NCBI GenBank assembly: GCA_017535325.1
Contig: JAFXUC010000058.1
Span: 1 to 64,000, forward strand
Source of the DNA: Bacteroidales bacterium
Lineage (GTDB): Bacteria; Bacteroidota; Bacteroidia; Bacteroidales; UBA3824
Direction: 5' to 3'
DNA: 64,000 bases
Part shown: piece after piece, positions 1 to 64,000 of the stretch
How the letters are laid out: the number at the start of each line of letters is the position of its first letter
Numbering within the stretch: the stretch's first letter is position 1
Program-made: the position numbers and the translations under genes
Notes under the pieces: model-generated
The model's input: the letters and a program-made list of their open reading frames with translations, nothing else
What the model was told of the DNA's origin: nothing
Databases searched by the model: none

Positions 1-1083
1 GTTATCGTCGGTTTCAGGGGATTTGACTGTCCGACGGTGCTTGTGACGGAAGGTTATGCGGCAAATTACGCAACTTATCCGTATTACAGGGAAGAACTTT
101 CCGAACTTTACAACGCTAACATCGTGTTTGTGGAGCACCGGTATTTTGCAAAATCGGTTCCCGATCCGACTGATTGGAACTATATGACCGTTGAAAATTC
201 CGCAAACGATTTGCACAATATCAGGCAGACTTTCGGACAGGTTTTCCCGAAAAAATGGGTTGCGACCGGCATTTCAAAAGGCGGCTCTACCTGCACTTAT
301 TACCGCGCTTTTTTCCCGGATGACGTTGACGCGACGGTTGCATACGTTGCGCCTGTAAGTCGCGGCGTTGTTGACGGCAGACACGAAAAATTCCTTCTCA
401 AAAAAGTCGGCACAAAAGAGGAGCGCGACAGGGTTCACGACTGTCAGGTGGAATTTATGAAACGTAAAGACAGGTTAGTAAGCATGTTGGACACGTTTTC
501 AACAAACCACAATTATAAATACTACATTCCGCTCAGCGATGTTTACGATTATTTGGTGCTTGAATACGAGTTTTCGCTTTGGCAGTGGGGAACGCCGGTT
601 TCAACGATTCCGTCAAAAGGAGAAAGCGATGCTGTCTGGTTTACTTATTTGGCAGAGATGGTAGGTCCTGACTATTTTGCTTATCCGTCGGAGCATTTGC
701 CGTTTTTCTATCAGGCACTCAGAGAGTTGGGTTATTACGGTTATCCGCTCAAATATATCAAAAAATACACAGACCTCAAAGATTCAAAGAATTATGTCAA
801 AAACATAATGGTTCCCGCCGAAATGCGCAACGTAGAATTTGACAAAACAGTCTGCAAGTTTACGGAAAATTTTCTCAAAAAGAACGACCCGACACTTATT
901 TTTATTTACGGTGAAAACGACCCTTGGACGGCTTCGGGCGTTGCGGGCTGGCTCAACTGCAAGAAAAAACAAAACATGGCTGTTTACGTTCAGCCGCGCG
1001 GCAGTCATCTTTCGAGAATTTCAAATATGCCTGATAATATGAAAAAACAAATCACTGACAAACTTGACAAGTGGTTGAAATAA
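1..1083 (+). CDS. S37-type secreted serine peptidase (PS-10 family), 5' end missing
   Basis: The reading frame is open from base 1, so the N-terminus, including any signal peptide, lies outside the window; the first internal start-like codon (GTG at 37) is not the true start. The protein begins inside the family's conserved GFDCPTVLVTEGYAA stretch. It has an alpha/beta-hydrolase nucleophile elbow GISKGGS (Ser at about 281-292), a late acidic motif GENDPW (about 913) and a final His in GSHLSRI (about 1003), giving a Ser-Asp-His triad. S37 peptidases are secreted aminopeptidases that remove short peptides from protein N-termini, and in Bacteroidota they probably act in the periplasm or outside the cell. 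Family assignment rests on the motifs; substrate is unknown. It ends at a hairpin shared with the convergent porP gene. Confidence 0.8.
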   Translation, partial: VIVGFRGFDCPTVLVTEGYAANYATYPYYREELSELYNANIVFVEHRYFAKSVPDPTDWNYMTVENSANDLHNIRQTFGQVFPKKWVATGISKGGSTCTYYRAFFPDDVDATVAYVAPVSRGVVDGRHEKFLLKKVGTKEERDRVHDCQVEFMKRKDRLVSMLDTFSTNHNYKYYIPLSDVYDYLVLEYEFSLWQWGTPVSTIPSKGESDAVWFTYLAEMVGPDYFAYPSEHLPFFYQALRELGYYGYPLKYIKKYTDLKDSKNYVKNIMVPAEMRNVEFDKTVCKFTENFLKKNDPTLIFIYGENDPWTASGVAGWLNCKKKQNMAVYVQPRGSHLSRISNMPDNMKKQITDKLDKWLK

Positions 1084-1089
1084 TAAAAA

Positions 1090-1120
1090 AGCGGAGTTGA
1101 AAAAAACTCCGCTTTTTTTT
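1090..1120. terminator. Bidirectional intrinsic terminator
   Basis: A 9-bp stem (1090-1098 with 1105-1113, AGCGGAGTT/AACTCCGCT) is followed by a run of T on the plus strand and preceded by A on the plus strand, so it can end both the peptidase gene and the convergent porP gene. Confidence 0.8.
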
Positions 1121-1129
1121 ATGTCGTTT

Positions 1130-2167
1130 TTATAATTTCGGGCAGGAAATAACTCCGTGGCGTTTTTTGGATTTTACTCTTGGTGCAAATTCGTAACTGA
1201 GTGATATTTCATGGCTTCCGCCCGTAGAACTGAGAAGTTCGCCGATTGAAAAGTCGTAACTGTAACCGATGTGCAAATCGTAAATCTTGTATCCTAACAG
1301 CAGCACAATAGCGTCCAAGTTTCCGTAAGACTCTTCCCTTACCGCAACCGGAATACCTCTGATCCATGCGCCGAGTGTAAACGGGTTTTTGTTCCAATAT
1401 GCGCCCAAACTCAACTGGTCTGAAAGTTTTGAATATTCATATAAGAGCGCAAATGAAACATTTTGCATATCTTCTTTGTTTTTACGACCCCGGCTTGTAC
1501 GTGTTGTAGGACCGCCGACATAAATTTTCGCACCTCCGAACATCGAAACTTTCATATCTTCATGATAAGTATCATCATCATACAAAGATGCTTTCGGTCT
1601 CAAAAGGTGGTCTACGGAAATTCCGCCCCAATATTTTTCGGAATATGCGATTGCCGAAACTTCCATATCCAAAAACGGTTTTGTAGTGTTAGGCTGTCGG
1701 CTGTGCTCAATAGAGTTCTGTCTTATGTTGCCTTTTTCGTCAATCTGGTCGCCCCACGTCAAAGCCCAAAAGTCAATGCTTCTTGTGTTGTATTTCAGTC
1801 CGATACCCGGTCTTACAATCCAGTCTCTGTTGATATTTGTCCACCACGAATAGCACAAATCCACCACCGTGAGAGCCAGATGTCCTTCACCTGCGTCATC
1901 GCGCAAAACCATTGCACCAAGTCCGCTGTTGATTTTATACATATTCTGGTCGTAAGCGACGGCGTATGTGTTGAATGCACCAACCTCAGGCCACTGGTTT
2001 CTGTAATTTGCAGAAATACGGCTGCCGTTGCACACCCCCGCATACGAAGGCGCAAGAAACAGAGGTGCTGCATAATACTGAGAAAACTGAATGATTTGTG
2101 CCGACAACGTATTGACTGTCAGCATTAAAACCAACAATATTTTGATATTTAAGTTATTTTTTCGCAT
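1130..2167 (-). CDS. PorP/SprF family T9SS outer-membrane protein
   Basis: A 345-aa protein. The start chosen is the ATG at 2165-2167, giving MRKNNLNIKILLVLMLTVN and a signal peptide that ends at LSAQ; the 47 extra codons upstream are rich in Phe/Lys/Asn and look untranslated. After the signal comes the family hallmark QFSQYYAAPLFLAPSYAGV, then NYRNQWPEV, and the C-terminus ISCPKL resembles that of the second PorP at 8330-9307. PorP/SprF proteins are outer-membrane barrels that work with T9SS, often anchoring or helping secrete particular cargo such as SprB-like adhesins. The gene follows an unknown secreted protein and a DUF4105 protein on the same strand, with a 147-nt gap to the former. 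Confidence 0.88.
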   Translation of the reverse strand: MRKNNLNIKILLVLMLTVNTLSAQIIQFSQYYAAPLFLAPSYAGVCNGSRISANYRNQWPEVGAFNTYAVAYDQNMYKINSGLGAMVLRDDAGEGHLALTVVDLCYSWWTNINRDWIVRPGIGLKYNTRSIDFWALTWGDQIDEKGNIRQNSIEHSRQPNTTKPFLDMEVSAIAYSEKYWGGISVDHLLRPKASLYDDDTYHEDMKVSMFGGAKIYVGGPTTRTSRGRKNKEDMQNVSFALLYEYSKLSDQLSLGAYWNKNPFTLGAWIRGIPVAVREESYGNLDAIVLLLGYKIYDLHIGYSYDFSIGELLSSTGGSHEISLSYEFAPRVKSKKRHGVISCPKL

Positions 2168-2205
2168 AATCCAAACTCTGTGTTTATTATATATTAACGT
2201 TGTAT

Positions 2206-2238
2206 CCCTGCTATTATTATAAATAGCGGGCTTTTTTT
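2206..2238 (+). terminator. Hairpin with T run inside the porP leader
   Basis: GCTATT (2210-2215) pairs with AATAGC (2222-2227), extended by CCC/GGG across a one-base bulge and followed by CTTTTTTT on the plus strand. No plus-strand gene ends here, so it may stop antisense transcription or simply be leader structure of the minus-strand porP mRNA. Confidence 0.3.
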
Positions 2239-2314
2239 GCGCTGCAAAGTACTGATTTTTTTTGAACGAAAAAATATTTTTTGAGTTAATTTTTCCGAAA
2301 AAACACAATGTTAA

Positions 2315-4219
2315 TTATTCAGTACATAAGTGCGGCATTCGTTTACAAATTTGCTCCAAAATCTTTGCCAACTCCTGAGTTTTGTAATGAAGATCATCGG
2401 AAATTAAATCTTTTTCCGTTGTATTTTTGTCGGAATAGTCTTTTTTGACAGCAGCCTGCAAATCTTCTCTCTGCCGCTGCATTTTTTTGAAATCCTCCTG
2501 AACGTATTCCGCATCGGCGGGTAGACCATTTGGATAATCCTCCGAAAAATGTCTGCTTATTATCTGCTCTTTTTGCAATATTTTGAAAATCACGTCTTTG
2601 GCTTCGTTAATCGTGTTTGAAAGTTTTTCCAACACTTTTCTGTCGTTTTCAGCGGCAAGCCTTTGCGCGTAGTCGTTGACCGCTTGCGAGGCTGTTTCCC
2701 TGCAATAGCGGCAGTAAGTCTTGTTGATTTCGGTTTTTAAGGCCTCGCACAGGTCGGTTGCCTCGGCGGAAGGCGGCATGGATTTCAGTTTCATGGTTTT
2801 TGACTTGAAAACTTTTTCGTATTGACGGCTTTCAAGTTTGTAAATCAGGGCTTTAAGTTCCGTAATGCCTTCCGGTTCGGGGTTCAGTGCCGGAAATTCT
2901 ACCGAATGAAGCACCGACAAATCGTTTTCAACAGCCTGCATGTCAAAAGTTTTGTCTTTTGTTCCCGCCTCGTATTCTTTCATAATGAGAACGGTGTTTT
3001 TGATGTTTTTTAAGTTGTTGTCGCCTTCAAGATAGCCGTCGGCGTTGGTCATTATCGTTTTGTAAGTGTTTGAAAACTCGTTTTTGAAAATTTCGTCTTT
3101 GGAAAACTCCTTAAAACGCAGATTGTAAATCGTTTTTAAGTCTCTGTAATCGTTGAAAACCCTTAAAAACAAATGTCCGAAATTATCGTTTATGCGGTTT
3201 TTGCTGTTAAGTTTATAGAGATCGATACCTTGTTTCAACGCCACAAAGGCTTTTAAATATTCAATTAATTTGAGTTCGTGAGCGTAAAGTTCCTGACTCA
3301 AAAGCCCCGTTTCAAACTGGCGTTTCACCTTTCTGAGCCTTGCCTCAACGCTTTCCGCATCGGTTTCGTCGCCGATTACGGGTTCGGTTATGTATTTTGA
3401 CTTGTAGTTGACAATCACGATGAAAGGATAGCCGTAATATTTTATGAGTTGCGTAAGTTTGTTTTTGTCGATTTTCGGATTGTCGAAAGAATGCATGAAT
3501 TTTGAAATGTCCGACGAGTCGATTGCCGCCCTTGAAATGTGCGCTGGGATAAAACTGAAAACGCTTACCGACGAAATCCTTTTGTTGAAATCCTCTCCGT
3601 CATAAAGCCTTATCGTAGAACTGAATTTGTATTCCTTGCCGGAGGTTTTGGCTGAAAGAAGGCTGCTCAACTCTCCGATAAAAGTCTGGGCTGCCGTCAG
3701 CGGTGCGGTAGTCCACGAAGATACGGATTTCAACTGCGATGCCACAAAGTCAAAAATTTTGTTTTTAGATTCTTCCGTTATGACATCGAGGTCGATTTTG
3801 CAGTCTACGGTTTTGTTTTTTACCGATGACAAGGGAAGGTTGTCAACGATTCTTATGGCTTCGTAATTTTCTGAGGTGTAGGCTGTCAGACCGTTGTCAG
3901 AGGTTTTTACGTTGAAACTGAAAATCGGATAACAGAGATTTTCGGGCGTAGTGCCCTCAATGCGGGCGGTGATAAGAATGTTTTGCGGCGCGTCGTATCC
4001 TGCGCGTTTCTTTTTAGGCGGCACGGGATAGAGGTCGTTCAAAAGGCTTTGAAATTTTGTCGCGTTGAAAAGATACAAATCCGAGGTCAGATAATGCCAT
4101 TCGGCGTTGAACTCAAAATCGGCGTCTATGCTGAACTCCGGATTTACGACCAAAGTTTCCTGCGCTTTTGCCGGGAAAAACGCCGTCAGCGATAAAAGTA
4201 TAACTAAAATTTTTTTCAT
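2315..4219 (-). CDS. Secreted protein of unknown function, coiled-coil C-terminal half
   Basis: A 634-aa protein not assigned to any family. Residues 1-19 form a clear signal peptide (MKKILVILLSLTAFFPAKAQ). Residues about 20-280 look beta-rich, with alternating hydrophobic segments. From about residue 290 the sequence becomes strongly charged and helical (Glu/Lys-rich, for example ESVEARLRKVKRQFE and EDFKKMQRQREDLQ), and it ends with a Cys-containing tail (ICKRMPHLCTE). No catalytic motif was recognised. It sits 24 nt after the DUF4105 gene and 147 nt before porP on the same strand, so it is probably co-transcribed with them. A periplasmic or surface role linked to the neighbouring PorP is an inference from position only. 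Confidence 0.7.
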   Translation of the reverse strand: MKKILVILLSLTAFFPAKAQETLVVNPEFSIDADFEFNAEWHYLTSDLYLFNATKFQSLLNDLYPVPPKKKRAGYDAPQNILITARIEGTTPENLCYPIFSFNVKTSDNGLTAYTSENYEAIRIVDNLPLSSVKNKTVDCKIDLDVITEESKNKIFDFVASQLKSVSSWTTAPLTAAQTFIGELSSLLSAKTSGKEYKFSSTIRLYDGEDFNKRISSVSVFSFIPAHISRAAIDSSDISKFMHSFDNPKIDKNKLTQLIKYYGYPFIVIVNYKSKYITEPVIGDETDAESVEARLRKVKRQFETGLLSQELYAHELKLIEYLKAFVALKQGIDLYKLNSKNRINDNFGHLFLRVFNDYRDLKTIYNLRFKEFSKDEIFKNEFSNTYKTIMTNADGYLEGDNNLKNIKNTVLIMKEYEAGTKDKTFDMQAVENDLSVLHSVEFPALNPEPEGITELKALIYKLESRQYEKVFKSKTMKLKSMPPSAEATDLCEALKTEINKTYCRYCRETASQAVNDYAQRLAAENDRKVLEKLSNTINEAKDVIFKILQKEQIISRHFSEDYPNGLPADAEYVQEDFKKMQRQREDLQAAVKKDYSDKNTTEKDLISDDLHYKTQELAKILEQICKRMPHLCTE

Positions 4220-4243
4220 GTTTTTCTTTTTTGTGTGTGAAAA

Positions 4244-5413
4244 TTATTTTTTACAAAATGCTATGCGTACAAGTCTTAACAGAATTGTTGCGATTATCGG
4301 ATAAAAAGCCACGTCGTACTGCTGCGGTATTGTCCAGCCAAAAACGAGCATTATCGCTGTAAGACAAGCAGTTGCTTTGAAATATCCGTTCCAAAAACCG
4401 TCTTTTTTCTTAACCATAAACGCCGCAACTATATGCAGCGGATTAGCCCAAAGAATGTTGAGATTCCATGCCGTAACCGTGTGTTCGGTCAAAAACCACA
4501 TTACAAAAAACAAAATGCCGAAAAGTCCGACTATGATAAGCAAAATTCTGTCAATCAAAGCGTTATATTTGCCGTTTTTGACCTCGTAAAAAGTTACGAC
4601 AGCCAAAATTGCAAAAACCAAAGAAAATACCAACAGCGGCGAACAATAAGTCGTAAAATCGGTTTTGTTGACAGGATGTTTTACATCTACCAAGACGTTT
4701 TCCTTTGCGACGATTTTTTCCAATTCTCCGCCGTGTTTTATAACCGTCTGATTAAGAATAAGATAAATGTAGTCCGGCAAAAACTGTATTGTATACGAAT
4801 CGGCTTTTTTGTCAACGGGCAGACCCATTAGAAGCGAGACGCCGAGCCTGAACCACGGCATTTCCTTGATTCTGACGTTGATTTGGTCTCTTAACGAAAA
4901 ATCGTATGTTTCTTCCGGAAAAACGATATTTTCTTTGCACACTTTATTAAGTATGTCGCGGATTTTTGTAGAGCAGTTGTCTTCGAGAAAATTGTATTTA
5001 TAATAACGGTTTTCTTCCAAGGCGTTCCATTCCAAAAAATCGTAGAGTGCGCGTTTTTCGTCTTCGTTGAGATTTAAGACCTGCTCTCTGACTTTTCTGC
5101 CGTCGCGGGTGTATTCCTTTTCAAAATAGTAATACGGATACGCCGAGAGGGAATAATTTAAAAAACCTTTTACGAATTTTAAGACAAAATACGGCTGTTT
5201 GTAACTGAAAGTTCCGTAATTGTATACTTTGTCGATGTGTTTTTCTTTGTCAACGATTCTGAAAGCGCAGTGTCCGAAAGAGGCATAAATTTCTTTTCCT
5301 TCGGCGCAGGTTAAAACGCTGATTTGTACGTCTCCTGCTTTCAGGGCGTTGACAAAAAAAGTTAAAATTAATATAATCAGTAATTTACGCATTTTTGTGG
5401 CTGATTTTTTCAA
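4244..5413 (-). CDS. DUF4105 (Lnb N-terminal-like) membrane protein
   Basis: About 389 aa. The N-terminal periplasmic domain has the family's ASFGHCAFRI motif (about residues 45-54) and the later NFLEDNCSTKIRDIL motif; the His and Cys in these are the conserved, presumably catalytic, pair. Known relatives are thiol-dependent hydrolase or acyl-transfer-like domains (Lnb, lacto-N-biosidase N-terminal region), usually membrane attached. The last 120 residues hold about five hydrophobic segments. Two starts are possible: ATG at 5413 (MKKSATKMRK) or ATG at 5392 (MRKLLIILIL); both give an N-terminal signal/anchor. A promoter at 5447-5477 precedes it and the unknown secreted gene follows after 24 nt. 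Substrate unknown. Confidence 0.78.
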   Translation of the reverse strand: MKKSATKMRKLLIILILTFFVNALKAGDVQISVLTCAEGKEIYASFGHCAFRIVDKEKHIDKVYNYGTFSYKQPYFVLKFVKGFLNYSLSAYPYYYFEKEYTRDGRKVREQVLNLNEDEKRALYDFLEWNALEENRYYKYNFLEDNCSTKIRDILNKVCKENIVFPEETYDFSLRDQINVRIKEMPWFRLGVSLLMGLPVDKKADSYTIQFLPDYIYLILNQTVIKHGGELEKIVAKENVLVDVKHPVNKTDFTTYCSPLLVFSLVFAILAVVTFYEVKNGKYNALIDRILLIIVGLFGILFFVMWFLTEHTVTAWNLNILWANPLHIVAAFMVKKKDGFWNGYFKATACLTAIMLVFGWTIPQQYDVAFYPIIATILLRLVRIAFCKK

Positions 5414-5446
5414 AACCGTAAAGTTAAAGCATTTTTCCTAAAATTG

Positions 5447-5477
5447 CAAAATTAATTTTTTTTGCTGTTTTAACAAA
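5447..5477 (-). promoter_or_regulatory. Bacteroidota-type promoter for the DUF4105 gene
   Basis: On the minus strand, TTTG (plus-strand CAAA at 5474-5477), 19 nt, then TAATTTTG (plus-strand 5447-5454). It interlocks with the divergent promoter at 5461-5492. Confidence 0.6.
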
Positions 5478-5492
5478 AAAACATTACTTTTG
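5461..5492 (+). promoter_or_regulatory. Bacteroidota-type promoter for the Rpn nuclease gene
   Basis: TTTG at 5461-5464, 20 nt, TACTTTTG at 5485-5492, matching the -33/-7 consensus known from Bacteroides and Flavobacterium. The start codon follows at 5522. Confidence 0.7.
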
Positions 5493-5521
5493 CGGCAAAA
5501 CTTTTTAGTTAGAAAGCCATT

Positions 5522-6472
5522 ATGTCAAAATATTTTAACCCATATACGGATTTTGGTTTCAAAAAACTTTTCGGTACGGAACTGAACAAAGACTTGCTTA
5601 TCAGTTTTTTGAACGCTTTGTTTGAAAAAAGTCCTGAGATTCCGCACGATGAAATCACGGACATTACCTATTTGAACTCCGAACAACTCGGACGCACTGC
5701 CGCAGACAGAAAAGCAATTTTCGATGTTTATTGTACAACCAAAAGCGGCAGCCGTTTTATTGTTGAAATGCAGAATGTTTTTCAGCAATTTTTTAAAGAC
5801 CGCAGCGTTTATTATTCATCGTTTCCAATCCGCGACATGGCAAAAAAAGACAAGGACGGCGAACATTGGAACTATGAACTTCAAGCGGTTTATACTGTCG
5901 GCATTTTGAATTTTGTTTTCAAAGACAACGAAAAAAAAGACGAAAAAGGCGAAGTTTTGAACGAGTTTTCCGACGATGATTTACTGCATATTGTTATGCT
6001 GACCGACCAAATTACTGGCAAAGTCTTTTACGACAAGTTGGTTTATTTCTATCTTGAAATGCCAAAATTTAAAAAGACCCGCGCAGAATTGGTTACGATG
6101 TACGACAAATGGTTGTATGTTTTGCACAATCTTTCTATATTGTTAGAACGTCCGCGAGAGTTACAAGAGCGCGTTTTTGAGCGAGTTTTCAAAATAGCAG
6201 AGATTTCTATGCTTTCAGAGGTTGAACATCTTGAATACGAAGAAAGTCTTAACGCTTTGTGGGACATAACCAACGCTATGGAAGATTCCGAAAAGAAAGG
6301 TTTTTTCAAAGGGAAAGAAGAAGGCGAAAAACTTGGTCTTGAAAAAGGTCGTGCGGAAGGTCGTGCGGATGCAATGCAGGACATCGCCCGCGCAATGAAA
6401 CAGCATGGCGACGATGTTGATTATATCGCTATGGTTACCAAACTTTCCATTGAAGAAATCGAAAAATTATAA
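5522..6472 (+). CDS. Rpn family recombination-promoting nuclease (PD-(D/E)XK, PDDEXK_2)
   Basis: A 316-aa protein. It opens with the family signature YFNPYTDFGFKKLFGTE, followed by the nuclease core AIFDVYCTTKSGSRFIVEMQ (about residues 68-87), where FD and the Glu in VEMQ fit the D and (D/E)XK metal-binding positions of PD-(D/E)XK enzymes. The C-terminal part carries charged FFKGKEEGEKLGLEKGRAEG repeats typical of these proteins and ends in an MTKLSIEEIEKL-like helix. Such proteins are often labelled putative transposases; work on E. coli Rpn homologues shows DNase activity that raises recombination and some act in phage defence. No inverted repeats flank it, so there is no sign that it is itself mobile. 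It is monocistronic, with its own promoter and terminator. Confidence 0.88.
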   Translation: MSKYFNPYTDFGFKKLFGTELNKDLLISFLNALFEKSPEIPHDEITDITYLNSEQLGRTAADRKAIFDVYCTTKSGSRFIVEMQNVFQQFFKDRSVYYSSFPIRDMAKKDKDGEHWNYELQAVYTVGILNFVFKDNEKKDEKGEVLNEFSDDDLLHIVMLTDQITGKVFYDKLVYFYLEMPKFKKTRAELVTMYDKWLYVLHNLSILLERPRELQERVFERVFKIAEISMLSEVEHLEYEESLNALWDITNAMEDSEKKGFFKGKEEGEKLGLEKGRAEGRADAMQDIARAMKQHGDDVDYIAMVTKLSIEEIEKL

Positions 6473-6481
6473 CCATATTGT

Positions 6482-6513
6482 AGAGCCGCAATGCTTGCGG
6501 CTCTTATTTTTTT
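6482..6513 (+). terminator. Intrinsic terminator after the Rpn gene
   Basis: A perfect 10-bp stem AGAGCCGCAA/TTGCGGCTCT (6482-6491 with 6495-6504), 3-nt loop, followed by an AT-rich T run. Confidence 0.85.
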
Positions 6514-6677
6514 TACAGTTTTTTCACAAAATTCAAGTACCACGGCACTTTTCCGAAATCGAAATTTTACAATAACTTAATCTTAAAAATTTGTTAAAAT
6601 CCCTAAAAATAAAGAAATTTGGGCATAAAATAATAGCAGAATTAATATGAAAATCAACGACTTGGCACGAATATTGC

Positions 6678-6701
6678 GCATCGCATCGCATCGCATCGCA
6701 T
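6678..6701. repeat. GCATC pentanucleotide tandem repeat
   Basis: Four full copies of GCATC plus GCAT, perfect. It is the only such tract seen in the window and lies in a non-coding gap, 141 nt before the LLAASG peptide start. Confidence 0.9.
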
Positions 6702-6713
6702 AAAAAATTTGCT

Positions 6714-6743
6714 CTTAAACATCTTGAAAACTTGGTGTTTAAG
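6714..6743. promoter_or_regulatory. Leader hairpin
   Basis: CTTAAACA (6714-6721) pairs with TGTTTAAG (6736-6743), extendable by one wobble and one G-C pair. It has no T run, so structure in a leader is more likely than termination. Confidence 0.45.
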
Positions 6744-6757
6744 CGTTGAATAATATA

Positions 6758-6798
6758 CCCCGTTACGGGCGGAAAAATAAATTCCGCCCGTAACGGGG
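6758..6798 (+). promoter_or_regulatory. Long perfect hairpin, terminator- or attenuator-like
   Basis: A perfect 17-bp stem (6758-6774 with 6782-6798) with a 7-nt loop, followed by ATTTTGTTTTG. The core GGGCGGAA/TTCCGCCC reappears in the hairpin at 8235-8258 on the other side of the next two genes. It could be an attenuator, a terminator for a transcript from upstream, or a boundary structure of this two-gene segment. Confidence 0.6.
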
Positions 6799-6841
6799 AT
6801 TTTGTTTTGTAGAATGTTTAATTTTTTAATATTTTTAGAAT

Positions 6842-7018
6842 ATGAACAATTTAAAAAATGCCGCCGAAGTAAAGGCAGCGGCAAACAAAAAGCCTTACGT
6901 TAAACCCGATTTTGAGGTAATCAACCTCGAAGACACGCCGAAACTGTTGGCGGCAAGCGGAAATGGTTTGGGAACAACTATTAACGGACCGCAAAACGGT
7001 GGTAGTTTGGATTATTAA
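6842..7018 (+). CDS. Small LLAASG-motif protein (58 aa), unknown function
   Basis: A 58-residue product with an Ala/Lys-rich N-terminus, then KPDFEVINLEDTPKLLAASG (residues 21-40) and a Gly/Asn-rich tail ending NGGSLDY. Short Bacteroidota proteins with the pattern KPxxEVIxxE...LLAASG and a Gly-rich tail recur next to surface lipoproteins; I know this as a recurrent pattern, not as a characterised family. The leader-plus-GlyRich-tail layout resembles a secreted peptide precursor, which is inference. The stop is 19 nt before the lipoprotein start, so the two are probably co-transcribed. An ATG start follows an AT-rich leader without a strong ribosome site. Confidence 0.65.
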   Translation: MNNLKNAAEVKAAANKKPYVKPDFEVINLEDTPKLLAASGNGLGTTINGPQNGGSLDY

Positions 7019-7037
7019 AAAGAAGGAGGAATTTGAA

Positions 7038-8204
7038 ATGAAAACAAGTTTTTTTAGAATCCTGCCCTTGACGGCAGTGGTATTGCTTGCAACCTCTTGC
7101 AGCAAAGACGAAAACAATGACAAAGAAGTTGTCAACAACAGCCCCGCAAACGTTGTAATCGAAAAGAGCGTGGTAAAAATACCTTTTTCTGTAAAGGTTA
7201 ATCAGGGAAAAACGCTTTCAAAAATCGCATACAGCGGTTCAGAATCTTCTGTTACCGTGTCTTTTACAGATGACGATGTTACAAAGGGTACAATTTTGAA
7301 CGTAACAGGCACAGGCATTGAAGCAAGTACTTTAACTCTTGAAAAACAAGGCGAATCATACGTTTTTAAAGGCGATATAAACCTTTCAAGCGATGAATAT
7401 AAAGCAAGTTTTGAAAGCGGAGATATAACCCTTACAGGAAGTTTTGGAACTGCTGAAACGACTACAAAAAGCAGTACGGTATCGCTTGCTAATTTGATGG
7501 AAAATTGCAATCATCAGTATCTTGCAACATTTAAATCAGATGCAACGTCAATTGACCTTTACGATCAAAATTCGTATATTGAGTTTACTGTTGCAAAAGG
7601 TCAGTATAAAGTAAACATAGGAGAAAATTGGTATCCGGAAGGTGAAGGAAAAATAATTGACCAAGAGTTGAATAAACTTTGGGTTGTTGTACCTTCGGGA
7701 AGTGTCAGCGGACATTTTATAAAAGCAAATGCAACTGTTGACGCCGGAAAAATCTACACAATAACCCGCACCGATGTAGTAGACCTTGGCTTGTCGGTTC
7801 TTTGGTGTACGTCAAATGCGACATCAACAGAAACCGATCAAAAGAATTGGGAGGATGCCAAAACATTGGCAAATAGCGTTGAAGGTTATGAATTGCCTTC
7901 TGCCAGCAATTTCAAGGAATTGATTGGAGAAGAAATTGTTAGCGGCGTAACAGTAACAAAATCGGTGAAATGGAATGGCACAGGTACGGAAAATGGCGTT
8001 ACTTTTTCTACTGACTACGGTTCAGTTTTCTTCCCTGCGACCGGTTCCTACGGCGGCATGGATGCCGGCGCCTCCGGTAACTATTGGTCGGGGACTGGGG
8101 GCGTCGACAACGTTTTCGGCCTGAGCTTCGACGTTGATCGCGCGATTGTGGGCAGTGCCGAAGAGGACTACATGTTCTCTGTTCGGCTTGTGCGCGGCTT
8201 GTAG
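7038..8204 (+). CDS. FISUMP/Lcl-like surface lipoprotein with a diversified C-terminus
   Basis: A 388-aa lipoprotein. The start is ATG 7038, preceded by AAGGAGG at 7023-7029; a longer frame from 6963 would run over the upstream peptide gene and is rejected. Lipobox LLATSC puts the lipidated Cys at residue 21. Residues about 30-240 are Ser/Thr/Gly-rich beta-type sequence. From about residue 252 comes a VDLGLSVLWCTSNATS domain of the Fibrobacter-succinogenes-major-paralogue (FISUMP)/DUF1566 type, with the typical ending GNYWSGT...FSVRLVRGL. This C-type-lectin-like fold is a common target domain of diversity-generating retroelements, and the last 160 bases are A-poor and rich in NNC codons (see 8046-8204). 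Probably displayed on the cell surface as a binding protein; ligand unknown. Confidence 0.75.
   Translation: MKTSFFRILPLTAVVLLATSCSKDENNDKEVVNNSPANVVIEKSVVKIPFSVKVNQGKTLSKIAYSGSESSVTVSFTDDDVTKGTILNVTGTGIEASTLTLEKQGESYVFKGDINLSSDEYKASFESGDITLTGSFGTAETTTKSSTVSLANLMENCNHQYLATFKSDATSIDLYDQNSYIEFTVAKGQYKVNIGENWYPEGEGKIIDQELNKLWVVVPSGSVSGHFIKANATVDAGKIYTITRTDVVDLGLSVLWCTSNATSTETDQKNWEDAKTLANSVEGYELPSASNFKELIGEEIVSGVTVTKSVKWNGTGTENGVTFSTDYGSVFFPATGSYGGMDAGASGNYWSGTGGVDNVFGLSFDVDRAIVGSAEEDYMFSVRLVRGL
8046..8204 (+). other. Candidate DGR variable region (VR)
   Basis: The 3' end of the lipoprotein gene changes composition abruptly: lines 8041-8100 and 8101-8160 hold 7 and 8 A out of 60, against 23 of 60 at 7921-7980. 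Most codons at positions that align with Asn-rich template proteins end in C (GGC, GCC, TCC, GTC, GAC, TTC, CGC), as expected if AAC template codons had been rewritten at A. Framework residues of the fold (GNYWS, L.F, FSVRLVR) are kept. No reverse transcriptase or template repeat is in the window. Confidence 0.55.
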
Positions 8205-8234
8205 AATTTACTGATATTCTGTAAAAAAATGTAT

Positions 8235-8263
8235 CGGGCGGAAATTATTTTTCGCCCGTTTTT
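8235..8263 (+). terminator. Hairpin downstream of the lipoprotein gene
   Basis: CGGGCGGAAA pairs with TTTTCGCCCG (8235-8258, one G-T wobble) and is followed by TTTTTATT. It can terminate the lipoprotein transcript; a hairpin just past the variable region is also a known aid to DGR retrohoming. Confidence 0.65.
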
Positions 8264-8264
8264 A

Positions 8265-8297
8265 TTTGCGGATTTTTCAAAAAAAATTGTACTTTTG
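8265..8297 (+). promoter_or_regulatory. Bacteroidota-type promoter for porP-gldJ
   Basis: TTTG at 8265-8268, 21 nt, TACTTTTG at 8290-8297; porP starts at 8330. Confidence 0.7.
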
Positions 8298-8329
8298 CGG
8301 CGTAAAACTGCGTTATAAAAAGAAAGTCT

Positions 8330-9307
8330 ATGAAAAAAACTTTTTTGTTTGCAATATTTTTTTCCTTGGCTGCCGGTGTTGCGGAGGCTCAGGAATATTG
8401 TTTTTCGCAGTATTATTTGGACAAACTTTCTGTTAATCCTGCGTTTTCCGCCGTTGGGGATTACAGTGAAATCGGCGTTATTTTCAGGGATCAGTGGCCC
8501 GGAATTGAAGGCGGTTATAAAATTTACAACCTTGAATATCAGCAAAAACTGCCGTCTTACGACAGCGGTCTCGGGCTGAGGTTTTTCGGCAATACGGGCG
8601 GCGGCGGGGCGTTTAAGGTAAATGAGTTTGCTTTGGGCTACGCTTATACTTTTGCTCTTAACTACAAATTGAAATGTTCGCTCGGCTTGCAGGGGGCGTA
8701 TTATATGCAGAGTTTCAATCCCTCTGGCTTGGTTTATTACAGTATGATTGACCCCGCTTCGGGAGATGTTTCCCCGCTTAATGAGGACATACCTTTTGAA
8801 AAGACGGGCTGTCTTAATTTTTCGGGCGGAGTGATTTTTTATACGAAGAATACTGTTGTTTCGGCAGCGATGTACCGTTTTACCTCCATGACGCTTTCGG
8901 GTGAGAAAACCGCCATGCCGCTGATGATAACGGGGCTTGTAAACCACAAAATAAAACTTTCAAGCCATGCCAAAGGGGGTAAAATCGAAGACGTTTTTGT
9001 TGTTCCGACGATAAATTTTTCACATTCCGCCAACGCGGATATGATAATGCCGGGAGTTTATTTTTACGGAAAAATGCTTTTGGCGGGACTTAGTTTCAGG
9101 TATCAGAAAACTGACTTTCAGTCTTCTGCTGTTGTAACGAGCATAGGGTTCAGGGTCGGCAAAACGGAAATAGGTTTCGGTTACGATTTTTATACTGGGG
9201 CGGTCGGAACACCGTCAAAAAACTCTTTGGAGGCGGGCGTAAAATATAAATTTGAAAATTCCGAAAAAAATAACGGTTCAAAAACAATATTATGCCCTGC
9301 ATTTTAG
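8330..9307 (+). CDS. PorP/SprF family T9SS outer-membrane protein
   Basis: A 325-aa protein starting at ATG 8330 with a signal peptide ending AGVAEAQ. The family motifs CFSQYYLDKLSVNPAFSAV and IFRDQWPGI follow directly, and the C-terminus ends ILCPAF. It is the second PorP/SprF protein of the window (the other is at 1130-2167) and the two share this head and tail pattern. PorP is an outer-membrane component of the T9SS translocon/attachment machinery. The gene for a GldJ-like lipoprotein starts 48 nt downstream on the same strand and the two probably form one transcript from the promoter at 8265-8297. Confidence 0.9.
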   Translation: MKKTFLFAIFFSLAAGVAEAQEYCFSQYYLDKLSVNPAFSAVGDYSEIGVIFRDQWPGIEGGYKIYNLEYQQKLPSYDSGLGLRFFGNTGGGGAFKVNEFALGYAYTFALNYKLKCSLGLQGAYYMQSFNPSGLVYYSMIDPASGDVSPLNEDIPFEKTGCLNFSGGVIFYTKNTVVSAAMYRFTSMTLSGEKTAMPLMITGLVNHKIKLSSHAKGGKIEDVFVVPTINFSHSANADMIMPGVYFYGKMLLAGLSFRYQKTDFQSSAVVTSIGFRVGKTEIGFGYDFYTGAVGTPSKNSLEAGVKYKFENSEKNNGSKTILCPAF

Positions 9308-9355
9308 TTATATAATATATAGTGTTTGTTAGAAAATTTAAAAAACTTTAATGAT

Positions 9356-10885
9356 ATGAAAATGCGATTGAAAATAGCAGTACTTGCGTGCGTTATTTCG
9401 GGTGGTATGTTTACTATGCAGTCATGCGGACCGAAATTGTCGTTGCGCAATGGAGAATCCTCTAAAACCGGTTGGGCGTACAACAAACCGGAGTGGGGCG
9501 GTTTTGAAGTTGCCAAATACGTTGAACAAGAAGCGGGTCCTGGTCTTGTTTTGATAGAAGGCGGTACTTTTACTATGGGTAGTGTAGAGCAAGACGTTAT
9601 GTATGACTGGAACTCTATGAGAAAACGTGTTACGGTGTCTTCGTTTTATATGGACGAGACGGAGATTTCAAACGTTGACTACCGTGAATATTTGAATTGG
9701 GTATACAAAGTGTTTTTTGACGAGTATCCTGAACTTTATTACAAGACTTTGCCTGATACGCTCTGTTGGCGCAGACGTCTGGCTTACAACGAACCGTACG
9801 TTCAGTTTTATTTCCGCCACCCTGCCTACAACGATTATCCGGCAGTCGGTGTAAGTTGGGAACAGGCATCTGATTATTGTCTTTGGCGTACCGACCGTGT
9901 AAACGAGAAGGCTCTTATCACGGCGGGCGTTTTGGAATACGACACTGAGCAAAAAGGTGCAAACAATTTCAGTACGGAGGCTTACATTGCCGGTAAATAC
10001 GTAGGGCAGGTTAAGAACAACATTCCTTCACCGAGTTCTCCCGACGGCGAAAGACCCGCAAAAATGGAAGACGGTATCATGTTGCCTTCTTACAGGCTTC
10101 CTACCGAGGCAGAATGGGAATATGCTGCTCTGGCTCTTATCGGAAACTCTTTGTCTTCTCCTGAGCGTATTGTCAACCAGAGACTTTACCCGTGGAACGG
10201 ACACTATGTAAGAAACGAGGAAAAAGCAAACCGCGGTCTTTTCCGTGCCAACATGCAGAGGGGCAGGGGCGACCTTATGGGTGTTGCCGGTTATCTTAAC
10301 GACAACGCTGCACCTACCGCGCCGGTTGACAGTTACTGGCCTAACGATTACGGTTTGTACTGTATGGCGGGCAACGTCAACGAGTGGGTTTTGGACGTAT
10401 ACCGTGTATCTTCCAATCTTGACATTGACGAGTTCAACCCCTTCCGTGGTAACGTTTTCCAAGTGCTTGCAACCGACGAAAACAACGAATATATTCAGGA
10501 CGATACCACCGGACGCCTTAAATACAGGGATATGACAGACGAGGAAAGTATGGATCGTATCAACTACAAAAAGGCTGACAACATCAACTACAAAGACGGT
10601 GATTTGAGGTCTCAGATTGTTGACGGTCCGGACTGGATTAGTTCTCCCGATGAAGGTACTGAGCGCATGTATCACAACCATCACACTCCTGAATATCCGA
10701 TGAAATCTTTGGTTAACGACCGTGTAAGGGTATACAAAGGAGGCGGTTGGAGAGACCGTGTTTATTGGATGGTTCCCGGCACGAGAAGATTTTTGCAGCA
10801 GGACAAATGCAACGACGACTTGGGTTTCCGTTGCGCGATGATTCGTGTGGGTTCTCCCTCAGGTGTGAGCGGAGCAAAGAAGTAG
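9356..10885 (+). CDS. gldJ: GldJ-like T9SS/gliding lipoprotein (FGE-sulfatase fold)
   Basis: About 509 aa, starting at ATG 9356 (MKMRLK; ATG 9362 is also possible). A lipoprotein signal ends at MQSC near residue 23. The sequence GWAYNKPEWGGFEV, then GPGLVLIEGGTFTMGS and SSFYMDETEISNVDYREYLNWV, is the GldJ pattern within the formylglycine-generating-enzyme-like fold; late motifs are MAGNVNEWVLD and GGGWRDR...DLGFRCA. GldJ and its paralogue GldK are outer-membrane lipoproteins that form the periplasmic ring of T9SS with GldN; they keep the fold but not the catalysis. The GWxYN motif favours GldJ over GldK/PorK. No gldL, gldM or gldN follows; the gene ends at a strong terminator. Confidence 0.78.
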   Translation: MKMRLKIAVLACVISGGMFTMQSCGPKLSLRNGESSKTGWAYNKPEWGGFEVAKYVEQEAGPGLVLIEGGTFTMGSVEQDVMYDWNSMRKRVTVSSFYMDETEISNVDYREYLNWVYKVFFDEYPELYYKTLPDTLCWRRRLAYNEPYVQFYFRHPAYNDYPAVGVSWEQASDYCLWRTDRVNEKALITAGVLEYDTEQKGANNFSTEAYIAGKYVGQVKNNIPSPSSPDGERPAKMEDGIMLPSYRLPTEAEWEYAALALIGNSLSSPERIVNQRLYPWNGHYVRNEEKANRGLFRANMQRGRGDLMGVAGYLNDNAAPTAPVDSYWPNDYGLYCMAGNVNEWVLDVYRVSSNLDIDEFNPFRGNVFQVLATDENNEYIQDDTTGRLKYRDMTDEESMDRINYKKADNINYKDGDLRSQIVDGPDWISSPDEGTERMYHNHHTPEYPMKSLVNDRVRVYKGGGWRDRVYWMVPGTRRFLQQDKCNDDLGFRCAMIRVGSPSGVSGAKK

Positions 10886-10911
10886 TAAGAGAATATTATA
10901 TTTTTATTTTC

Positions 10912-10948
10912 AAGCGGTTTTGCCGAAAAGCAAAGCCGCTTTTTTTTG
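10912..10948 (+). terminator. Intrinsic terminator of porP-gldJ
   Basis: A 12-bp stem with one G-T pair (10912-10923 with 10930-10941), 6-nt loop, followed by seven T. Confidence 0.88.
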
Positions 10949-10971
10949 CTAAAATTTTTAACAAAAAATAA

Positions 10972-11003
10972 TTTGTTTTTGCTGTATAATCTTCTTATAT
11001 TTG
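10972..11003 (+). promoter_or_regulatory. Bacteroidota-type promoter for hppA
   Basis: TTTG at 10972-10975, 20 nt, TATATTTG at 10996-11003; the gene starts at 11046. Confidence 0.65.
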
Positions 11004-11045
11004 AAACGGAACTTTTCTTATCATTAACTAAAATCTATAAGTATC

Positions 11046-13289
11046 ATGCAGGACATTTCGAGTTTAATATGGATTGTGCCTGTCGCCTCGGTAACGGCGT
11101 TGTTGTTCGCCTTTCTTTTTTACAAAAAGATGATGGCGTGCGACGAGGGCAATCCCAAAATGAAGCAAATCGCGGGTTACGTCCGCGAAGGTGCGATGGC
11201 GTATTTGAAACGTCAGTACAAAATCGTTATCAAAGTTTTTATAATCCTTGCCGTTTTGCTGCTTGTGCTGGCGTATATGGGCGTTCAAAACCCGTTTGTG
11301 CCGATAGCGTTTTTGACGGGCGGCTTTTTCAGCGGACTCTGCGGCTATCTCGGCATGAAAACCGCCACCAACGCCTCCGCGCGTACGGCTCATGGCGCAA
11401 GCCAGTCGCTCAACAAAGGGCTTCAAGTGGCTTTCCGCAGCGGTGCGGTGATGGGACTCATTGTCGTAGGGTTCGGTCTGTTGGACATTGCGCTGTGGTT
11501 TTTCCTGTTGAAAGACCTCGTTTTCACGCCTGAAAATATGCAAAACGGTCTTGAAATCTTAGGACTGACTTTTGTTCATCCCGGCACGACAGAGCATCAA
11601 AAACTCATCGAAATCACCGCCACAATGCTGACTTTCGGCATGGGTGCGTCAACTCAGGCTTTGTTTGCGCGTGTTGGCGGCGGCATTTACACCAAGGCGG
11701 CTGACGTTGGCGCAGACCTTGTCGGCAAAACGGAGGCCGGAATCCCCGAAGACGACCCGCGAAATCCTGCCACTATTGCAGACAACGTCGGCGACAATGT
11801 CGGCGATGTTGCGGGCATGGGTGCTGACCTTTACGAATCTTATTGCGGAAGTATTTTGGCAACGGCGGCTCTCGGCGCGGCACTGCCCGGAATCTCGTCT
11901 GAGGCTCAAAACACTTTCGTCGTTGCCCCGATGATTGTGGCGGCTGTCGGAATCTTTTTGTCCGTTGCCGGTATTTTCCTTGTCAGAACAAAAGAAAGCG
12001 CAACGCAGAAAAATCTTCTTCACGCATTGCTTCTCGGCACGGGCGGAAGTTCGGCTATGATATTGGTTGTTATTGCGTTGATGGCGTCTGCGGGCTGGAT
12101 AACGTGGGGCATTTTCGGCTCTGCGGTGGCTGGTCTTGCGGCAGGCGTTATAATCGGTCAGGGTACAGAATACTTTACTTCTGACGAGTACAAGCCGACA
12201 AGGGGCATTGCCGAACAAGCAAAACAAGGTCCGGCAACGACAATTATCGACGGCATTGCGGTTGGAATGTTTTCGACGTGGCTGCCTGTCGTAACGATTG
12301 TTGCAGGTATCGTAATCGCTTTTGCTTCGGCGGGCGGTTTTGAAAACTTTGCGACGGGCGTTTACGGAATCGGTTTTGCGGCTGTCGGAATGCTTTCTAC
12401 TTTGGGCATAACGTTGGCGACCGACGCTTTCGGACCTATTGCCGACAATGCTGGCGGTAACGCGGAAATGTCAGGTTTGCCGCCTGAGGTCAGAAAACGC
12501 ACTGACGCATTGGACGGTCTCGGTAACACGACGGCTGTCACGGGCAAAGGTTTTGCAATCGGCTCTGCGGCTCTGACGGCTATGGCGTTGCTTGCGGCAT
12601 ATTTGGAAGAAATCCGCCTTTGGATTGCCAAAACGCCCGACAAACTCGCCGATTTCTTGAAACAGACCGGCGCGGCGGACATTGCAAGCGCAAAAATGAG
12701 CGATTTTGTAAATTATTTCAGCCTTGACATTTTCAATCCTCTGCTCTTGGGCGGCTTGTTTATCGGCGCAATGATGGCGTTTGTTTTCTGCGCTTTGACG
12801 ATGAAAGCGGTCGGCAGGGCAGCCGGCAAAATGGTTGAGGAAGTGCGCCGTCAGTTCCGCGAAATTGCGGGCATTTTGGACGGAAAAGCCGAGCCCGAAT
12901 ATGCAAAATGCGTTGAAATCAGTACCGCCGGAGCGCAGAAAGAAATGGTTTTGCCGGCACTTTTGGCGATAATCGTTCCCGTTGCGGTCGGCGTGGTTTT
13001 GGGCGTTGCGGGCGTTGTGGGATTGCTGGTCGGCGGACTGAGTGCCGGTTTTACGCTGGCTGTTATGCTCAACAATGCGGGCGGCGCGTGGGACAACGCC
13101 AAAAAGTTTGTCGAAAAAGGCAATTACGGCGGCAAAGGCTCTGACACTCACAAGGCTGCGGTTATCGGCGACACTGTCGGCGACCCGTTCAAAGACACCT
13201 CAGGACCTTCGCTCAACATTCTTATAAAACTGATGTCGATGGTTTCGGTTGTGGTGGCAGGCGTGACTCTGGCTTGGTCGCTGCTGTAA
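11046..13289 (+). CDS. hppA: K+-dependent ion-pumping membrane pyrophosphatase
   Basis: A 747-aa polytopic protein of normal family length. It hydrolyses pyrophosphate and pumps H+ and/or Na+ across the inner membrane. Signature motifs are present in order: [13 protein letters not shown] with [19 protein letters not shown] (about residues 218-255), [18 protein letters not shown] (about 459-476) and the C-terminal [18 protein letters not shown] (about 699-716). In [20 protein letters not shown] an Ala stands where K+-independent enzymes carry Lys, so K+ dependence is expected; whether Na+ or H+ is pumped cannot be told by eye. The gene is monocistronic between its own promoter and a perfect palindromic terminator. 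Confidence 0.97.
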
Positions 13290-13296
13290 AAAAAAT

Positions 13297-13332
13297 ATCA
13301 CACGGATTTGCAAATCCGTGTGATTTTTTTTA
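13297..13332 (+). terminator. Intrinsic terminator of hppA
   Basis: A perfect palindrome, 14 + 14 bases (13297-13310 with 13311-13324), followed by a T run. Its central TTTG (13307-13310) may also serve as a poorly spaced -33 element for the MATE gene. Confidence 0.85.
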
Positions 13333-13333
13333 T

Positions 13334-13341
13334 TACCTTTG
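13334..13341 (+). promoter_or_regulatory. -7 element TACCTTTG before the MATE gene
   Basis: An exact TAnnTTTG match ending only 8 nt before the ATG at 13350, so the transcript would be leaderless or nearly so. The nearest TTTG is 23 nt upstream inside the hppA terminator, slightly beyond the usual spacing. Confidence 0.5.
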
Positions 13342-13349
13342 CACCCGCT

Positions 13350-14798
13350 ATGAAACCCGATAAAGACCAGTTATTCTCATTTATCAGAAACGGACAACAT
13401 CTTTCTGTCAGACAGCAGGTAAGCCTTACGGCAAAACTTTCTGTGCCTGCTATTATGACACAAATTTCGTTTATTCTGGTTCAGTATATCGACGCTTCCA
13501 TGGTCGGACATCTCGGTGCGGCGGCCTCGGCTGCTGTCGGTCTGATGAGTACGAGTACGTGGCTTTTGGGCGGTCTGTGCGAATGTATGGTTTCGGGTTT
13601 TTCGGTTTTGGTGGCGCACAGAATAGGCGCAAACCGAAATTCTGACGCCAAAGATATTTTGCGGCAGTCCTTTACGGTTTGTCTTTCGTGGGGAATTTTG
13701 CTGTCGGTTTTCGGCATGATTGTCAGCGATTACCTTCCTAAATGGCTTAACGGCGGCGATGAAATTGTGCCGTTGTCTTCACAATATTTCTTTATTTTTG
13801 CGGCGGGGATTCCGTTTTTTCAACTTGACTACCTCTCGGCGAGTATGCTGCGGAGTTCTGGAAATATAAAAGTGCCGTCGATTCTTAACGTCATAATGTG
13901 CGTTTTGGACGTAATTTTCAATTTTCTTTTGATTTATCCTGAAAGGCGGTTCTCAGTTGCGGGTTTTGATTTTGTGATTCCGGGTGCTGACATGGGCGTT
14001 TCAGGGGCTGCGCTCGGAAGCGTTTTGGCGTTTGTAACTACTTCGGGGATAATGACTTGGTATCTTGTCTGCCGGTCTAAGGAGTTGAAACTCAAAGGAG
14101 AAAACGGCTCTTTCCGTCCTACAAGGGAAAACTTGCAGAAGGCTTTGAAAATTTCTGTTCCAATCGGTTTTGAGCGTTTTATCATGTGTCTTGCCGCGAT
14201 TATCGTAACGGCTGTGATTGCGCCGCTCGGCAACATCAGCATTGCCGCCGACACTTTTGCGATAACGATTGAAGGGCTTTGTTATATGCCCGGTTACGGT
14301 ATTGCCGATGCCGCTTCTACGCTTGTGGGACAGTGCGTAGGCGCGGGCAGAAAATTTTTGGCTAAAAGTTTTGCAAAAATCACCGTTATTTCTTCGATGA
14401 TAGTTTTGACGGTGATGGCTGTGATAATGTTTGTGTGTGCGCCGGTGATGTTTTCGCTTATGACCGAAAATCAGGAAATCGTAGAATTGGGAACGGTGAT
14501 TTTGAGAATTGAGGCTTTTGCAGAGCCGTTTTTCGGGGCGGCGATAGTTTGTTACAGTGTGTTTGTCGGAGCGGGTAATTCGCTGTTGCCCAACATTATA
14601 AACATGGTTTCGATGTGGCTGATAAGGATTCCGCTTGTGATGTTTATTGCGCAGCCTTACGGTCTTAAAGGCGTATGGGTGGCTATGTGTTTTGAACTTA
14701 TAGTAAGGGGAACGGTTTTCCTTTTTGTTCTCCGTTCCCCAAAATGGCTTGACACTCAGGCAGTAAGGGAAGCCGAAAAGTCAGTAACGGGGTTGTAA
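13350..14798 (+). CDS. MATE family efflux transporter
   Basis: A 482-aa inner-membrane protein with about 12 hydrophobic segments. The start is ATG 13350 (MKPDKDQ); the frame upstream to 13308 lies in the hppA terminator and is not used. The N-lobe motif LSVPAIMTQISFILVQYIDASMVGHLG is typical of MATE/NorM-type exporters, as is the mirrored second-lobe segment near ISVPIGFERFIMCLAAIIVTAVIAPLG. These proteins export cationic or lipophilic compounds using Na+ or H+ gradients. The specific substrate is unknown. It ends 4 nt from the convergent thrH gene. Confidence 0.92.
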   Translation: MKPDKDQLFSFIRNGQHLSVRQQVSLTAKLSVPAIMTQISFILVQYIDASMVGHLGAAASAAVGLMSTSTWLLGGLCECMVSGFSVLVAHRIGANRNSDAKDILRQSFTVCLSWGILLSVFGMIVSDYLPKWLNGGDEIVPLSSQYFFIFAAGIPFFQLDYLSASMLRSSGNIKVPSILNVIMCVLDVIFNFLLIYPERRFSVAGFDFVIPGADMGVSGAALGSVLAFVTTSGIMTWYLVCRSKELKLKGENGSFRPTRENLQKALKISVPIGFERFIMCLAAIIVTAVIAPLGNISIAADTFAITIEGLCYMPGYGIADAASTLVGQCVGAGRKFLAKSFAKITVISSMIVLTVMAVIMFVCAPVMFSLMTENQEIVELGTVILRIEAFAEPFFGAAIVCYSVFVGAGNSLLPNIINMVSMWLIRIPLVMFIAQPYGLKGVWVAMCFELIVRGTVFLFVLRSPKWLDTQAVREAEKSVTGL

Positions 14799-14802
14799 AA
14801 AA

Positions 14803-15408
14803 CTATTGTTTTACCGTACTTAAAATTTCTTTTTTCAAACTTTCCAAATCCGTAACAACCGGATATTGCGGAAAATCCGCTTTTACGTTTTCCGGCGGAC
14901 AGAAAAGTATTCCCTTGTCGGCACTGCTTATCATTGTAACGTCGTTGTAACTGTCGCCGAATGCCAACACGTTGTAGTTGAGCGATTTAAAAGCCTCGAC
15001 GGTTTTTCTTTTCGGGTCTGCCTGACGGAGACGGTAATTTGTGATTCGTCCCGTGGAATCGGTTTCGAGGTTATGACACAAGAGGAACGGGTTTTCGAGT
15101 TTGTCCATCAGCGGCTGTGCAAATTCTACAAAAGTGTCGCTGACGATTGCAAAACGGGTTGCCTTGCGGACTTCGCGGATAAACTCCAACGCTCCGGGCA
15201 GAGGTTGTAAAGTGTTGATAACTTCTTGAATGTCTTGAAGTTTCAGATTGTGTTTGTCCAAAATTTCAAGTCTGTACTTCATCAACTGGTCATAATCTTT
15301 GATGTCGCGGGTCGTGAGTTTCAACTCTTCGATTCCTGTTTTTAAAGCGACGTTTACCCAAATTTCGGGGACAAAAACGCCCTCCAAATCGGCACATACT
15401 ATCCACAT
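14803..15408 (-). CDS. thrH: Bifunctional phosphoserine phosphatase/homoserine phosphotransferase ThrH
   Basis: A 201-aa HAD-superfamily enzyme of the usual ThrH length. The N-terminal CADLEGVFVPEIWVNVA carries the nucleophile Asp7 in a DxEG form typical of ThrH, not the DxDxT of SerB. The SDTFVEFAQPLM segment supplies the motif-II Ser/Thr, a Lys stands at about 133 (DPKRKT), and FGDSYNDVTM (about 150-159) is the last metal-binding motif. ThrH dephosphorylates phosphoserine and can pass the phosphate to homoserine, linking serine and threonine synthesis. It is the last gene of a minus-strand run with a glycosyltransferase-like and a radical SAM gene (15-nt gap). Confidence 0.9.
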   Translation of the reverse strand: MWIVCADLEGVFVPEIWVNVALKTGIEELKLTTRDIKDYDQLMKYRLEILDKHNLKLQDIQEVINTLQPLPGALEFIREVRKATRFAIVSDTFVEFAQPLMDKLENPFLLCHNLETDSTGRITNYRLRQADPKRKTVEAFKSLNYNVLAFGDSYNDVTMISSADKGILFCPPENVKADFPQYPVVTDLESLKKEILSTVKQ

Positions 15409-15423
15409 AATATTTCTATTTTT

Positions 15424-16458
15424 TTAACAATTTAACTCCGCAAATGTAAAAACATTTTTCAATTTTTCCAAATCAGTTTGTTTAACAGTTTTGAAACCGA
15501 ATTTTCCGTCAAGCCTTTTCGCCAAAAATTCCTGCTCGCTCTGTCCGGGCGTCGGAATGATGACGGCTTTTTTTTCAAGGGCGCACAAATCGCAAAGCGT
15601 GCTGTAACCCGCTCTGCAAATTACGGTTTCAGACTCTAAAAATGCTTCTTCTAAACTATTTCCTGTCAGAGAGTTATAAAATTTTACGTTGTTGAAATTC
15701 TCTAATTTTTTTTCAGAAAACACACCCCGTACAAAGAGTATTTTTTTGTCAGTTTTTTTTGCGTGTTTTATCAAAATGTTTTCAAAAACGGTACGCTGAA
15801 TTTCCTGCCCCGAAATCAAAACCAAAAAATCATATTTTTTTATACTTTTTTTGGTCTGTGTTAATCCAGAAAACCGCGACAAAATTCCGATTTTTTCATA
15901 ATTTTCGCCTTTCAAATCTCCTGCAAGTGAGCCTGTTAGCGAAAAACCGTCTTCAAAATCTGGTATCAAAACTTTTTTGAACTTTTTTAATACCTTTTTA
16001 AATACATAATCGGAAATTTTTTGAGAAAATTCCCATCCGTGCGGTACTTTCGGGGCGATTTGATGGGTTACGATATAGCAGTCCAAGTCTTTGAAATTCA
16101 GGCCGTAGCGGTTGTCGGAAATTACAACTTGAATATTTTTTTCTTTGATTATTTTTTTTACTTTTCTGTGTTCGTTTATTGTGTTGACAGCCATCACAAA
16201 CGCCCAAGAAAGAACCGTAAAAAAATTAATTTTCTTTTTTGGGTATTTTATGCGTTTTTCTGTTAATGCAATAATTTCAAAATCAGGCAGTTCCGTTTTC
16301 AAAAAACTGAAACTGCCCTTTCCGCAGACTATTGTAACGCGGTTGTTTTGTTTTTTTAGTTCCCTGATAACGGGGATTATCCTTGAAGAATGTCCTAATC
16401 CCCAGTCTAACGGGCTTACAATCACGTTTTTATCTTTTATTTCGGAGATGATTTTCAT
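15424..16458 (-). CDS. Glycosyltransferase-like protein (GT28/UDP-glycosyltransferase fold)
   Basis: A 344-aa protein. The N-terminus NVIVSPLDWGLGHSSRIIPVIRELKKQ is the GxGHxxR nucleotide-sugar transferase signature, and the C-terminal half has SETVICRAGYSTLCDLCALEKKAVIIPTPGQSEQEFLAKRL, the donor-binding motif of MurG/GT28-type enzymes. It is likely a cytoplasmic or membrane-associated transferase, acceptor unknown. The start codon shares one base with the stop codon of the upstream radical SAM gene (TAATG), so translation is coupled. The sequence is Lys-rich and locally AT-rich compared with thrH, as common for such genes. Confidence 0.78.
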   Translation of the reverse strand: MKIISEIKDKNVIVSPLDWGLGHSSRIIPVIRELKKQNNRVTIVCGKGSFSFLKTELPDFEIIALTEKRIKYPKKKINFFTVLSWAFVMAVNTINEHRKVKKIIKEKNIQVVISDNRYGLNFKDLDCYIVTHQIAPKVPHGWEFSQKISDYVFKKVLKKFKKVLIPDFEDGFSLTGSLAGDLKGENYEKIGILSRFSGLTQTKKSIKKYDFLVLISGQEIQRTVFENILIKHAKKTDKKILFVRGVFSEKKLENFNNVKFYNSLTGNSLEEAFLESETVICRAGYSTLCDLCALEKKAVIIPTPGQSEQEFLAKRLDGKFGFKTVKQTDLEKLKNVFTFAELNC

Positions 16459-17231
16459 TATTCCGACACAGTGATTTTTATGCCGAGTTTTTCAACCCTC
16501 TGACGGATTTTTTCGAGGTCTTCGTGGGTTGCCTTTTCGAGATTTTTTTCTGGCGTGTCGCGGTCTATGGTGTAAATCATAACTGTTTCCGGGCGCAGTT
16601 CCTCAACTATTTTCAGCCACGCATCAACCTCAGTATCAGTGGTGTTGTCGATTGTTTTGCCGCCGACAACGCCTTTTAAAAACATCGTCTGCAAAACAAA
16701 TTTTCCGCCGAACTGTTTTAAAAGACTGACCGTATTTTCAACGGAATATCCTCCGACGGGGCGGTCGATTGCTTTTGCAGTTTCGTTAATTGCCGAGTCG
16801 AGTTTTAAAATGCAATTGTCAACTTTTTTGAGTGCGTTAACCGTTTTTTCGTCGCAGATTCTCGTCGCGTTGCTCAAAACCGAAATTTTCGCATTCGGAA
16901 AATACTTGTTCCGCGTTTCTATTGTGTCGTCTATAACGCCTTGAAAATCAGGGTGAATAGTCGGCTCTCCGTTGCCCGCAAAAGTGATGGAGTCCACTTG
17001 AATGCCTTCTGAGTGGAGAGTTTTTAATTTTTCTGCCAAAGCGTTTTTTACGTCTTCTCTTTTGGAAAGAGAGCCAATTTTACCGGGTAAATTTGCTCCG
17101 CATTCGCAATAAATGCAGTTGAAGTTGCAGTATTTTTTTTCTGTCGGCAACAGGTTGATTCCCAAAGAGTTGCCAAGCCGACGGGAATGTATCGGACCGT
17201 AAATCAAGTCATGAAACAAAAATGTAGCCAT
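16458..17231 (-). CDS. Radical SAM protein (MoaA-like, short form)
   Basis: A 257-aa enzyme with the cluster motif CNFNCIYC (CX3CX2C, about residues 36-43) that binds the 4Fe-4S cluster cleaving S-adenosylmethionine. It opens with YGPIHSRRLGNSLGINLLP, a conserved opening seen in a group of short radical SAM proteins of unknown reaction, and continues with FAGNGEPTIHPDF (SAM-binding GGE-type motif, here GNGEP). There is no SPASM extension. The gene heads the minus-strand operon with the glycosyltransferase-like gene and thrH. A minus-strand TAATTTTG -7 match lies at 17249-17256, upstream of its ATG. The substrate cannot be inferred. Confidence 0.85.
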   Translation of the reverse strand: MATFLFHDLIYGPIHSRRLGNSLGINLLPTEKKYCNFNCIYCECGANLPGKIGSLSKREDVKNALAEKLKTLHSEGIQVDSITFAGNGEPTIHPDFQGVIDDTIETRNKYFPNAKISVLSNATRICDEKTVNALKKVDNCILKLDSAINETAKAIDRPVGGYSVENTVSLLKQFGGKFVLQTMFLKGVVGGKTIDNTTDTEVDAWLKIVEELRPETVMIYTIDRDTPEKNLEKATHEDLEKIRQRVEKLGIKITVSE

Positions 17232-17300
17232 AATAAATTTTTTTCTTGCAAAATTATTTTTTTATCCCCAAATAAAAAAATAAATTTTTTTGGATTGCTT

Positions 17301-17333
17301 TTTGCTTTTTAGAAAAAGAAAGTATTATCTTTG
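17301..17333 (+). promoter_or_regulatory. Bacteroidota-type promoter
   Basis: TTTG at 17301-17304, 21 nt, TATCTTTG at 17326-17333, leading to the small secreted protein at 17359. Confidence 0.65.
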
Positions 17334-17358
17334 GCAAAAATTTAACGAAGACTGTAAT

Positions 17359-17805
17359 ATGAGACTAATTAAACTGATAATTGTCGTAACTATATTATTT
17401 TCAAACCTTTCTGCATTTTCTCAGTGCAAGCAGAGGTTTGTTTACGAATGTGCTTTGCAGAATCAGGGACTTATTTTCTTAAAAGAGTTCAACACGAAGT
17501 TTTCTTCGGGCAAGGTTCAAAAGCACAGAGTATTCTTAAACAAGGGTTATATGTACACTTTGCAGTTGTGCAATCCCTCTGACACTCAATATCTTGACCA
17601 GAACAATTCATCGCAGGCGACGGGTCTTGCGGTCAATTCCATGCTTTCGCTTTGCGACAACAACAACAATATCCTTGCGACAACAAGTCAGGATACAAAA
17701 TTTACTTTTTTCTGTCCTAAGACCGGCGTTTATTGGATACACATCATGCCGCTGAGTCCTAAAACTACCTGTGCGGTCGGGATTTTGAGCGTTATGAAGC
17801 GGTGA
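17359..17805 (+). CDS. Small secreted protein, unknown function
   Basis: 148 aa with a signal peptide (MRLIKLIIVVTILFSNLSAFSQ). The start is ATG 17359, downstream of a well-formed promoter; the longer frame from 17290 would overlap that promoter. The mature part has five Cys and reads like a compact beta domain: VFLNKGYMYTLQLCNPSD in the middle and FFCPKTGVYWIHIMPLSP towards the end, reminiscent of pre-peptidase-type (PPC) beta-sandwich domains, though not firmly assigned. The 3' end overlaps the convergent flavoprotein gene by 14 bases. Periplasmic or surface location is expected. Confidence 0.72.
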   Translation: MRLIKLIIVVTILFSNLSAFSQCKQRFVYECALQNQGLIFLKEFNTKFSSGKVQKHRVFLNKGYMYTLQLCNPSDTQYLDQNNSSQATGLAVNSMLSLCDNNNNILATTSQDTKFTFFCPKTGVYWIHIMPLSPKTTCAVGILSVMKR

Positions 17806-19024
17806 AATTTTCTGCAACCGTTTTGGCTGTCGTCCATGCGGCTTGAAGGTTGTAACCGCCAGTAACAGCGTCTATGTCAAGCACTTCGCCTGCAAAAAAG
17901 AGATTTTTTACGGCTTTGCTTTCAAGTGTTTTTGTGTTGACGGACTTCAAACTTACTCCGCCTGCGGTTACAAATTCGTCCTTGAACTGTCCGCGTCCCG
18001 AAACGTGATAAATATCTGAGGTTAAGACGTTTACAAGTTTGTTCAAGTTTTTTTTGCCGAGTTCCGAAAATTTTTTGTCAGCCGGAATTTCAGCGCGTGA
18101 AACAAGAAATTCCCAAAGACGGTTTGTAAAATTTTTCGGGTGAGCCGAAAGAATGTTTTTATTCTGGTTTTTCTTTATTAGGCAGTTAACTAATTGAAAA
18201 ACAGAGCCTTCGTTTTCGTTCATCCAGTTAACCGCAAGGTCGCATTTGTAATTGCTGTCTTTTAAAAATCTTGCTGCATAGGACGATAGTTTTAATACCG
18301 CAGGTCCTGAAAAACCGAAATGCGTTATTAATAAGCCGCCTTCCGAGCGGAATTTTTCGCCGGCAATCATCACCGAGGCGTTGTCAACGGTTGCGCCCAT
18401 GAGAGAAGTCAGGACGTTGCTTTTGATTTTCAGCGAAAACAGCGACGGTACGGGATCGATGATTTCTACGCCTAAATTTTTGAGCGATTCCATAAGCGGC
18501 GAATTTGACAAACCGCCAGTTGTAACTATCACGTAATCAAACTGTTCTAAACATTTTTCTCCGTTGGAAAAAGTTAGAGAAAACTTTTCTCCGCTTGTTT
18601 TTTCAACCGCGGAAAGTTTTTTGCCGGTAAAAGTCCAGACGCCGTGTTTGTTCATCAAAGACGAAAGTTTGTCAACAATTTCCGCTGCTTTGTTGGATTT
18701 CGGAAAAATTCTGCCGTCGTCCTGAGCGTAGAGTTTAACGCCGTGATTTTCAAACCATTCCACTGTATCTTCGTGGTTGAATTTGTAGAAAAGACTGCGC
18801 AAAAATTTGTCGCCGCGATGATATATTTTTGTTAAGTTTTCTGCGTTTTCAAAAGTGTTGGTAAGGTTGCAGCGGCCGCCTCCCGTGAGTGAGAGTTTGT
18901 GCATCGGCGTTAAGCCTGCCTCGTATATAAAAATCTCATAATCAGGAGTTTGTTCTGCTATGTTGACGGCACAGAAACAGCCCGCCGCACCCGCGCCTAT
19001 GATTGCTATTTTCTTTTTTGGCAT
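17792..19024 (-). CDS. BaiN/RdsA family FAD-dependent oxidoreductase (HI0933-like)
   Basis: A 410-aa flavoprotein. The start is ATG 19022-19024 (MPKKKIAIIGAGAAG); a frame open to 19168 is Phe/Tyr-rich, runs into the divergent promoter and is rejected. The N-terminal Rossmann motif GAGAAGCFCAVN binds FAD; LSLTGGGRCNLTN (about residues 44-56) and the C-terminal FFAGEVLDIDAVTGGYNLQAAWTTA are the strict hallmarks of the HI0933/BaiN family. Members act on diverse substrates, including bile-acid dehydroxylation intermediates in gut Clostridia, but most are uncharacterised. It is divergent from the RNA ligase operon and convergent with the small secreted protein. Confidence 0.9.
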   Translation of the reverse strand: MPKKKIAIIGAGAAGCFCAVNIAEQTPDYEIFIYEAGLTPMHKLSLTGGGRCNLTNTFENAENLTKIYHRGDKFLRSLFYKFNHEDTVEWFENHGVKLYAQDDGRIFPKSNKAAEIVDKLSSLMNKHGVWTFTGKKLSAVEKTSGEKFSLTFSNGEKCLEQFDYVIVTTGGLSNSPLMESLKNLGVEIIDPVPSLFSLKIKSNVLTSLMGATVDNASVMIAGEKFRSEGGLLITHFGFSGPAVLKLSSYAARFLKDSNYKCDLAVNWMNENEGSVFQLVNCLIKKNQNKNILSAHPKNFTNRLWEFLVSRAEIPADKKFSELGKKNLNKLVNVLTSDIYHVSGRGQFKDEFVTAGGVSLKSVNTKTLESKAVKNLFFAGEVLDIDAVTGGYNLQAAWTTAKTVAENFTAS

Positions 19025-19062
19025 AACTTTTTTCTGCAAAAGTAAAATATTTTTCCGAAATT

Positions 19063-19094
19063 TTTGGTAGAGATGAAAAAAATATCTACTTTTG
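19063..19094 (+). promoter_or_regulatory. Bacteroidota-type promoter for the RNA ligase operon
   Basis: TTTG at 19063-19066, 20 nt, TACTTTTG at 19087-19094; the ligase starts at 19122. Confidence 0.7.
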
Positions 19095-19121
19095 GAGAGA
19101 AAATTGATTATGAAAAAGTAA

Positions 19122-20150
19122 ATGTTGGATTTTAAAAAATACAGTTCAATTGAAAATTCTTTCGACAATGTTTATTTGTCGAAGGTAAGGGAGTTTACCG
19201 ATCCTAAATTGCAGTATGTGGTTCAGGAAAAGGTTCACGGCTCCAATACGAGTTTTATAACCAACGGACGGGAAATAAAATTTGCAAAACGCACCGCCCT
19301 TGTCGGCGACAACGAAAAGTTTTTCAACTATGAGGAACTTTTTGAGCGTTACAAACCGAAGGTTCTGAACCTTTTTAAACTCATAAAAAAGGAATTCCCC
19401 GAAACCGATTACGCGGTGATTTTCGGAGAGTTTTTCGGCGGCTGGTATCCGCACAAGGAAGTGAAAAAAGACACCCGTTTTACTCCGATTCAAAAGGGCG
19501 TTTATTATTGTCCGAATCACGAGTTTTACGGTTTTGACATTTTTTTGGTAAGTGAAAAAAACGACACGCACGCTTATCTCGGCGTTGAAAAATGCAACGC
19601 GCTTTTTGAAAAAGGCGGCTTTTACTATGCCAAAACATTGTTTCAAGGCACTTTGGAGGAGTGTTTGGAATATCCGAACAAGTTTGAAAGCACGATTTAC
19701 AAGGAGTTCGGCTATCCGAGAATCGAGGACAATATTTGTGAGGGCATTGTCATAAGACCCGTTGTTCCGACGTATCTTCCGGGCGGAATCCGCGTTATGA
19801 TAAAAAGCAAAAACGAAAGATTCGCCGAGAAAAAAGGCGAAAAACGTGTGCCGAAACCGCAAAAACCGCCGGTGGAATTTTCGGAAAGTTATTCCGTGCT
19901 TGTTGACAAGGTTGAGGATTACGTTACTGAAAACCGTCTCGACAATGTCATAAGCCATATCGGAGAGATAAGAATCCCGAAAGATGTCGGAAAACTTCTC
20001 GGACTGTTTTCAAAAGATATTTTGGAAGACTTTTTGAAGGAAAATGCAGCGGAGTTTTACGACCTCGACAAAAGCGAACAGAAAGCATTTACAAAGCAAC
20101 TTAATCAGACGGCTCTGAAAGTTATTAAAGAAAAATATAAAATGCCATGA
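19122..20150 (+). CDS. Rnl2-type RNA ligase
   Basis: A 342-aa ATP-dependent nucleotidyltransferase. It starts FKKYSSIENSFD, like the KYSSLEN opening of T4 Rnl2, followed by the adenylation motif QEKVHGSN with nucleophile Lys37. Further motifs are IFGEFFGG (motif III, about 107-114), EGIVIRPV (motif IV, about 207-214) and VMIKSKN (motif V, about 225-231). Residues about 240-342 form an extra helical C-terminal domain. Rnl2 ligases seal nicks in duplex RNA, or RNA 3'-OH/5'-PO4 ends; many are phage-borne, but this one is in a housekeeping-like operon. It overlaps the Lrp gene by four bases (ATGA), implying coupled translation. Confidence 0.9.
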   Translation: MLDFKKYSSIENSFDNVYLSKVREFTDPKLQYVVQEKVHGSNTSFITNGREIKFAKRTALVGDNEKFFNYEELFERYKPKVLNLFKLIKKEFPETDYAVIFGEFFGGWYPHKEVKKDTRFTPIQKGVYYCPNHEFYGFDIFLVSEKNDTHAYLGVEKCNALFEKGGFYYAKTLFQGTLEECLEYPNKFESTIYKEFGYPRIEDNICEGIVIRPVVPTYLPGGIRVMIKSKNERFAEKKGEKRVPKPQKPPVEFSESYSVLVDKVEDYVTENRLDNVISHIGEIRIPKDVGKLLGLFSKDILEDFLKENAAEFYDLDKSEQKAFTKQLNQTALKVIKEKYKMP

Positions 20151-20617
20151 TTTTAGACGAAACGGATTTGAAGATTTTGGCGGCTTTGCAGGAGGACGGT
20201 TCGCTGACCAACAGACAGTTGGCTCTGAAAGTCCATCTTTCGCCGACGCCGGTTTTTGAGAGGGTGAAAAAACTCGAAAACGAGGGATTTATAAAAAAAT
20301 ATGTCGCAGTTTTGGACGTTGAAAAACTTGACTGCGCTTTTATGGCGATTTGTAACATAAAACTAAAACAACATTCTTACGAAAACGCAACCAAATTTAT
20401 GGAGGCGGTTCAGCAGATGGACGAGGTGGGAGAGTGTTACAACGTCTCGGGAGACTATGATTTTACTATGAAAATTTACGTTCAGAGTATGAAAGAGTAT
20501 CAGCAGTTTGTCATGAAAATTCTCGGCGAACTCGACTGCATAGGCGGTCTTAACAGTTCTTTCATCATGGGCGTTGTTAAAAATTCGTACAAAGTACCGA
20601 TTAGAAAGCAAAAATGA
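20147..20617 (+). CDS. Lrp/AsnC family transcriptional regulator
   Basis: A 156-aa regulator of standard length: winged helix-turn-helix at residues 1-60 (DETDLKILAALQEDGSLTNR then LSPTPVFERVKKLENEGFIKKY) and a RAM ligand-binding domain at about 65-150 (AFMAICNIKL, GECYNVSGDYDFTMKIYV). Such proteins sense amino acids or other small ligands and control neighbouring and distant genes. It overlaps the RNA ligase before it and the YjbQ gene after it by four bases each. Autoregulation through the promoter at 19063-19094 is plausible, but no operator was identified. Confidence 0.93.
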   Translation: MILDETDLKILAALQEDGSLTNRQLALKVHLSPTPVFERVKKLENEGFIKKYVAVLDVEKLDCAFMAICNIKLKQHSYENATKFMEAVQQMDEVGECYNVSGDYDFTMKIYVQSMKEYQQFVMKILGELDCIGGLNSSFIMGVVKNSYKVPIRKQK

Positions 20618-21024
20618 TAACGCAAAAACATATATTTCTTACTCCGAAGAAACGCGGTTTTCATCTTGTAACGGGTGAAATCCTTCAAAAGATTGGGGAG
20701 TTGCCAAAGGCGGGGCTGTTGAATCTCTTTCTGAAACACACCTCGGCGGCTCTCTCTGTCAACGAAAACTACGACCCATCGGTCAGGGTTGACATGGAGA
20801 CGATTGCCGACAGGCTTATCCCGGACGGAGACAGCGCATACGAACATTATTTGGAAGGCGCGGACGACATGCCGGCGCATTTCAAGAGTTCTATGATGGG
20901 CGTTTCTTTGACTGTTCCTATTTCGGATGGAAAACTCGATTTGGGAACATGGCAGGGGATTTATCTTTGCGAATTTAGAAATTCAGGCGGGCAGAGGCAA
21001 CTTACCGCTACTATATATTCTTAA
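20614..21024 (+). CDS. YjbQ/UPF0047 family protein (secondary thiamine-phosphate synthase-like)
   Basis: A 136-aa single-domain protein of normal family length. Family motifs are present: LFLKHTSAALSVNENYDPSV (about residues 38-57), HYLEGADDMPAHFKSSMMG (about 88-106) and the terminal GTWQGIYLCEFRNSGGQR. The His residues in these motifs line the presumed active site. The family shows weak thiamine-phosphate synthase activity in E. coli YjbQ, but its true role is unknown. The ATG overlaps the Lrp stop. Confidence 0.9.
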   Translation: MITQKHIFLTPKKRGFHLVTGEILQKIGELPKAGLLNLFLKHTSAALSVNENYDPSVRVDMETIADRLIPDGDSAYEHYLEGADDMPAHFKSSMMGVSLTVPISDGKLDLGTWQGIYLCEFRNSGGQRQLTATIYS

Positions 21025-21053
21025 AAAAAAAAATCAAATAGTCAGGGAAAATT

Positions 21054-21803
21054 ATGGATTTAAAAGATATTTTGTTGAATCACAGGAGCGTAAGGGAATT
21101 TGCCCGGCGTATAGTGGATGATTCGGTGATAAAGAAGATTTTGAATGCTGCAATACGTGCTTCAAACACAGGCAACATGCAGTTGTACAGCATAATACTT
21201 TCTACGCAGCCAAAGATTAAGGACGAACTTTTGCCGCTTCATTTCAATCAGATGATGGTAAAGCAGGCTCCTTTGGTTTTTACTTTTTGCGCCGACATCA
21301 ACCGTTTTGGCAAGTGGTGCAAATTAAGAAACGCTGAGCCTTCTTACGACAATTTTTTGTGGTTTTCCACGGCTTTGACAGATACTGTTTTAGCGGCTGA
21401 AAACGCGGCTCTCGCTGCTGAAAACGCCGGACTCGGAATCTGTTTTTTAGGCACTACGATGTACAACGCCGAGGAGATTGCCGGGGTTTTGAATTTGCCC
21501 AAAGGCGTTGTCCCGGTGGTTACGATGGTGGCTGGTTATCCTGCAAAAGGCACTGCTCAGGTTACAGAAAGGCTTCCTTTTGAGGCTGTGGTGCATTTTG
21601 AGAGATACCGCGACTATAAGGACGAAGATATTGAAAAATATTATTCGGAACTGGAAAGCCTTGAAAAAATGAAAAATTTTGTCAGGGAAAACAATCTTGA
21701 AAATTTGGCGCAGGTTTTTACAACCGTCCGTTATCCGAAAGAAAGCAGCAGCCTGTTTTCACAAAAATATTTGGACTTTGTAAAGAAAAGTTTTAGAATA
21801 TGA
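21054..21803 (+). CDS. Nitroreductase family FMN oxidoreductase
   Basis: A 249-aa protein. The N-terminal DILLNHRSVREFARR gives the Arg-Ser FMN-phosphate-binding motif; ASNTGNMQLYSIIL and the later AENAGLGICFLGTTMYNAEEIAGVLNLPKGVVPVVTMVAGYPA complete the fold. It is of NfsA-like length with a helical tail (residues about 190-249). The reaction is presumably NAD(P)H-dependent reduction of nitro or quinone compounds; physiological substrate unknown. It is 29 nt after the YjbQ gene and overlaps the ABC transporter start by four bases. Confidence 0.88.
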   Translation: MDLKDILLNHRSVREFARRIVDDSVIKKILNAAIRASNTGNMQLYSIILSTQPKIKDELLPLHFNQMMVKQAPLVFTFCADINRFGKWCKLRNAEPSYDNFLWFSTALTDTVLAAENAALAAENAGLGICFLGTTMYNAEEIAGVLNLPKGVVPVVTMVAGYPAKGTAQVTERLPFEAVVHFERYRDYKDEDIEKYYSELESLEKMKNFVRENNLENLAQVFTTVRYPKESSSLFSQKYLDFVKKSFRI

Positions 21804-24800
21804 ATGAGAATATTCTTGACGCTTTAATGCGTTTGTTTGCCATTATCATAGACCCGGAGGATTACGGGAATATTGATAAGTCAAGGGAAGTGGTTGCGGC
21901 GTATCTCCGCAAAACGCTTTCCCCTGTATTCGTGGAAAAATATCTGGAGCGTTACGACGGTTATATCAACTCGTACAGAAATTCCAAAAGCAAAAAATCG
22001 GCAAACAAAAGAATATCGTCTTCGTCGGTAAGAGCCTTGAAAATATGCGCGCTGCTCAATCAGGAGTTGCATCAGACGGAGAAGTTTTACGTGCTTGTCA
22101 GAATTATTGAATATATTTCGATGGGCGGTGTTTTCAACGAAAACGTTACCGACTTTATTCAGACAATCGCCGTGTCGTTCAACATCGAAGACAACGAGTT
22201 CAAAAACATTCTTGCCTTTGTTGAGGACGATTTGAATTACGCAAGCGACAAAAACGATTTTCTATATATCGACAATCACGACGTTTCTCTTGACGGGACA
22301 AAGCATATTTATATCCCCGAACTTATGGGAACGCTCAGAATGTTGTACATTAAGAGCATTTCCCACATATTTTTCGTTTATAACGGTGTCAACAAACTCA
22401 CCATCAACGAAAAATTGATAGAGCAGTCGCAGATTGCCTCTTTTGAAAACGGCGGAATTATCAAGGGTCCGAAAATCGGTTCGATTTACCAGTCCTCCAT
22501 CAGCAACATTTTCAACATTGCCGCAAAGGAGAAGAAAGTCGTATTTTCGGGTTACAACGCTTCGTATTCGTACCGCAATTCCAAAAACGGTCTCAAACCT
22601 TTTGACTTTTACGTCGAGTCGGGCAACATGGTCGGCATTATCGGCGGCAGCGGTTCGGGCAAGAGTACTCTTCTTAACGTTCTGACCGGAAAGTACAAAC
22701 TTGATACCGGCGAAATTTTTATCAACGGCAACAATTTGTCAGACAGCAAGATACGCGAAGGCATCATCGGCATTGTCCCGCAGGACGACCTTCTTATTGC
22801 CGAACTTACGGTCTGGCAGAATTTGTATTACAATTCAAAACTCTGTCTCGGCAACCTTACCGAGGTGGAACTTATCGAACACCTTATAAAAGTCTTAAAA
22901 GACTTGGACTTGTATGAGTGCCGCGATTTGAAAGTCGGCGACGACCTTCACACCGTGATTTCGGGCGGTCAGAGAAAAAGGCTCAACATCGCTTTGGAAC
23001 TTGTGCGCGAGCCCTCGATTCTTTTTGTTGACGAGCCTACCTCCGGACTGTCAAGCACCGACTCCGAAGTCGTAATGCAACTTCTTAAACAGCAGGCTGT
23101 CAACGGCAAAATCGTAATCGTAAACATTCACCAGCCCTCGTCGAATATTTTCAAAATGTTTGACATGCTCTGGGTTATCGACAAAGGCGGTTATGTGGTC
23201 TACGACGGTAATCCGATGGAGGCGATAACGTATTTTAAGTCGATGAGCGAATACGTTGACTCCGGTGTCAGCGAGTGTCCTGTCTGCGGAAACGTCAACA
23301 GCGAGGAAATCCTGCAAATCATTGAGGCAAAAGAGGTCAACGAACTCGGCAATTATACTCAAAAACGCAAGGTAAGCCCGATTGAATGGTATCAGAGATA
23401 CTTGATTAACAAGAATATACGTATTTCCAACTATCAGCAGAAAGACGTTGACAAAAATTCTCTGCCGCGTTCTAAATATACGATTCCTAATCCGCTGAAA
23501 CAGTTTTGGATATTTTTGCGGCGCAATATTCTTTCAAAACTTGCTAACAAGCAATATATGGCGATAACGTTTTTGGAGTCGCCCTTGTTGGCTTTTATTT
23601 TGGGTTTTTTCACAAAATACATCAACGATGATGGCGAATATGTTTTTGCCGACAACAGAAATCTGCCCGTATTTTTGTTTATGATTATCGTTGTTGCTTT
23701 GTTTACGGGGCTTTCGGGGGCTGCTGACGAGATAATCCGCGACCGGAAGATCTTAGCGAGGGAAAAATTCCTGAACCTCTCGAAATTCAGTTACCTGCTC
23801 AACAAAACCATCGTGGTTTTCATAATTTCCGCAATCCAGACAATTTCGTTTATTTTGGTCGGAAATTATATCCTTGAAATCAAAGACATGGTTTTTGATT
23901 ACTGGTTTGTGATGTTTACGGTTTCGTGTACGGCGAATATGATGGGGCTTATTATATCCTCTGCGCTTGATTCCGTCATTGCAATTTACATTCTGATACC
24001 TTTTGTGCTTGTTCCGCAGATGCTTTTGGGCGGCGCGATGATAGATTTTGACGATTTGCACGAGAGTGTTTCCGACAAGATCAACGTGCCTTTTATCGGC
24101 GACCTGATGGTTTCGCGCTGGGGTTACGAGGCTTTGGCGGTAGACCAGTTTCAGAACAATGTTTACGAAAGGGAATTTTACGAACTTGACCGGGAAAAAT
24201 CCCGCTGCGTGTATCTGAGCACGTATCTTATGAGCGAACTCGAAAACATCACCTCGCGTTGCAGCAAACTCTGCGAGATAGAGTCGCCGAGCGAGGACGA
24301 AGTCGAGGAACTTGACGACCTGCTTTTGGTTCTTAAAAACGAGACGGAATTCTTGAATTACAGAAATCCGAAAATCAATTTCAAGTATACCGAGGATTTT
24401 GTGCGCGGCAGGTTTACGCCGATAATTGCGAATTTTGTGATGCTGTATCTGAGGGCTCAGAAAGAGTTTTACAGCGAGTCGGCTGAAATTGCAAACGCCG
24501 GCCGTCAGACAAAACTCATCGAACTCGAAAACGAACTCGGAAAAGACGGCTTGTATCATCTTCAAAAGGATTATTACAACGAAAAACTTGCGGAAATCGT
24601 TTTGAACAAACGCGCCGCCAAAAAGATTTTCCATTCGCCCGACAACCGTCTGATTCAGAAAAAAGACCCTGTTTTCATGGAGCCTGTCTCTGACATCGGA
24701 AGGGCGCATTTTTACGCGCCGTGCAAGATTATCAAAAACCACAGAATCCCGACTTACGTTTTCAACATGGCGGTTCTCTGGCTGTGGTCGGTTTTGATGT

Positions 24801-24901
24801 TTTTGCTTTTGTGGATGGATTTGCCGAGACTTTGCGTCAGAGTGTTTATGATGTATACACCGAAATATAAGCACAATACCGTAAGAAAAGTAAAAGCATG
24901 A
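21800..24901 (+). CDS. ABCG-like half-size ABC transporter (ATPase fused to ABC-2 membrane domain)
   Basis: A 1033-aa protein. Residues 1-270 are a helical N-terminal extension resembling a TerB-like region, then a linker. The ATPase has Walker A GGSGSGKST (about 279-287), signature ISGGQRKRLNIALELVREPS (about 390) and Walker B LFVDEPTSGLSS (about 409). A CPVCGN motif near residue 493 suggests a single metal knuckle. About six membrane segments follow from residue 575 onwards, with a large soluble loop of about 200 residues (roughly 765-975) before the last one near the C-terminus. The ATPase-then-permease order is that of ABCG/White transporters. Substrate and direction are unknown. It overlaps the flanking genes by four bases on each side. 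Confidence 0.88.
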   Translation: MNENILDALMRLFAIIIDPEDYGNIDKSREVVAAYLRKTLSPVFVEKYLERYDGYINSYRNSKSKKSANKRISSSSVRALKICALLNQELHQTEKFYVLVRIIEYISMGGVFNENVTDFIQTIAVSFNIEDNEFKNILAFVEDDLNYASDKNDFLYIDNHDVSLDGTKHIYIPELMGTLRMLYIKSISHIFFVYNGVNKLTINEKLIEQSQIASFENGGIIKGPKIGSIYQSSISNIFNIAAKEKKVVFSGYNASYSYRNSKNGLKPFDFYVESGNMVGIIGGSGSGKSTLLNVLTGKYKLDTGEIFINGNNLSDSKIREGIIGIVPQDDLLIAELTVWQNLYYNSKLCLGNLTEVELIEHLIKVLKDLDLYECRDLKVGDDLHTVISGGQRKRLNIALELVREPSILFVDEPTSGLSSTDSEVVMQLLKQQAVNGKIVIVNIHQPSSNIFKMFDMLWVIDKGGYVVYDGNPMEAITYFKSMSEYVDSGVSECPVCGNVNSEEILQIIEAKEVNELGNYTQKRKVSPIEWYQRYLINKNIRISNYQQKDVDKNSLPRSKYTIPNPLKQFWIFLRRNILSKLANKQYMAITFLESPLLAFILGFFTKYINDDGEYVFADNRNLPVFLFMIIVVALFTGLSGAADEIIRDRKILAREKFLNLSKFSYLLNKTIVVFIISAIQTISFILVGNYILEIKDMVFDYWFVMFTVSCTANMMGLIISSALDSVIAIYILIPFVLVPQMLLGGAMIDFDDLHESVSDKINVPFIGDLMVSRWGYEALAVDQFQNNVYEREFYELDREKSRCVYLSTYLMSELENITSRCSKLCEIESPSEDEVEELDDLLLVLKNETEFLNYRNPKINFKYTEDFVRGRFTPIIANFVMLYLRAQKEFYSESAEIANAGRQTKLIELENELGKDGLYHLQKDYYNEKLAEIVLNKRAAKKIFHSPDNRLIQKKDPVFMEPVSDIGRAHFYAPCKIIKNHRIPTYVFNMAVLWLWSVLMFLLLWMDLPRLCVRVFMMYTPKYKHNTVRKVKA

Positions 24902-25875
24902 AAAAAATATTTTGTATATTTGCGGCATTGACAGTCTGTTACGGCGTTTACGCTCAAAAAGACTGTATCCGAGCCGATTATTCGCTTACCTTGAAAGACG
25001 GCAGAGCGGAGGTTGAGTTTTCGGGTTTTGTCTCTGACGGTCTTTGGTCTGGAATAAGTAAAGAGACTTCTGTCGGGGTTTTCCGTTTTGTGTTAACGGA
25101 CAAGAAGACCGGCAAAACGGTTTATTCTTACAGTTTCAATTCGCTTTTCGGCGAGTGGGTTGAGACAGATTTGTCAAAAAAGGAAGAAAAAGTGTTCTTG
25201 GAGGCGGTGAGGTTTCCCCGTCCGAAAAGAGTTTCTGTTGCGGAACTCTTTATGAAAAACTCCGGGGGAGAATACGAAAAAATTTTTCAAAAGGATGTTT
25301 TTCCCGACAGTCTGGAAGTAAAACTTGAACGCAGGACAAAAGGTTACAAAAACAAAATCAACATTGCCGTTGTTCCGGAGGGGTACGGTGAGGACGAAAT
25401 GGCGGATTTTCTCTCTGATGCCGGACGGCTGACAGACGCGGTTTTTGAATACGAGCCTTTTAAAACTTACAAAAAAAAGTTTTGCGTCCGCACGGTTTTA
25501 AAACCCTGTTCGAGCGGTTTTTCGTATTACACTTTCGGTGCTGAAAGGTATTTGATGACGGATAATTTTCAGGCGGTCTGCAAGGCGGCTTCGTGTGGAG
25601 GTTTTCCGTGGGATTTTGTTATCGTGCTTGTTAACTCTGAAAAATACGGCGGCGGCGGAATTTATAATTTTTACGCCTCTGTTGCGGCAAAAAATTCTGC
25701 GGCAAGAGAGGTTCTGGTTCATGAGTTCGGACATTCGTTTGCAAATCTTGACGACGAATACGATGAGGCTGACCAAAATAAAGTTACCGACTGCATTATG
25801 TGCCGTCTTGACAGAGATTTTTGCCCCGTATGTAAAGAAAATATTAAAAATGTTCTAAAAAAAATATTTAAATAA
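24898..25875 (+). CDS. M64 family metallopeptidase (IgA peptidase-like), secreted
   Basis: A 325-aa protein with signal peptide MKKIFCIFAALTVCYGVYAQ. The N-terminal domain (about 20-140) is beta-rich; the peptidase domain begins at NKINIAVVPEGYGEDEM and carries the zinc site VHEFGHSFANLDDEYDE (about residues 274-290; HExxH as HEFGH, with the downstream Asp-Asp-Glu-Tyr motif of M64). The end has CIMCRLDRDFCPVC, Cys pairs that may form disulphides. The founding member cleaves IgA, but most bacterial members are uncharacterised. Its ATG overlaps the ABC transporter stop, making it the last gene of the six-gene operon. Confidence 0.88.
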   Translation: MKKIFCIFAALTVCYGVYAQKDCIRADYSLTLKDGRAEVEFSGFVSDGLWSGISKETSVGVFRFVLTDKKTGKTVYSYSFNSLFGEWVETDLSKKEEKVFLEAVRFPRPKRVSVAELFMKNSGGEYEKIFQKDVFPDSLEVKLERRTKGYKNKINIAVVPEGYGEDEMADFLSDAGRLTDAVFEYEPFKTYKKKFCVRTVLKPCSSGFSYYTFGAERYLMTDNFQAVCKAASCGGFPWDFVIVLVNSEKYGGGGIYNFYASVAAKNSAAREVLVHEFGHSFANLDDEYDEADQNKVTDCIMCRLDRDFCPVCKENIKNVLKKIFK

Positions 25876-25938
25876 TTTTTTGAATATTAATGCGTTATTT
25901 ATAATATTGAAGTTTAACTTAAAAAAGTTTTTAATACT

Positions 25939-26739
25939 ATGAAAAGATTAACTCTTTTAGCAGCCGCTTTTGCATTTGCTTTTAATGCTTCGGCTCAGAC
26001 AGACCTCAGATGTGATTGGTCGAAACTTAATCTCAAAGGTAACGTAAAATCGTTAACTGAAACCTCTGACGGTGCAACTCCCGTGTCTTACACTTTCAAC
26101 GATATGGGTTATCTTACAAATTCAGGACAGCAGTATACTTTTGATTCGAGAGGCAGGCTTACGATGTCGCTTTCTCCCGACGGCAAAGGCATGTACGAGT
26201 ACAATTCAAAAGGCTTGCTGACCGAATACATTCTCAAAAACGGCGAGTCAATGTACAGAGAGACATACGTTTATGACGGCAGCGGCAAGATGACGGCATG
26301 CAACACGTCAAGTTCTACGATTAATTTCACTTACGACAACGCCGGCAATCTGATTCATTCAAACGACACTTTCGGCAATCTTTTGAGCGAATATGTTTAC
26401 AACGGCTCAAAAGTTTCGATGGAAAAAGTCGGCGGCGTTAAAAAGAACTACACTTACGACGCAAAAGACCGCATTTCGAGCGTTACGACCGAAAAAGACG
26501 GCAAAAAAACTGTTGAAACTTTCTCTTACAACGAAAGCGGCGCAGTTGTAAAATGCGTTGTAACTTCTACTGAAAACAATTCGCAAGTTACTGAAACTCA
26601 CAATTATACAGTTGACGCAGCAGGCAACTGGGTAAAAGACGAGTTTACAGTGGACAAAGGCGGCGTAAAAACAACCGGCAAAATTCTCCGCGAAATCGAA
26701 TATTTCGGTGCGGCAAGACAGTTGTTCCTCTTGAAATAA
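25939..26739 (+). CDS. Secreted YD/RHS-repeat protein
   Basis: A 266-aa protein with a signal peptide ending NASAQ and then WSKLNLKGNVKSLTET, a common opening of Bacteroidota RHS-repeat proteins. The rest consists of about eight YD-type repeats (YTFNDMGYL, YTFDSRGRL, YEYNSKGLL, YVYDGSGKM, FTYDNAGNL, YTYDAKDRI, FSYNESGAV). These repeats fold as beta-strand arrays, often as shells or wall-like domains on the surface. There is no toxin-like C-terminal core. Function unknown. Separated by 63 nt from the M64 gene and followed by a terminator. Confidence 0.85.
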   Translation: MKRLTLLAAAFAFAFNASAQTDLRCDWSKLNLKGNVKSLTETSDGATPVSYTFNDMGYLTNSGQQYTFDSRGRLTMSLSPDGKGMYEYNSKGLLTEYILKNGESMYRETYVYDGSGKMTACNTSSSTINFTYDNAGNLIHSNDTFGNLLSEYVYNGSKVSMEKVGGVKKNYTYDAKDRISSVTTEKDGKKTVETFSYNESGAVVKCVVTSTENNSQVTETHNYTVDAAGNWVKDEFTVDKGGVKTTGKILREIEYFGAARQLFLLK

Positions 26740-26745
26740 AAAATT

Positions 26746-26792
26746 TTTCCAAATGTTACGGGCACTGCCAGTACATTTGGAAATTTTTTTTT
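26746..26792 (+). terminator. Intrinsic terminator after the YD-repeat gene
   Basis: An 11-bp stem (26746-26756 with 26773-26783) with an inner GGC/GCC pair in the loop, followed by a T run. Confidence 0.75.
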
Positions 26793-26946
26793 CATTTTTT
26801 TTCTGTTTTTAAAATTCTGAAAATCATTTTTTTAAACTTAAACAAAATTCTACCCCCCTTAAAACCTCTTGGAAGATAAAAATTTTCTGTTTAAATTTGC
26901 AGCACTATCTTTTTTTATTATATAAACGTACTAAGTATTAACAAAT

Positions 26947-27387
26947 ATGGTTTTAACGATTGCGTCAAGTTTCGTAAGCGGACTTTTTGCAACATTCGGC
27001 GTGCTGCTCGCGATAGCGGTGATATGCGGCGTCGGATTTTTAATAAAATGGTTCATCGAAACTAAAAAAGGCATGGATAATCTGCCGCAAATTATGTTGG
27101 AATACCGCAAAACGCTTCTCGGCAACGATATGTTTGAGGAGTATGTGTTTATTTCCAAATTTGTCAAGCAACTGAAAAAGAACACGGTTCCCAAAGAACT
27201 TGCCGAGAAGTACATTTTGAAAGTGGACTCGGATTTCGGCTGGGTTTCTGGCGATGACGGTTTTGACAGACTTGGTTTTAAATACACTTACAGGCTTACT
27301 CCGAGAGTGCCGTTTATCAAGAAAAAAGAGGAGAAAGACAAGGAAAATCCTGAAAAAGACACTGAAAAAGGAAAGAAAACTGAATAA
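26947..27387 (+). CDS. Single-pass membrane protein, unknown function
   Basis: 146 aa with one N-terminal membrane segment (about residues 5-33, SSFVSGLFATFGVLLAIAVI) and a soluble part with a Lys/Glu-rich tail (EEKDKENPEKDTEKGKK). The stop and the mutS2 start share a base (TAATG), so the two are translated as a pair. No family recognised. A function beside MutS2 is suggested only by this coupling. Confidence 0.65.
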   Translation: MVLTIASSFVSGLFATFGVLLAIAVICGVGFLIKWFIETKKGMDNLPQIMLEYRKTLLGNDMFEEYVFISKFVKQLKKNTVPKELAEKYILKVDSDFGWVSGDDGFDRLGFKYTYRLTPRVPFIKKKEEKDKENPEKDTEKGKKTE

Positions 27388-29867
27388 TGATTTATCCCAA
27401 GGATTTTGAAACCAAGACGGGTTTTTATAAAATCAGAACTTTATTAAAAGAGAAATGTTCTTCTTCGTTAGGCGCGGACAAGGTTGAGAAAATGGCTTTT
27501 TCAACTGACTTTTCGTATATCGAAACTGAAATCAATTTGGCTTCGGAGTTTAAGGAAATTTGTATTACTAACACTGATTTTCCACAGGACGGATACTTTG
27601 ATTTGAGGCGGGCGTTGAAAAAGATTTCCATGGAGAACACTTTTCTTACTACGGAAGAATTGTTTGATTTGAAGCGTTCGTTAACTACGCTGAAAAATAT
27701 TACGAAGTTTTTTAAGAAAACTCCTGAGCCGAAGTTTCCTTTTTTAAGGCGGCTGTGTCAGGACGTATTTTTGGATTATCCTCTTATTCAGGCTGTTGAC
27801 CGCGTGATTGACGACAAAGGTGTTATCCGCGATTCTGCGAGTCCTGAATTAGGAAGAATCCGTGCGGAGATTTCTTCAAAACTTTCTACTGCATCTTCTG
27901 TTGTAAGCCGTCTTTTAAGGACAGCAAAATCCCAAGGGTGGTGCGAGGCGGATGCCGAGATTACAATCCGCGACGGCAAAATGCTGATTCCCGTATCTTC
28001 TGGCAACAAGCGCAAAATTCCGGGCATTATTTCCGACGAATCATCTTCGGGCAAGACGGCTTTTATTGAGCCTTTGGAAAGTATTGAACTAAACAATGCT
28101 GTCCGGGAGTTGGAGTTTAAAGAAAGGCGCGAAATCGTAAAAATCCTTACTGAAATTTCCGATAAGGTAAGACCGTTTTTGTTTGAGATTTCGCAATCAG
28201 AGGAGATACTTGCCGAGTTGGATTTCCTGCGTGCAAAAGCAAAACTGGCTGTTGACATGAACGCCGAAATGCCGCATTTTTCTAATGCCCCCGTCATTGA
28301 TTTGAGGGCGGCAAGGCATCCTGTTTTGTATTTTACGCTGAGGGACGAAGGCAAAAAAGTTGTTCCGCTTGATTTGGAAATCAATGAAAAACAGCGTATT
28401 ATAATGATTTCTGGTCCTAACGCTGGCGGAAAATCCGTGTGCCTGAAAACAACGGGATTAATTCAGTATATGCATCAGTGCGGCTTGCTTTCGCCGGTAA
28501 GTCCTCATTCTGTATTGGGTGTTTTCAACGATATTTTCATCGACATCGGCGATGAGCAGAGCATTGAAAACGACCTTAGTACATACAGTTCCCATCTTAA
28601 AAATATGAAACAGTTTTTGAGCAGTGCGGGCAGAAAATCCTTGATTTTAATCGACGAGTTCGGGTCGGGAACGGAACCTATTTTGGGCGGCGCAATTGCG
28701 GAGGCTGTTTTGGAAAGGCTCAATTCGAGACACGTAAAAGGCGTTATAACAACGCATTACACCAATTTGAAAAATTACGCCACTGTTACCGAAGGCATTA
28801 TTAATGGTGCTATGCTTTACGACAGCGAAAATATGAAGCCGCTTTTTGAACTTCAAACCGGCAAGACGGGTAATTCGTTTGCCTTTTTGCTTGCTAAAAA
28901 AATGGGGCTTGACGATGCTTTGCTTAAAAAAGCGGAAGAAATTGCAGGTCGTGAGCATATTGATTATGAAAGGCGTACTCAGGAGTTGGAAGACGACCGT
29001 CGGAAGTTGAAAATAAAACTTTCGGAATTGGAAAGCAAGGAGAAAAATCTCAGCCGCAAGGAAGAATTTTTTGATTCTGAAACCGAATACACACTTTCGG
29101 AGCGCAAAAATATTATCAAGGCTGCGAAACTCAAACTTGAAACTATTTTGAAAGATGTTAACCGCAAAATAGAAAATACGGTTTTGGAAATCAAAAACGC
29201 TCAGGCTGAAAAGGAAAAAACCAAAGAAATCCGTGCTGAATACAAAAAATTTGTGGACTCCAAACTTGAAGAAATAAGCCTTGAAGAGCAAAAAATAGAC
29301 GAAAAAATAGAAAAACTCCGCCGTAAACAACAGGAAAAAGCGCAGCGCAAAGCACAAAAACGTCTTGAAAAAGAGACTGAGGCGTTGAAAAAAATTCCGA
29401 TAGAGGAAAAGCCTTTGAAGGAAGGCGATATTGTTTTTTTGGATTCTTCCACTACGGAGTTGAAAATTCTGCAATTAAAAGACGGCAAGGCACTTTTGGA
29501 GTTAGGACACATGCAGACTTTTGTAGATGTTAAACGTTTAACGCGAGTAAAGAAACAGCAAACTGTTGAAAAACAAAAGGTTAACGTTAATATAGAGACT
29601 GCAACCAAGCGCGGAAGTTTTCTTTTTGGGCTTGATGTGCGTGGACTTCGCGGCGTAGAGGCTGTTGAAAAGGTCGCAAAATATTTGGACGAGGCTATTG
29701 CAAGCGGTCATAACGAGATAAAAATACTTCACGGCACGGGTACGGGTGCGCTCAAATCCATGATTAGGGATTATCTTAACTCGCAACTGATTGTCCGTAA
29801 ATGTTATGATGAAAAAATAGAACTCGGCGGAGCGGGAATTACCGTCGCCGAGTTGGACTTCGATTAG
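27387..29867 (+). CDS. mutS2: MutS2 ATPase/endonuclease
   Basis: An 826-aa protein of normal MutS2 length. It lacks the MutS mismatch-recognition domain. The ATPase has Walker A GPNAGGKSV (about residues 344-352), DEQSIENDLSTYSSHL and Walker B LIDEFGSGTEP. A long charged coiled coil follows (about 520-690), then a C-terminal Smr nuclease domain with LDVRGLRGVEA and HGTGTGALKSMIRDYL. Bacterial MutS2 suppresses recombination and, in Bacillus, splits collided ribosomes. Translationally coupled to the membrane protein before it. Confidence 0.95.
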   Translation: MIYPKDFETKTGFYKIRTLLKEKCSSSLGADKVEKMAFSTDFSYIETEINLASEFKEICITNTDFPQDGYFDLRRALKKISMENTFLTTEELFDLKRSLTTLKNITKFFKKTPEPKFPFLRRLCQDVFLDYPLIQAVDRVIDDKGVIRDSASPELGRIRAEISSKLSTASSVVSRLLRTAKSQGWCEADAEITIRDGKMLIPVSSGNKRKIPGIISDESSSGKTAFIEPLESIELNNAVRELEFKERREIVKILTEISDKVRPFLFEISQSEEILAELDFLRAKAKLAVDMNAEMPHFSNAPVIDLRAARHPVLYFTLRDEGKKVVPLDLEINEKQRIIMISGPNAGGKSVCLKTTGLIQYMHQCGLLSPVSPHSVLGVFNDIFIDIGDEQSIENDLSTYSSHLKNMKQFLSSAGRKSLILIDEFGSGTEPILGGAIAEAVLERLNSRHVKGVITTHYTNLKNYATVTEGIINGAMLYDSENMKPLFELQTGKTGNSFAFLLAKKMGLDDALLKKAEEIAGREHIDYERRTQELEDDRRKLKIKLSELESKEKNLSRKEEFFDSETEYTLSERKNIIKAAKLKLETILKDVNRKIENTVLEIKNAQAEKEKTKEIRAEYKKFVDSKLEEISLEEQKIDEKIEKLRRKQQEKAQRKAQKRLEKETEALKKIPIEEKPLKEGDIVFLDSSTTELKILQLKDGKALLELGHMQTFVDVKRLTRVKKQQTVEKQKVNVNIETATKRGSFLFGLDVRGLRGVEAVEKVAKYLDEAIASGHNEIKILHGTGTGALKSMIRDYLNSQLIVRKCYDEKIELGGAGITVAELDFD

Positions 29868-29869
29868 AG

Positions 29870-29956
29870 CGGAAAGAGAGGGATTCGAACCCCCGGTAGA
29901 GTTACCCCTACGCCGCATTTCGAGTGCGGTACATTCGACCACTCTGCCATCTTTCC
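29870..29956 (-). tRNA. tRNA-Ser(CGA)
   Basis: Acceptor arms GGAAAGA and TCTTTCC pair; the anticodon loop CTCGAAA gives CGA, and a long variable arm and GGTTCGAATCC T loop confirm the serine class. CCA is not encoded. Confidence 0.95.
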
Positions 29957-29975
29957 TTTTTGTAAATTGACGGTG

Positions 29976-30006
29976 CAAAGGTAAGTATTTTATATTTAAC
30001 TGCAAA
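29976..30006 (-). promoter_or_regulatory. Bacteroidota-type promoter for tRNA-Ser
   Basis: On the minus strand, TTTG (plus-strand CAAA at 30003-30006), 19 nt, TACCTTTG (plus-strand 29976-29983), 19 nt upstream of the tRNA. Confidence 0.75.
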
Positions 30007-30066
30007 ATTTTTTTTCAAAAAAAAAATTATTATTTTTGCAGCAAATTTTTTAAAAAGGAGGTAATT

Positions 30067-30984
30067 ATGCCGTTAAACATACCCGACAAACTTCCGGCAA
30101 TAGAACTGCTGAAAAAAGAAAATATTTTTGTTATTGACCATTCAAGGGCTAAAAGTCAGGATATTAGGCCGTTGAAAATAGCCATCTTGAACCTTATGCC
30201 GGTGAAGATAACTACCGAAACCGATTTGATAAGGCTGCTTTCAAACTCGCCGCTTCAAATCGAAATAGACTTCATCAAGACCAAAAGCCACACTTCAAAA
30301 AATACGCCGATAGAGCATCTTATGCAATTTTATATCGACTTTGATGATATTCAACACCATAAATACGACGGTCTGATAATCACCGGTGCACCTGTGGAAC
30401 AGATTGAATATGAAGATGTTAACTATTGGGACGAACTTTGCAAAATTTTTGATTGGGCAAAAGAAAACGTGACGGCGCGAATGTTTATCTGTTGGGGCGC
30501 ATGTGCTGCGCTTTATCACTATTATAAGGTACCGAAACATCCGACTCCGAAAAAAGTTTTCGGTGTTTTTGAGCACGAGGTTTTAGATCCATTGAATCCT
30601 ATTTTCAGAGGTTTTGACGATATTTTTTACGTTCCTCATTCGCGGCACACAGAGGTTTGGAAAGAGGAAATTGAAAAAGTTCAAGACCTGAAACTTCTTG
30701 CAGAGAGCAAAGAGGCGGGTGTTTATATGGTGATGTCAAAAGACGGCAGGGACTTGTTTTTGACTGGACACGCCGAATACAACCCCTTAACGCTTGACAA
30801 CGAGTATAAGCGCGACCTTTCAAAAGGCTTGAAAATAGATGTCCCGATAAATTATTATCCTTACGACGATGCGGATTTTAAGCCGATAGTCCGTTGGCGT
30901 AGTACGGCTAACTTAATGTTTAACAATTGGTTAAACTATTTCGTTTATCAGGCGACACCTTATAATATCAACGACATTAAATAG
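30067..30984 (+). CDS. metA: Homoserine O-acetyltransferase MetA (MetAA)
   Basis: A 305-aa enzyme of standard MetA length, first step of methionine synthesis from homoserine. Catalytic Cys142 lies in [10 protein letters not shown]; His235 and Glu237 lie in LTGHAEYNP. Position 111 is Glu ([17 protein letters not shown]), which in characterised enzymes selects acetyl-CoA over succinyl-CoA, so acetyl-homoserine is the expected product although databases often label the family succinyltransferase. A strong ribosome site AGGAGG (30057-30062) fixes the start; a TATTTTTG -7 element is at 30031-30038. The aroE-aroK gene follows 12 nt later. No SAM riboswitch was seen in the leader. Confidence 0.95.
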
Positions 30985-30996
30985 AGCAGCACTATA

Positions 30997-32289
30997 ATGA
31001 ATACAAAACTTTTTGCGGTAACGGGCAATCCTGTTTTACATTCGCTCAGCCCCGTTCTTATGAACTCTGCGGGCTGTGAAAACTATTTCAGGCTTTGCGC
31101 CGAAACTGCCGATGAGGCAATAAGAACGTTTAAACAACTTGGTTTGCAAGGACTTAATGTTACCGCACCTTTCAAAAAGGACGTTATAAAATACCTTGAC
31201 TGTTTAACTGACAACGCTAAAAAAGCCGAGGCGGTAAACTGCATTTTTTATTCTTCTGACAAAAAACTCTGTGGTGACAATACCGATATAAAAGGTGTTG
31301 AACTTTCGCTGAAACTCTATCCGCAGTTTTTACAGCAGAAAAAAATGCTTGTTATCGGCTCGGGCGGTGCAACTCCGGCTGTTATCATTGCAGGACAGAA
31401 TCTCGGCTTAAATGTTACCGTTACTGCACGGAATATCAATGCGTTAGAAAATTTAAAACAGCGTTTTGGTGTTTTGACGGCGGATATAAAGAATATCGAA
31501 ACCTTTGTCAATGATTTTCCTGTGATTGTTCAAGCGTTGCCTTCGGGCGTGAAGGTTTTTGAGCCGGAAATTTTAACCTCAGAACATTTGATTTTGGATG
31601 CCAATTACAAAAATTCGATTTTTGAAATTCCGGCTCAAAAAATCGGCTATAAATTTCTTAGCGGCAAAAATTGGCTTGTAAATCAGGCAGTTCCGGCGTT
31701 TGAAAATTTCACCGGCGAAAAAACTTCTCCCGAAATTATGTACGAGGCTTTGAAAAATTATCAGTTTGATTTTCAGGGCAGAATCGCTTTGACGGGTTTT
31801 ATGGGTGTCGGCAAGACAACTGCCGGCAAAAAGTTTGCAGAGTTAACAGGCTACCGTTTTATTGATTCCGATGACGAAATTGAAAAACAGGAGGGCATGA
31901 AAATTTCACAAATTTTTGCTGAAAAAGGCGAGGAATATTTTAGAAAAGTTGAGACGGAGTTTTTGAAATCGCTGTCAAAAGAAAAGAATATTCTTCTTTC
32001 TTGCGGCGGAGGTATGGTAAAAACTGCTGAAAACAGAAAACTTTTGAGAGAAAATTTCTTAAACCTTTGGCTTTACGCGCCAGTAGAGTATTGTTTGGAC
32101 GGTCTTGATATTTCTAACCGTCCGCTTTTGCAGTGCGAAAATCCTGTGGAGAAAGCCCGCGAAATGTTTCTTAGCCGCGTGCCTTTTTATGCCGGCGGCG
32201 CGTATGCTGTCATTAACGTTGAAAATCTTAACAGACAACAAATTGCAGAAAAAATCTATGAACAAGTTAGTAAAACCTTCAAAATATAA
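30997..32289 (+). CDS. Fused shikimate dehydrogenase-shikimate kinase (AroE-AroK)
   Basis: A 430-aa fusion. Residues 1-about 250 are AroE: NPVLHSLSP (shikimate binding), NVTAPFKKDV with the catalytic Lys, DNTDIKG with the Asp, and NADP-binding GSGGATPA. Residues about 258-430 are AroK: P-loop GFMGVGKTT, DSDDEIE, LSCGGGMV and SNRPLL. One chain therefore reduces 3-dehydroshikimate and phosphorylates the product, two consecutive chorismate-pathway steps. The linker is short (YQFDFQGR), so the fusion is clean and not a frameshift. Its 3' end overlaps aroA, the next enzyme, by 32 bases. Confidence 0.93.
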   Translation: MNTKLFAVTGNPVLHSLSPVLMNSAGCENYFRLCAETADEAIRTFKQLGLQGLNVTAPFKKDVIKYLDCLTDNAKKAEAVNCIFYSSDKKLCGDNTDIKGVELSLKLYPQFLQQKKMLVIGSGGATPAVIIAGQNLGLNVTVTARNINALENLKQRFGVLTADIKNIETFVNDFPVIVQALPSGVKVFEPEILTSEHLILDANYKNSIFEIPAQKIGYKFLSGKNWLVNQAVPAFENFTGEKTSPEIMYEALKNYQFDFQGRIALTGFMGVGKTTAGKKFAELTGYRFIDSDDEIEKQEGMKISQIFAEKGEEYFRKVETEFLKSLSKEKNILLSCGGGMVKTAENRKLLRENFLNLWLYAPVEYCLDGLDISNRPLLQCENPVEKAREMFLSRVPFYAGGAYAVINVENLNRQQIAEKIYEQVSKTFKI

Positions 32290-33496
32290 TGCGGTTTTAA
32301 CGATTCCGTCGTCAAAAAGTTATATGCAAAGGGCGGTGGCTTTGGCTATTTTGGCTGACGGCGAGACCGTTTTGAAAAATCCCGATTTCAGCAACGATTC
32401 TTCGGCTGCATTGCAGATTGCCGAAGATTTGGGCTGTGAAGTAAAACGCTCAGAAAGTGAAGTCCGTATTACACCGACCGGCGAAATCAAAACACTGAAT
32501 GTCAGCGTCGGCGAGGCGGGTTTGGGATTAAGACTCTTTACGCCGGTTTGCGCTCTTTTTGGCCGGGACATCACTATTTCGGGCAGAGGCTCGCTCCTGA
32601 AACGTCCGATGACAATGATGGAAAAACCGATGGAAGAACTCGGCGTAACGATTTCGCTTTCAAGTGGTTATGTGCCGTTAACGCTTCACGGCAAACTTCG
32701 CGGCGGACATTCTGAAATTGACGGCAGCGAGTCGTCGCAGTTTTTGACAGGGCTTTTGACCGCCTTGCCGAAAGCCGAAAACGATTCGGTTTTGACGGTT
32801 CAGAATTTGAAAAGCGTGCCGTACGTTCAAATGACCTTGGACATAATCGAAAAGTTCGGCGGCAAGATTGAAAACCTTGATTTTAAGGTGTTTAGAATCA
32901 GGGGTTCTCAGCATTTCACGTCAACGGAGTATCAGGTTGAAGGCGACTGGTCGAGTGCGGCGGCGCATTTGGTTGCTGGTGCGGTTTCTGGCAAAGCGGT
33001 TATAAGGGGCTTAAATCCCGAATCTTTGCAGGCCGACAGAGCCGTTTTGGATGTTTTGACGCAGGTCGGTGCGGATATGAAAATCACTGACAAAGAGATA
33101 ATTGTAGAGAAAAAGTTGTTGCGTCCTTTTGTTTTTGATGCGACGGACTCTCCTGATTTGTTTCCCGTTTTGGCGGCTTTGGCTGCTAACTGCGGCGGTG
33201 AAAGCGTTATCCGCGGCGTTAACCGTCTGGCTCACAAGGAGTCTGACCGTGCAACGGCAATCAAGGAAGAATTTTCAAAACTCGGCATAAAAATAGTTTT
33301 GGACGGTGATTTTATGCGGATTCAGGGCGGAAAGATTTCCGGCGGCGTTACGGTTTCGTCAAGAAACGACCACCGTATGGCGTTTTCTTTGGCTGTTGCC
33401 GCGCTAAATGCCGACAGTGAGATAGAAATCTCTGAGGCTCAGTCCGTTGCAAAATCTTATCCGAGGTTTTGGGAAGATTTTGAAGGCGCGGTATAA
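32258..33496 (+). CDS. aroA: 3-phosphoshikimate 1-carboxyvinyltransferase (EPSP synthase)
   Basis: A 412-aa enzyme starting at ATG 32258 (MNKLVKPSKYNAV), inside the end of the aroE-aroK gene. Motifs in order: PSSKSYMQRA (PEP/shikimate-phosphate Lys), GEAGLGLRLF, RGSLLKRPM, GSESSQFLTGLL, EGDWSSAAAHL, ESDRATAIKEEF and RNDHRMAFSLAV. It joins phosphoenolpyruvate to shikimate-3-phosphate, directly after the two steps of the preceding fusion. The frame upstream of 32258 is an antisense-like run over aroK and not part of this protein. Slightly shorter than the usual 430 residues, as in other Bacteroidota. Confidence 0.94.
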   Translation: MNKLVKPSKYNAVLTIPSSKSYMQRAVALAILADGETVLKNPDFSNDSSAALQIAEDLGCEVKRSESEVRITPTGEIKTLNVSVGEAGLGLRLFTPVCALFGRDITISGRGSLLKRPMTMMEKPMEELGVTISLSSGYVPLTLHGKLRGGHSEIDGSESSQFLTGLLTALPKAENDSVLTVQNLKSVPYVQMTLDIIEKFGGKIENLDFKVFRIRGSQHFTSTEYQVEGDWSSAAAHLVAGAVSGKAVIRGLNPESLQADRAVLDVLTQVGADMKITDKEIIVEKKLLRPFVFDATDSPDLFPVLAALAANCGGESVIRGVNRLAHKESDRATAIKEEFSKLGIKIVLDGDFMRIQGGKISGGVTVSSRNDHRMAFSLAVAALNADSEIEISEAQSVAKSYPRFWEDFEGAV

Positions 33497-33595
33497 TATG
33501 AAAATTCCGTATTAAATTTTTTTTCCTGAAAAATTCTGATTTTAGAAAAAAAAATGTAATTTTGTCTGCTACTTTTTTTTACGTCAGGAAACAAA

Positions 33596-35428
33596 ATGAA
33601 CGAAACTAAATATTCTGAAAGGCGGTTTGTCATAGGCGGAATTTTTTGTGTCATAGCACTGATTTATGTCGTAAAACTTTTTACGATTCAGGTTATGGAT
33701 TCAAGTTACAAACTCTCCGCAGAAAGCAACGTTTTCCGCAGGGTTATCGACTATCCTGCGCGTGGACTTGTTTTTGACAGAACCGGCAAGTTGTTGGTAT
33801 TCAACGAGTCAACATACGACGTACTTGTTACTCCTAACGCCGTTTCAGAGTTTGACACTTTGGATTTGTGCAATATTCTGGGAATTACCATAGAATATTT
33901 TAGGACAGAACTCAATAAGGCGATCAAATACGCACCGTATAAGGAAAGTGTTATTTTTAAGCAACTTACAAAGCAGCGTTATTCTGTCTTGCAGGAAAAA
34001 ATGTACAAGTTTCCGGGTTTTGACATTCAGAAACGTACGGCAAGACGTTACGCTTATCCGTATGCCGCCCATGTTTTGGGGTATATCCGTGAGGCTGACA
34101 CTTCGCTAATCAACCGCGACCCTTATTACAAGGCGGGCGATTATGTCGGAGTATCCGGCATAGAAAAATCTTACGAAAAGGAATTGCGCGGCGTCAAAGG
34201 CTCGAAAATATATATCGTTGACGTTAAAAACAGGGTTCAGGGCAAGTACAAGGACGGCAAGTACGATTCGGCGGCTGTTGTAGGCGAAAACGTTACTTCA
34301 ACTCTTGACATTGATTTGCAGGTTTACGGTGAAAAGTTGATGCAAAACAAAGTCGGAGCGATTGTGGCTATCGAACCTAAAACCGGCGAAATTCTGGCTT
34401 TGGTTTCAACGCCCGGTTACGACCCTAACTTGCTTGTGGGCAGCGATATGGCGGTTAATTATCCTAAACTTGTAAGAGACCGTTTCCGCCCGATGTACAA
34501 CCGTGCGATTATGGGCTGTTATCCTCCGGGCTCAACTTTTAAGACGATTAACGCTTTAATCGGCTTGCATGAAGGCGTTATCGGTCCTACGACTTCGTTT
34601 CCCTGCAACGGCGGTTTCAGCATCGGACGCCACATCGTAAAATGTCACCACGGCGGCTCGTTGGATTTGATTTCGGCTATTGAACACTCCTGCAATACAT
34701 ATTTCTGCCACGAGTTTACCAGAATTATCGGCGACAGAAAGTACGGCAGGGCTGACAGTGCGTATTCAAACTGGCGGCGCAGGGTTCAGTCTTTCGGTCT
34801 CGGTAAAAAACTCGGCAGCGACCTTTCTCAGGAGGTTAACGGAATTATTTATTCAAAGGATTATTTCAACAGGTTTTACGGCGAGGGACATTGGAGCGCA
34901 ACGACGATAATTTCGTTGTCAATAGGTCAGGGCGAGTTGAGTTTTTCGCCGCTGCAGATTTGCAACGCCTGCGCAACTATCGCAAACAGAGGACATTACA
35001 TGATTCCACACATTGTCAAGACAATCGGAAAAGACATTCCCGTTGACTCGCGCTTTTACGAGCCTCAGGAGACTGGTATTAAGGATGAATATTTTGAAAC
35101 CGTGATTCAGGGTATGTATCAGGTTTGTGAAATGGGTACGGGACGCTCGGCGAGAGTCCCCGGCGTAAAAGTCTGCGGCAAAACGGGTACGGCTCAAAAC
35201 CCCCACGGCAAAGACCACTCCATTTTTGAAGCCTTTGCGCCTATGGACGACCCGAAAATCGCGATTGCGGTTTATGTTGAAAACGGCGGTTTCGGAGCAA
35301 CCTACGCCGCGCCGATTGCAGGTCTTATGATTGAAAAGTACCTAAACGACACAATTACCCGCAAAGACGTGGAACAGAGAATGTTCAACGCAAATTTGAT
35401 GAATATCGATGCACAAATGAAAAATTAG
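33596..35428 (+). CDS. mrdA: Penicillin-binding protein 2 (elongasome transpeptidase)
   Basis: A 610-aa class-B PBP. An N-terminal membrane anchor (residues about 11-31), a dimerisation domain (PARGLVFDRTGKLLVFNE) and the transpeptidase with SxxK in YPPGSTFKTI (about 300-309), SxN in EHSCNT and KTG in GKTGTAQNPHG (about 527) are all present. It cross-links peptidoglycan during side-wall growth. RodA starts 3 nt downstream. A TAATTTTG -7 element is at 33557-33564 but no clear TTTG lies at the right distance. Upstream is aroA, not mreC/mreD. Confidence 0.95.
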   Translation: MNETKYSERRFVIGGIFCVIALIYVVKLFTIQVMDSSYKLSAESNVFRRVIDYPARGLVFDRTGKLLVFNESTYDVLVTPNAVSEFDTLDLCNILGITIEYFRTELNKAIKYAPYKESVIFKQLTKQRYSVLQEKMYKFPGFDIQKRTARRYAYPYAAHVLGYIREADTSLINRDPYYKAGDYVGVSGIEKSYEKELRGVKGSKIYIVDVKNRVQGKYKDGKYDSAAVVGENVTSTLDIDLQVYGEKLMQNKVGAIVAIEPKTGEILALVSTPGYDPNLLVGSDMAVNYPKLVRDRFRPMYNRAIMGCYPPGSTFKTINALIGLHEGVIGPTTSFPCNGGFSIGRHIVKCHHGGSLDLISAIEHSCNTYFCHEFTRIIGDRKYGRADSAYSNWRRRVQSFGLGKKLGSDLSQEVNGIIYSKDYFNRFYGEGHWSATTIISLSIGQGELSFSPLQICNACATIANRGHYMIPHIVKTIGKDIPVDSRFYEPQETGIKDEYFETVIQGMYQVCEMGTGRSARVPGVKVCGKTGTAQNPHGKDHSIFEAFAPMDDPKIAIAVYVENGGFGATYAAPIAGLMIEKYLNDTITRKDVEQRMFNANLMNIDAQMKN

Positions 35429-35431
35429 AAA

Positions 35432-36862
35432 ATGAGCAAACAGAGAGGAGCAAACATAATTTCTTCGTTGGACTGGCCGGTTTTGATTTTGTACTCAGTC
35501 CTTGTTTTTATGGGCTGGCTTAATATTTATGCGGCCGTTTATGACGAAAAATACACAAGCATTTTTGATTTCGGGGCGCGTTACGGAAAACAACTCGTCT
35601 GGATTGGTGTGTCATACGTTATCATCATTTTGATAATGGCGTCAAACTACCGCATTTATTCCGTCCTGTCGTATTTTATTTACGGAGGGATAATTGTCTT
35701 GCTGGCTCTTGTGCTCGTCGCGGGAAAGGAAAGCCACGGCGCAAAGTCGTGGTTTGAACTCGGCATGTTCAAAATCCAGCCCTCGGAGTTCGCAAAATTC
35801 GCAACCGCGCTCGCCTTGTCGAGGTTTATGTCAGCCTTTGAATTTGACATGAAAAAAATCAAAAACCTTGTTATCGCCGTCGGAATTATACTTCTGCCTG
35901 CAGGTCTTATCCTCTTGCAGCCCGATATGGGTTCGGTTTTGGTGTATTTCAGCATGATTTTCGTGTTTTACAGACAGGGACTTTCGGGAATTTTTCTCTG
36001 GCTCGTGGTTATGGGAATCGGAATTTTTGTTACGACACTTCAATACGAACTTATCGTCATAATTGCCGCGCTTGTAATAGTGGCTGGTATTTGGTATTTG
36101 GCGTTGGGCAAAAATCTGATTAACAGCCTTATAGGTGTCGGGTCAATAATTGTTTTGAGCGGAATTTTCTGGGTTGTCAACCATTTTCTCCTGCATGACA
36201 AATTTCAACTTCACATCTTGGTGGTTGCCGCAAGTGCGGTTTTGGTGCCGGCGGTTTTGGTTTACAGTTACATAAAAAAAGACTGGATTGCCTCGTTTGT
36301 TATGATTGGTCTGATAGGCTGTTTTGCTGTGGTCTTTTCTGTGGATTTTGTTTTTCACAACATTATGACCGCCCATCAGCAGACGCTTATAAACGTGTTT
36401 TTGGGACTTGAAAACGACCCGCAGGGTACTGAATACAACGTTGTTCAAAGCAAAATCGCAATCGGTTCAGGCGGTTTTTCGGGCAAGGGTTATTTGCAGG
36501 GAACGCAGACAAAATTCAATTTCGTACCTGAGCAGGCAACGGACTTTATTTTCTGCACGGTAGGCGAGGAGTGGGGCTTTGTCGGTGCGGTGGTGGTTAT
36601 AGGCCTATTTATGTGGTTGATTCTGAGAATCATTTATTTGGCGGAAAAACAGCGGTCGCCTTTTGCGCGGATTTACGGGTATTGCGTGGCGAGCATTCTG
36701 TTTTTTCACATCGCCATCAACCTCGGAATGACAATCGGACTTGTCCCCGTCATAGGAATACCTCTGCCGTTTTTCTCCTACGGAGGCAGTTCTTTGTGGT
36801 CTTTTACGATATTGCTGTTCATTTTTGTACGGATGGACGCGTCAAGAGACGAGTTGCTCTGA
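35432..36862 (+). CDS. rodA: RodA peptidoglycan glycosyltransferase (SEDS)
   Basis: A 476-aa polytopic SEDS protein, longer than the 370-420 aa of most bacteria through extra hydrophobic segments in the middle (about residues 190-300), as usual in Bacteroidota. Diagnostic are GAKSWFELGMFKIQPSEFAK near residue 108, the extracellular loop FVPEQATDFIFCTVGEEWGF and the closing PFFSYGGSSLW. It polymerises glycan strands together with PBP2, encoded 3 nt upstream. Confidence 0.95.
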   Translation: MSKQRGANIISSLDWPVLILYSVLVFMGWLNIYAAVYDEKYTSIFDFGARYGKQLVWIGVSYVIIILIMASNYRIYSVLSYFIYGGIIVLLALVLVAGKESHGAKSWFELGMFKIQPSEFAKFATALALSRFMSAFEFDMKKIKNLVIAVGIILLPAGLILLQPDMGSVLVYFSMIFVFYRQGLSGIFLWLVVMGIGIFVTTLQYELIVIIAALVIVAGIWYLALGKNLINSLIGVGSIIVLSGIFWVVNHFLLHDKFQLHILVVAASAVLVPAVLVYSYIKKDWIASFVMIGLIGCFAVVFSVDFVFHNIMTAHQQTLINVFLGLENDPQGTEYNVVQSKIAIGSGGFSGKGYLQGTQTKFNFVPEQATDFIFCTVGEEWGFVGAVVVIGLFMWLILRIIYLAEKQRSPFARIYGYCVASILFFHIAINLGMTIGLVPVIGIPLPFFSYGGSSLWSFTILLFIFVRMDASRDELL

Positions 36863-36892
36863 AAAAAAAGAGAAAAAAAGTTTCATAAAATT

Positions 36893-36922
36893 TTTGTTTT
36901 TCAAAAAAAGGTTTTACCTTTG
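36893..36922 (+). promoter_or_regulatory. Bacteroidota-type promoter for tRNA-Tyr
   Basis: TTTG at 36893-36896, 18 nt, TACCTTTG at 36915-36922, 24 nt before the tRNA. Confidence 0.7.
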
Positions 36923-36946
36923 CAGCGCAATTTTATGAAAGCAACT

Positions 36947-37028
36947 GGGAAGTTTCCAGAGCGGTCAAATGGGGCAGACTGTAAATCTGTTGTCTACGAC
37001 TTCGGTGGTTCGAATCCATCACTTCCCA
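36947..37028 (+). tRNA. tRNA-Tyr(GTA)
   Basis: Acceptor GGGAAGT pairs with ACTTCCC; the anticodon loop CTGTAAA gives GTA; a class II variable arm and GGTTCGAATCC T loop are present. CCA is not encoded. Confidence 0.95.
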
Positions 37029-37046
37029 CTTATCAGCAAAAATCAA

Positions 37047-37087
37047 AACGCCGGTTCGTGTTTTTTTCGAAACGGTGTTTTTTTTGT
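37047..37087 (+). terminator. Terminator of tRNA-Tyr
   Basis: A 12-bp imperfect stem (37047-37058 with 37068-37079; one wobble, one mismatch) followed by eight T. Confidence 0.75.
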
Positions 37088-37170
37088 ATTTAACTTTCTT
37101 TTACTATTATTCGGCAAAATATTTGTGTTATTTTTTTTTCGTACGGTTATATTAAAAAAACAATCTAAAT

Positions 37171-38979
37171 ATGGAGAAATTATTAAATCTGTTTACAAGG
37201 CAGACTTTGAAAGGCAAGGTTATAATGGGTTTGTGTATGGCTGCTATGCCATTGCTGATTACTGCAATCATTATGATTGTAAAGACTACAACCGTTAATT
37301 CTCATGCCAACCAGTTAGCCAACAAATATTTGGAAATCGTCAAGATGTGCGATGCCACTGACGAGACGAGTTATCTGGCTGTCCTCGAAGTGGAGGAGTA
37401 TGTCAGAGACCGTGCAGATCACGACCTTCAAGACAATATCGGATATATGTCGGAAGCGGCTGCGTATTTGGATACGTTGAGAGAACTTCTTAACGACAAA
37501 ACTTTGGACGACAGTTTGCGTATCTGGCTGCGCGGGCTTGAAGGCGTCAGAAGTGATTTTAAGCAGGTTTTTACGACGGCATGGCTCGCTAACGACAAGC
37601 GTCTGACTATTTGGGACGATATTGTTGTTTTAAGGAAAAATTTGACAGACAACCTTTTAACCATCAGTCACAGGAGTTCTGACATTTCGGCTGTACTTGC
37701 CGAAAGAGCCGCAAGACTTATTTCCGAGGCCACTCCGATGGACTCTCTTGACGTTGAGGGGCATTTTGACCAATACGACCCGCAAATTTCGAGAGTGCTT
37801 GCAAGGCTCAGCCAGACTGCGCCTAATTCAGAAATGCAGACAATCAACTCTCAATATGCACAATTAACCGAATTGGTGAAATCATATACCGAAAATTCAG
37901 TGATTGCTTTTACCAATATGCACACAATCAGTGATAAAAGTCTTGAAGGTTATAATTTCTGCTTTAAAATTTCGCAACTTATTTCGGGGTTGGTTGATAG
38001 TACGGCTTTTGAAATCGACACTTCGCTGTTTTCTACGAGGTTGATGGTAATCATCGGTTTGCTGATTTCTCTGTTTGTGATTTTTATAACGGCTGCCGTG
38101 ATGCAGAAAACGCTTGTTGAGCCTCTTAGAAAAGGCATACGCGCGGCAACGGAACTTTCAGAAGGCAACCTTAACGTCAAGATTGAAAAAACCGAAACGG
38201 AAGACGAAGTCGGACTGTTGCAAAATTCCATGGCGCAACTTCTTGACAATATAAAACTTATTATCACTTCTATTGCTGAGTGTTCTTCTGAGATTTCCTC
38301 GGCAAGCACCCGTCTTAATCAGGCGAGCGGTATGATGAGTTCTTCCGCCAACGATCAGGCGGCATCTGCGGAGGAGGTTTCTTCTTCGATTGAGGAGATG
38401 GCCTCTGCTATCGGTCAGAACAACGACAACGCCCGCGAAACCGAAAAAATCGCGCTCAGCACCTCGGAGACGATTAAGCAGTGCAGTCAGACGGCTGAAA
38501 AATCCGTCAAGGCGATGAACCTTATCGCTGAAAAAATTTCGATTGTTGACGAAATCGCTTTCCAGACCAACCTTCTGGCTCTTAACGCGGCTGTTGAAGC
38601 GGCAAGGGCTGGCGAACACGGAAAAGGTTTTGCCGTGGTTGCGGCGGAGGTCAAAAAACTTGCCGAGCGCAGTGCGCTGGCGGCAAAAGAAATCGACGTT
38701 GTAAGCAAGGACGGTCAGACTGTGGCTAAGGACACTGGCGAGGCGTTTGCCTCTGTCTTGCCGGATATTGAAAGAACTTCGGTTTTGGTTCAGGAGATTG
38801 CCGCCTCATGCTCCGAGCAGGCTACGGGCAGCGACCAAATCAACACCGCCGTTCAGCATTTCAACCAGACAACACAGCAGTTTGCTTCTTTGGCTCAGGA
38901 AATGTCCGACAACAGCAGCACACTTTTCTCGCTCGCCGAAAGACTTTCAGAACTTATTAAATTTTTTAAAACCGAATAA
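37171..38979 (+). CDS. Methyl-accepting chemotaxis protein
   Basis: A 602-aa receptor. Two membrane segments (about 18-40 and 288-312) enclose a helical periplasmic sensor of roughly 245 residues; a HAMP linker follows (about 313-365, [21 protein letters not shown]). The signalling domain carries the canonical tip [34 protein letters not shown] (about 465-498 region). The ligand is unknown. No CheA, CheW or CheY is in the window, and many Bacteroidota lack chemotaxis altogether, so its partners must lie elsewhere if it signals in the usual way. Two outer-membrane protein genes follow with gaps of 3 and 4 nt. Confidence 0.93.
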
Positions 38980-38982
38980 TCA

Positions 38983-39765
38983 ATGAAGAAAAAAATTTTA
39001 ACATTGGCCTGCGCCCTGCTTTGCGGTTTTGGCGCATCGGCTCAGGAGGAGGAAGATTTTGACGCTGAGGAAACCTCCGGCGTTGCGTTCAGCGGCGGTT
39101 TTGACCTTACAAGTGCGTATGTTTGGAGAGGCAACCTGCTTTTGCACGGTGCCAATTTCCAGCCGTATTTGGAATTTTACGCGGGTAATTTTACGCTCGG
39201 ACTTTGGAACTGTACGGATTTTAACGGTATCTTAAAAGAATTTGACATTTATGCCTCTTATACTGCCGGTCAGGTAAGTTTCACCCTGACGGATTATTTT
39301 ACGCAGGAGGACAGTTATTCGCCCGATGCCCCGAAATACGGCAATTATAAGTCTGACGAAACGGCGCATGCCTTTGAGTTTTCAGTTGACTGGGTAAGCG
39401 ACTTTGGTCTTGACGCCTCGTTCAACATTCTGTTCTACGGTGCCGACAAGAAATATTGGTTGGAAGACGATGACCCTGATGAGGCTACCAAAAACGCTTA
39501 CGGAACGTATTTTGAACTCGGCTATACGGCGGATGTAAAAGGCGTTGAATTTCGTCCTTTTGCGGGAATGGTTTTCAATCCTTCTACTTGGTATGGCGAC
39601 GGCACGGGTACGCACGACGGTTTCAACGTTGTCAACCTCGGCGTAAAAGTATCAAAAGAAATTAAAATCACCGACAAGTTCAAATTGCCGGTCTACGCTG
39701 CCTTCGGTTACAATCCGCAGGCTGATGACGTAGCCGCTTTTGCAGGTTTCAACATTGGATTTTAG
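38983..39765 (+). CDS. TorF/Gcw_chp-like outer-membrane beta-barrel protein
   Basis: A 260-aa protein with signal peptide ending GFGASAQ and an acidic stretch (EEEDFDAEE). GGFDLTSAYVWRGNLLLHGANFQPYLEFY matches the opening of the Gcw_chp/TorF family, and the rest shows alternating beta-barrel strands, ending with an aromatic residue (NIGF) as outer-membrane barrels do. Function unknown; relatives have been linked to small-molecule or vitamin transport. It starts 3 nt after the chemoreceptor stop. Confidence 0.75.
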   Translation: MKKKILTLACALLCGFGASAQEEEDFDAEETSGVAFSGGFDLTSAYVWRGNLLLHGANFQPYLEFYAGNFTLGLWNCTDFNGILKEFDIYASYTAGQVSFTLTDYFTQEDSYSPDAPKYGNYKSDETAHAFEFSVDWVSDFGLDASFNILFYGADKKYWLEDDDPDEATKNAYGTYFELGYTADVKGVEFRPFAGMVFNPSTWYGDGTGTHDGFNVVNLGVKVSKEIKITDKFKLPVYAAFGYNPQADDVAAFAGFNIGF

Positions 39766-39769
39766 CGGT

Positions 39770-40192
39770 ATGAAAACAAGGTTTGTACTTTGTTTTTCGG
39801 CAGTTCTTTTTTCCGGCGGCGTTTCCGCACAAAGCGATGACGGCTGGTTTACGGGCAAGGCGGCTTTGGGTTATAAGTTTTGCTCGTTTGACTATATTTA
39901 TAACTTGGAAAACCATTTATCGTTTGGTACGGGCTTGGGCGGGTCTTTTTATGACGGAGCGGATTGTTTTTTTGATGCGTCGCTCAGAGTGCGCCCTTTC
40001 GGAAAAAAGAGAGTTATGCCCGCCTTGTGGCTGTCTTACGGTTATATGACAAAAGAAAAGACTCCGGTTTTTATGCCGGAGTTTTTTCTTGAAAGCGGCA
40101 GACTTGCCCCCGTAAGAGCGGCTTTTGGCTTTGGCGGAATGTTTTTCGGCTCGAAGAAATATATAAAGGCGGGGATTGCCGTGGAATTTTGA
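39770..40192 (+). CDS. Small outer-membrane beta-barrel protein
   Basis: 140 aa from ATG 39770; the ten codons upstream belong to the end of the previous gene. Signal peptide ending GGVSAQ, then alternating strands and Gly/aromatic residues (LGYKFCSFDYIYN, FGTGLGGSFYD, RAAFGFGGMFFG) with a terminal Phe (IAVEF), the usual closing residue of an outer-membrane barrel. Probably an eight-strand or smaller barrel. Third gene of the run headed by the chemoreceptor. Confidence 0.7.
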   Translation: MKTRFVLCFSAVLFSGGVSAQSDDGWFTGKAALGYKFCSFDYIYNLENHLSFGTGLGGSFYDGADCFFDASLRVRPFGKKRVMPALWLSYGYMTKEKTPVFMPEFFLESGRLAPVRAAFGFGGMFFGSKKYIKAGIAVEF

Positions 40193-40213
40193 AAAAAAAG
40201 TTTCAAAAAAAGT

Positions 40214-40244
40214 TTTGTATGTTGAAAAAATTTACTTACATTTG
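40214..40244 (+). promoter_or_regulatory. Bacteroidota-type promoter for pspA
   Basis: TTTG at 40214-40217, 19 nt, TACATTTG at 40237-40244; pspA starts at 40279. Confidence 0.7.
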
Positions 40245-40278
40245 GGCGGTAAATTAATAAACGCAAATTAAAATTAGT

Positions 40279-41133
40279 ATGGGAATATTTCAAAGATTAT
40301 TCAGATGGGGCAAATCCGAGGTTAACGACGCAATGGACAGCCTTGAAGACCCCGTTAAAATGACTGCCGAAGGCATCAGGGAACTTGAAGGAAAACTCGA
40401 ACAAAGCATGAAATCTTTGGCAGAGGTAAAGGCAAGCGCAATTTCCGCAAAAAACGCTTTGGAAAAGGCAAAACAGGAGACTGTTGATTACGAAAACAAG
40501 GCGATGATGTTCTTGAAGGCGGCTGAAACCGGCAAGATGTCTCAGGAAGAGGCTGACAAATTAGCCACTCAGTGCCTTGAAAAGAAAAGTCAGAAAACGC
40601 AGGAGTTGCCCGTTTTGGAGGCCAACTACCAGAAATATCAGGGTGCGGCCGACAAACTTCAAGACGCTGTTAAAGTTCTGAAAACCAATATCGACAAGTG
40701 GAAATCAGAGGCTAAAATGCTTAAAGCAAGGTCAAAAGTTGCGGAGGCTACGGCTAACCTCAACAAACAACTCTCAGGCATAGACTCTTCCGACACGATT
40801 GCGATGTTGGAAAAAATGAAAGAGAAAGTTGACCAGCAGGAGGCTTTGGCGGATTCATATCTTGAAATCGCTCAGGACAGCAACGAACGCGACATTGACA
40901 GCGCACTCAAAGCAATCGGCGGCAGCATGGAGGCTCAGTCGGATTTGGCGGCTCTCAAAGCAAAAATGTCAGAGACAAAGGCTATTGAGTCAAAAGTTGA
41001 CGAAACAAAGGCTATCAGCAACTCTTCGGTTTCGGATTTGGACGCTTTGAAACAAAAAATGGCTGAAAAAGAGCCGGTTGCCAATGCAGAAGAGGCTCAG
41101 CGTCCTATGCAGCAGGCGGCTTCTGTGGAGTAG
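40279..41133 (+). CDS. PspA/IM30 family protein
   Basis: A 284-aa, almost wholly helical protein. It begins MGIFQRLFRWGKSEVNDAMD, the amphipathic membrane-binding helix of the ESCRT-III-like PspA/Vipp1 family, followed by EDPVKMTAEGIRELEGKLEQ and long coiled coils to about residue 220. The last 60 residues (SETKAIESKVDETKAIS...) are low-complexity and disordered. Members assemble into rods on stressed membranes and preserve proton-motive force. It has its own promoter and terminator. Confidence 0.9.
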   Translation: MGIFQRLFRWGKSEVNDAMDSLEDPVKMTAEGIRELEGKLEQSMKSLAEVKASAISAKNALEKAKQETVDYENKAMMFLKAAETGKMSQEEADKLATQCLEKKSQKTQELPVLEANYQKYQGAADKLQDAVKVLKTNIDKWKSEAKMLKARSKVAEATANLNKQLSGIDSSDTIAMLEKMKEKVDQQEALADSYLEIAQDSNERDIDSALKAIGGSMEAQSDLAALKAKMSETKAIESKVDETKAISNSSVSDLDALKQKMAEKEPVANAEEAQRPMQQAASVE

Positions 41134-41177
41134 AGGGTTAATTTTTAAATAATTGAAAATAAATTTTAGTAGTTTGC

Positions 41178-41216
41178 CCATGGTGCGTAGTTGATATGCG
41201 CCGTGGGTCTTTTTTG
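41178..41216 (+). terminator. Terminator of pspA
   Basis: A 13-bp stem with G-T pairs (41178-41190 with 41196-41208) followed by TCTTTTTT. An ATG at 41196 falls inside the stem and so is unlikely to start the next gene. Confidence 0.8.
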
Positions 41217-41228
41217 ATTTTAGCGGTT

Positions 41229-41729
41229 ATGACTTTTTACGAAATTTCCAAAAAACTTGACAGAGAGTACAAAACGTGGTCGGCGGAGCGCAAGGCGTGG
41301 ACGGTAATTGTTGTTGTGCTTCTTTCGCTTTTGTTTTTGACGGCTTTTGCGCTCGGACTTTACACCCGTTATAAGAAAAATGCCGAAATCGAAAATTATA
41401 AAACGCTTTTGGAACAGTCAAAACAGAATTATTATATTCAAACCATTGCAAATTCCAATCTTGAAAAAAAACTTCAAGACATGCTTTTGGAACTTGCAAA
41501 GATGAAAAACAACACTATCGAACTTGAAAGAATGTTTGAGGCACTTTATGAAGAGAAAGTCAGCCTTGAAGAAATACGCCGCGAAATGGAGTCGGGTTTA
41601 AAAAATACGCGTTTCCAACTTGACAAAATGCAGAACTCCGTTAATTCACTTATTGACCAGCGCACGAAAGCGGTGATTTATTCCGAGCAAAACCTCATTT
41701 ATGAGAAATCGGACACCCATGGAAAGTGA
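41229..41729 (+). CDS. Membrane-anchored coiled-coil protein, unknown function
   Basis: 166 aa from ATG 41229 (MTFYEISKKL), chosen because the alternative ATG at 41196 lies in the pspA terminator hairpin. A basic N-terminus, one membrane segment (about residues 26-46, VIVVVLLSLLFLTAFALG) and a coiled coil from about 52 to 150. The topology puts most of the protein outside the cytoplasm or in it depending on orientation; positive residues on both sides leave this open. No family recognised. Confidence 0.65.
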   Translation: MTFYEISKKLDREYKTWSAERKAWTVIVVVLLSLLFLTAFALGLYTRYKKNAEIENYKTLLEQSKQNYYIQTIANSNLEKKLQDMLLELAKMKNNTIELERMFEALYEEKVSLEEIRREMESGLKNTRFQLDKMQNSVNSLIDQRTKAVIYSEQNLIYEKSDTHGK

Positions 41730-41777
41730 TTGAAATTTAATCTGTTGAATTTTTTTTTGAAAAAATATTAAAAAAAA

Positions 41778-41809
41778 TTTGGAGAATTGAAAAAAACGCC
41801 ATACCTTTG
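41778..41809 (+). promoter_or_regulatory. Bacteroidota-type promoter for tRNA-Leu
   Basis: TTTG at 41778-41781, 20 nt, TACCTTTG at 41802-41809. Confidence 0.75.
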
Positions 41810-41842
41810 CACCGTCTTAATGAAACAAACGATACTACAACA

Positions 41843-41931
41843 GCCCTGGTGGCGGAATTGGTAGACGCGCATGTTTGAGGGGCATGTCCACGCATTAGTG
41901 GGTGCAAGTTCAAGTCTTGTCTGGGGCACCA
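41843..41931 (+). tRNA. tRNA-Leu(GAG), CCA encoded
   Basis: Acceptor GCCCTGG pairs with CTGGGGC (two G-T pairs); anticodon loop TTGAGGG gives GAG; long variable arm. Discriminator A is followed by CCA (41929-41931) in the DNA, unlike the other two tRNA genes here. Confidence 0.95.
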
Positions 41932-41940
41932 ATCAAAAAA

Positions 41941-41975
41941 AAGAACTCTGAAATTTTTCAGAGTTCTTTTTTTAT
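41941..41975 (+). terminator. Terminator between tRNA-Leu and the convergent GH9-like gene
   Basis: A 13-base arm (AAGAACTCTGAAA, 41941-41953) pairs with 41956-41968, less the closing pair, followed by a T run. Confidence 0.8.
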
Positions 41976-41989
41976 TTCCATTTTGTTTT

Positions 41990-44425
41990 TTATTTTATGA
42001 AAACCTTTTTCGTGATTTTGCCGGTTTTGACGATATAGATTCCGGACTTTCTTATGAAAATCTCATTGACATCAACGCCAGAAAAAACTTTTCTGCCCGA
42101 AATATTGTAAACTTCTACTTTGCCGGTTATGTTTTCAAGTCTTATCGTATTGCCGTAACTGAAAATTTTTCCCGGCTCAATGTCGGCAAATCTGACGGGT
42201 GTTTCAGATTGAAGAATTTCGATTTCGTAAGTTAATTCTCTGCCGGCGTATGTTACGGTGAGAGTCTGTCTGCCGGGCTGTGAGGAGTCAAAACCGCTTA
42301 CCTGATGTGCTGTTATGCTCAAAACGTCTTCGGTTTCGTCTTCGTAGACAACGTGTATTTTGCCGCCGGTAACATCTAATGCTTCTCTCTGATAATATGT
42401 AGTTTTTGTGGGCGTTTTGTAGATTTCGGCAAAGACTACGGGGCTTTTCAAAACGGTAATTTCCAATGACGTTGACCAGTTTTGATAAGTGATTTCAAGT
42501 GTTACCGTGCCGGCAGTGTCGCTCGAAAATCCCGAAACCATTTCCGTGGTCAAAGGTGTCTCGTCAAAACTCTTGTCGTTGTATACCAACTGTACGGTCG
42601 CGCTGTCCAAAGACAACTCTTCGCCGATTAGATATTCTGTTTGAGGTGCTTTTGAAATTCTGATTCCCGTTTCATGTTTTAAGACTTCTATCGGGTAAGT
42701 TATGAGTCTGCCCAAATACGAGACTTGCAGCGTATATTTGCCGCCTTTTTCCGATGAGAAGTTTGTAACCATGGATTTGAGAATTTTGGTGTCCTGCGAT
42801 GTGCCGTCAGAATATACTGCCGTTAATACGCCGTCAGAGACGTCCAATTCTTCGCCGACTTCGTAAATCTTTTTTGACGGCTGTTTTTTCATTGTAACTG
42901 TTCTTAAAACAACTTTTGAATTATCTACCGGCGAAATTTTTTCAACAATGTACGCCAAAGCCCCTACAAGCGGCGCGTTGAAGTCTGTGCCGCCGTAAGA
43001 CTGAGGATTGGAAAAACTGTCGTCATAATCCCCGCCGTTTAATGTACCGCCTACCAACAGTCCCAACTGACGGTATTTTGCGTTGTTTCCGCTTTCAAAC
43101 GCGGCCTCGGCTTCTCCCAAATCCGACCGGAAATAATTCGGATAGTTGGGCTTTTGCGGACTGTTGCCGCCGAAACCTGTGATAAACGAAAATTCTTTTG
43201 AATTGTCGCCCATGATATATTCCACCGTTTTCAGTACATTCGGATTTATATCTTTTGAGCCGTCAAGTTTTGAGTAAAGAGCCTGAGCAAACGCGCCTCC
43301 TGCGGCGTATTTGAGAGGTGCTTCATTGTTGTTTGAAATTATGATTCCGCCTTCGGCAGGGTAGGAGTTGACAAGGTTTTTTAGTCCTTCTTTTGCCTTT
43401 TCGTAGTACGTATTTTCCTGACCCATTGCACAATAGGCATAAAGCGCAACTTCTTCCGTGTTGTAGCAGTTGAGTATTGTGTGATGATTGTAATCATCAA
43501 TCCATTTTGAGGTGTATTCGTCGCATTTTTGTTTGTATGTCTCCTCACCTGTCGCACGGAAAAGTTCGGCGCAAAGTATGGTTAAGTCGGGATAAAATTT
43601 TCCTTTCGTGAAATTGCCTTCTTCGGTTTGGGTTGCAAATTCGTATGCGGTTTTGGCTTTTTGAAGGCATTTCACCGCGTAAATGTCGTCTGCTTTATAG
43701 AGCCTTGACATCGCAGCCAAAGACGCGCCGGCAAGTGCCGACATTGTCGTAGCCCTGCCTGTTGCCGCAGTAATTGTTCTTGCCGTATCGCTTTCTCCGC
43801 CTTCTGCTTTTGAAAATCCTGATTTATAAACAGATGTGCACCAGACTTTTTTGTCCAAGTTCAGGTCGCCTTTGAAACAGAAAAAAGTGTCCGCGCTGTA
43901 AACCGCCTTTTGAATAAAATCAGTTGCGTATTTACATTCGTTGAGTATGTCGGCTGTACCGTCGGGTTTGCCTTTCATGTCTTCCCAGTTGTATTTTCCG
44001 GAGACAATGTATCCGTTGAAATTTTCTGAATACAAATCGTCATATCCCAAAGTAAACTCGCTGTATCCCAAAAGCAGCATATAAACCGAATAGAAAAACG
44101 TCCGTCCGTCAAGCACGGAGCCTTCCGATGAAAACCAGCCGCCGGTAAGGTCGTAATTTTTGAGGTAATCCTTCATAAAGGATTTGCCGAAGTTGACGTC
44201 AGGGACTTTTACGACTTTCTTTTTAATGGAATCTGGTGCGTCTGAAAGGTCGTAATTCATGTCCCAGACAAGCCAGTTTGTGCCGCCGCCCATACGCTGC
44301 GAACCGTAAAAACGTGTTGTCATCCAAAGTGCTTTTTGATATTCCTCCGCTTCAAAAACGGGTGCCTGTGAAAATGAGTTCAGACAAAGGAAAAATGTAA
44401 ACAGAAGTGTGCAATATTTTTTCAT
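41990..44425 (-). CDS. GH9-like secreted protein with Ig-like domains and T9SS sorting signal, catalytic motifs altered
   Basis: An 811-aa protein with a signal peptide ending NSFSQ. Residues about 25-500 follow glycoside hydrolase family 9 (endoglucanase) order: YDLTGGWF (91-98), DGTADILNECKYATDFI (155-171), VEYIMGDN...FSFITGFGGNSP (401-423) and LLVGGTLNGGDYDD...DFNAPLVGALAYI (456-493). The usual DAGD after GGWY is SSEG here, the PHHR histidines are absent, and the NE/TE acid site reads SYGGTDFNA, so the expected catalytic residues are missing. Three bacterial Ig-like repeats (about 508-755) and a type A T9SS C-terminal domain ending ISGRKVFSGVDV...KKVFIK follow. It should be secreted across the outer membrane and attached to the surface, perhaps as a glycan-binding protein. 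Confidence 0.8.
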   Translation of the reverse strand: MKKYCTLLFTFFLCLNSFSQAPVFEAEEYQKALWMTTRFYGSQRMGGGTNWLVWDMNYDLSDAPDSIKKKVVKVPDVNFGKSFMKDYLKNYDLTGGWFSSEGSVLDGRTFFYSVYMLLLGYSEFTLGYDDLYSENFNGYIVSGKYNWEDMKGKPDGTADILNECKYATDFIQKAVYSADTFFCFKGDLNLDKKVWCTSVYKSGFSKAEGGESDTARTITAATGRATTMSALAGASLAAMSRLYKADDIYAVKCLQKAKTAYEFATQTEEGNFTKGKFYPDLTILCAELFRATGEETYKQKCDEYTSKWIDDYNHHTILNCYNTEEVALYAYCAMGQENTYYEKAKEGLKNLVNSYPAEGGIIISNNNEAPLKYAAGGAFAQALYSKLDGSKDINPNVLKTVEYIMGDNSKEFSFITGFGGNSPQKPNYPNYFRSDLGEAEAAFESGNNAKYRQLGLLVGGTLNGGDYDDSFSNPQSYGGTDFNAPLVGALAYIVEKISPVDNSKVVLRTVTMKKQPSKKIYEVGEELDVSDGVLTAVYSDGTSQDTKILKSMVTNFSSEKGGKYTLQVSYLGRLITYPIEVLKHETGIRISKAPQTEYLIGEELSLDSATVQLVYNDKSFDETPLTTEMVSGFSSDTAGTVTLEITYQNWSTSLEITVLKSPVVFAEIYKTPTKTTYYQREALDVTGGKIHVVYEDETEDVLSITAHQVSGFDSSQPGRQTLTVTYAGRELTYEIEILQSETPVRFADIEPGKIFSYGNTIRLENITGKVEVYNISGRKVFSGVDVNEIFIRKSGIYIVKTGKITKKVFIK

Positions 44426-44529
44426 ACTTTTTATTAATACGTTGATTTGACGTGCTGCAAAAATAACGCTTTTTCTGTTTAATTATTGTTAATTTTTGCC
44501 GTTAAAACCTAAAAACAAAAAAAAAGTGT

Positions 44530-44537
44530 TACCTTTG
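44530..44537 (+). promoter_or_regulatory. -7 element TACCTTTG before the lipid-kinase fusion gene
   Basis: Exact TAnnTTTG 31 nt before the ATG at 44569; no TTTG at the proper distance upstream, so the -33 half is weak. Confidence 0.45.
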
Positions 44538-44568
44538 TATTTGTGTTTTTATAAATTTTGTTTTGAAT

Positions 44569-46752
44569 ATGTCAGGGAAAATCAAAATACTTTTTATAGT
44601 CAACCCTATTTCGGGAATCGGCAGACAGAAAAAAATCGAACAATTAATCGAAAAAAATTTAGATACACAAAAGTTTGATTATCAGATAAGTTACACACAA
44701 TATGCCGGTCATGCCACCAAAATAGCCGAAGAGTCTGTCAACAATTTTGACGTGATAACGGCTGTCGGCGGCGACGGCTCCATCAACGAAATCGCAAAAA
44801 CCTTGGCTGGGACGGAAACCGCCCTCGCGATAATTCCGTGCGGCTCAGGCAACGGTCTTGCGCGTGCCTTGGGCATACCTGTACTGCCTAATCTGGCAAT
44901 AAAATATTTGAACAAAGCCGAATTCAAAATGATTGACACCTGTGAGGTCAACAAGCAGTTTTTTCTCTCGCTTGCCGGCGCGGGTTACGATTCGCAGGTC
45001 GCAAGGCGTTACCAGTTTTTGGAGGGACGCGGTTTCAAGACTTATTTCAAGGCGATTGTCGGCTCGTTTTTCAATTACAACCCGCTTGAATACACCCTCA
45101 ACATCGACGGCAAAGAAATAAAAAGGACGGCTCTTTTGATAACTGTCTGCAATTCGTCGCAATACGGTTACGGTTTTAAAATTTCGCCCGAAGCGGAGTT
45201 GGACGACGGACTTCTTGATGTCGTCATCGTTAAAAAACCGCAACTTTGGAGAGTGCCTTTTGTGATGATTAACATTGCCTTGGGTCAGGCTCACAAGTCA
45301 AAATGTTTTGAAATAATCCGTTGCCGCAAGGTGGAATTGTTAGGCAACAAAAAAGGCTGGATTAATCTTGACGGCGAGGCTTTAAGGCTTGACCAAAGTC
45401 TTGATTTTGTGGTAAAAGAGCATAACATCGTGCTGTTTTGTCAGCCGCCGCTGTTTCCTAATCCCAACGAATTGGTAAAAAAACTGTTGGAAAAGCAAAA
45501 GGCGCAGTTAAAAAAAGTGGTGGCTGCGGCAAAAAAAACGCTGCCTCTGTTTCTCTGCTTTTTTTTTATGCTTTTGAGTTGTAAAACTCCTCAGCCGCTC
45601 AGTCTTGTTCCGGGAAAAGCGCGTTTGTCAGATGAATATAAGTCTGTTATCGACAGCATAGTCTCTGATGCAATCTCTCAGAGGGCTATGCCGGGTTGCA
45701 GAATTTACTGCTCTGTAAACCATTATACGGTGTTTGACGAAAGTTACGGATACTTTACTTACGACAGCATAAAAAAAGTCAACGATTCTACTTTTTATGA
45801 TTTGGCGTCGGTTACAAAAATTGCTGCCTCGGCGTTGGTTTTGATGAAGTTGTACGAGGACAAAAAAATTGATTTGGACTTGCCTTTGACCGAGTATTTT
45901 CACGGTTTGGATTCCAACGGCGCAACCTTGAAAGACGCTTTGGCTCATCAGGCGGGTTTTCGTCCGGCGTTGGACTGGGTCGGAAAAAATAAAAACCTTG
46001 CCGCAGAAGTCCTTGCTTCGCCGGAGAATTACGACATTCAAAAAGCAAGAAAACAACTTGCGGAATTTATTGTAAACCAGCCGCTTAAACCCAAAGGCGA
46101 ATACTTGTATTCCGACCTTGGATTTTTTCTTTACACATCGTTTCCTAAAAAATTTTACGGTAAGGATTTCGACGTTTTTCTTTACGACACGTTTTACCGT
46201 CCGATGGGCTTAAAAATGCGGTTCAACCCTTACGGCAAACTTCTTCAAAACATTCCGCCGACCGAAAACGACACTCTTTGGCGCAAAAAAATTGTCTGCG
46301 GTCAGGTGCATGACGAAGGCGCGGTTTTGATGGGCGGCATATCGGGACACGCGGGTCTGTTTTCCGGGGCGCGGGATTTGGCTGTTTTGCTGCAAATGCT
46401 CTTGGACAAAGGCAGTTATGACGGCAAAAAATATTTTGAACCGGAGACGGTTGAAATGTTTACCTCGCAAGCCTTTGAGGGCAACCGCCGGGGTTTGGTT
46501 TTTGACAAGCCGGTGATTGACAGCACTTTGAACGGAACGCCGTCAAAAATGGCAAGTCCGAAAAGTTTCGGACATACGGGTTTTACTGGGGCTTTTGTCT
46601 GGGCTGACCCGAAATATAATATGGTGTTTGTTTTTTTGTGCAACAGCACTTTTCCTGACCGGAGCAGAATGTTGATGAAACTTGACGTCAGGACAAAAAT
46701 TCATGACGAATTTTATAAAGCCATGGAAAACGACGGAATAGTTTTTGATTAA
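44569..46752 (+). CDS. Diacylglycerol/lipid kinase fused to a beta-lactamase-like serine hydrolase lipoprotein
   Basis: A 727-aa open frame from ATG 44569. Residues 1-about 305 are a DagK/YegS-type lipid kinase: NPISGIGRQ, AVGGDGSINEIA, PCGSGNGLARALGI and LLDVVIVKKP. Residues about 365-727 are a class C beta-lactamase/esterase-like domain: SVTK (SxxK), YSDLG (YxN position) and GHTGFTG (KTG position). Between them KKTLPLFLCFFFMLLSCKTP looks exactly like a lipoprotein signal peptide, with Cys near residue 338. Thus either one chain is anchored through this segment, or translation restarts at the in-frame GTG codons 45517/45520 to give a separate lipoprotein. An A8 tract at 45531-45538 in the junction makes an indel in the sequence or in the population possible. 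Confidence 0.8.
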   Translation: MSGKIKILFIVNPISGIGRQKKIEQLIEKNLDTQKFDYQISYTQYAGHATKIAEESVNNFDVITAVGGDGSINEIAKTLAGTETALAIIPCGSGNGLARALGIPVLPNLAIKYLNKAEFKMIDTCEVNKQFFLSLAGAGYDSQVARRYQFLEGRGFKTYFKAIVGSFFNYNPLEYTLNIDGKEIKRTALLITVCNSSQYGYGFKISPEAELDDGLLDVVIVKKPQLWRVPFVMINIALGQAHKSKCFEIIRCRKVELLGNKKGWINLDGEALRLDQSLDFVVKEHNIVLFCQPPLFPNPNELVKKLLEKQKAQLKKVVAAAKKTLPLFLCFFFMLLSCKTPQPLSLVPGKARLSDEYKSVIDSIVSDAISQRAMPGCRIYCSVNHYTVFDESYGYFTYDSIKKVNDSTFYDLASVTKIAASALVLMKLYEDKKIDLDLPLTEYFHGLDSNGATLKDALAHQAGFRPALDWVGKNKNLAAEVLASPENYDIQKARKQLAEFIVNQPLKPKGEYLYSDLGFFLYTSFPKKFYGKDFDVFLYDTFYRPMGLKMRFNPYGKLLQNIPPTENDTLWRKKIVCGQVHDEGAVLMGGISGHAGLFSGARDLAVLLQMLLDKGSYDGKKYFEPETVEMFTSQAFEGNRRGLVFDKPVIDSTLNGTPSKMASPKSFGHTGFTGAFVWADPKYNMVFVFLCNSTFPDRSRMLMKLDVRTKIHDEFYKAMENDGIVFD

Positions 46753-46763
46753 TTTTGGTTATT

Positions 46764-47912
46764 ATGAATATTTTTAAAAAGTTTTTTAACGCGGTCAACA
46801 ATTCACCTTTTTCCTACGTTGCCAAAAAAGACAAACGTCAGGTTATTACGCTGATAGTCATTATTTTCGCTGCACTTTTTTTGACAAAAGTTTCGCAAAA
46901 AGTTGCCGCTGAAAATGCGCCTGAAATTCCCGAAAGCGAACTTTCCGGTTTTAATCAGCGTCTTAAAGATTTGGATGTAATTTACCGCGAAAAACTTCAA
47001 GCCGACACTCTCAACCGTTTGGAGCAGTATATTGTGAGCCGTTACGACAGCCTCAAACTTTTTAAATTCAATCCTAACACGGTTTCAAAAGAGGATTTGG
47101 CAAGGCTTGGTTTTACAGACAAACAGATTTCCAACCTCTTGAATTACAGACATAACGGCGGCGTTTTTAAGACGGCTGAGGATTTCAGAAAACTCTACGG
47201 ACTTAGGACTATGCAGTTTAATTTTTTGAAGGATTATTTGTATTTTCAAGATACTGTGCAGCCTGAAAAAGAGACGGTTACAATCGAAAAAATGTCAGAA
47301 AAGTATTTTGATTTTGACCCGAATTTCATCACGCGTGAGGATATGTACAAAATGGGATTTTCGACCAAGCAAATCGAGGCTTTTATGCAATTACGCGACG
47401 AAAAAGGTAAAAAGTTTTATGTCAAAAAAGATTTTTCAACTGTCTTTTTTATTGATAATCAAAAATATAAGGAACTTGAAAAATACATTGAAATCGATTT
47501 GGAAAAACTTTTTAACGGCAAAAAACTTTTCGACTTGAATTTAGCCTCGGAAGACGAATTAGTAGAAGCGGGCTTTTCTCACGGAGAGGCTGCTGAGGTT
47601 ATAAAATTCCGCGAAAAAGTCGGATTTTTTTACGCGCCGTGGCAACTTTCCGACTGCATAAAATATGATAGGGCAAACCTCTTAAAAAACAACGTCTACA
47701 CATGTCAAAGCGTTGAGTTAAAGACAATAGACCTTAACACAATAGCAGAAAACGACTTAAAAAATCACCCGTATTTTACTAATTTTCAAGTAGAAAAAAT
47801 TTTGGAATACCGCAATTCGGGCAAAGTTTTTAAGCACATTGCTGACTTACAAACCCTTAACGCCTTTTCAGAAAAGGATTTGAAAAAGTTAAAGCATTAT
47901 TTGACTTTTTAG
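46764..47912 (+). CDS. Membrane-anchored helix-hairpin-helix (ComEA-like) repeat protein
   Basis: 382 aa from ATG 46764. One membrane segment (about 29-48) is followed by a short linker and four helix-hairpin-helix units, each opening with a FxxN/LN motif: FNPNTVSKEDLARLGF, FDPNFITREDMYKMGF, FDLNLASEDELVEAGF and IDLNTIAENDLKNHPYF. ComEA-type units bind DNA without sequence preference, in competence or in surface/periplasmic DNA handling. No other competence gene is nearby. It starts 11 nt after the kinase fusion and probably shares its transcript. Confidence 0.82.
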   Translation: MNIFKKFFNAVNNSPFSYVAKKDKRQVITLIVIIFAALFLTKVSQKVAAENAPEIPESELSGFNQRLKDLDVIYREKLQADTLNRLEQYIVSRYDSLKLFKFNPNTVSKEDLARLGFTDKQISNLLNYRHNGGVFKTAEDFRKLYGLRTMQFNFLKDYLYFQDTVQPEKETVTIEKMSEKYFDFDPNFITREDMYKMGFSTKQIEAFMQLRDEKGKKFYVKKDFSTVFFIDNQKYKELEKYIEIDLEKLFNGKKLFDLNLASEDELVEAGFSHGEAAEVIKFREKVGFFYAPWQLSDCIKYDRANLLKNNVYTCQSVELKTIDLNTIAENDLKNHPYFTNFQVEKILEYRNSGKVFKHIADLQTLNAFSEKDLKKLKHYLTF

Positions 47913-47918
47913 AAATTT

Positions 47919-48749
47919 TTAATCATCGTATGCTGAGGGCAGACGTTTGATTCTTGTAGGGTCAAAATCGTAATTCTCTAAAAACCAAGATTTTAATTTC
48001 TTATTAACTTTCAGATATTCAACGATTTCGGTCTCGTCGTTGTCCCTGAACCACATAACCATGTTTTTGATTGCGGTCTGCCAGCGTTGTGTGTCAAAAA
48101 AGCCGTAAACTATCGCCGACAAAACCACCGACAAAATCATCAGCGAAATGCCTATGCTGTCGTAATACGGGTATTTTATGTACGTAAAAATGCCGCTTAC
48201 CAAAAGACAAACGCTTGATACTCCGATAATTATAAGATTTCTTTTCCAAGGATAACGGTCGCATTTTTCGGCGATTTCTTCGATTCGGGCTTTGATATTT
48301 TCCTGCTTTTCTTTCGCGGCTTTTTCTGCCGCAGCCTTCAAAAGCGGGTCAACGTTGTTCAAAGCGCGGTTAAAATAATTCATAACGAGCGTCATGTTTT
48401 GCGGCGCGGTTTTGCCCTCCGAGCCGTCAAAAAGAAGAAGATAATTTTGTCCGCCGTCAACGCTGAAAACCAAACAGTTATCGTCGTTAAAAACCGGCAA
48501 TAAATTTAAATTCAACTGTCCGAAAGTAAGCGTTATGGTGTTTAACGCGCCGTCAAAATGCCACAGCCCGCTTGCATTGTTGCCGTTATCAGAGATGAAA
48601 GCGTTGTTGTCGCTTTTAAAAAACAGAAAAATCTGTTTTCCGTTTTCGTCAAAAATTTGCCATGTTTTGTCGCAAAAGTTTTTTGAAACCTCAAATTTGC
48701 GGCTGTATTGCGCTAAATGACTGATTATTTCGAGTTTGTAAGTTTTCAT
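47919..48749 (-). CDS. Membrane protein with soluble N-terminal domain, unknown function
   Basis: 276 aa from ATG 48749 (MKTYKLEIISHLAQYSRKF); a longer frame from 48770 adds seven residues without support. Residues 1-125 look like a beta-rich cytoplasmic domain (FDENGKQIFLFFKS, SVDGGQNYLLLFDGSEG). A charged helix (about 135-165) leads to two membrane segments (about 168-190 and 200-222), and a short acidic-to-basic tail follows. TAAATTTG on the minus strand (48768-48775) could be its -7 element. It ends 6 nt from the convergent HhH gene. No family recognised. Confidence 0.65.
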   Translation of the reverse strand: MKTYKLEIISHLAQYSRKFEVSKNFCDKTWQIFDENGKQIFLFFKSDNNAFISDNGNNASGLWHFDGALNTITLTFGQLNLNLLPVFNDDNCLVFSVDGGQNYLLLFDGSEGKTAPQNMTLVMNYFNRALNNVDPLLKAAAEKAAKEKQENIKARIEEIAEKCDRYPWKRNLIIIGVSSVCLLVSGIFTYIKYPYYDSIGISLMILSVVLSAIVYGFFDTQRWQTAIKNMVMWFRDNDETEIVEYLKVNKKLKSWFLENYDFDPTRIKRLPSAYDD

Positions 48750-48837
48750 CGATGAAAAATTTTGCCGCAAATTTACAAAAAGAAACTTTAAATATGAAAA
48801 AAAATTATTAGTTTTGCACGGAATTTAAACGTACACA

Positions 48838-50595
48838 ATGGAATTTTTTAATAATCTCAGGGATTTGTTTGTTTTTAATCCCGACGAACCTTTGATTTTC
48901 AGCAGCGGGCATTTTTTGCTGCTGTTTATAGTTTGTTTAACGGTTTATAATCTGATTTTCAGACACAAAACGGCTGTTTCGCTCTATATCGTGGCGTTCA
49001 GTTTGTTTTTCTATTATAAGAGCAGCGGACTTTATCTTTGGATTCTGGTCTTGACGACGGTTTTGAGTTATCTTTTCGGAAAACTTTTGTCAGAGGCTAA
49101 AACTGAAACAGGGAAAAAACTCTGGCTTGTTTCGGGCGTTGTGCCGCCGCTTTTGCTTTTGGCATATTTTAAATATACCAACTTTCTGATTTTCAACTTT
49201 TCACAAATCATCGGCGAAAATTTTGCCTTTCAGGAGATTTTTCTGCCCGTGGGAATTTCGTTTTACACGTTTCAAAGTTTGAGTTACATAATTGACGTTT
49301 ACCGCAAAAACGTAGAACCCGCTGAAAGTCTGTTGGATTTTGCGTTTTATCTGACGTTTTTTCCGCAGTTGGTGGCGGGTCCTATCGTAAAGGCAAACTT
49401 GTTTTTGCCGCAACTCAAAAAAACGCCGGATGTAAGTATGACTCAGGCGTATGAAGGTCTTTGGATGATAATTTTGGGACTTTTTAAGAAGGCTGTCATC
49501 GCCGATTATATTGCGCAATACAACGACCTGATTTTTGCCGCGCCGCAAAACTACAACGGCTTTGAAAACCTGATGGCGGTTTACGGTTACGCTTTGCAAA
49601 TTTTTTGCGACTTTTCGGGCTATTCCGACATGGCAATCGGTATCGGCAAAATCATGGGTTACGACCTCGGCGTCAACTTTTTGAGCCCTTACAAAAGCCG
49701 CAGTGTTTCAGAGTTTTGGAAACGCTGGCATATTTCCCTGTCGAGTTGGTTGCAGGAGTATCTGTACATTCCGCTGGGCGGCAACAGAACGGTTTCGGCG
49801 TTTTCGGTCTATGCCGTGCCGGTGATTTTGATTTTGATGTCGGCGTTAACGTGTTCATTACCATACACTTTGGCGTTGACGGCGGTCTCAGCGGCAGGTT
49901 TGGCAGCATACAAAACAAGAAAGAACTTTTTGGTAGTTTTAACTCTTGTTTCGGCGACTGTTTATGCGGTTGCAGTGTTTTTTGAATCGGTTTTTTGCTC
50001 TCTGACGGTTGCCGTTTGCATTGCCGTTTGGATAATTTCAATCGCAAAACCCGACTCTTCAAAAATGATAAAAACCGACGTTAACTTGCTCTTAACCATG
50101 TTGATAGGCGGTTTGTGGCACGGTGCGGCGTGGAAGTTTGTTTTTTGGGGCGGGGCTCACGGGGTTGCCCTCGGCGTTGACAAACTGTTTAAAAAGATTT
50201 TGCCGCAGGACAACAAAGCGGTAACGTTTTTTTCGTGGCTTCTGACTTTTAATTTCGTGGTTTTCTTATGGATGTTTTTCCGCGCTAACGATATTGAAAA
50301 CGAAGGAGTTACGGTTTCTGCGTTTGAAGTGCCGTTTGTGATGTTAACGCAAATTTTTGAAAACTTTGACATAACGTTTTTCACGCATTTTTGGGACGCG
50401 AGAGCCTTGTGGATAGTTTTGACGGTCTTCGGTTTTATCTGTCATGCAATACCTGAAAACGGGGCAAAAAAATGCCGCGATATTTTCGTCAAATCCAATA
50501 TCGCGGTCAAAATAATTATACTTCTGATTGTAATTCAATTAGTTGTACAGTTTCAGAGCGAAACCGTTCAACCGTTTATTTATTTTCAGTTTTAG
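48838..50595 (+). CDS. MBOAT family O-acyltransferase (AlgI/DltB-like) with an extra membrane block
   Basis: A 585-aa polytopic enzyme, about 100 residues longer than typical AlgI-like members. FLPVGISFYTFQSLSYIIDVYR, FPQLVAGPIVK, FSGYSDMAIGIGKIMGYDL and PYKSRSVSEFWKRWHISLSSWLQEYLYIPLGGNR are family hallmarks; the catalytic His is in LLLTMLIGGLWHGAAW. Normally GGNR is followed within about ten residues by the NLLLTM helix; here about 95 residues with some four hydrophobic helices are inserted (roughly residues 318-414). Such enzymes pass acyl groups from the cytoplasm to extracellular polysaccharides or teichoic acids. No SGNH-type partner gene is adjacent. A -7 element TAGTTTTG is at 48809-48816. 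Confidence 0.9.
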   Translation: MEFFNNLRDLFVFNPDEPLIFSSGHFLLLFIVCLTVYNLIFRHKTAVSLYIVAFSLFFYYKSSGLYLWILVLTTVLSYLFGKLLSEAKTETGKKLWLVSGVVPPLLLLAYFKYTNFLIFNFSQIIGENFAFQEIFLPVGISFYTFQSLSYIIDVYRKNVEPAESLLDFAFYLTFFPQLVAGPIVKANLFLPQLKKTPDVSMTQAYEGLWMIILGLFKKAVIADYIAQYNDLIFAAPQNYNGFENLMAVYGYALQIFCDFSGYSDMAIGIGKIMGYDLGVNFLSPYKSRSVSEFWKRWHISLSSWLQEYLYIPLGGNRTVSAFSVYAVPVILILMSALTCSLPYTLALTAVSAAGLAAYKTRKNFLVVLTLVSATVYAVAVFFESVFCSLTVAVCIAVWIISIAKPDSSKMIKTDVNLLLTMLIGGLWHGAAWKFVFWGGAHGVALGVDKLFKKILPQDNKAVTFFSWLLTFNFVVFLWMFFRANDIENEGVTVSAFEVPFVMLTQIFENFDITFFTHFWDARALWIVLTVFGFICHAIPENGAKKCRDIFVKSNIAVKIIILLIVIQLVVQFQSETVQPFIYFQF

Positions 50596-51170
50596 AGTAC
50601 AAACGAAATACCTATTTGGAAGAATGAGAAATTAGTGGTTTGCAGTTCGCTGTAAAATGCGAAATTTCCCATAATATAGCGGACTCCTGCAAAACCGAAA
50701 CAGTCAAAATCAGAAGGACTGCCATGGTCATCAGTGTGTCCGTTTGCATCTTTTCTTTTGTATCTGTCCTGACGGAAACCAAGTCCTACACCGGCGTAGG
50801 TATCAAGATTGCGCACCCATGTATAGTGCAATGCGCCGCGTGTGCCTAATCTGAAACGGTTGTCAATGAATTTGTCTCCGTTCCATTTTTCTCTGCCGCC
50901 GCCGATTCCGAAATATCCGCCGCCGCTTATTGAGCCGTTGCTGTTGATGATGTTGCCCAAAAATGCGTAGTCAACTGCCGCGTTGAAAGTCGGCACAATA
51001 AAATGTCCGTCGTAATAATGGTATCCGACGAAGTCAGAGTTGCCTAAACCCAAACCGAGATTAATTCCTAACGAGCCTGTCGGAAATGCGCAGCCTTGCG
51101 CCGAAACGGTTTTTGCGCCAAAAACGCAGATTACGGTCAAAACCGTTAAAAGTAAAAAAAATCTTTTCAT
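50592..51170 (-). CDS. Outer-membrane beta-barrel protein, unknown function
   Basis: 192 aa with a signal peptide ending KTVSAQG. The mature protein is rich in Gly and aromatic residues in alternating strands (GSLGINLGLGLGNSDFVGYHYY, GGGYFGIGGG, YAGVGLGFRQD, FDCFGFAGVRYIMGNFAFYSE) and ends FFQIGISFVL, as in small outer-membrane barrels. TAACTTTG on the minus strand (51211-51218) is a possible -7 element. The 3' end overlaps the convergent MBOAT gene by four bases. Confidence 0.72.
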   Translation of the reverse strand: MKRFFLLLTVLTVICVFGAKTVSAQGCAFPTGSLGINLGLGLGNSDFVGYHYYDGHFIVPTFNAAVDYAFLGNIINSNGSISGGGYFGIGGGREKWNGDKFIDNRFRLGTRGALHYTWVRNLDTYAGVGLGFRQDRYKRKDANGHTDDHGSPSDFDCFGFAGVRYIMGNFAFYSELQTTNFSFFQIGISFVL

Positions 51171-51284
51171 GTTTTAATTTTTTTATGTGGTTTTTAAAAA
51201 AAATTTGCTGCAAAGTTAAATATAATTCTTATAAAGTTAAAAAAAATTGTAAATTTGCATTTTTAAAAAAACTTTGGTAAAAAT

Positions 51285-52430
51285 ATGAAAATTGCATATA
51301 TAGACGTTAATGAAGACGGTAAAATAAAGATTTACGACAAAAACGGCAAAATGAAAGCCCTTTTGGACTCACCCTCAGACGGCGTTTTAAAGGGTTTCGG
51401 CAGTGAGTTTTTCGTTATGGAAACTCCTGAAAGTTACCTCAGCATAGGCGTTGACGGCAAAATTAAAGGACATTACTTCAAGGAACTCGGCTCTCTTGCC
51501 AAGATAAACGACGATTCAGTGGTGTTTTTTGAAAACGGAAACGTGGCTTATTATGACAGTTCCCTGCAAAAAACTTCTTCTGTGAAACTCTCGGAAGACC
51601 TTTCAGCGAAAGAGACCTTGAAAGACAAACTCATAAAACACGCCGACAATTTTATCACGGTTTTGATTGTTCTTAACGCGATTGCCGCCGGTGCGATGAC
51701 TTATCTTGACGACAGTTCGCCGTTGGAGCATTATCTGAATGTTTTTTGTGATGTCAGCATACTTATTTTTATTGTTGAAATCTTGATAAGGCTTTTTTGC
51801 AGAAAAAAAGTTTCCACGTTTTTTACCGACGAGGACAGAGGCTGGAATATTTTTGACTTGATTGTTACGGTGATTTCTTCGCTGAGTTTTTTCTCCGGTT
51901 TGGAGTCGTTTGTGGGAGCGCGTGCGATAAGAATTTTGAGGGAGTTGCGTCTTTTGAGGGTTGTCTCCGGCGTTGACAACATGAAAAGGCTGTTTCACGC
52001 TTTGATGAATGCCATGCCGCAGATTTCGTGGACGGCTCTGTTTTTCGTTTTGCTGTGTTACATTTACGGAATTATCGGCGTTGAAATGTTCGGCGACATA
52101 AGCGAAAAATTCACTAATCTTCACGTAACTTTTCTTACTCTCGTCCAGATTATGACCCTTGACGACTGGTCGGCAATGACTCAGGAAATTATGACGGTTC
52201 ACCCGTATGCGTGGACGTATTTTGTCTCGTTTGTGCTTTTGGCGGCGTACATTCTTGTCAACCTTGTTGTCGGCGTGGTTGTTGACAGTCTCAACGAAGT
52301 CCGTGCACAGGAAGACCTCGAAAAAAGCGACGAACTTCCGCGCGAGATTACCAAACTTGAAAAACAGTTTGATTTGGTGAAAAAACTCTTGAAAGAGAAT
52401 CAGGAGCAAAATCAGAATCAGCCCGTATAA
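51285..52430 (+). CDS. Voltage-gated cation channel (NavBac-like), DDWS filter
   Basis: A 381-aa channel subunit; homologues work as tetramers in the inner membrane. Residues 1-about 105 are an unusual soluble N-terminal domain with Lys/Gly/Asp repeats resembling WG or propeller strands. Six membrane segments follow; S4 holds Arg213, 216, 219, 222 and 225 at every third position. The pore filter is TLDDWS (residues 291-296). NaChBac-type Na+ channels have TLESWA or similar, and acidic DDWS filters engineered into NavAb make it Ca2+ selective, so Ca2+ permeation is plausible here. A C-terminal coiled coil (EITKLEKQFDLVKKLLKEN) fits tetramer assembly. The 3' end overlaps the convergent gene by 13 bases. 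Confidence 0.85.
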   Translation: MKIAYIDVNEDGKIKIYDKNGKMKALLDSPSDGVLKGFGSEFFVMETPESYLSIGVDGKIKGHYFKELGSLAKINDDSVVFFENGNVAYYDSSLQKTSSVKLSEDLSAKETLKDKLIKHADNFITVLIVLNAIAAGAMTYLDDSSPLEHYLNVFCDVSILIFIVEILIRLFCRKKVSTFFTDEDRGWNIFDLIVTVISSLSFFSGLESFVGARAIRILRELRLLRVVSGVDNMKRLFHALMNAMPQISWTALFFVLLCYIYGIIGVEMFGDISEKFTNLHVTFLTLVQIMTLDDWSAMTQEIMTVHPYAWTYFVSFVLLAAYILVNLVVGVVVDSLNEVRAQEDLEKSDELPREITKLEKQFDLVKKLLKENQEQNQNQPV

Positions 52431-53944
52431 ACTTCGTCCTGAGTGATTGAAAACAAAATCCAAGAGAAATTGCCGTCGGTGATTTTGCTGTTGCAATATT
52501 CGCAGACGCCTGACTCGCCGATTTTTTCAACGGGTGCGCCGCAGTTCGGACACGAATGAAGGTCGGCAGTTTTCTTGAACGTCGCGTTTCTGTTTGCCAC
52601 AAAAGTCCAGTATTCCGAAAACTGCCGCGGCTTTTTGTCGTCGCCGGCAACGGTTTTGCCGTCAGAATCAGTGATATAGTCAAGGCAGCGGGCAAAAATT
52701 CTTACCGTAATGCTTTCGTAGTTGAAGTCGATGTCGTATTTTACGGTTTCGATGTTTGTGATTTTTACGTTTTCAACCTTGTTTTGATAGCCCAAAGACT
52801 GCAACTGTTTTAAGTATGCGTTGAAATTCTGCCATTGTCTCTCGCTTACAAGATGACGTGTCTTGTCCCAAGTGTTTTCTGACCAGTTTTTGTAAATTTC
52901 GAGAAAATACGGTTTTGCGATCTGGTCTTCAAAACCGGAAAAATCTTTGAAATTTTTGTGCAAATCCTTGAAAGTCTTTTCGTCGGAAAACAGCGTGTCA
53001 GAAAATACCGTGTCGTAATACGTGCCTTCTTCTTCGGTGTAAGTCAGCATGTTTTCGGTCTGGCATTTTTCGGTTTTCTGACGGACGATTCTGCTGATCA
53101 TCCAGCCGCCGGTGTTGAAATTCAGCGTTGAGCCGCAGTGCTGGCATTTTCCGAAGTCTTTGAAATCCAATGTGCCGCCGCAGTTAGGGCATCTTAACAC
53201 GCCGAATCCTTCGGGTTTTGGCGAGAGTGAATTTGCTTTTCGTTTCATAACCCATTCTTCTTCAATCGTATAGCGGAAACTTTTTCCGTTTGTCGGATTG
53301 GAGTTTGTATAGTTTGCTATAAAACTTACGGTTATGATTGTAAAGTTCTTTTGAGATTTTATATTTGAGATTTCAACATTTCCGATTGCGATTTCAGAGT
53401 TTATTCCGTCGCCCAAATTCGGCATAGTACCGGCAAAAAACGGTTTTATCTCTTGAAAGTCTTTTGTATTGTAACTTAGGTACAATTTGTTGAAAAGCAT
53501 TGTAACATAGTCCAAAAACACTGGTACAGAAAAATTGTTGTCCTGATTTATTAACAGTTTCAAAGACAAGTTGAAGTTTGAGGCATGTGCCGCGAGATTA
53601 TCGGAAGTCGCCATTGACGATACCGAGTCCGTGCTTTTGTTTCTGCCAAAAAACATGTTGAACAGGAATATTATGATTGCCCACGCGATTATGTTGATTA
53701 GGAAATCCATTCCGAAATTTCCCGTAAAGCCGATAAAAAAAACTCCTCCGCCGGTGCCTCCGTGATAGCCGCCGCCTCTGAAACCGCCTCCGTGGTAGCC
53801 GCCTCCGTGATAGCCGCCGCCTCCGCGAAAGCCGTGTCCGCCGCCCGGACGAGCAAAACTTTCGTTGCAAAAAAACATCAAAGCCGCAATTATCAGCCCC
53901 GAAATTATTAAAAACGTAAAAATATGTTTTCGGCTTAGTTTCAT
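52418..53944 (-). CDS. Tim44-like membrane protein with two zinc ribbons
   Basis: A 508-aa protein. A signal/anchor (residues about 9-32) precedes a Gly/His/Arg/Tyr-rich repeat stretch (about 33-66, repeated HGGG and FRGGGY units), then a second membrane helix (about 79-98). Tim44-like domains follow (about 125-240 and 320-455), interleaved with zinc ribbons CPNCGG...CQHCGS (about 251-269) and CPNCGA...CEYCNS (about 470-490). Related proteins are uncharacterised membrane proteins of many bacteria. The His/Gly-rich stretch might bind metal. Function unknown. Confidence 0.72.
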   Translation of the reverse strand: MKLSRKHIFTFLIISGLIIAALMFFCNESFARPGGGHGFRGGGGYHGGGYHGGGFRGGGYHGGTGGGVFFIGFTGNFGMDFLINIIAWAIIIFLFNMFFGRNKSTDSVSSMATSDNLAAHASNFNLSLKLLINQDNNFSVPVFLDYVTMLFNKLYLSYNTKDFQEIKPFFAGTMPNLGDGINSEIAIGNVEISNIKSQKNFTIITVSFIANYTNSNPTNGKSFRYTIEEEWVMKRKANSLSPKPEGFGVLRCPNCGGTLDFKDFGKCQHCGSTLNFNTGGWMISRIVRQKTEKCQTENMLTYTEEEGTYYDTVFSDTLFSDEKTFKDLHKNFKDFSGFEDQIAKPYFLEIYKNWSENTWDKTRHLVSERQWQNFNAYLKQLQSLGYQNKVENVKITNIETVKYDIDFNYESITVRIFARCLDYITDSDGKTVAGDDKKPRQFSEYWTFVANRNATFKKTADLHSCPNCGAPVEKIGESGVCEYCNSKITDGNFSWILFSITQDEVYTG

Positions 53945-54050
53945 AATCGTTATTTTTTTTCGCGCCTAAGGTAAATATTTTTTTTATTAACAAAAATTTT
54001 TAGGCATAAAATTTGGTGTTAAAAAAAGTGAAACTAATTTTTCGTAGGTT

Positions 54051-54641
54051 ATGAAATATTTGAGTTTGTTATTTTTCGGGGCTTTGTTTTTTTTCTCCGG
54101 CTGCGGCAATTCTTTGAAGACCGGCTATCAGAAAATTCAGTCAAAAGACGGCAAATATAGTGTTGTTTTGCCTAATGGAATGAGGGAAATCAAGGGGCTT
54201 AACGCTTCTGCATCAATGCAGTACGGAAATTTTGACAGCGGCATTTCGTTTATGGTGATTGTTGACGACTTTTTGGAATACAAAAAAATCGTGGACGACA
54301 ACATCGGAAATTTTCAAATGATAGAGTGTTTTGACACCACACGTGCCACAGATATTTATGGACTGAAAGGTTATGAGTTTTTGATTATGCAACTCTCAAA
54401 AGCCGAGACAGAGGATTTTCGGGTTGACAGTTCGATGGACGATGACACCGTTATCAACGGTCTTGACGCAAGATTGTCAGAATATAGAGAAAAAATCAAA
54501 GGCGACAATTCGGCGATTATACTTTGTTTGTATAAGGGCAAAGACAAGTTGTATCAGGTTTATGCGATGTCAAGTCAGAAAAAACTTGCTGAAAACAAGC
54601 AGATAATGCTTGATATGGTAAAATCTTTGGAAGAAATTTAA
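54051..54641 (+). CDS. Small lipoprotein, unknown function
   Basis: 196 aa with a lipobox FFSGC and the lipidated Cys at residue 18. The mature part reads KDGKYSVVLPNGMREIKGLNA then FMVIVDDF and KLYQVYAMSSQKKLAENKQIMLDMVKSLEE, a PsbP/DUF1795-like arrangement of a beta sandwich followed by a final helix, though not close enough to name. Probably faces the periplasm. Terminator directly downstream. Confidence 0.7.
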   Translation: MKYLSLLFFGALFFFSGCGNSLKTGYQKIQSKDGKYSVVLPNGMREIKGLNASASMQYGNFDSGISFMVIVDDFLEYKKIVDDNIGNFQMIECFDTTRATDIYGLKGYEFLIMQLSKAETEDFRVDSSMDDDTVINGLDARLSEYREKIKGDNSAIILCLYKGKDKLYQVYAMSSQKKLAENKQIMLDMVKSLEEI

Positions 54642-54657
54642 AAAAAAGAAAAAACGA

Positions 54658-54697
54658 AAAAATGCCGGTTCAGGAAGGATTTTCTGCCGGCATTTTT
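54658..54697 (+). terminator. Intrinsic terminator after the lipoprotein gene
   Basis: AAATGCCGG pairs with CCGGCATTT around an inner CAG/CTG stem, followed by T. Confidence 0.8.
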
Positions 54698-57138
<2,441 letters not shown>

Positions 57139-57142
57139 AAAA

Positions 57143-57170
57143 AAACGGGGTTTTAAGCCCCGTTTTTTTT
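57143..57170 (+). terminator. Intrinsic terminator of the GH97 gene
   Basis: AACGGGG pairs with CCCCGTT (57144-57150 with 57158-57164) followed by eight T. The next 150 nt up to the convergent island (57171-57320) hold no supported gene. Confidence 0.85.
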
Positions 57171-57320
57171 ATGATCGGACTTCTGCTTATCAATCCAAGC
57201 AAAAAGATAATCGGCGATTATGGGAGACTTGTGGACGAGGAAAAAGGATGTTCTTATGCAGGTTTAATTGCTGAAAACAGAAGTTGTAAATTAACAGTAA
57301 ATCTAATAATAACATTTTTG

Positions 57321-58370
57321 TTATTTATCTCTGCAAAAATTTATCTCCGGCAGAAATAGACAACCTCCATTGCATAGACAATTGCTTTTACACATTTTGC
57401 ATGGATTATTTAAGATTGCATCTCTGTGTTTTCCGAATGCTATATTGTTTTTCCATATTTCAATTATCGACTGTTTCTTTAAATCTCCAAAAGCAGAAGT
57501 ATTGACCATAAACGAACATGGGTACATTCGCATCTTTTCGGAAATAAAAGCAGAAAATCTACTCGCTTCACATGATTCTACAAAAAATGGATATGTATTC
57601 ATCCATTGGGCTATACCTGAAACACAGCAACTATCGAAACCTATTTTTACATGTTTACATTCTGACGCTGCATTAAAAAAGCGTTCTAATTTAGATTTGT
57701 CGTGAATACTATAATTCACATTTGCATTAATTGGTTTGTAATTTAGAAAAATAATTGCATTTATATACTTAAAGAATTCAGGTGGAGTAATAAGCCAATT
57801 GGTTGCAAAATCTATAGTATCCGATTTTAAAATTAAATGAATGTTTGTTTTTATGTGATACTCATTTATCCTTTTAAGCAATTTTATATAATCGTTATTA
57901 GTTGATGGATAGTAACTTAATGCCATTGCGCCACAATAATCAGATGTAGCAGTGAGAATTTCATGCGACAATCCGTCTCCATTGGTGGTATATGATGGGA
58001 TAATATTGTGAGTTCTAACTAATTTCAAAAAATCTATAAACTGAGGATGCTGATTAGGATTACCACCGCCTAATGCAATTTGTAAAACACCAATAGACTC
58101 TGATTGTTCAATAATATTTTGAAAATCAGTCAAAGACATATTTCCCTCTTGTCTATTAGAGTGTCGATAACAAAATAGACATTCTCTTTCACAATAATTA
58201 GTTATAGAGACATCTAATAATTCTGGTCCATCCTCTGACCAAAAAGGTTCTTCCGTGTCTTTATCTTCTTTTCTCACGAAAAAACCTGTATTTTGATCAA
58301 ATATGATTGTATATTTCTGATTAATATGCTTTTGTATTATAATTTTACCATCCATCATTTGTTGCATCAA
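57321..58370 (-). CDS. Radical SAM/SPASM-like enzyme
   Basis: A 349-aa protein (ATG 58370; ATG at 58358 or 58355 is equally possible and would shorten the overlap with the upstream gene from 26 bases to about 11). Residues about 10-45 form an N-terminal strand region (FDQNTGFFVRKEDKDTEEPFW) like the precursor-recognition domain of some peptide-modifying enzymes, though shorter. The SAM cluster is CERECLFC (Cys60, 64, 67), with GGGNPNQHPQF as the GGE-type motif. The C-terminus carries additional Cys clusters, CEASRF, MYPCSF and CKMCKSNCLCNGGC, as in SPASM domains that hold auxiliary iron-sulphur clusters. Most SPASM enzymes modify peptides or proteins. It is the last gene of the island operon; the substrate may be an upstream product. 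Confidence 0.85.
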   Translation of the reverse strand: MMQQMMDGKIIIQKHINQKYTIIFDQNTGFFVRKEDKDTEEPFWSEDGPELLDVSITNYCERECLFCYRHSNRQEGNMSLTDFQNIIEQSESIGVLQIALGGGNPNQHPQFIDFLKLVRTHNIIPSYTTNGDGLSHEILTATSDYCGAMALSYYPSTNNDYIKLLKRINEYHIKTNIHLILKSDTIDFATNWLITPPEFFKYINAIIFLNYKPINANVNYSIHDKSKLERFFNAASECKHVKIGFDSCCVSGIAQWMNTYPFFVESCEASRFSAFISEKMRMYPCSFMVNTSAFGDLKKQSIIEIWKNNIAFGKHRDAILNNPCKMCKSNCLCNGGCLFLPEINFCRDK

Positions 58371-58761
58371 TTACGAGATTTTCAGATTCGATTACGAAAG
58401 AAGATGTACAGAAAAAAGATATTATTTCTCCGTCATCACTATGCAATCTGCCCATATATACATCATAACCATTTTTTTCTGCATCTTGAATTTTTTCAAA
58501 AGTTCTTTTTGAAAAGATAGAAGTAATATAGTCTTCTTCTGATTGATTAGCTTTATGCCATTTATCATTTGAGATAAATTCATGCAAAGGAATCAACTCA
58601 TTTTTGATGTACACAAACAATTCTTCAAATACATCTCTAAAAGGAGAATCTTCCGTAAGTCCGAGAGAAACCATAAATTTTTCTAACGTGAAATCTCCTT
58701 TGCTCATCACGACAAAACATGTCGAAGAACTATTTGTTACGAAATCAGTTTTTATCTTCAT
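58345..58761 (-). CDS. Small protein with N-terminal TDFVTNSSST motif
   Basis: 138 aa, starting MKIKTDFVTNSSSTCFVV. To my knowledge an N-terminal TDFVTNSSS-type motif recurs on otherwise unrelated bacterial and phage proteins without an explained role; this is recollection, not a search. The remainder is acidic and mixed alpha/beta (EDSPFRDVFEELFVYIKNELIPL, GYDVYMGRLHSDDGEIISFFC), with Cys15 in the motif and a second Cys near residue 119. It starts 3 nt after the preceding gene's stop and its end overlaps the radical SAM start, so the two are translated together. A substrate role for the radical SAM enzyme is a hypothesis. Confidence 0.75.
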   Translation of the reverse strand: MKIKTDFVTNSSSTCFVVMSKGDFTLEKFMVSLGLTEDSPFRDVFEELFVYIKNELIPLHEFISNDKWHKANQSEEDYITSIFSKRTFEKIQDAEKNGYDVYMGRLHSDDGEIISFFCTSSFVIESENLVIDATNDGW

Positions 58762-58764
58762 AAT

Positions 58765-59157
58765 TTACTCCTCCATTAAAATTTTAACAACACGGTCAAA
58801 AAGTTTTTTTCCAAATAAAAAACTATCATTATCATTCATACCGTAAGACAATGAATCATAATCTATAAGAATATAATTCTCGTTGGACATTAGTTCTTTT
58901 TCAAAATCTTTTGCTACATCTTTTGGCATAGAATATCTACGATGTAAGAAATGACACAACGATTCATATTCTATTTGATAGTATCTTGCAAAATCATCTG
59001 AAATATTATGACTTTCAGAAAAAATACTATTATATAAATTAGTAAACATAGTTAATGCAAACCCTGTTTTTGCACCAGCTTTTTCAAGGAATCTTTGCAA
59101 CGTAACATGGTTATTTACAATCATCAAATGTTTATAATAGTCATAACTGTATATCAT
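58765..59157 (-). CDS. Island protein of unknown function (130 aa)
   Basis: A mostly helical, acidic 130-aa protein without signal or membrane segment: LQRFLEKAGAKTGFALTMFTNLYNSIF, DDFARYYQIEYESLCHFLHRRYSMPKDVAKDFEKEL and a C-terminal FDRVVKILMEE. No motif recognised. Its ATG overlaps the stop of the TIR-like/NACHT gene by four bases (ATGA), and the TDFVTNSSST gene follows 3 nt after its stop, so it is an integral part of the operon. Confidence 0.72.
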   Translation of the reverse strand: MIYSYDYYKHLMIVNNHVTLQRFLEKAGAKTGFALTMFTNLYNSIFSESHNISDDFARYYQIEYESLCHFLHRRYSMPKDVAKDFEKELMSNENYILIDYDSLSYGMNDNDSFLFGKKLFDRVVKILMEE

Positions 59158-61646
59158 AGCCTTTCTATAAATGTTTTTAATTTTTTACTTTTCGTTTGCA
59201 TTTTTATCTGATTAATAAAATCAGACATTTCTGCATTTTCATTTGGATAATAGTTTTTGATTATAGATTTAGCGCGAAATGAAAAAGGAGCAATGAACAT
59301 AAGAAGTTGCAGAATACTATGCTTACATATCTTAGTTATTTTTGAATTAAGTAATATAACATCCTCTACTATTTTAACAAATTTATCTCTTGAGTTCTCC
59401 CTTCTATTGAAATGCAATATACCACCGTCATTAATAGGCCAAACCGTATCAATAAATTTTTCAAGTTCGATATCTGTAAATTTTATGAGAATACTGATTA
59501 AAATATTGATATTTAGTTTTTTATAAGCGATTGTATTTAAACGCTCAATAGAAATAAGTTTTTTTGAGAAATTAGGATCCTCTAAAATAAGTTGCTTTAA
59601 CAATTCTATATCATTTTCATCAACGTTTTCTTCTTCAATTTCCCAAATATATTTAATAAACGCTTCATTGTACCAATCCATCTTTTGTATAACATTTAAA
59701 ACATCGAGATTAGCTTCTTTTGAGTAACAATACAGGAAGCAAATAATCCCCTCTCTAAGAACATGATCTTTGTTAGTATATTGAGTAATATATTTTTTAA
59801 AAGAATCTTGATTATTCGCTTCAAAAATAACATCTACCAAATAATGAGAAATCATGAAGTCACGAAATTCATCAAATGTAAAAGCTACAACTTCATTATT
59901 AAAAAGTTTTCCACTTAATTCTCTTTTAATTAGAATATTAGAATCTAAAAATTGATAGAAAACGCTCTTTTGAACTGTAGATAACTTGTCCAAAATATCA
60001 TCAAGAGAAATGTTTGCAAAAATATTTTTTTCTAACATCAGTTCAACTAATATTCTCATGAAGCACTTAATATCATCCTGTCTTGCTCCTGTAATGTTGT
60101 TAGCCAAAGTTTCAACAGTTTTACCGTAGTAAGCCGAAAATAATATATCTTTCCTAAGATGATTTACAAATCCTAAATTTTTGTTTTTGTTTGCTTCCGA
60201 AAAGATACGTAATAACAACAAATTATTACTAAATTGTCGTTTAATGTCATCAGTAAACGTAGCAGCAACTTTGAAATAATCACGATAGTTATCTATTAGA
60301 GTATCAGTATCATTTTCATCCAAACGAGAATAACTTTCATACTCGATTACACTGTCTTGATACGCAACAAAAAGGTCTGCGTAATTTGCATTATAATATT
60401 CTGTTCTACAAGTAACTATTAACTTAACAAAATCATAATCCAAAATTGTACCTAAAATCTGCTGAAGATTGTTTTTTAACAAAGAAGAATTTTCATATTC
60501 ATTTAAGCCGTCAATAATAATAATGAACGGTTTATTTTGCTGAATACAAAACCTTTTTATATATTTTAGTAAATCGCCAAAAGAATAATTTTCTTCCGGA
60601 TATAATACTCTTGATATGCAATTTCCTATATTATTAGCATCAATTCCAAATCCATTCAAATAAACAAATGGAATATTTCGCTTCAATAATACATTTTCAA
60701 CTAAATCACAGATAACATTTGTTTTCCCTTGTCCTGCCTTGCCTTTTATCAAACAAACTCTTTTTTTGCAACACTCAAATCCTTTGATTACTTCCTCAAT
60801 TTTATTTTCTGCGTAACGTGCCATATTATTTCCATAGTTCTCTAATTCAGATACTTTACCTTTCAAATAATCAGTAATCGAACCTATTGCTGTGAATGAT
60901 TCTGAAAAATTTAACCCCTGGAGACTATCAGAGAAGGATGAAATGGAAAAGTCAAAAGGTTTTCTCCCATTTAGTTCCCAAACATAGTTATAATAATCAA
61001 AATTTAGTTTTAATGCTGCACTATACACCTGTGCATAAAACACATAAGGGCTTACAAAATATCTTAAATATTCTTTGAACTTTCTGTCTTCTAAAAATAC
61101 TTCGGGTAAATATTTATATGTCCTAATATTTTGCTTTAAAAGAGAATCATTAAAAAATTTAACATATTGAAACTTTCCATTATCTAAAAGATATTTAATA
61201 GAAGAACCTATCTCGAAGTCAAGATTGCAACTATGTTCACCAAATTTTCCAATGCGTTCATGATTAATATCAAAAGGTAAGTCATTATCATTATAGCGAC
61301 CTTCTTTGGCTACTATAATAATTCTAGAAAATTCCATACATCTTGAAGCATAACCTAATTCATAAATAACGTTTGAATTTGGATACTGTTTACCTTTTTT
61401 TTTCGTAATTGGAGTAATGTCTGCAATAAAAACATCGCATCGTTCAATTTTGCTTTTTATAGTTTCTGGAATATTAGGCGCGCCAGGAGTATCTCGGGTG
61501 GCCTCATCAACATATATATCGTATCCTTTGGATTGTTTTATTTTTTTACAAGCATTGTCAATGCCTTTACGAATAATACGTTTGTTATCCGTAATGTCAC
61601 TTTGCCACGAAAAAAATATATTGAACTGATGCTTTGTCTTAACCAC
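59154..61646 (-). CDS. TIR-like/NACHT STAND NTPase, probable anti-phage sensor-effector
   Basis: An 830-aa protein starting at a GTG (61646), 9 nt after the stop of the methyltransferase gene. Residues 1-155 form a TIR-like domain: FNIFFSWQSD (8-17), DEATRDTPGAPNIP (47-60), DVFIADITP and NVIYELGYA (93-100) with the Glu96 expected for NAD cleavage. The NACHT ATPase has Walker A GKAGQGKT (302-309) and Walker B FIIIIDGLNE (374-383). The rest, about 420 residues, is helical and probably senses the trigger. Effector-NACHT-sensor architecture is that of bacterial NLR-like (Avs/bNACHT) immune proteins, which oligomerise on phage recognition and here would deplete NAD+. Strongly AT-rich: for example 16 G+C in 60 bases at 59821-59880. 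Confidence 0.85.
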   Translation of the reverse strand: MVKTKHQFNIFFSWQSDITDNKRIIRKGIDNACKKIKQSKGYDIYVDEATRDTPGAPNIPETIKSKIERCDVFIADITPITKKKGKQYPNSNVIYELGYASRCMEFSRIIIVAKEGRYNDNDLPFDINHERIGKFGEHSCNLDFEIGSSIKYLLDNGKFQYVKFFNDSLLKQNIRTYKYLPEVFLEDRKFKEYLRYFVSPYVFYAQVYSAALKLNFDYYNYVWELNGRKPFDFSISSFSDSLQGLNFSESFTAIGSITDYLKGKVSELENYGNNMARYAENKIEEVIKGFECCKKRVCLIKGKAGQGKTNVICDLVENVLLKRNIPFVYLNGFGIDANNIGNCISRVLYPEENYSFGDLLKYIKRFCIQQNKPFIIIIDGLNEYENSSLLKNNLQQILGTILDYDFVKLIVTCRTEYYNANYADLFVAYQDSVIEYESYSRLDENDTDTLIDNYRDYFKVAATFTDDIKRQFSNNLLLLRIFSEANKNKNLGFVNHLRKDILFSAYYGKTVETLANNITGARQDDIKCFMRILVELMLEKNIFANISLDDILDKLSTVQKSVFYQFLDSNILIKRELSGKLFNNEVVAFTFDEFRDFMISHYLVDVIFEANNQDSFKKYITQYTNKDHVLREGIICFLYCYSKEANLDVLNVIQKMDWYNEAFIKYIWEIEEENVDENDIELLKQLILEDPNFSKKLISIERLNTIAYKKLNINILISILIKFTDIELEKFIDTVWPINDGGILHFNRRENSRDKFVKIVEDVILLNSKITKICKHSILQLLMFIAPFSFRAKSIIKNYYPNENAEMSDFINQIKMQTKSKKLKTFIERL

Positions 61647-61655
61647 TGTTTTTCG

Positions 61656-64000
61656 TTATTTATACAATTCTTCAACAACCTTGACTTCTTCCTCAGACAA
61701 TCCATACAATTCATAGACCAAGCAATCTATCTTGTCTTCCAATTCGGTTGTGTCCGCGAGCATGTCCTGCTGTTTGGCAGCAAGTATTTGCTCAACCAAG
61801 GCAATAATTGGCTCTTGCTGTGTGAGGGTTGCAGGATACATTGGCAATTCTTCTATGGTGGACTTATTGATTGCCAAATAACCACCTGCTAAATGTTTGG
61901 CTTTAAACTTGTTCCGCAAAAACCATGTAGTATATTTAGAGTTCAATAACCCCAAAATATACAGCGGAGAAAGTTTGGCAAAATCTGTAATTGCGTATAT
62001 GCCAACACCTAATCCCAATGGAGAATCAACAAATGTTGCCTCAATACATTTGGTCATTCCAGCAATTACAATTTTGGCATTATTCCACATTTGAATCTTT
62101 GAGGACGGAATACTTGAATCCAAAAATACAAACGCATTTTCATATTTGCCTTTCATATACTGAACGTTGGTATTGTTGTATAAATACCTGTCCACATTGC
62201 CGCTTACAGTGAAGGGTATGCAATTGTTCCCCTCTCCGTTACGAACAAACTGTTTAATCTTTTGAGCCTCAAAACCTGTCGCACCCGAACAAACTTTTAA
62301 ACCTAAGGATTTGATGGTATCAACTGCCTGAATTTTTATATGTTCATAAAAAATACCTTTATTCAAATCCTCATACTCCGTTAGTTGATAATCTTTAAAC
62401 TCACCTCTTGTCTTTTTGTTTATTTGAACTATTATCGGATAAACGCTTGCAGTTTTGAATACTTTAAACGTCGAAACATCAACAGAAAATGTGAAATTAT
62501 TGGTTGTAATTTGTTCAAAAGTTTTTTTTGCGTAATCTTGAATTAAAAACTTGTTGGGAATAATCCAAGAACAAACATCGGTAGATATTTTTTGTCCTAA
62601 TAAAAGAAACAAAACATACATATCATAACTTCCCGTTGCTTCTGGATACAGTGATTTGAAAACAGCCTTTTCTTTGGCACTCCTTGCGTTAGTTACCGCA
62701 CTAATATACGGCGGATTACCTATCACAATGTCAAAGCCGCCTTTTTCAAACACATCGGAAAACCACGTATGCCACAGGAAAAACTTGTCCGTATCGGAAC
62801 AAGAGATGCCGTCCAACATTGTATGCAAAACCTTGTTACCGTTGGTTTTGGCTTTTACTAAGGCCTTTACTGCATTGTCTATTTTTTGACGTATGATCGA
62901 CTTTTGACCCGAATCATTTGTATGAAAATATTCTTTCATATTCCTTTCAAATGATTCTTCTGCCAAAGATTCGTCGTCGAAAATGATTTTTACCTGTTGA
63001 TTGGTTTGCATTGAGTTATAAATATTGCTCAAATCTACACCTTCAAAACTCTCTATAAGGGAATTACCCCGCATAAACTTGTAGTCAAAGTTAGGCAGCG
63101 GAACAGGTTCTTTTTCAGCAATTAGCAACGAAAGCCAAAATCTCAACCGGGCAATATCAATTGCACCACGTTCAATATCTACACCGTAAATATTGTTTTC
63201 GATAATTGATTTCTTGACATCAAAATGAACGAAGTCTTTTTTAGGCTTTGTGAATCCGTACATAAGGAGACGCGCATTATACAGTTCGCTTAACATTCCC
63301 ATCGGAAAAACGCCCGAACCAATAGCGGGGTCACAAATTTTAACGTTTTCCAACAAAGAATAAATGTACTGTGCAATTTCTTTGGGCTGTATCGACAAGT
63401 CCACCTTCCTCCGTCTAATCAAATTCTCAACGGACGAATGATATTTTTTGTCAATATGGTTTTCCAAATATTGTACAAGGCTTTCCCTGCACATATATTG
63501 CACTATCTCTTTTGGCGTGTAGAATGCCCCCTTGTCTTTGTTGTCTTCCAAAAGATTCTCGAAAATTTTGCCTAGCATTTCGGGGTCAATACCGATTTCT
63601 GCATCGTCGGATTCGTTTTCGTCAATGGTAAAATTGTATTGTTCAAAGAATTGGAACAAATCACAGAAATACTCTTTGGGAAATCTACTGCGCGGTGGGT
63701 CTTGGCTATCGCTTTCAAAAAGTCCACCGTTAAGATATGGCACGCTTTCAAATTCTTTGATAAGGCTCTCATCCCAACCACGTTTAACATTGAGACGAAA
63801 TTCATTTAACCGATGATCTTTTGGCGTGTTGAGTATGCCACCAAAAAGCGGTTCAAGATAAGCATCAAGAAAGTTGTCCTGTAATTCGGGATGGTTGTTA
63901 TATGCTGCGAGCAAATTAGGAGCCCATCTCTTCCGGTGCAGGAACTGAATGAAAACCAACCGCCCGAGCATCTTTTTAACGTAATCTCGCAAGGCTTTTT
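61656..64000 (-). CDS. Eco57I/PglX-like DNA methyltransferase (type IIG or BREX-type), 5' end missing
   Basis: The frame is open through base 64000, so the N-terminus, including any nuclease domain, lies outside; about 781 residues are visible and the TTG at 63992 is not the start. The visible part holds GAFYTPKEIVQYMCRESL, the SAM-binding motif DPAIGSGVFPMG (residues about 221-232 of the visible chain) and the adenine-methylation motif NPPYIS, followed by a C-terminal target-recognition region with IIPNKFLIQDYAKKTF and a closing helix bundle (EQILAAKQQDMLADTTELEDKIDCLVYELYGLSEEE). This is an N6-adenine methyltransferase of the Eco57I class, either a fused type IIG enzyme or PglX-like. It heads the visible part of the island operon. 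Confidence 0.88.
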   Translation of the reverse strand, partial: KALRDYVKKMLGRLVFIQFLHRKRWAPNLLAAYNNHPELQDNFLDAYLEPLFGGILNTPKDHRLNEFRLNVKRGWDESLIKEFESVPYLNGGLFESDSQDPPRSRFPKEYFCDLFQFFEQYNFTIDENESDDAEIGIDPEMLGKIFENLLEDNKDKGAFYTPKEIVQYMCRESLVQYLENHIDKKYHSSVENLIRRRKVDLSIQPKEIAQYIYSLLENVKICDPAIGSGVFPMGMLSELYNARLLMYGFTKPKKDFVHFDVKKSIIENNIYGVDIERGAIDIARLRFWLSLLIAEKEPVPLPNFDYKFMRGNSLIESFEGVDLSNIYNSMQTNQQVKIIFDDESLAEESFERNMKEYFHTNDSGQKSIIRQKIDNAVKALVKAKTNGNKVLHTMLDGISCSDTDKFFLWHTWFSDVFEKGGFDIVIGNPPYISAVTNARSAKEKAVFKSLYPEATGSYDMYVLFLLLGQKISTDVCSWIIPNKFLIQDYAKKTFEQITTNNFTFSVDVSTFKVFKTASVYPIIVQINKKTRGEFKDYQLTEYEDLNKGIFYEHIKIQAVDTIKSLGLKVCSGATGFEAQKIKQFVRNGEGNNCIPFTVSGNVDRYLYNNTNVQYMKGKYENAFVFLDSSIPSSKIQMWNNAKIVIAGMTKCIEATFVDSPLGLGVGIYAITDFAKLSPLYILGLLNSKYTTWFLRNKFKAKHLAGGYLAINKSTIEELPMYPATLTQQEPIIALVEQILAAKQQDMLADTTELEDKIDCLVYELYGLSEEEVKVVEELYK

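What the first reader, a model, noticed from the sequence alone, without database searches (positions are those of the whole stretch)
8046..8204. Lipoprotein C-terminus looks like a diversity-generating retroelement variable region
The last 160 bases of the gene are A-poor (15 A in 120 bases at 8041-8160, against 23 in 60 at 7921-7980), and codons at the positions where DGR target proteins vary end mostly in C. The framework GNYWS...L.F...FSVRLVR of the FISUMP/C-type-lectin fold is kept. This is the expected footprint of adenine-directed mutagenesis of AAC template codons. No reverse transcriptase or template repeat is in the window, so the target would be served in trans, or be a relic.
Basis: partly seen in the sequence, partly recalled or inferred. 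Interest (0 to 1): 0.78.

Follow-up and report, generated by a model that had tools for sequence, protein, structure and literature searches.

The report
Orphan hypermutation target in a lipoprotein
The end of this bacterial surface-protein gene carries the marks of a known DNA-rewriting machine (a diversity-generating retroelement), but the machine is not in this genome's assembly, although a sister species has it next to a template that matches two related genes; so the gene looks like a left-behind or remotely served target.

Summary
The last ~160 bases of the lipoprotein gene (7038-8204) are A-poor. Codons in its variable loops end in C far more often than their amino acids predict (22 of 37 against 12.0 expected, P = 0.0002); the framework shows no excess (9 against 7.6). 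The tail is predicted to adopt a C-type-lectin fold. The assembly (98% complete) holds no DGR reverse transcriptase and no template matching this tail; its only RT is UG26. The gene belongs to a genus-wide family with at least 13 other loci in this genome. For two of these paralogs I found a matching template: sister genome G008 has, on one contig, a target gene's 3' end, an accessory ORF, a template repeat and a DGR RT. That template differs from the G000:C115 tail at 21 of 44 adenines but 10 of 145 other bases. Same-locus orthologs in two species are 94-97% identical just upstream but 67-87% in the tail. Decayed cassettes sit beside other family members. Best reading: an orphan DGR variable region, probably a relic, possibly still served in trans. 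Leftover DGR targets are known from Treponema denticola, so this is a new member of a known kind. No template was found for the window tail itself.

The parts
7038..8204 (+). Lipoprotein gene, 388 aa, SPII signal (LLATSC), C-terminal C-type-lectin-fold domain
   Evidence: reading frame; AlphaFold2 model mean pLDDT 78.5; best solved match 8q4e Lcl C-terminal domain, Z 9.3, 114 residues
8040..8204 (+). Variable-region-like tail: A-poor loops with C-ending codons between framework GNYWS, L.F and FSVRLVRGL
   Evidence: matches tails in G013:C102 (70% DNA identity over 217 nt) and G006:C51
8174..8226 (+). Conserved 3' end of the tail plus stop and first downstream bases, shared with other family loci in the genus
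   Evidence: 85-92% identity over 46-53 nt to G013:C102, G008:C67, G002:C200 and G007:C478
8235..8263 (+). Hairpin followed by T-run (probable terminator) just after the gene
   Evidence: DNA fold z -3.2 for 8195-8290; the flanking sequence recurs behind other family members, G000:C69 and G016:C14
6842..7019 (+). Small ORF of about 58 aa directly upstream (MNNLKNAAEVKAAANKKPYVKPDFEVINLEDTPKLLAASG...), not needed for the finding
   Evidence: read from sequence
5522..6472 (+). PDDEXK_2 (PF12784) gene, a copy of which lies beside many family members
   Evidence: Pfam 3.6e-62; tblastn neighbours

Best explanation
The tail is an orphan variable region of a diversity-generating retroelement (DGR). 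It belongs to a genus-wide family of surface lipoproteins whose C-type-lectin-fold ends were written by mutagenic retrohoming: RNA from a template repeat rich in AAC codons is copied by an error-prone RT that misreads adenines, and the cDNA replaces the 3' end of a target gene. In this lineage the core (accessory ORF, template, RT) has been lost or is not assembled, so the window tail is most likely a leftover that now evolves by ordinary mutation. Shown: the composition and codon signature; the predicted fold; the RT plus a template matching paralogous tails in a sister species; adenine-biased differences in those pairs; decayed cassettes beside other members. Inferred: that this particular tail was itself made by such a DGR, and that it is no longer being rewritten.
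For: C-ending codons in excess only in the variable loops. Genome-wide family. Sister genome G008:C32 has a target-gene 3' end, 183-aa ORF, template and 402-aa DGR RT with GLPIGNLTSQ and YVDD motifs. Template against the G000:C115 tail: 21/44 A and 10/145 non-A mismatches, Fisher P = 5e-9; G000:C5 20/43 and 17/142; G014:C227 22/44 and 15/145. G000:C5 and G014:C227 are the same locus in two species (88% over 3,046 bp): 93-97% nt identity in codons 244-363, 67-87% in the tail, with 97% identical codons at conserved residues. RT pseudogene (88 aa, 92% identical) behind a family member at G008:C81; accessory ORF cut to 33 aa behind G010:C92. No DGR RT in G000. Tails form a continuum of C3, T3 and A content; the window is mid-way (C3 0.57, T/(C+T) 0.28, against 0.03 in the freshest tail and 0.64 in its own gene body), as expected of an ageing tail.
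Against: No template for this tail was found in its own genome, and the template found elsewhere does not match it. Its framework codons are no more conserved against its nearest tails (0.52-0.58 identical) than gene bodies are, unlike the C115/C5 group. Loop lengths differ by whole codons among relatives, so several templates would have been needed. Orthologs L102/L124 have conserved C-rich tails (91%), so this composition can persist without rewriting.
Confidence: 0.62

Rival explanations
1. The tail is a current remote (trans) target: an RT-template cassette is present in the cell but missing from the MAG, and still rewrites several lipoprotein tails.
For: In G008 the cassette lies between a variable region and a PDDEXK_2 gene, both multi-copy in this genome, and the G008 contig itself breaks inside the variable region; a contig of about 2.5 kb could easily be lost from a bin. 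C115 and C5 show recent writing of two loci with one framework.
Against: No RT of this clade in G000 or in G014; of 18 genus genomes only G008 has one. The window tail has more T-ending loop codons than the freshest tails.
Confidence: 0.2
2. The tail was brought in by recombination from a DGR-bearing locus of another strain, phage or paralog, and was never written in place.
For: Tails are modular: G008:C51 and G008:C81 share 71% of body residues but only 35% of tail residues; the same 3' end is joined to an A-rich tail in G008:C67; viral DGRs of this RT clade carry YWS-type lectin tails.
Against: No donor with a close match to the window tail was found.
Confidence: 0.12
3. An ordinary fast-evolving lectin-like tail whose C-rich, A-poor composition comes from selection or local base bias, without any DGR.
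For: No template for this tail; A-rich members with the same 3' end exist (L058/L080).
Against: The third-base C excess is limited to variable codons; paralogous tails match a real template with adenine-biased differences.
Confidence: 0.06

Closest known systems
Treponema denticola DGR (TvpA family) with remote and leftover lipoprotein targets (PMC4891356)
   Same: Lipoprotein targets with C-type-lectin tails, several target loci per genome, and target genes kept in strains that lack RT and template
   Different: Different phylum; the window's own template is unknown here; a PDDEXK_2 gene accompanies many of these family members
DUF1566 (now Lcl_C) / Fib_succ_major DGR targets of human gut microbiomes (PMC4159848)
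   Same: Same tail domain type; a lipoprotein with a C-terminal Fib_succ_major variable region is described there
   Different: Those are cis DGRs with RT and template; the window gene has neither
Viral DGRs with RTs of the same clade (IMG/VR)
   Same: RT up to 59% identical to G008:C32 (L251); order target - accessory ORF - template - RT; YWS...VRPVR tails
   Different: Carried on contigs classed as viral, with the target in cis

Membership tests
Diversity-generating retroelement (complete system) | DGR-type reverse transcriptase in the genome | tested here: not met
   Only RT in G000 is UG26; no hit with the G008-type RT or the genus' other DGR RTs. The assembly is incomplete.
Diversity-generating retroelement (complete system) | Template repeat matching the variable region except at template adenines | tested here: not met
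   Degenerate template pattern for the window tail: only the tail itself in G000.
DGR variable region (target gene) | C-terminal C-type-lectin-fold domain carrying the variable residues | tested here: met
   Predicted model; 8q4e Z 9.3, rmsd 4.2, 114 aligned; 8oks Z 9.2; many CTLDs at Z 7-8.5. A prediction, not a solved structure.
DGR variable region (target gene) | Variable codons carry the third base of AAC-type template codons | tested here: met
   22 of 37 loop codons end in C against 12.0 expected, P = 0.00019; framework 9 against 7.6.
DGR variable region (target gene) | Differences between copies confined to template adenines | tested here: inconclusive
   Strongly biased for paralogs C115, C5 and G014:C227 against the G008 template; no template and no strains for the window tail.
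Surface lipoprotein | Signal peptide with lipobox | tested here: met
   MKTSFFRILPLTAVVLLATSC; the cysteine is invariant in 26 members. By sequence only.
UG26 RT as an unrecognised DGR enzyme for this family | A template repeat near the UG26 gene | tested here: not met
   None of the UG26 loci (L143-L153) gave a template for any tail; G016 has family members but no RT.

The most novel reading that the evidence does not exclude
A single RT-template cassette, absent from the binned chromosome (for example on a short unbinned contig or a mobile element), rewrites a dispersed family of many lipoprotein tails in trans across this rumen Bacteroidales genus, with PDDEXK_2 neighbours helping to spread the targets.
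Probability: 0.1. Interest if true: 0.75.

Novelty: new member of a known kind. Interest (0 to 1): 0.45.

Why it matters
Metagenome surveys of DGRs look for targets next to the RT and would miss remote ones (stated in PMC8144416). This case shows that orphan targets can be recognised from codon third bases and family frameworks alone. Within one genus it shows an intact cassette, decayed cassettes and target-only loci. That suggests much C-type-lectin diversity in gut Bacteroidales lipoproteins may be DGR-made although no RT is nearby, and it gives a testable composition gradient for how such tails age.

Tried and rejected
UG26 RT of the own genome as the writer: no template near any UG26 locus, and not present in all genomes with the family. 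The genus' other DGR RTs (G009, G010, G011): they have intact cis pairs, but their tails are FGE-sulfatase type and do not match the lipoproteins. Degenerate template pattern derived from C115/C5: no hit in 18 genomes, because the real template differs at some non-A bases; it was found by comparing all tails with fetched loci instead. Direct search of viral contigs with the window protein: nothing. Plasmid and phage collections hold only RTs under 60% identical. Rfam on the gene region: nothing. PHROGs and PADLOC on the window protein: nothing. The FISUMP name was not confirmed by Pfam for the window protein; Lcl_C fits the family better.

Full report
What was checked. The gene runs 7038-8204 (+) and encodes a 388-aa lipoprotein. 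The composition is unusual for the window: 0.28% of 120-base windows are as A-poor, and 0.06% of 45-codon gene stretches are both as A-poor and as rich in C-ending codons. With amino acids held fixed and codon usage taken from 36 window genes, the loops have 22 C-ending codons against 12.0 expected (P = 0.00019), while the framework has 9 against 7.6. So the bias sits where DGR targets vary.

The genome. The window is G000:C104 of a 3.72-Mb, 140-contig, 98.4%-complete assembly. Its only RT with an RVT_1 domain lies on C86 and is UG26 (PADLOC 1.7e-149). A template pattern made from the window tail (every base may be itself or A; 54 positions, 3 mismatches) finds only the tail itself. The protein search finds the window gene and 13 paralogous loci. 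A profile of the tails finds 16 places, several of them at further loci. Homologs occur in 15 of 18 genomes of the genus.

The family shows DGR writing. The tails of G000:C115, G000:C5 and G014:C227 keep 95-97% identical codons at conserved residues, against 70-84% in their bodies. Where residues differ, 63-73% of codon pairs both end in C, against 6-8% in the bodies. A second group of three genes (G008:C67, G008:C51, G014:C104) shows the same with much less related bodies. G000:C5 and G014:C227 are the same locus in two species (88% identity over 3,046 bp): codons 244-363 are 93-97% identical in DNA, while the tail falls to 67-87%.

The template and RT. Comparing every tail with every fetched locus revealed a template on G008:C32. 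The contig starts with the last 29 bases of a variable region and its stop (GQSVRAVRCMN*), followed by a 183-aa ORF, the template (about 919-1116) and a 402-aa RT with GLPIGNLTSQ and YVDD. Against this template the C115 tail has 21 of 44 A positions changed but 10 of 145 others (Fisher P = 5e-9); C5 and G014:C227 behave alike. C115 shares 57 bases with the G008 contig start (96.5%), then lacks the ORF, template and RT, and resumes similarity just behind the RT (80% over 61 nt). So the core is absent there as a block; whether it was lost or never present is not settled. A long hairpin lies behind the G008 variable region (z -9.3). Viral RTs of this clade (up to 59% identical) often have their own template and target pairs (55 of 80), some with YWS-type tails; L251 also has the accessory ORF in the same place.

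Decay. G008:C81 has an 88-aa RT remnant, 92% identical to the intact RT, behind another family member. G010:C92 has an accessory ORF cut to 33 aa behind its tail. The RT clade is absent from G000. Across the tails that could be parsed, C-ending loop codons fall from 0.78 to 0.09 and T/(C+T) rises from 0.03 to 0.83 as A rises; the window lies between (0.57, 0.28). This is what ageing orphan tails would look like, though members that never were targets could also fill the low end.

The window tail itself. Its nearest tails are G013:C102 (70% DNA over 217 nt), G006:C51, and 3' ends in G008, G002 and G007. With G006:C51, 53% of differing codons both end in C; with G013:C102, 47%; body values are about 5%. 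But its framework codons are not especially conserved (0.52-0.58), and no template for it is known. So its DGR origin is inferred from the family and from composition, not shown by a template pair.

Fold. AlphaFold2 on 26 members gives mean pLDDT 78.5, with 79-93 over the last 60 residues. VIA-align places the C-terminal part on the Legionella Lcl C-terminal domain (Z 9.3) and residues ~245-388 on many C-type lectins (Z 7-8.5). DUF1566 (the older name of Lcl_C, from my own knowledge) and Fib_succ_major tails are described DGR targets in human microbiomes, including a lipoprotein (PMC4159848). Foldseek's best match, 4eps, is a structure that the same paper compares with TvpA.

Placement. Treponema denticola has the same arrangement: lipoprotein targets, remote targets, and leftover targets in strains without RT or template (PMC4891356). 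I therefore file the window gene as a probable orphan DGR target, a new member of a known kind. It is not a complete DGR: two defining parts of the system were tested and not found.

Noticed in passing
window 5522-6472; G000 loci L008, L009, L010, L012, L016, L017, L069: A PDDEXK_2 (PF12784) gene lies next to the lipoprotein at about 8 of the 14 loci examined in this genome (the closest copies 81-96% identical), and one directly follows the RT in G008:C32. The two may spread together.
   Followed up: partly
L049, L050, L051 (G009:C134, G010:C92, G011:C151): A second DGR type in this genus: intact RT, template and target in cis, with FGE-sulfatase tails on large multidomain proteins (L049 and L051 with a GxGGxGK[ST] nucleotide-binding motif; the L051 protein starts with a TIR-like stretch), reminiscent of DGR-diversified conflict sensors (PMC10907252).
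   Followed up: partly
L143 (G000:C86) and same-genus loci L144, L146-L153: A UG26-like RT (FRYSDD motif; UG26 confirmed for G000 only) is present in about half of the genus genomes; its neighbourhood was not studied beyond looking for templates.
   Followed up: no
window 6678-6702 and 6842-7019: A short ATCGC tandem repeat, then a 58-aa ORF of the 'KPYVKPDFEVINLED..LLAASG' kind just upstream of the lipoprotein.
   Followed up: no
window 8330-10885: PorP/SprF gene followed by an FGE-sulfatase-domain gene, probably type IX secretion (GldK-like); unrelated to the tail.
   Followed up: no
L053 60-205 (G008:C32): Very stable DNA hairpin (z -9.3) about 60 bp behind the variable-region stop, like the hairpins described downstream of DGR variable regions.
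   Followed up: partly
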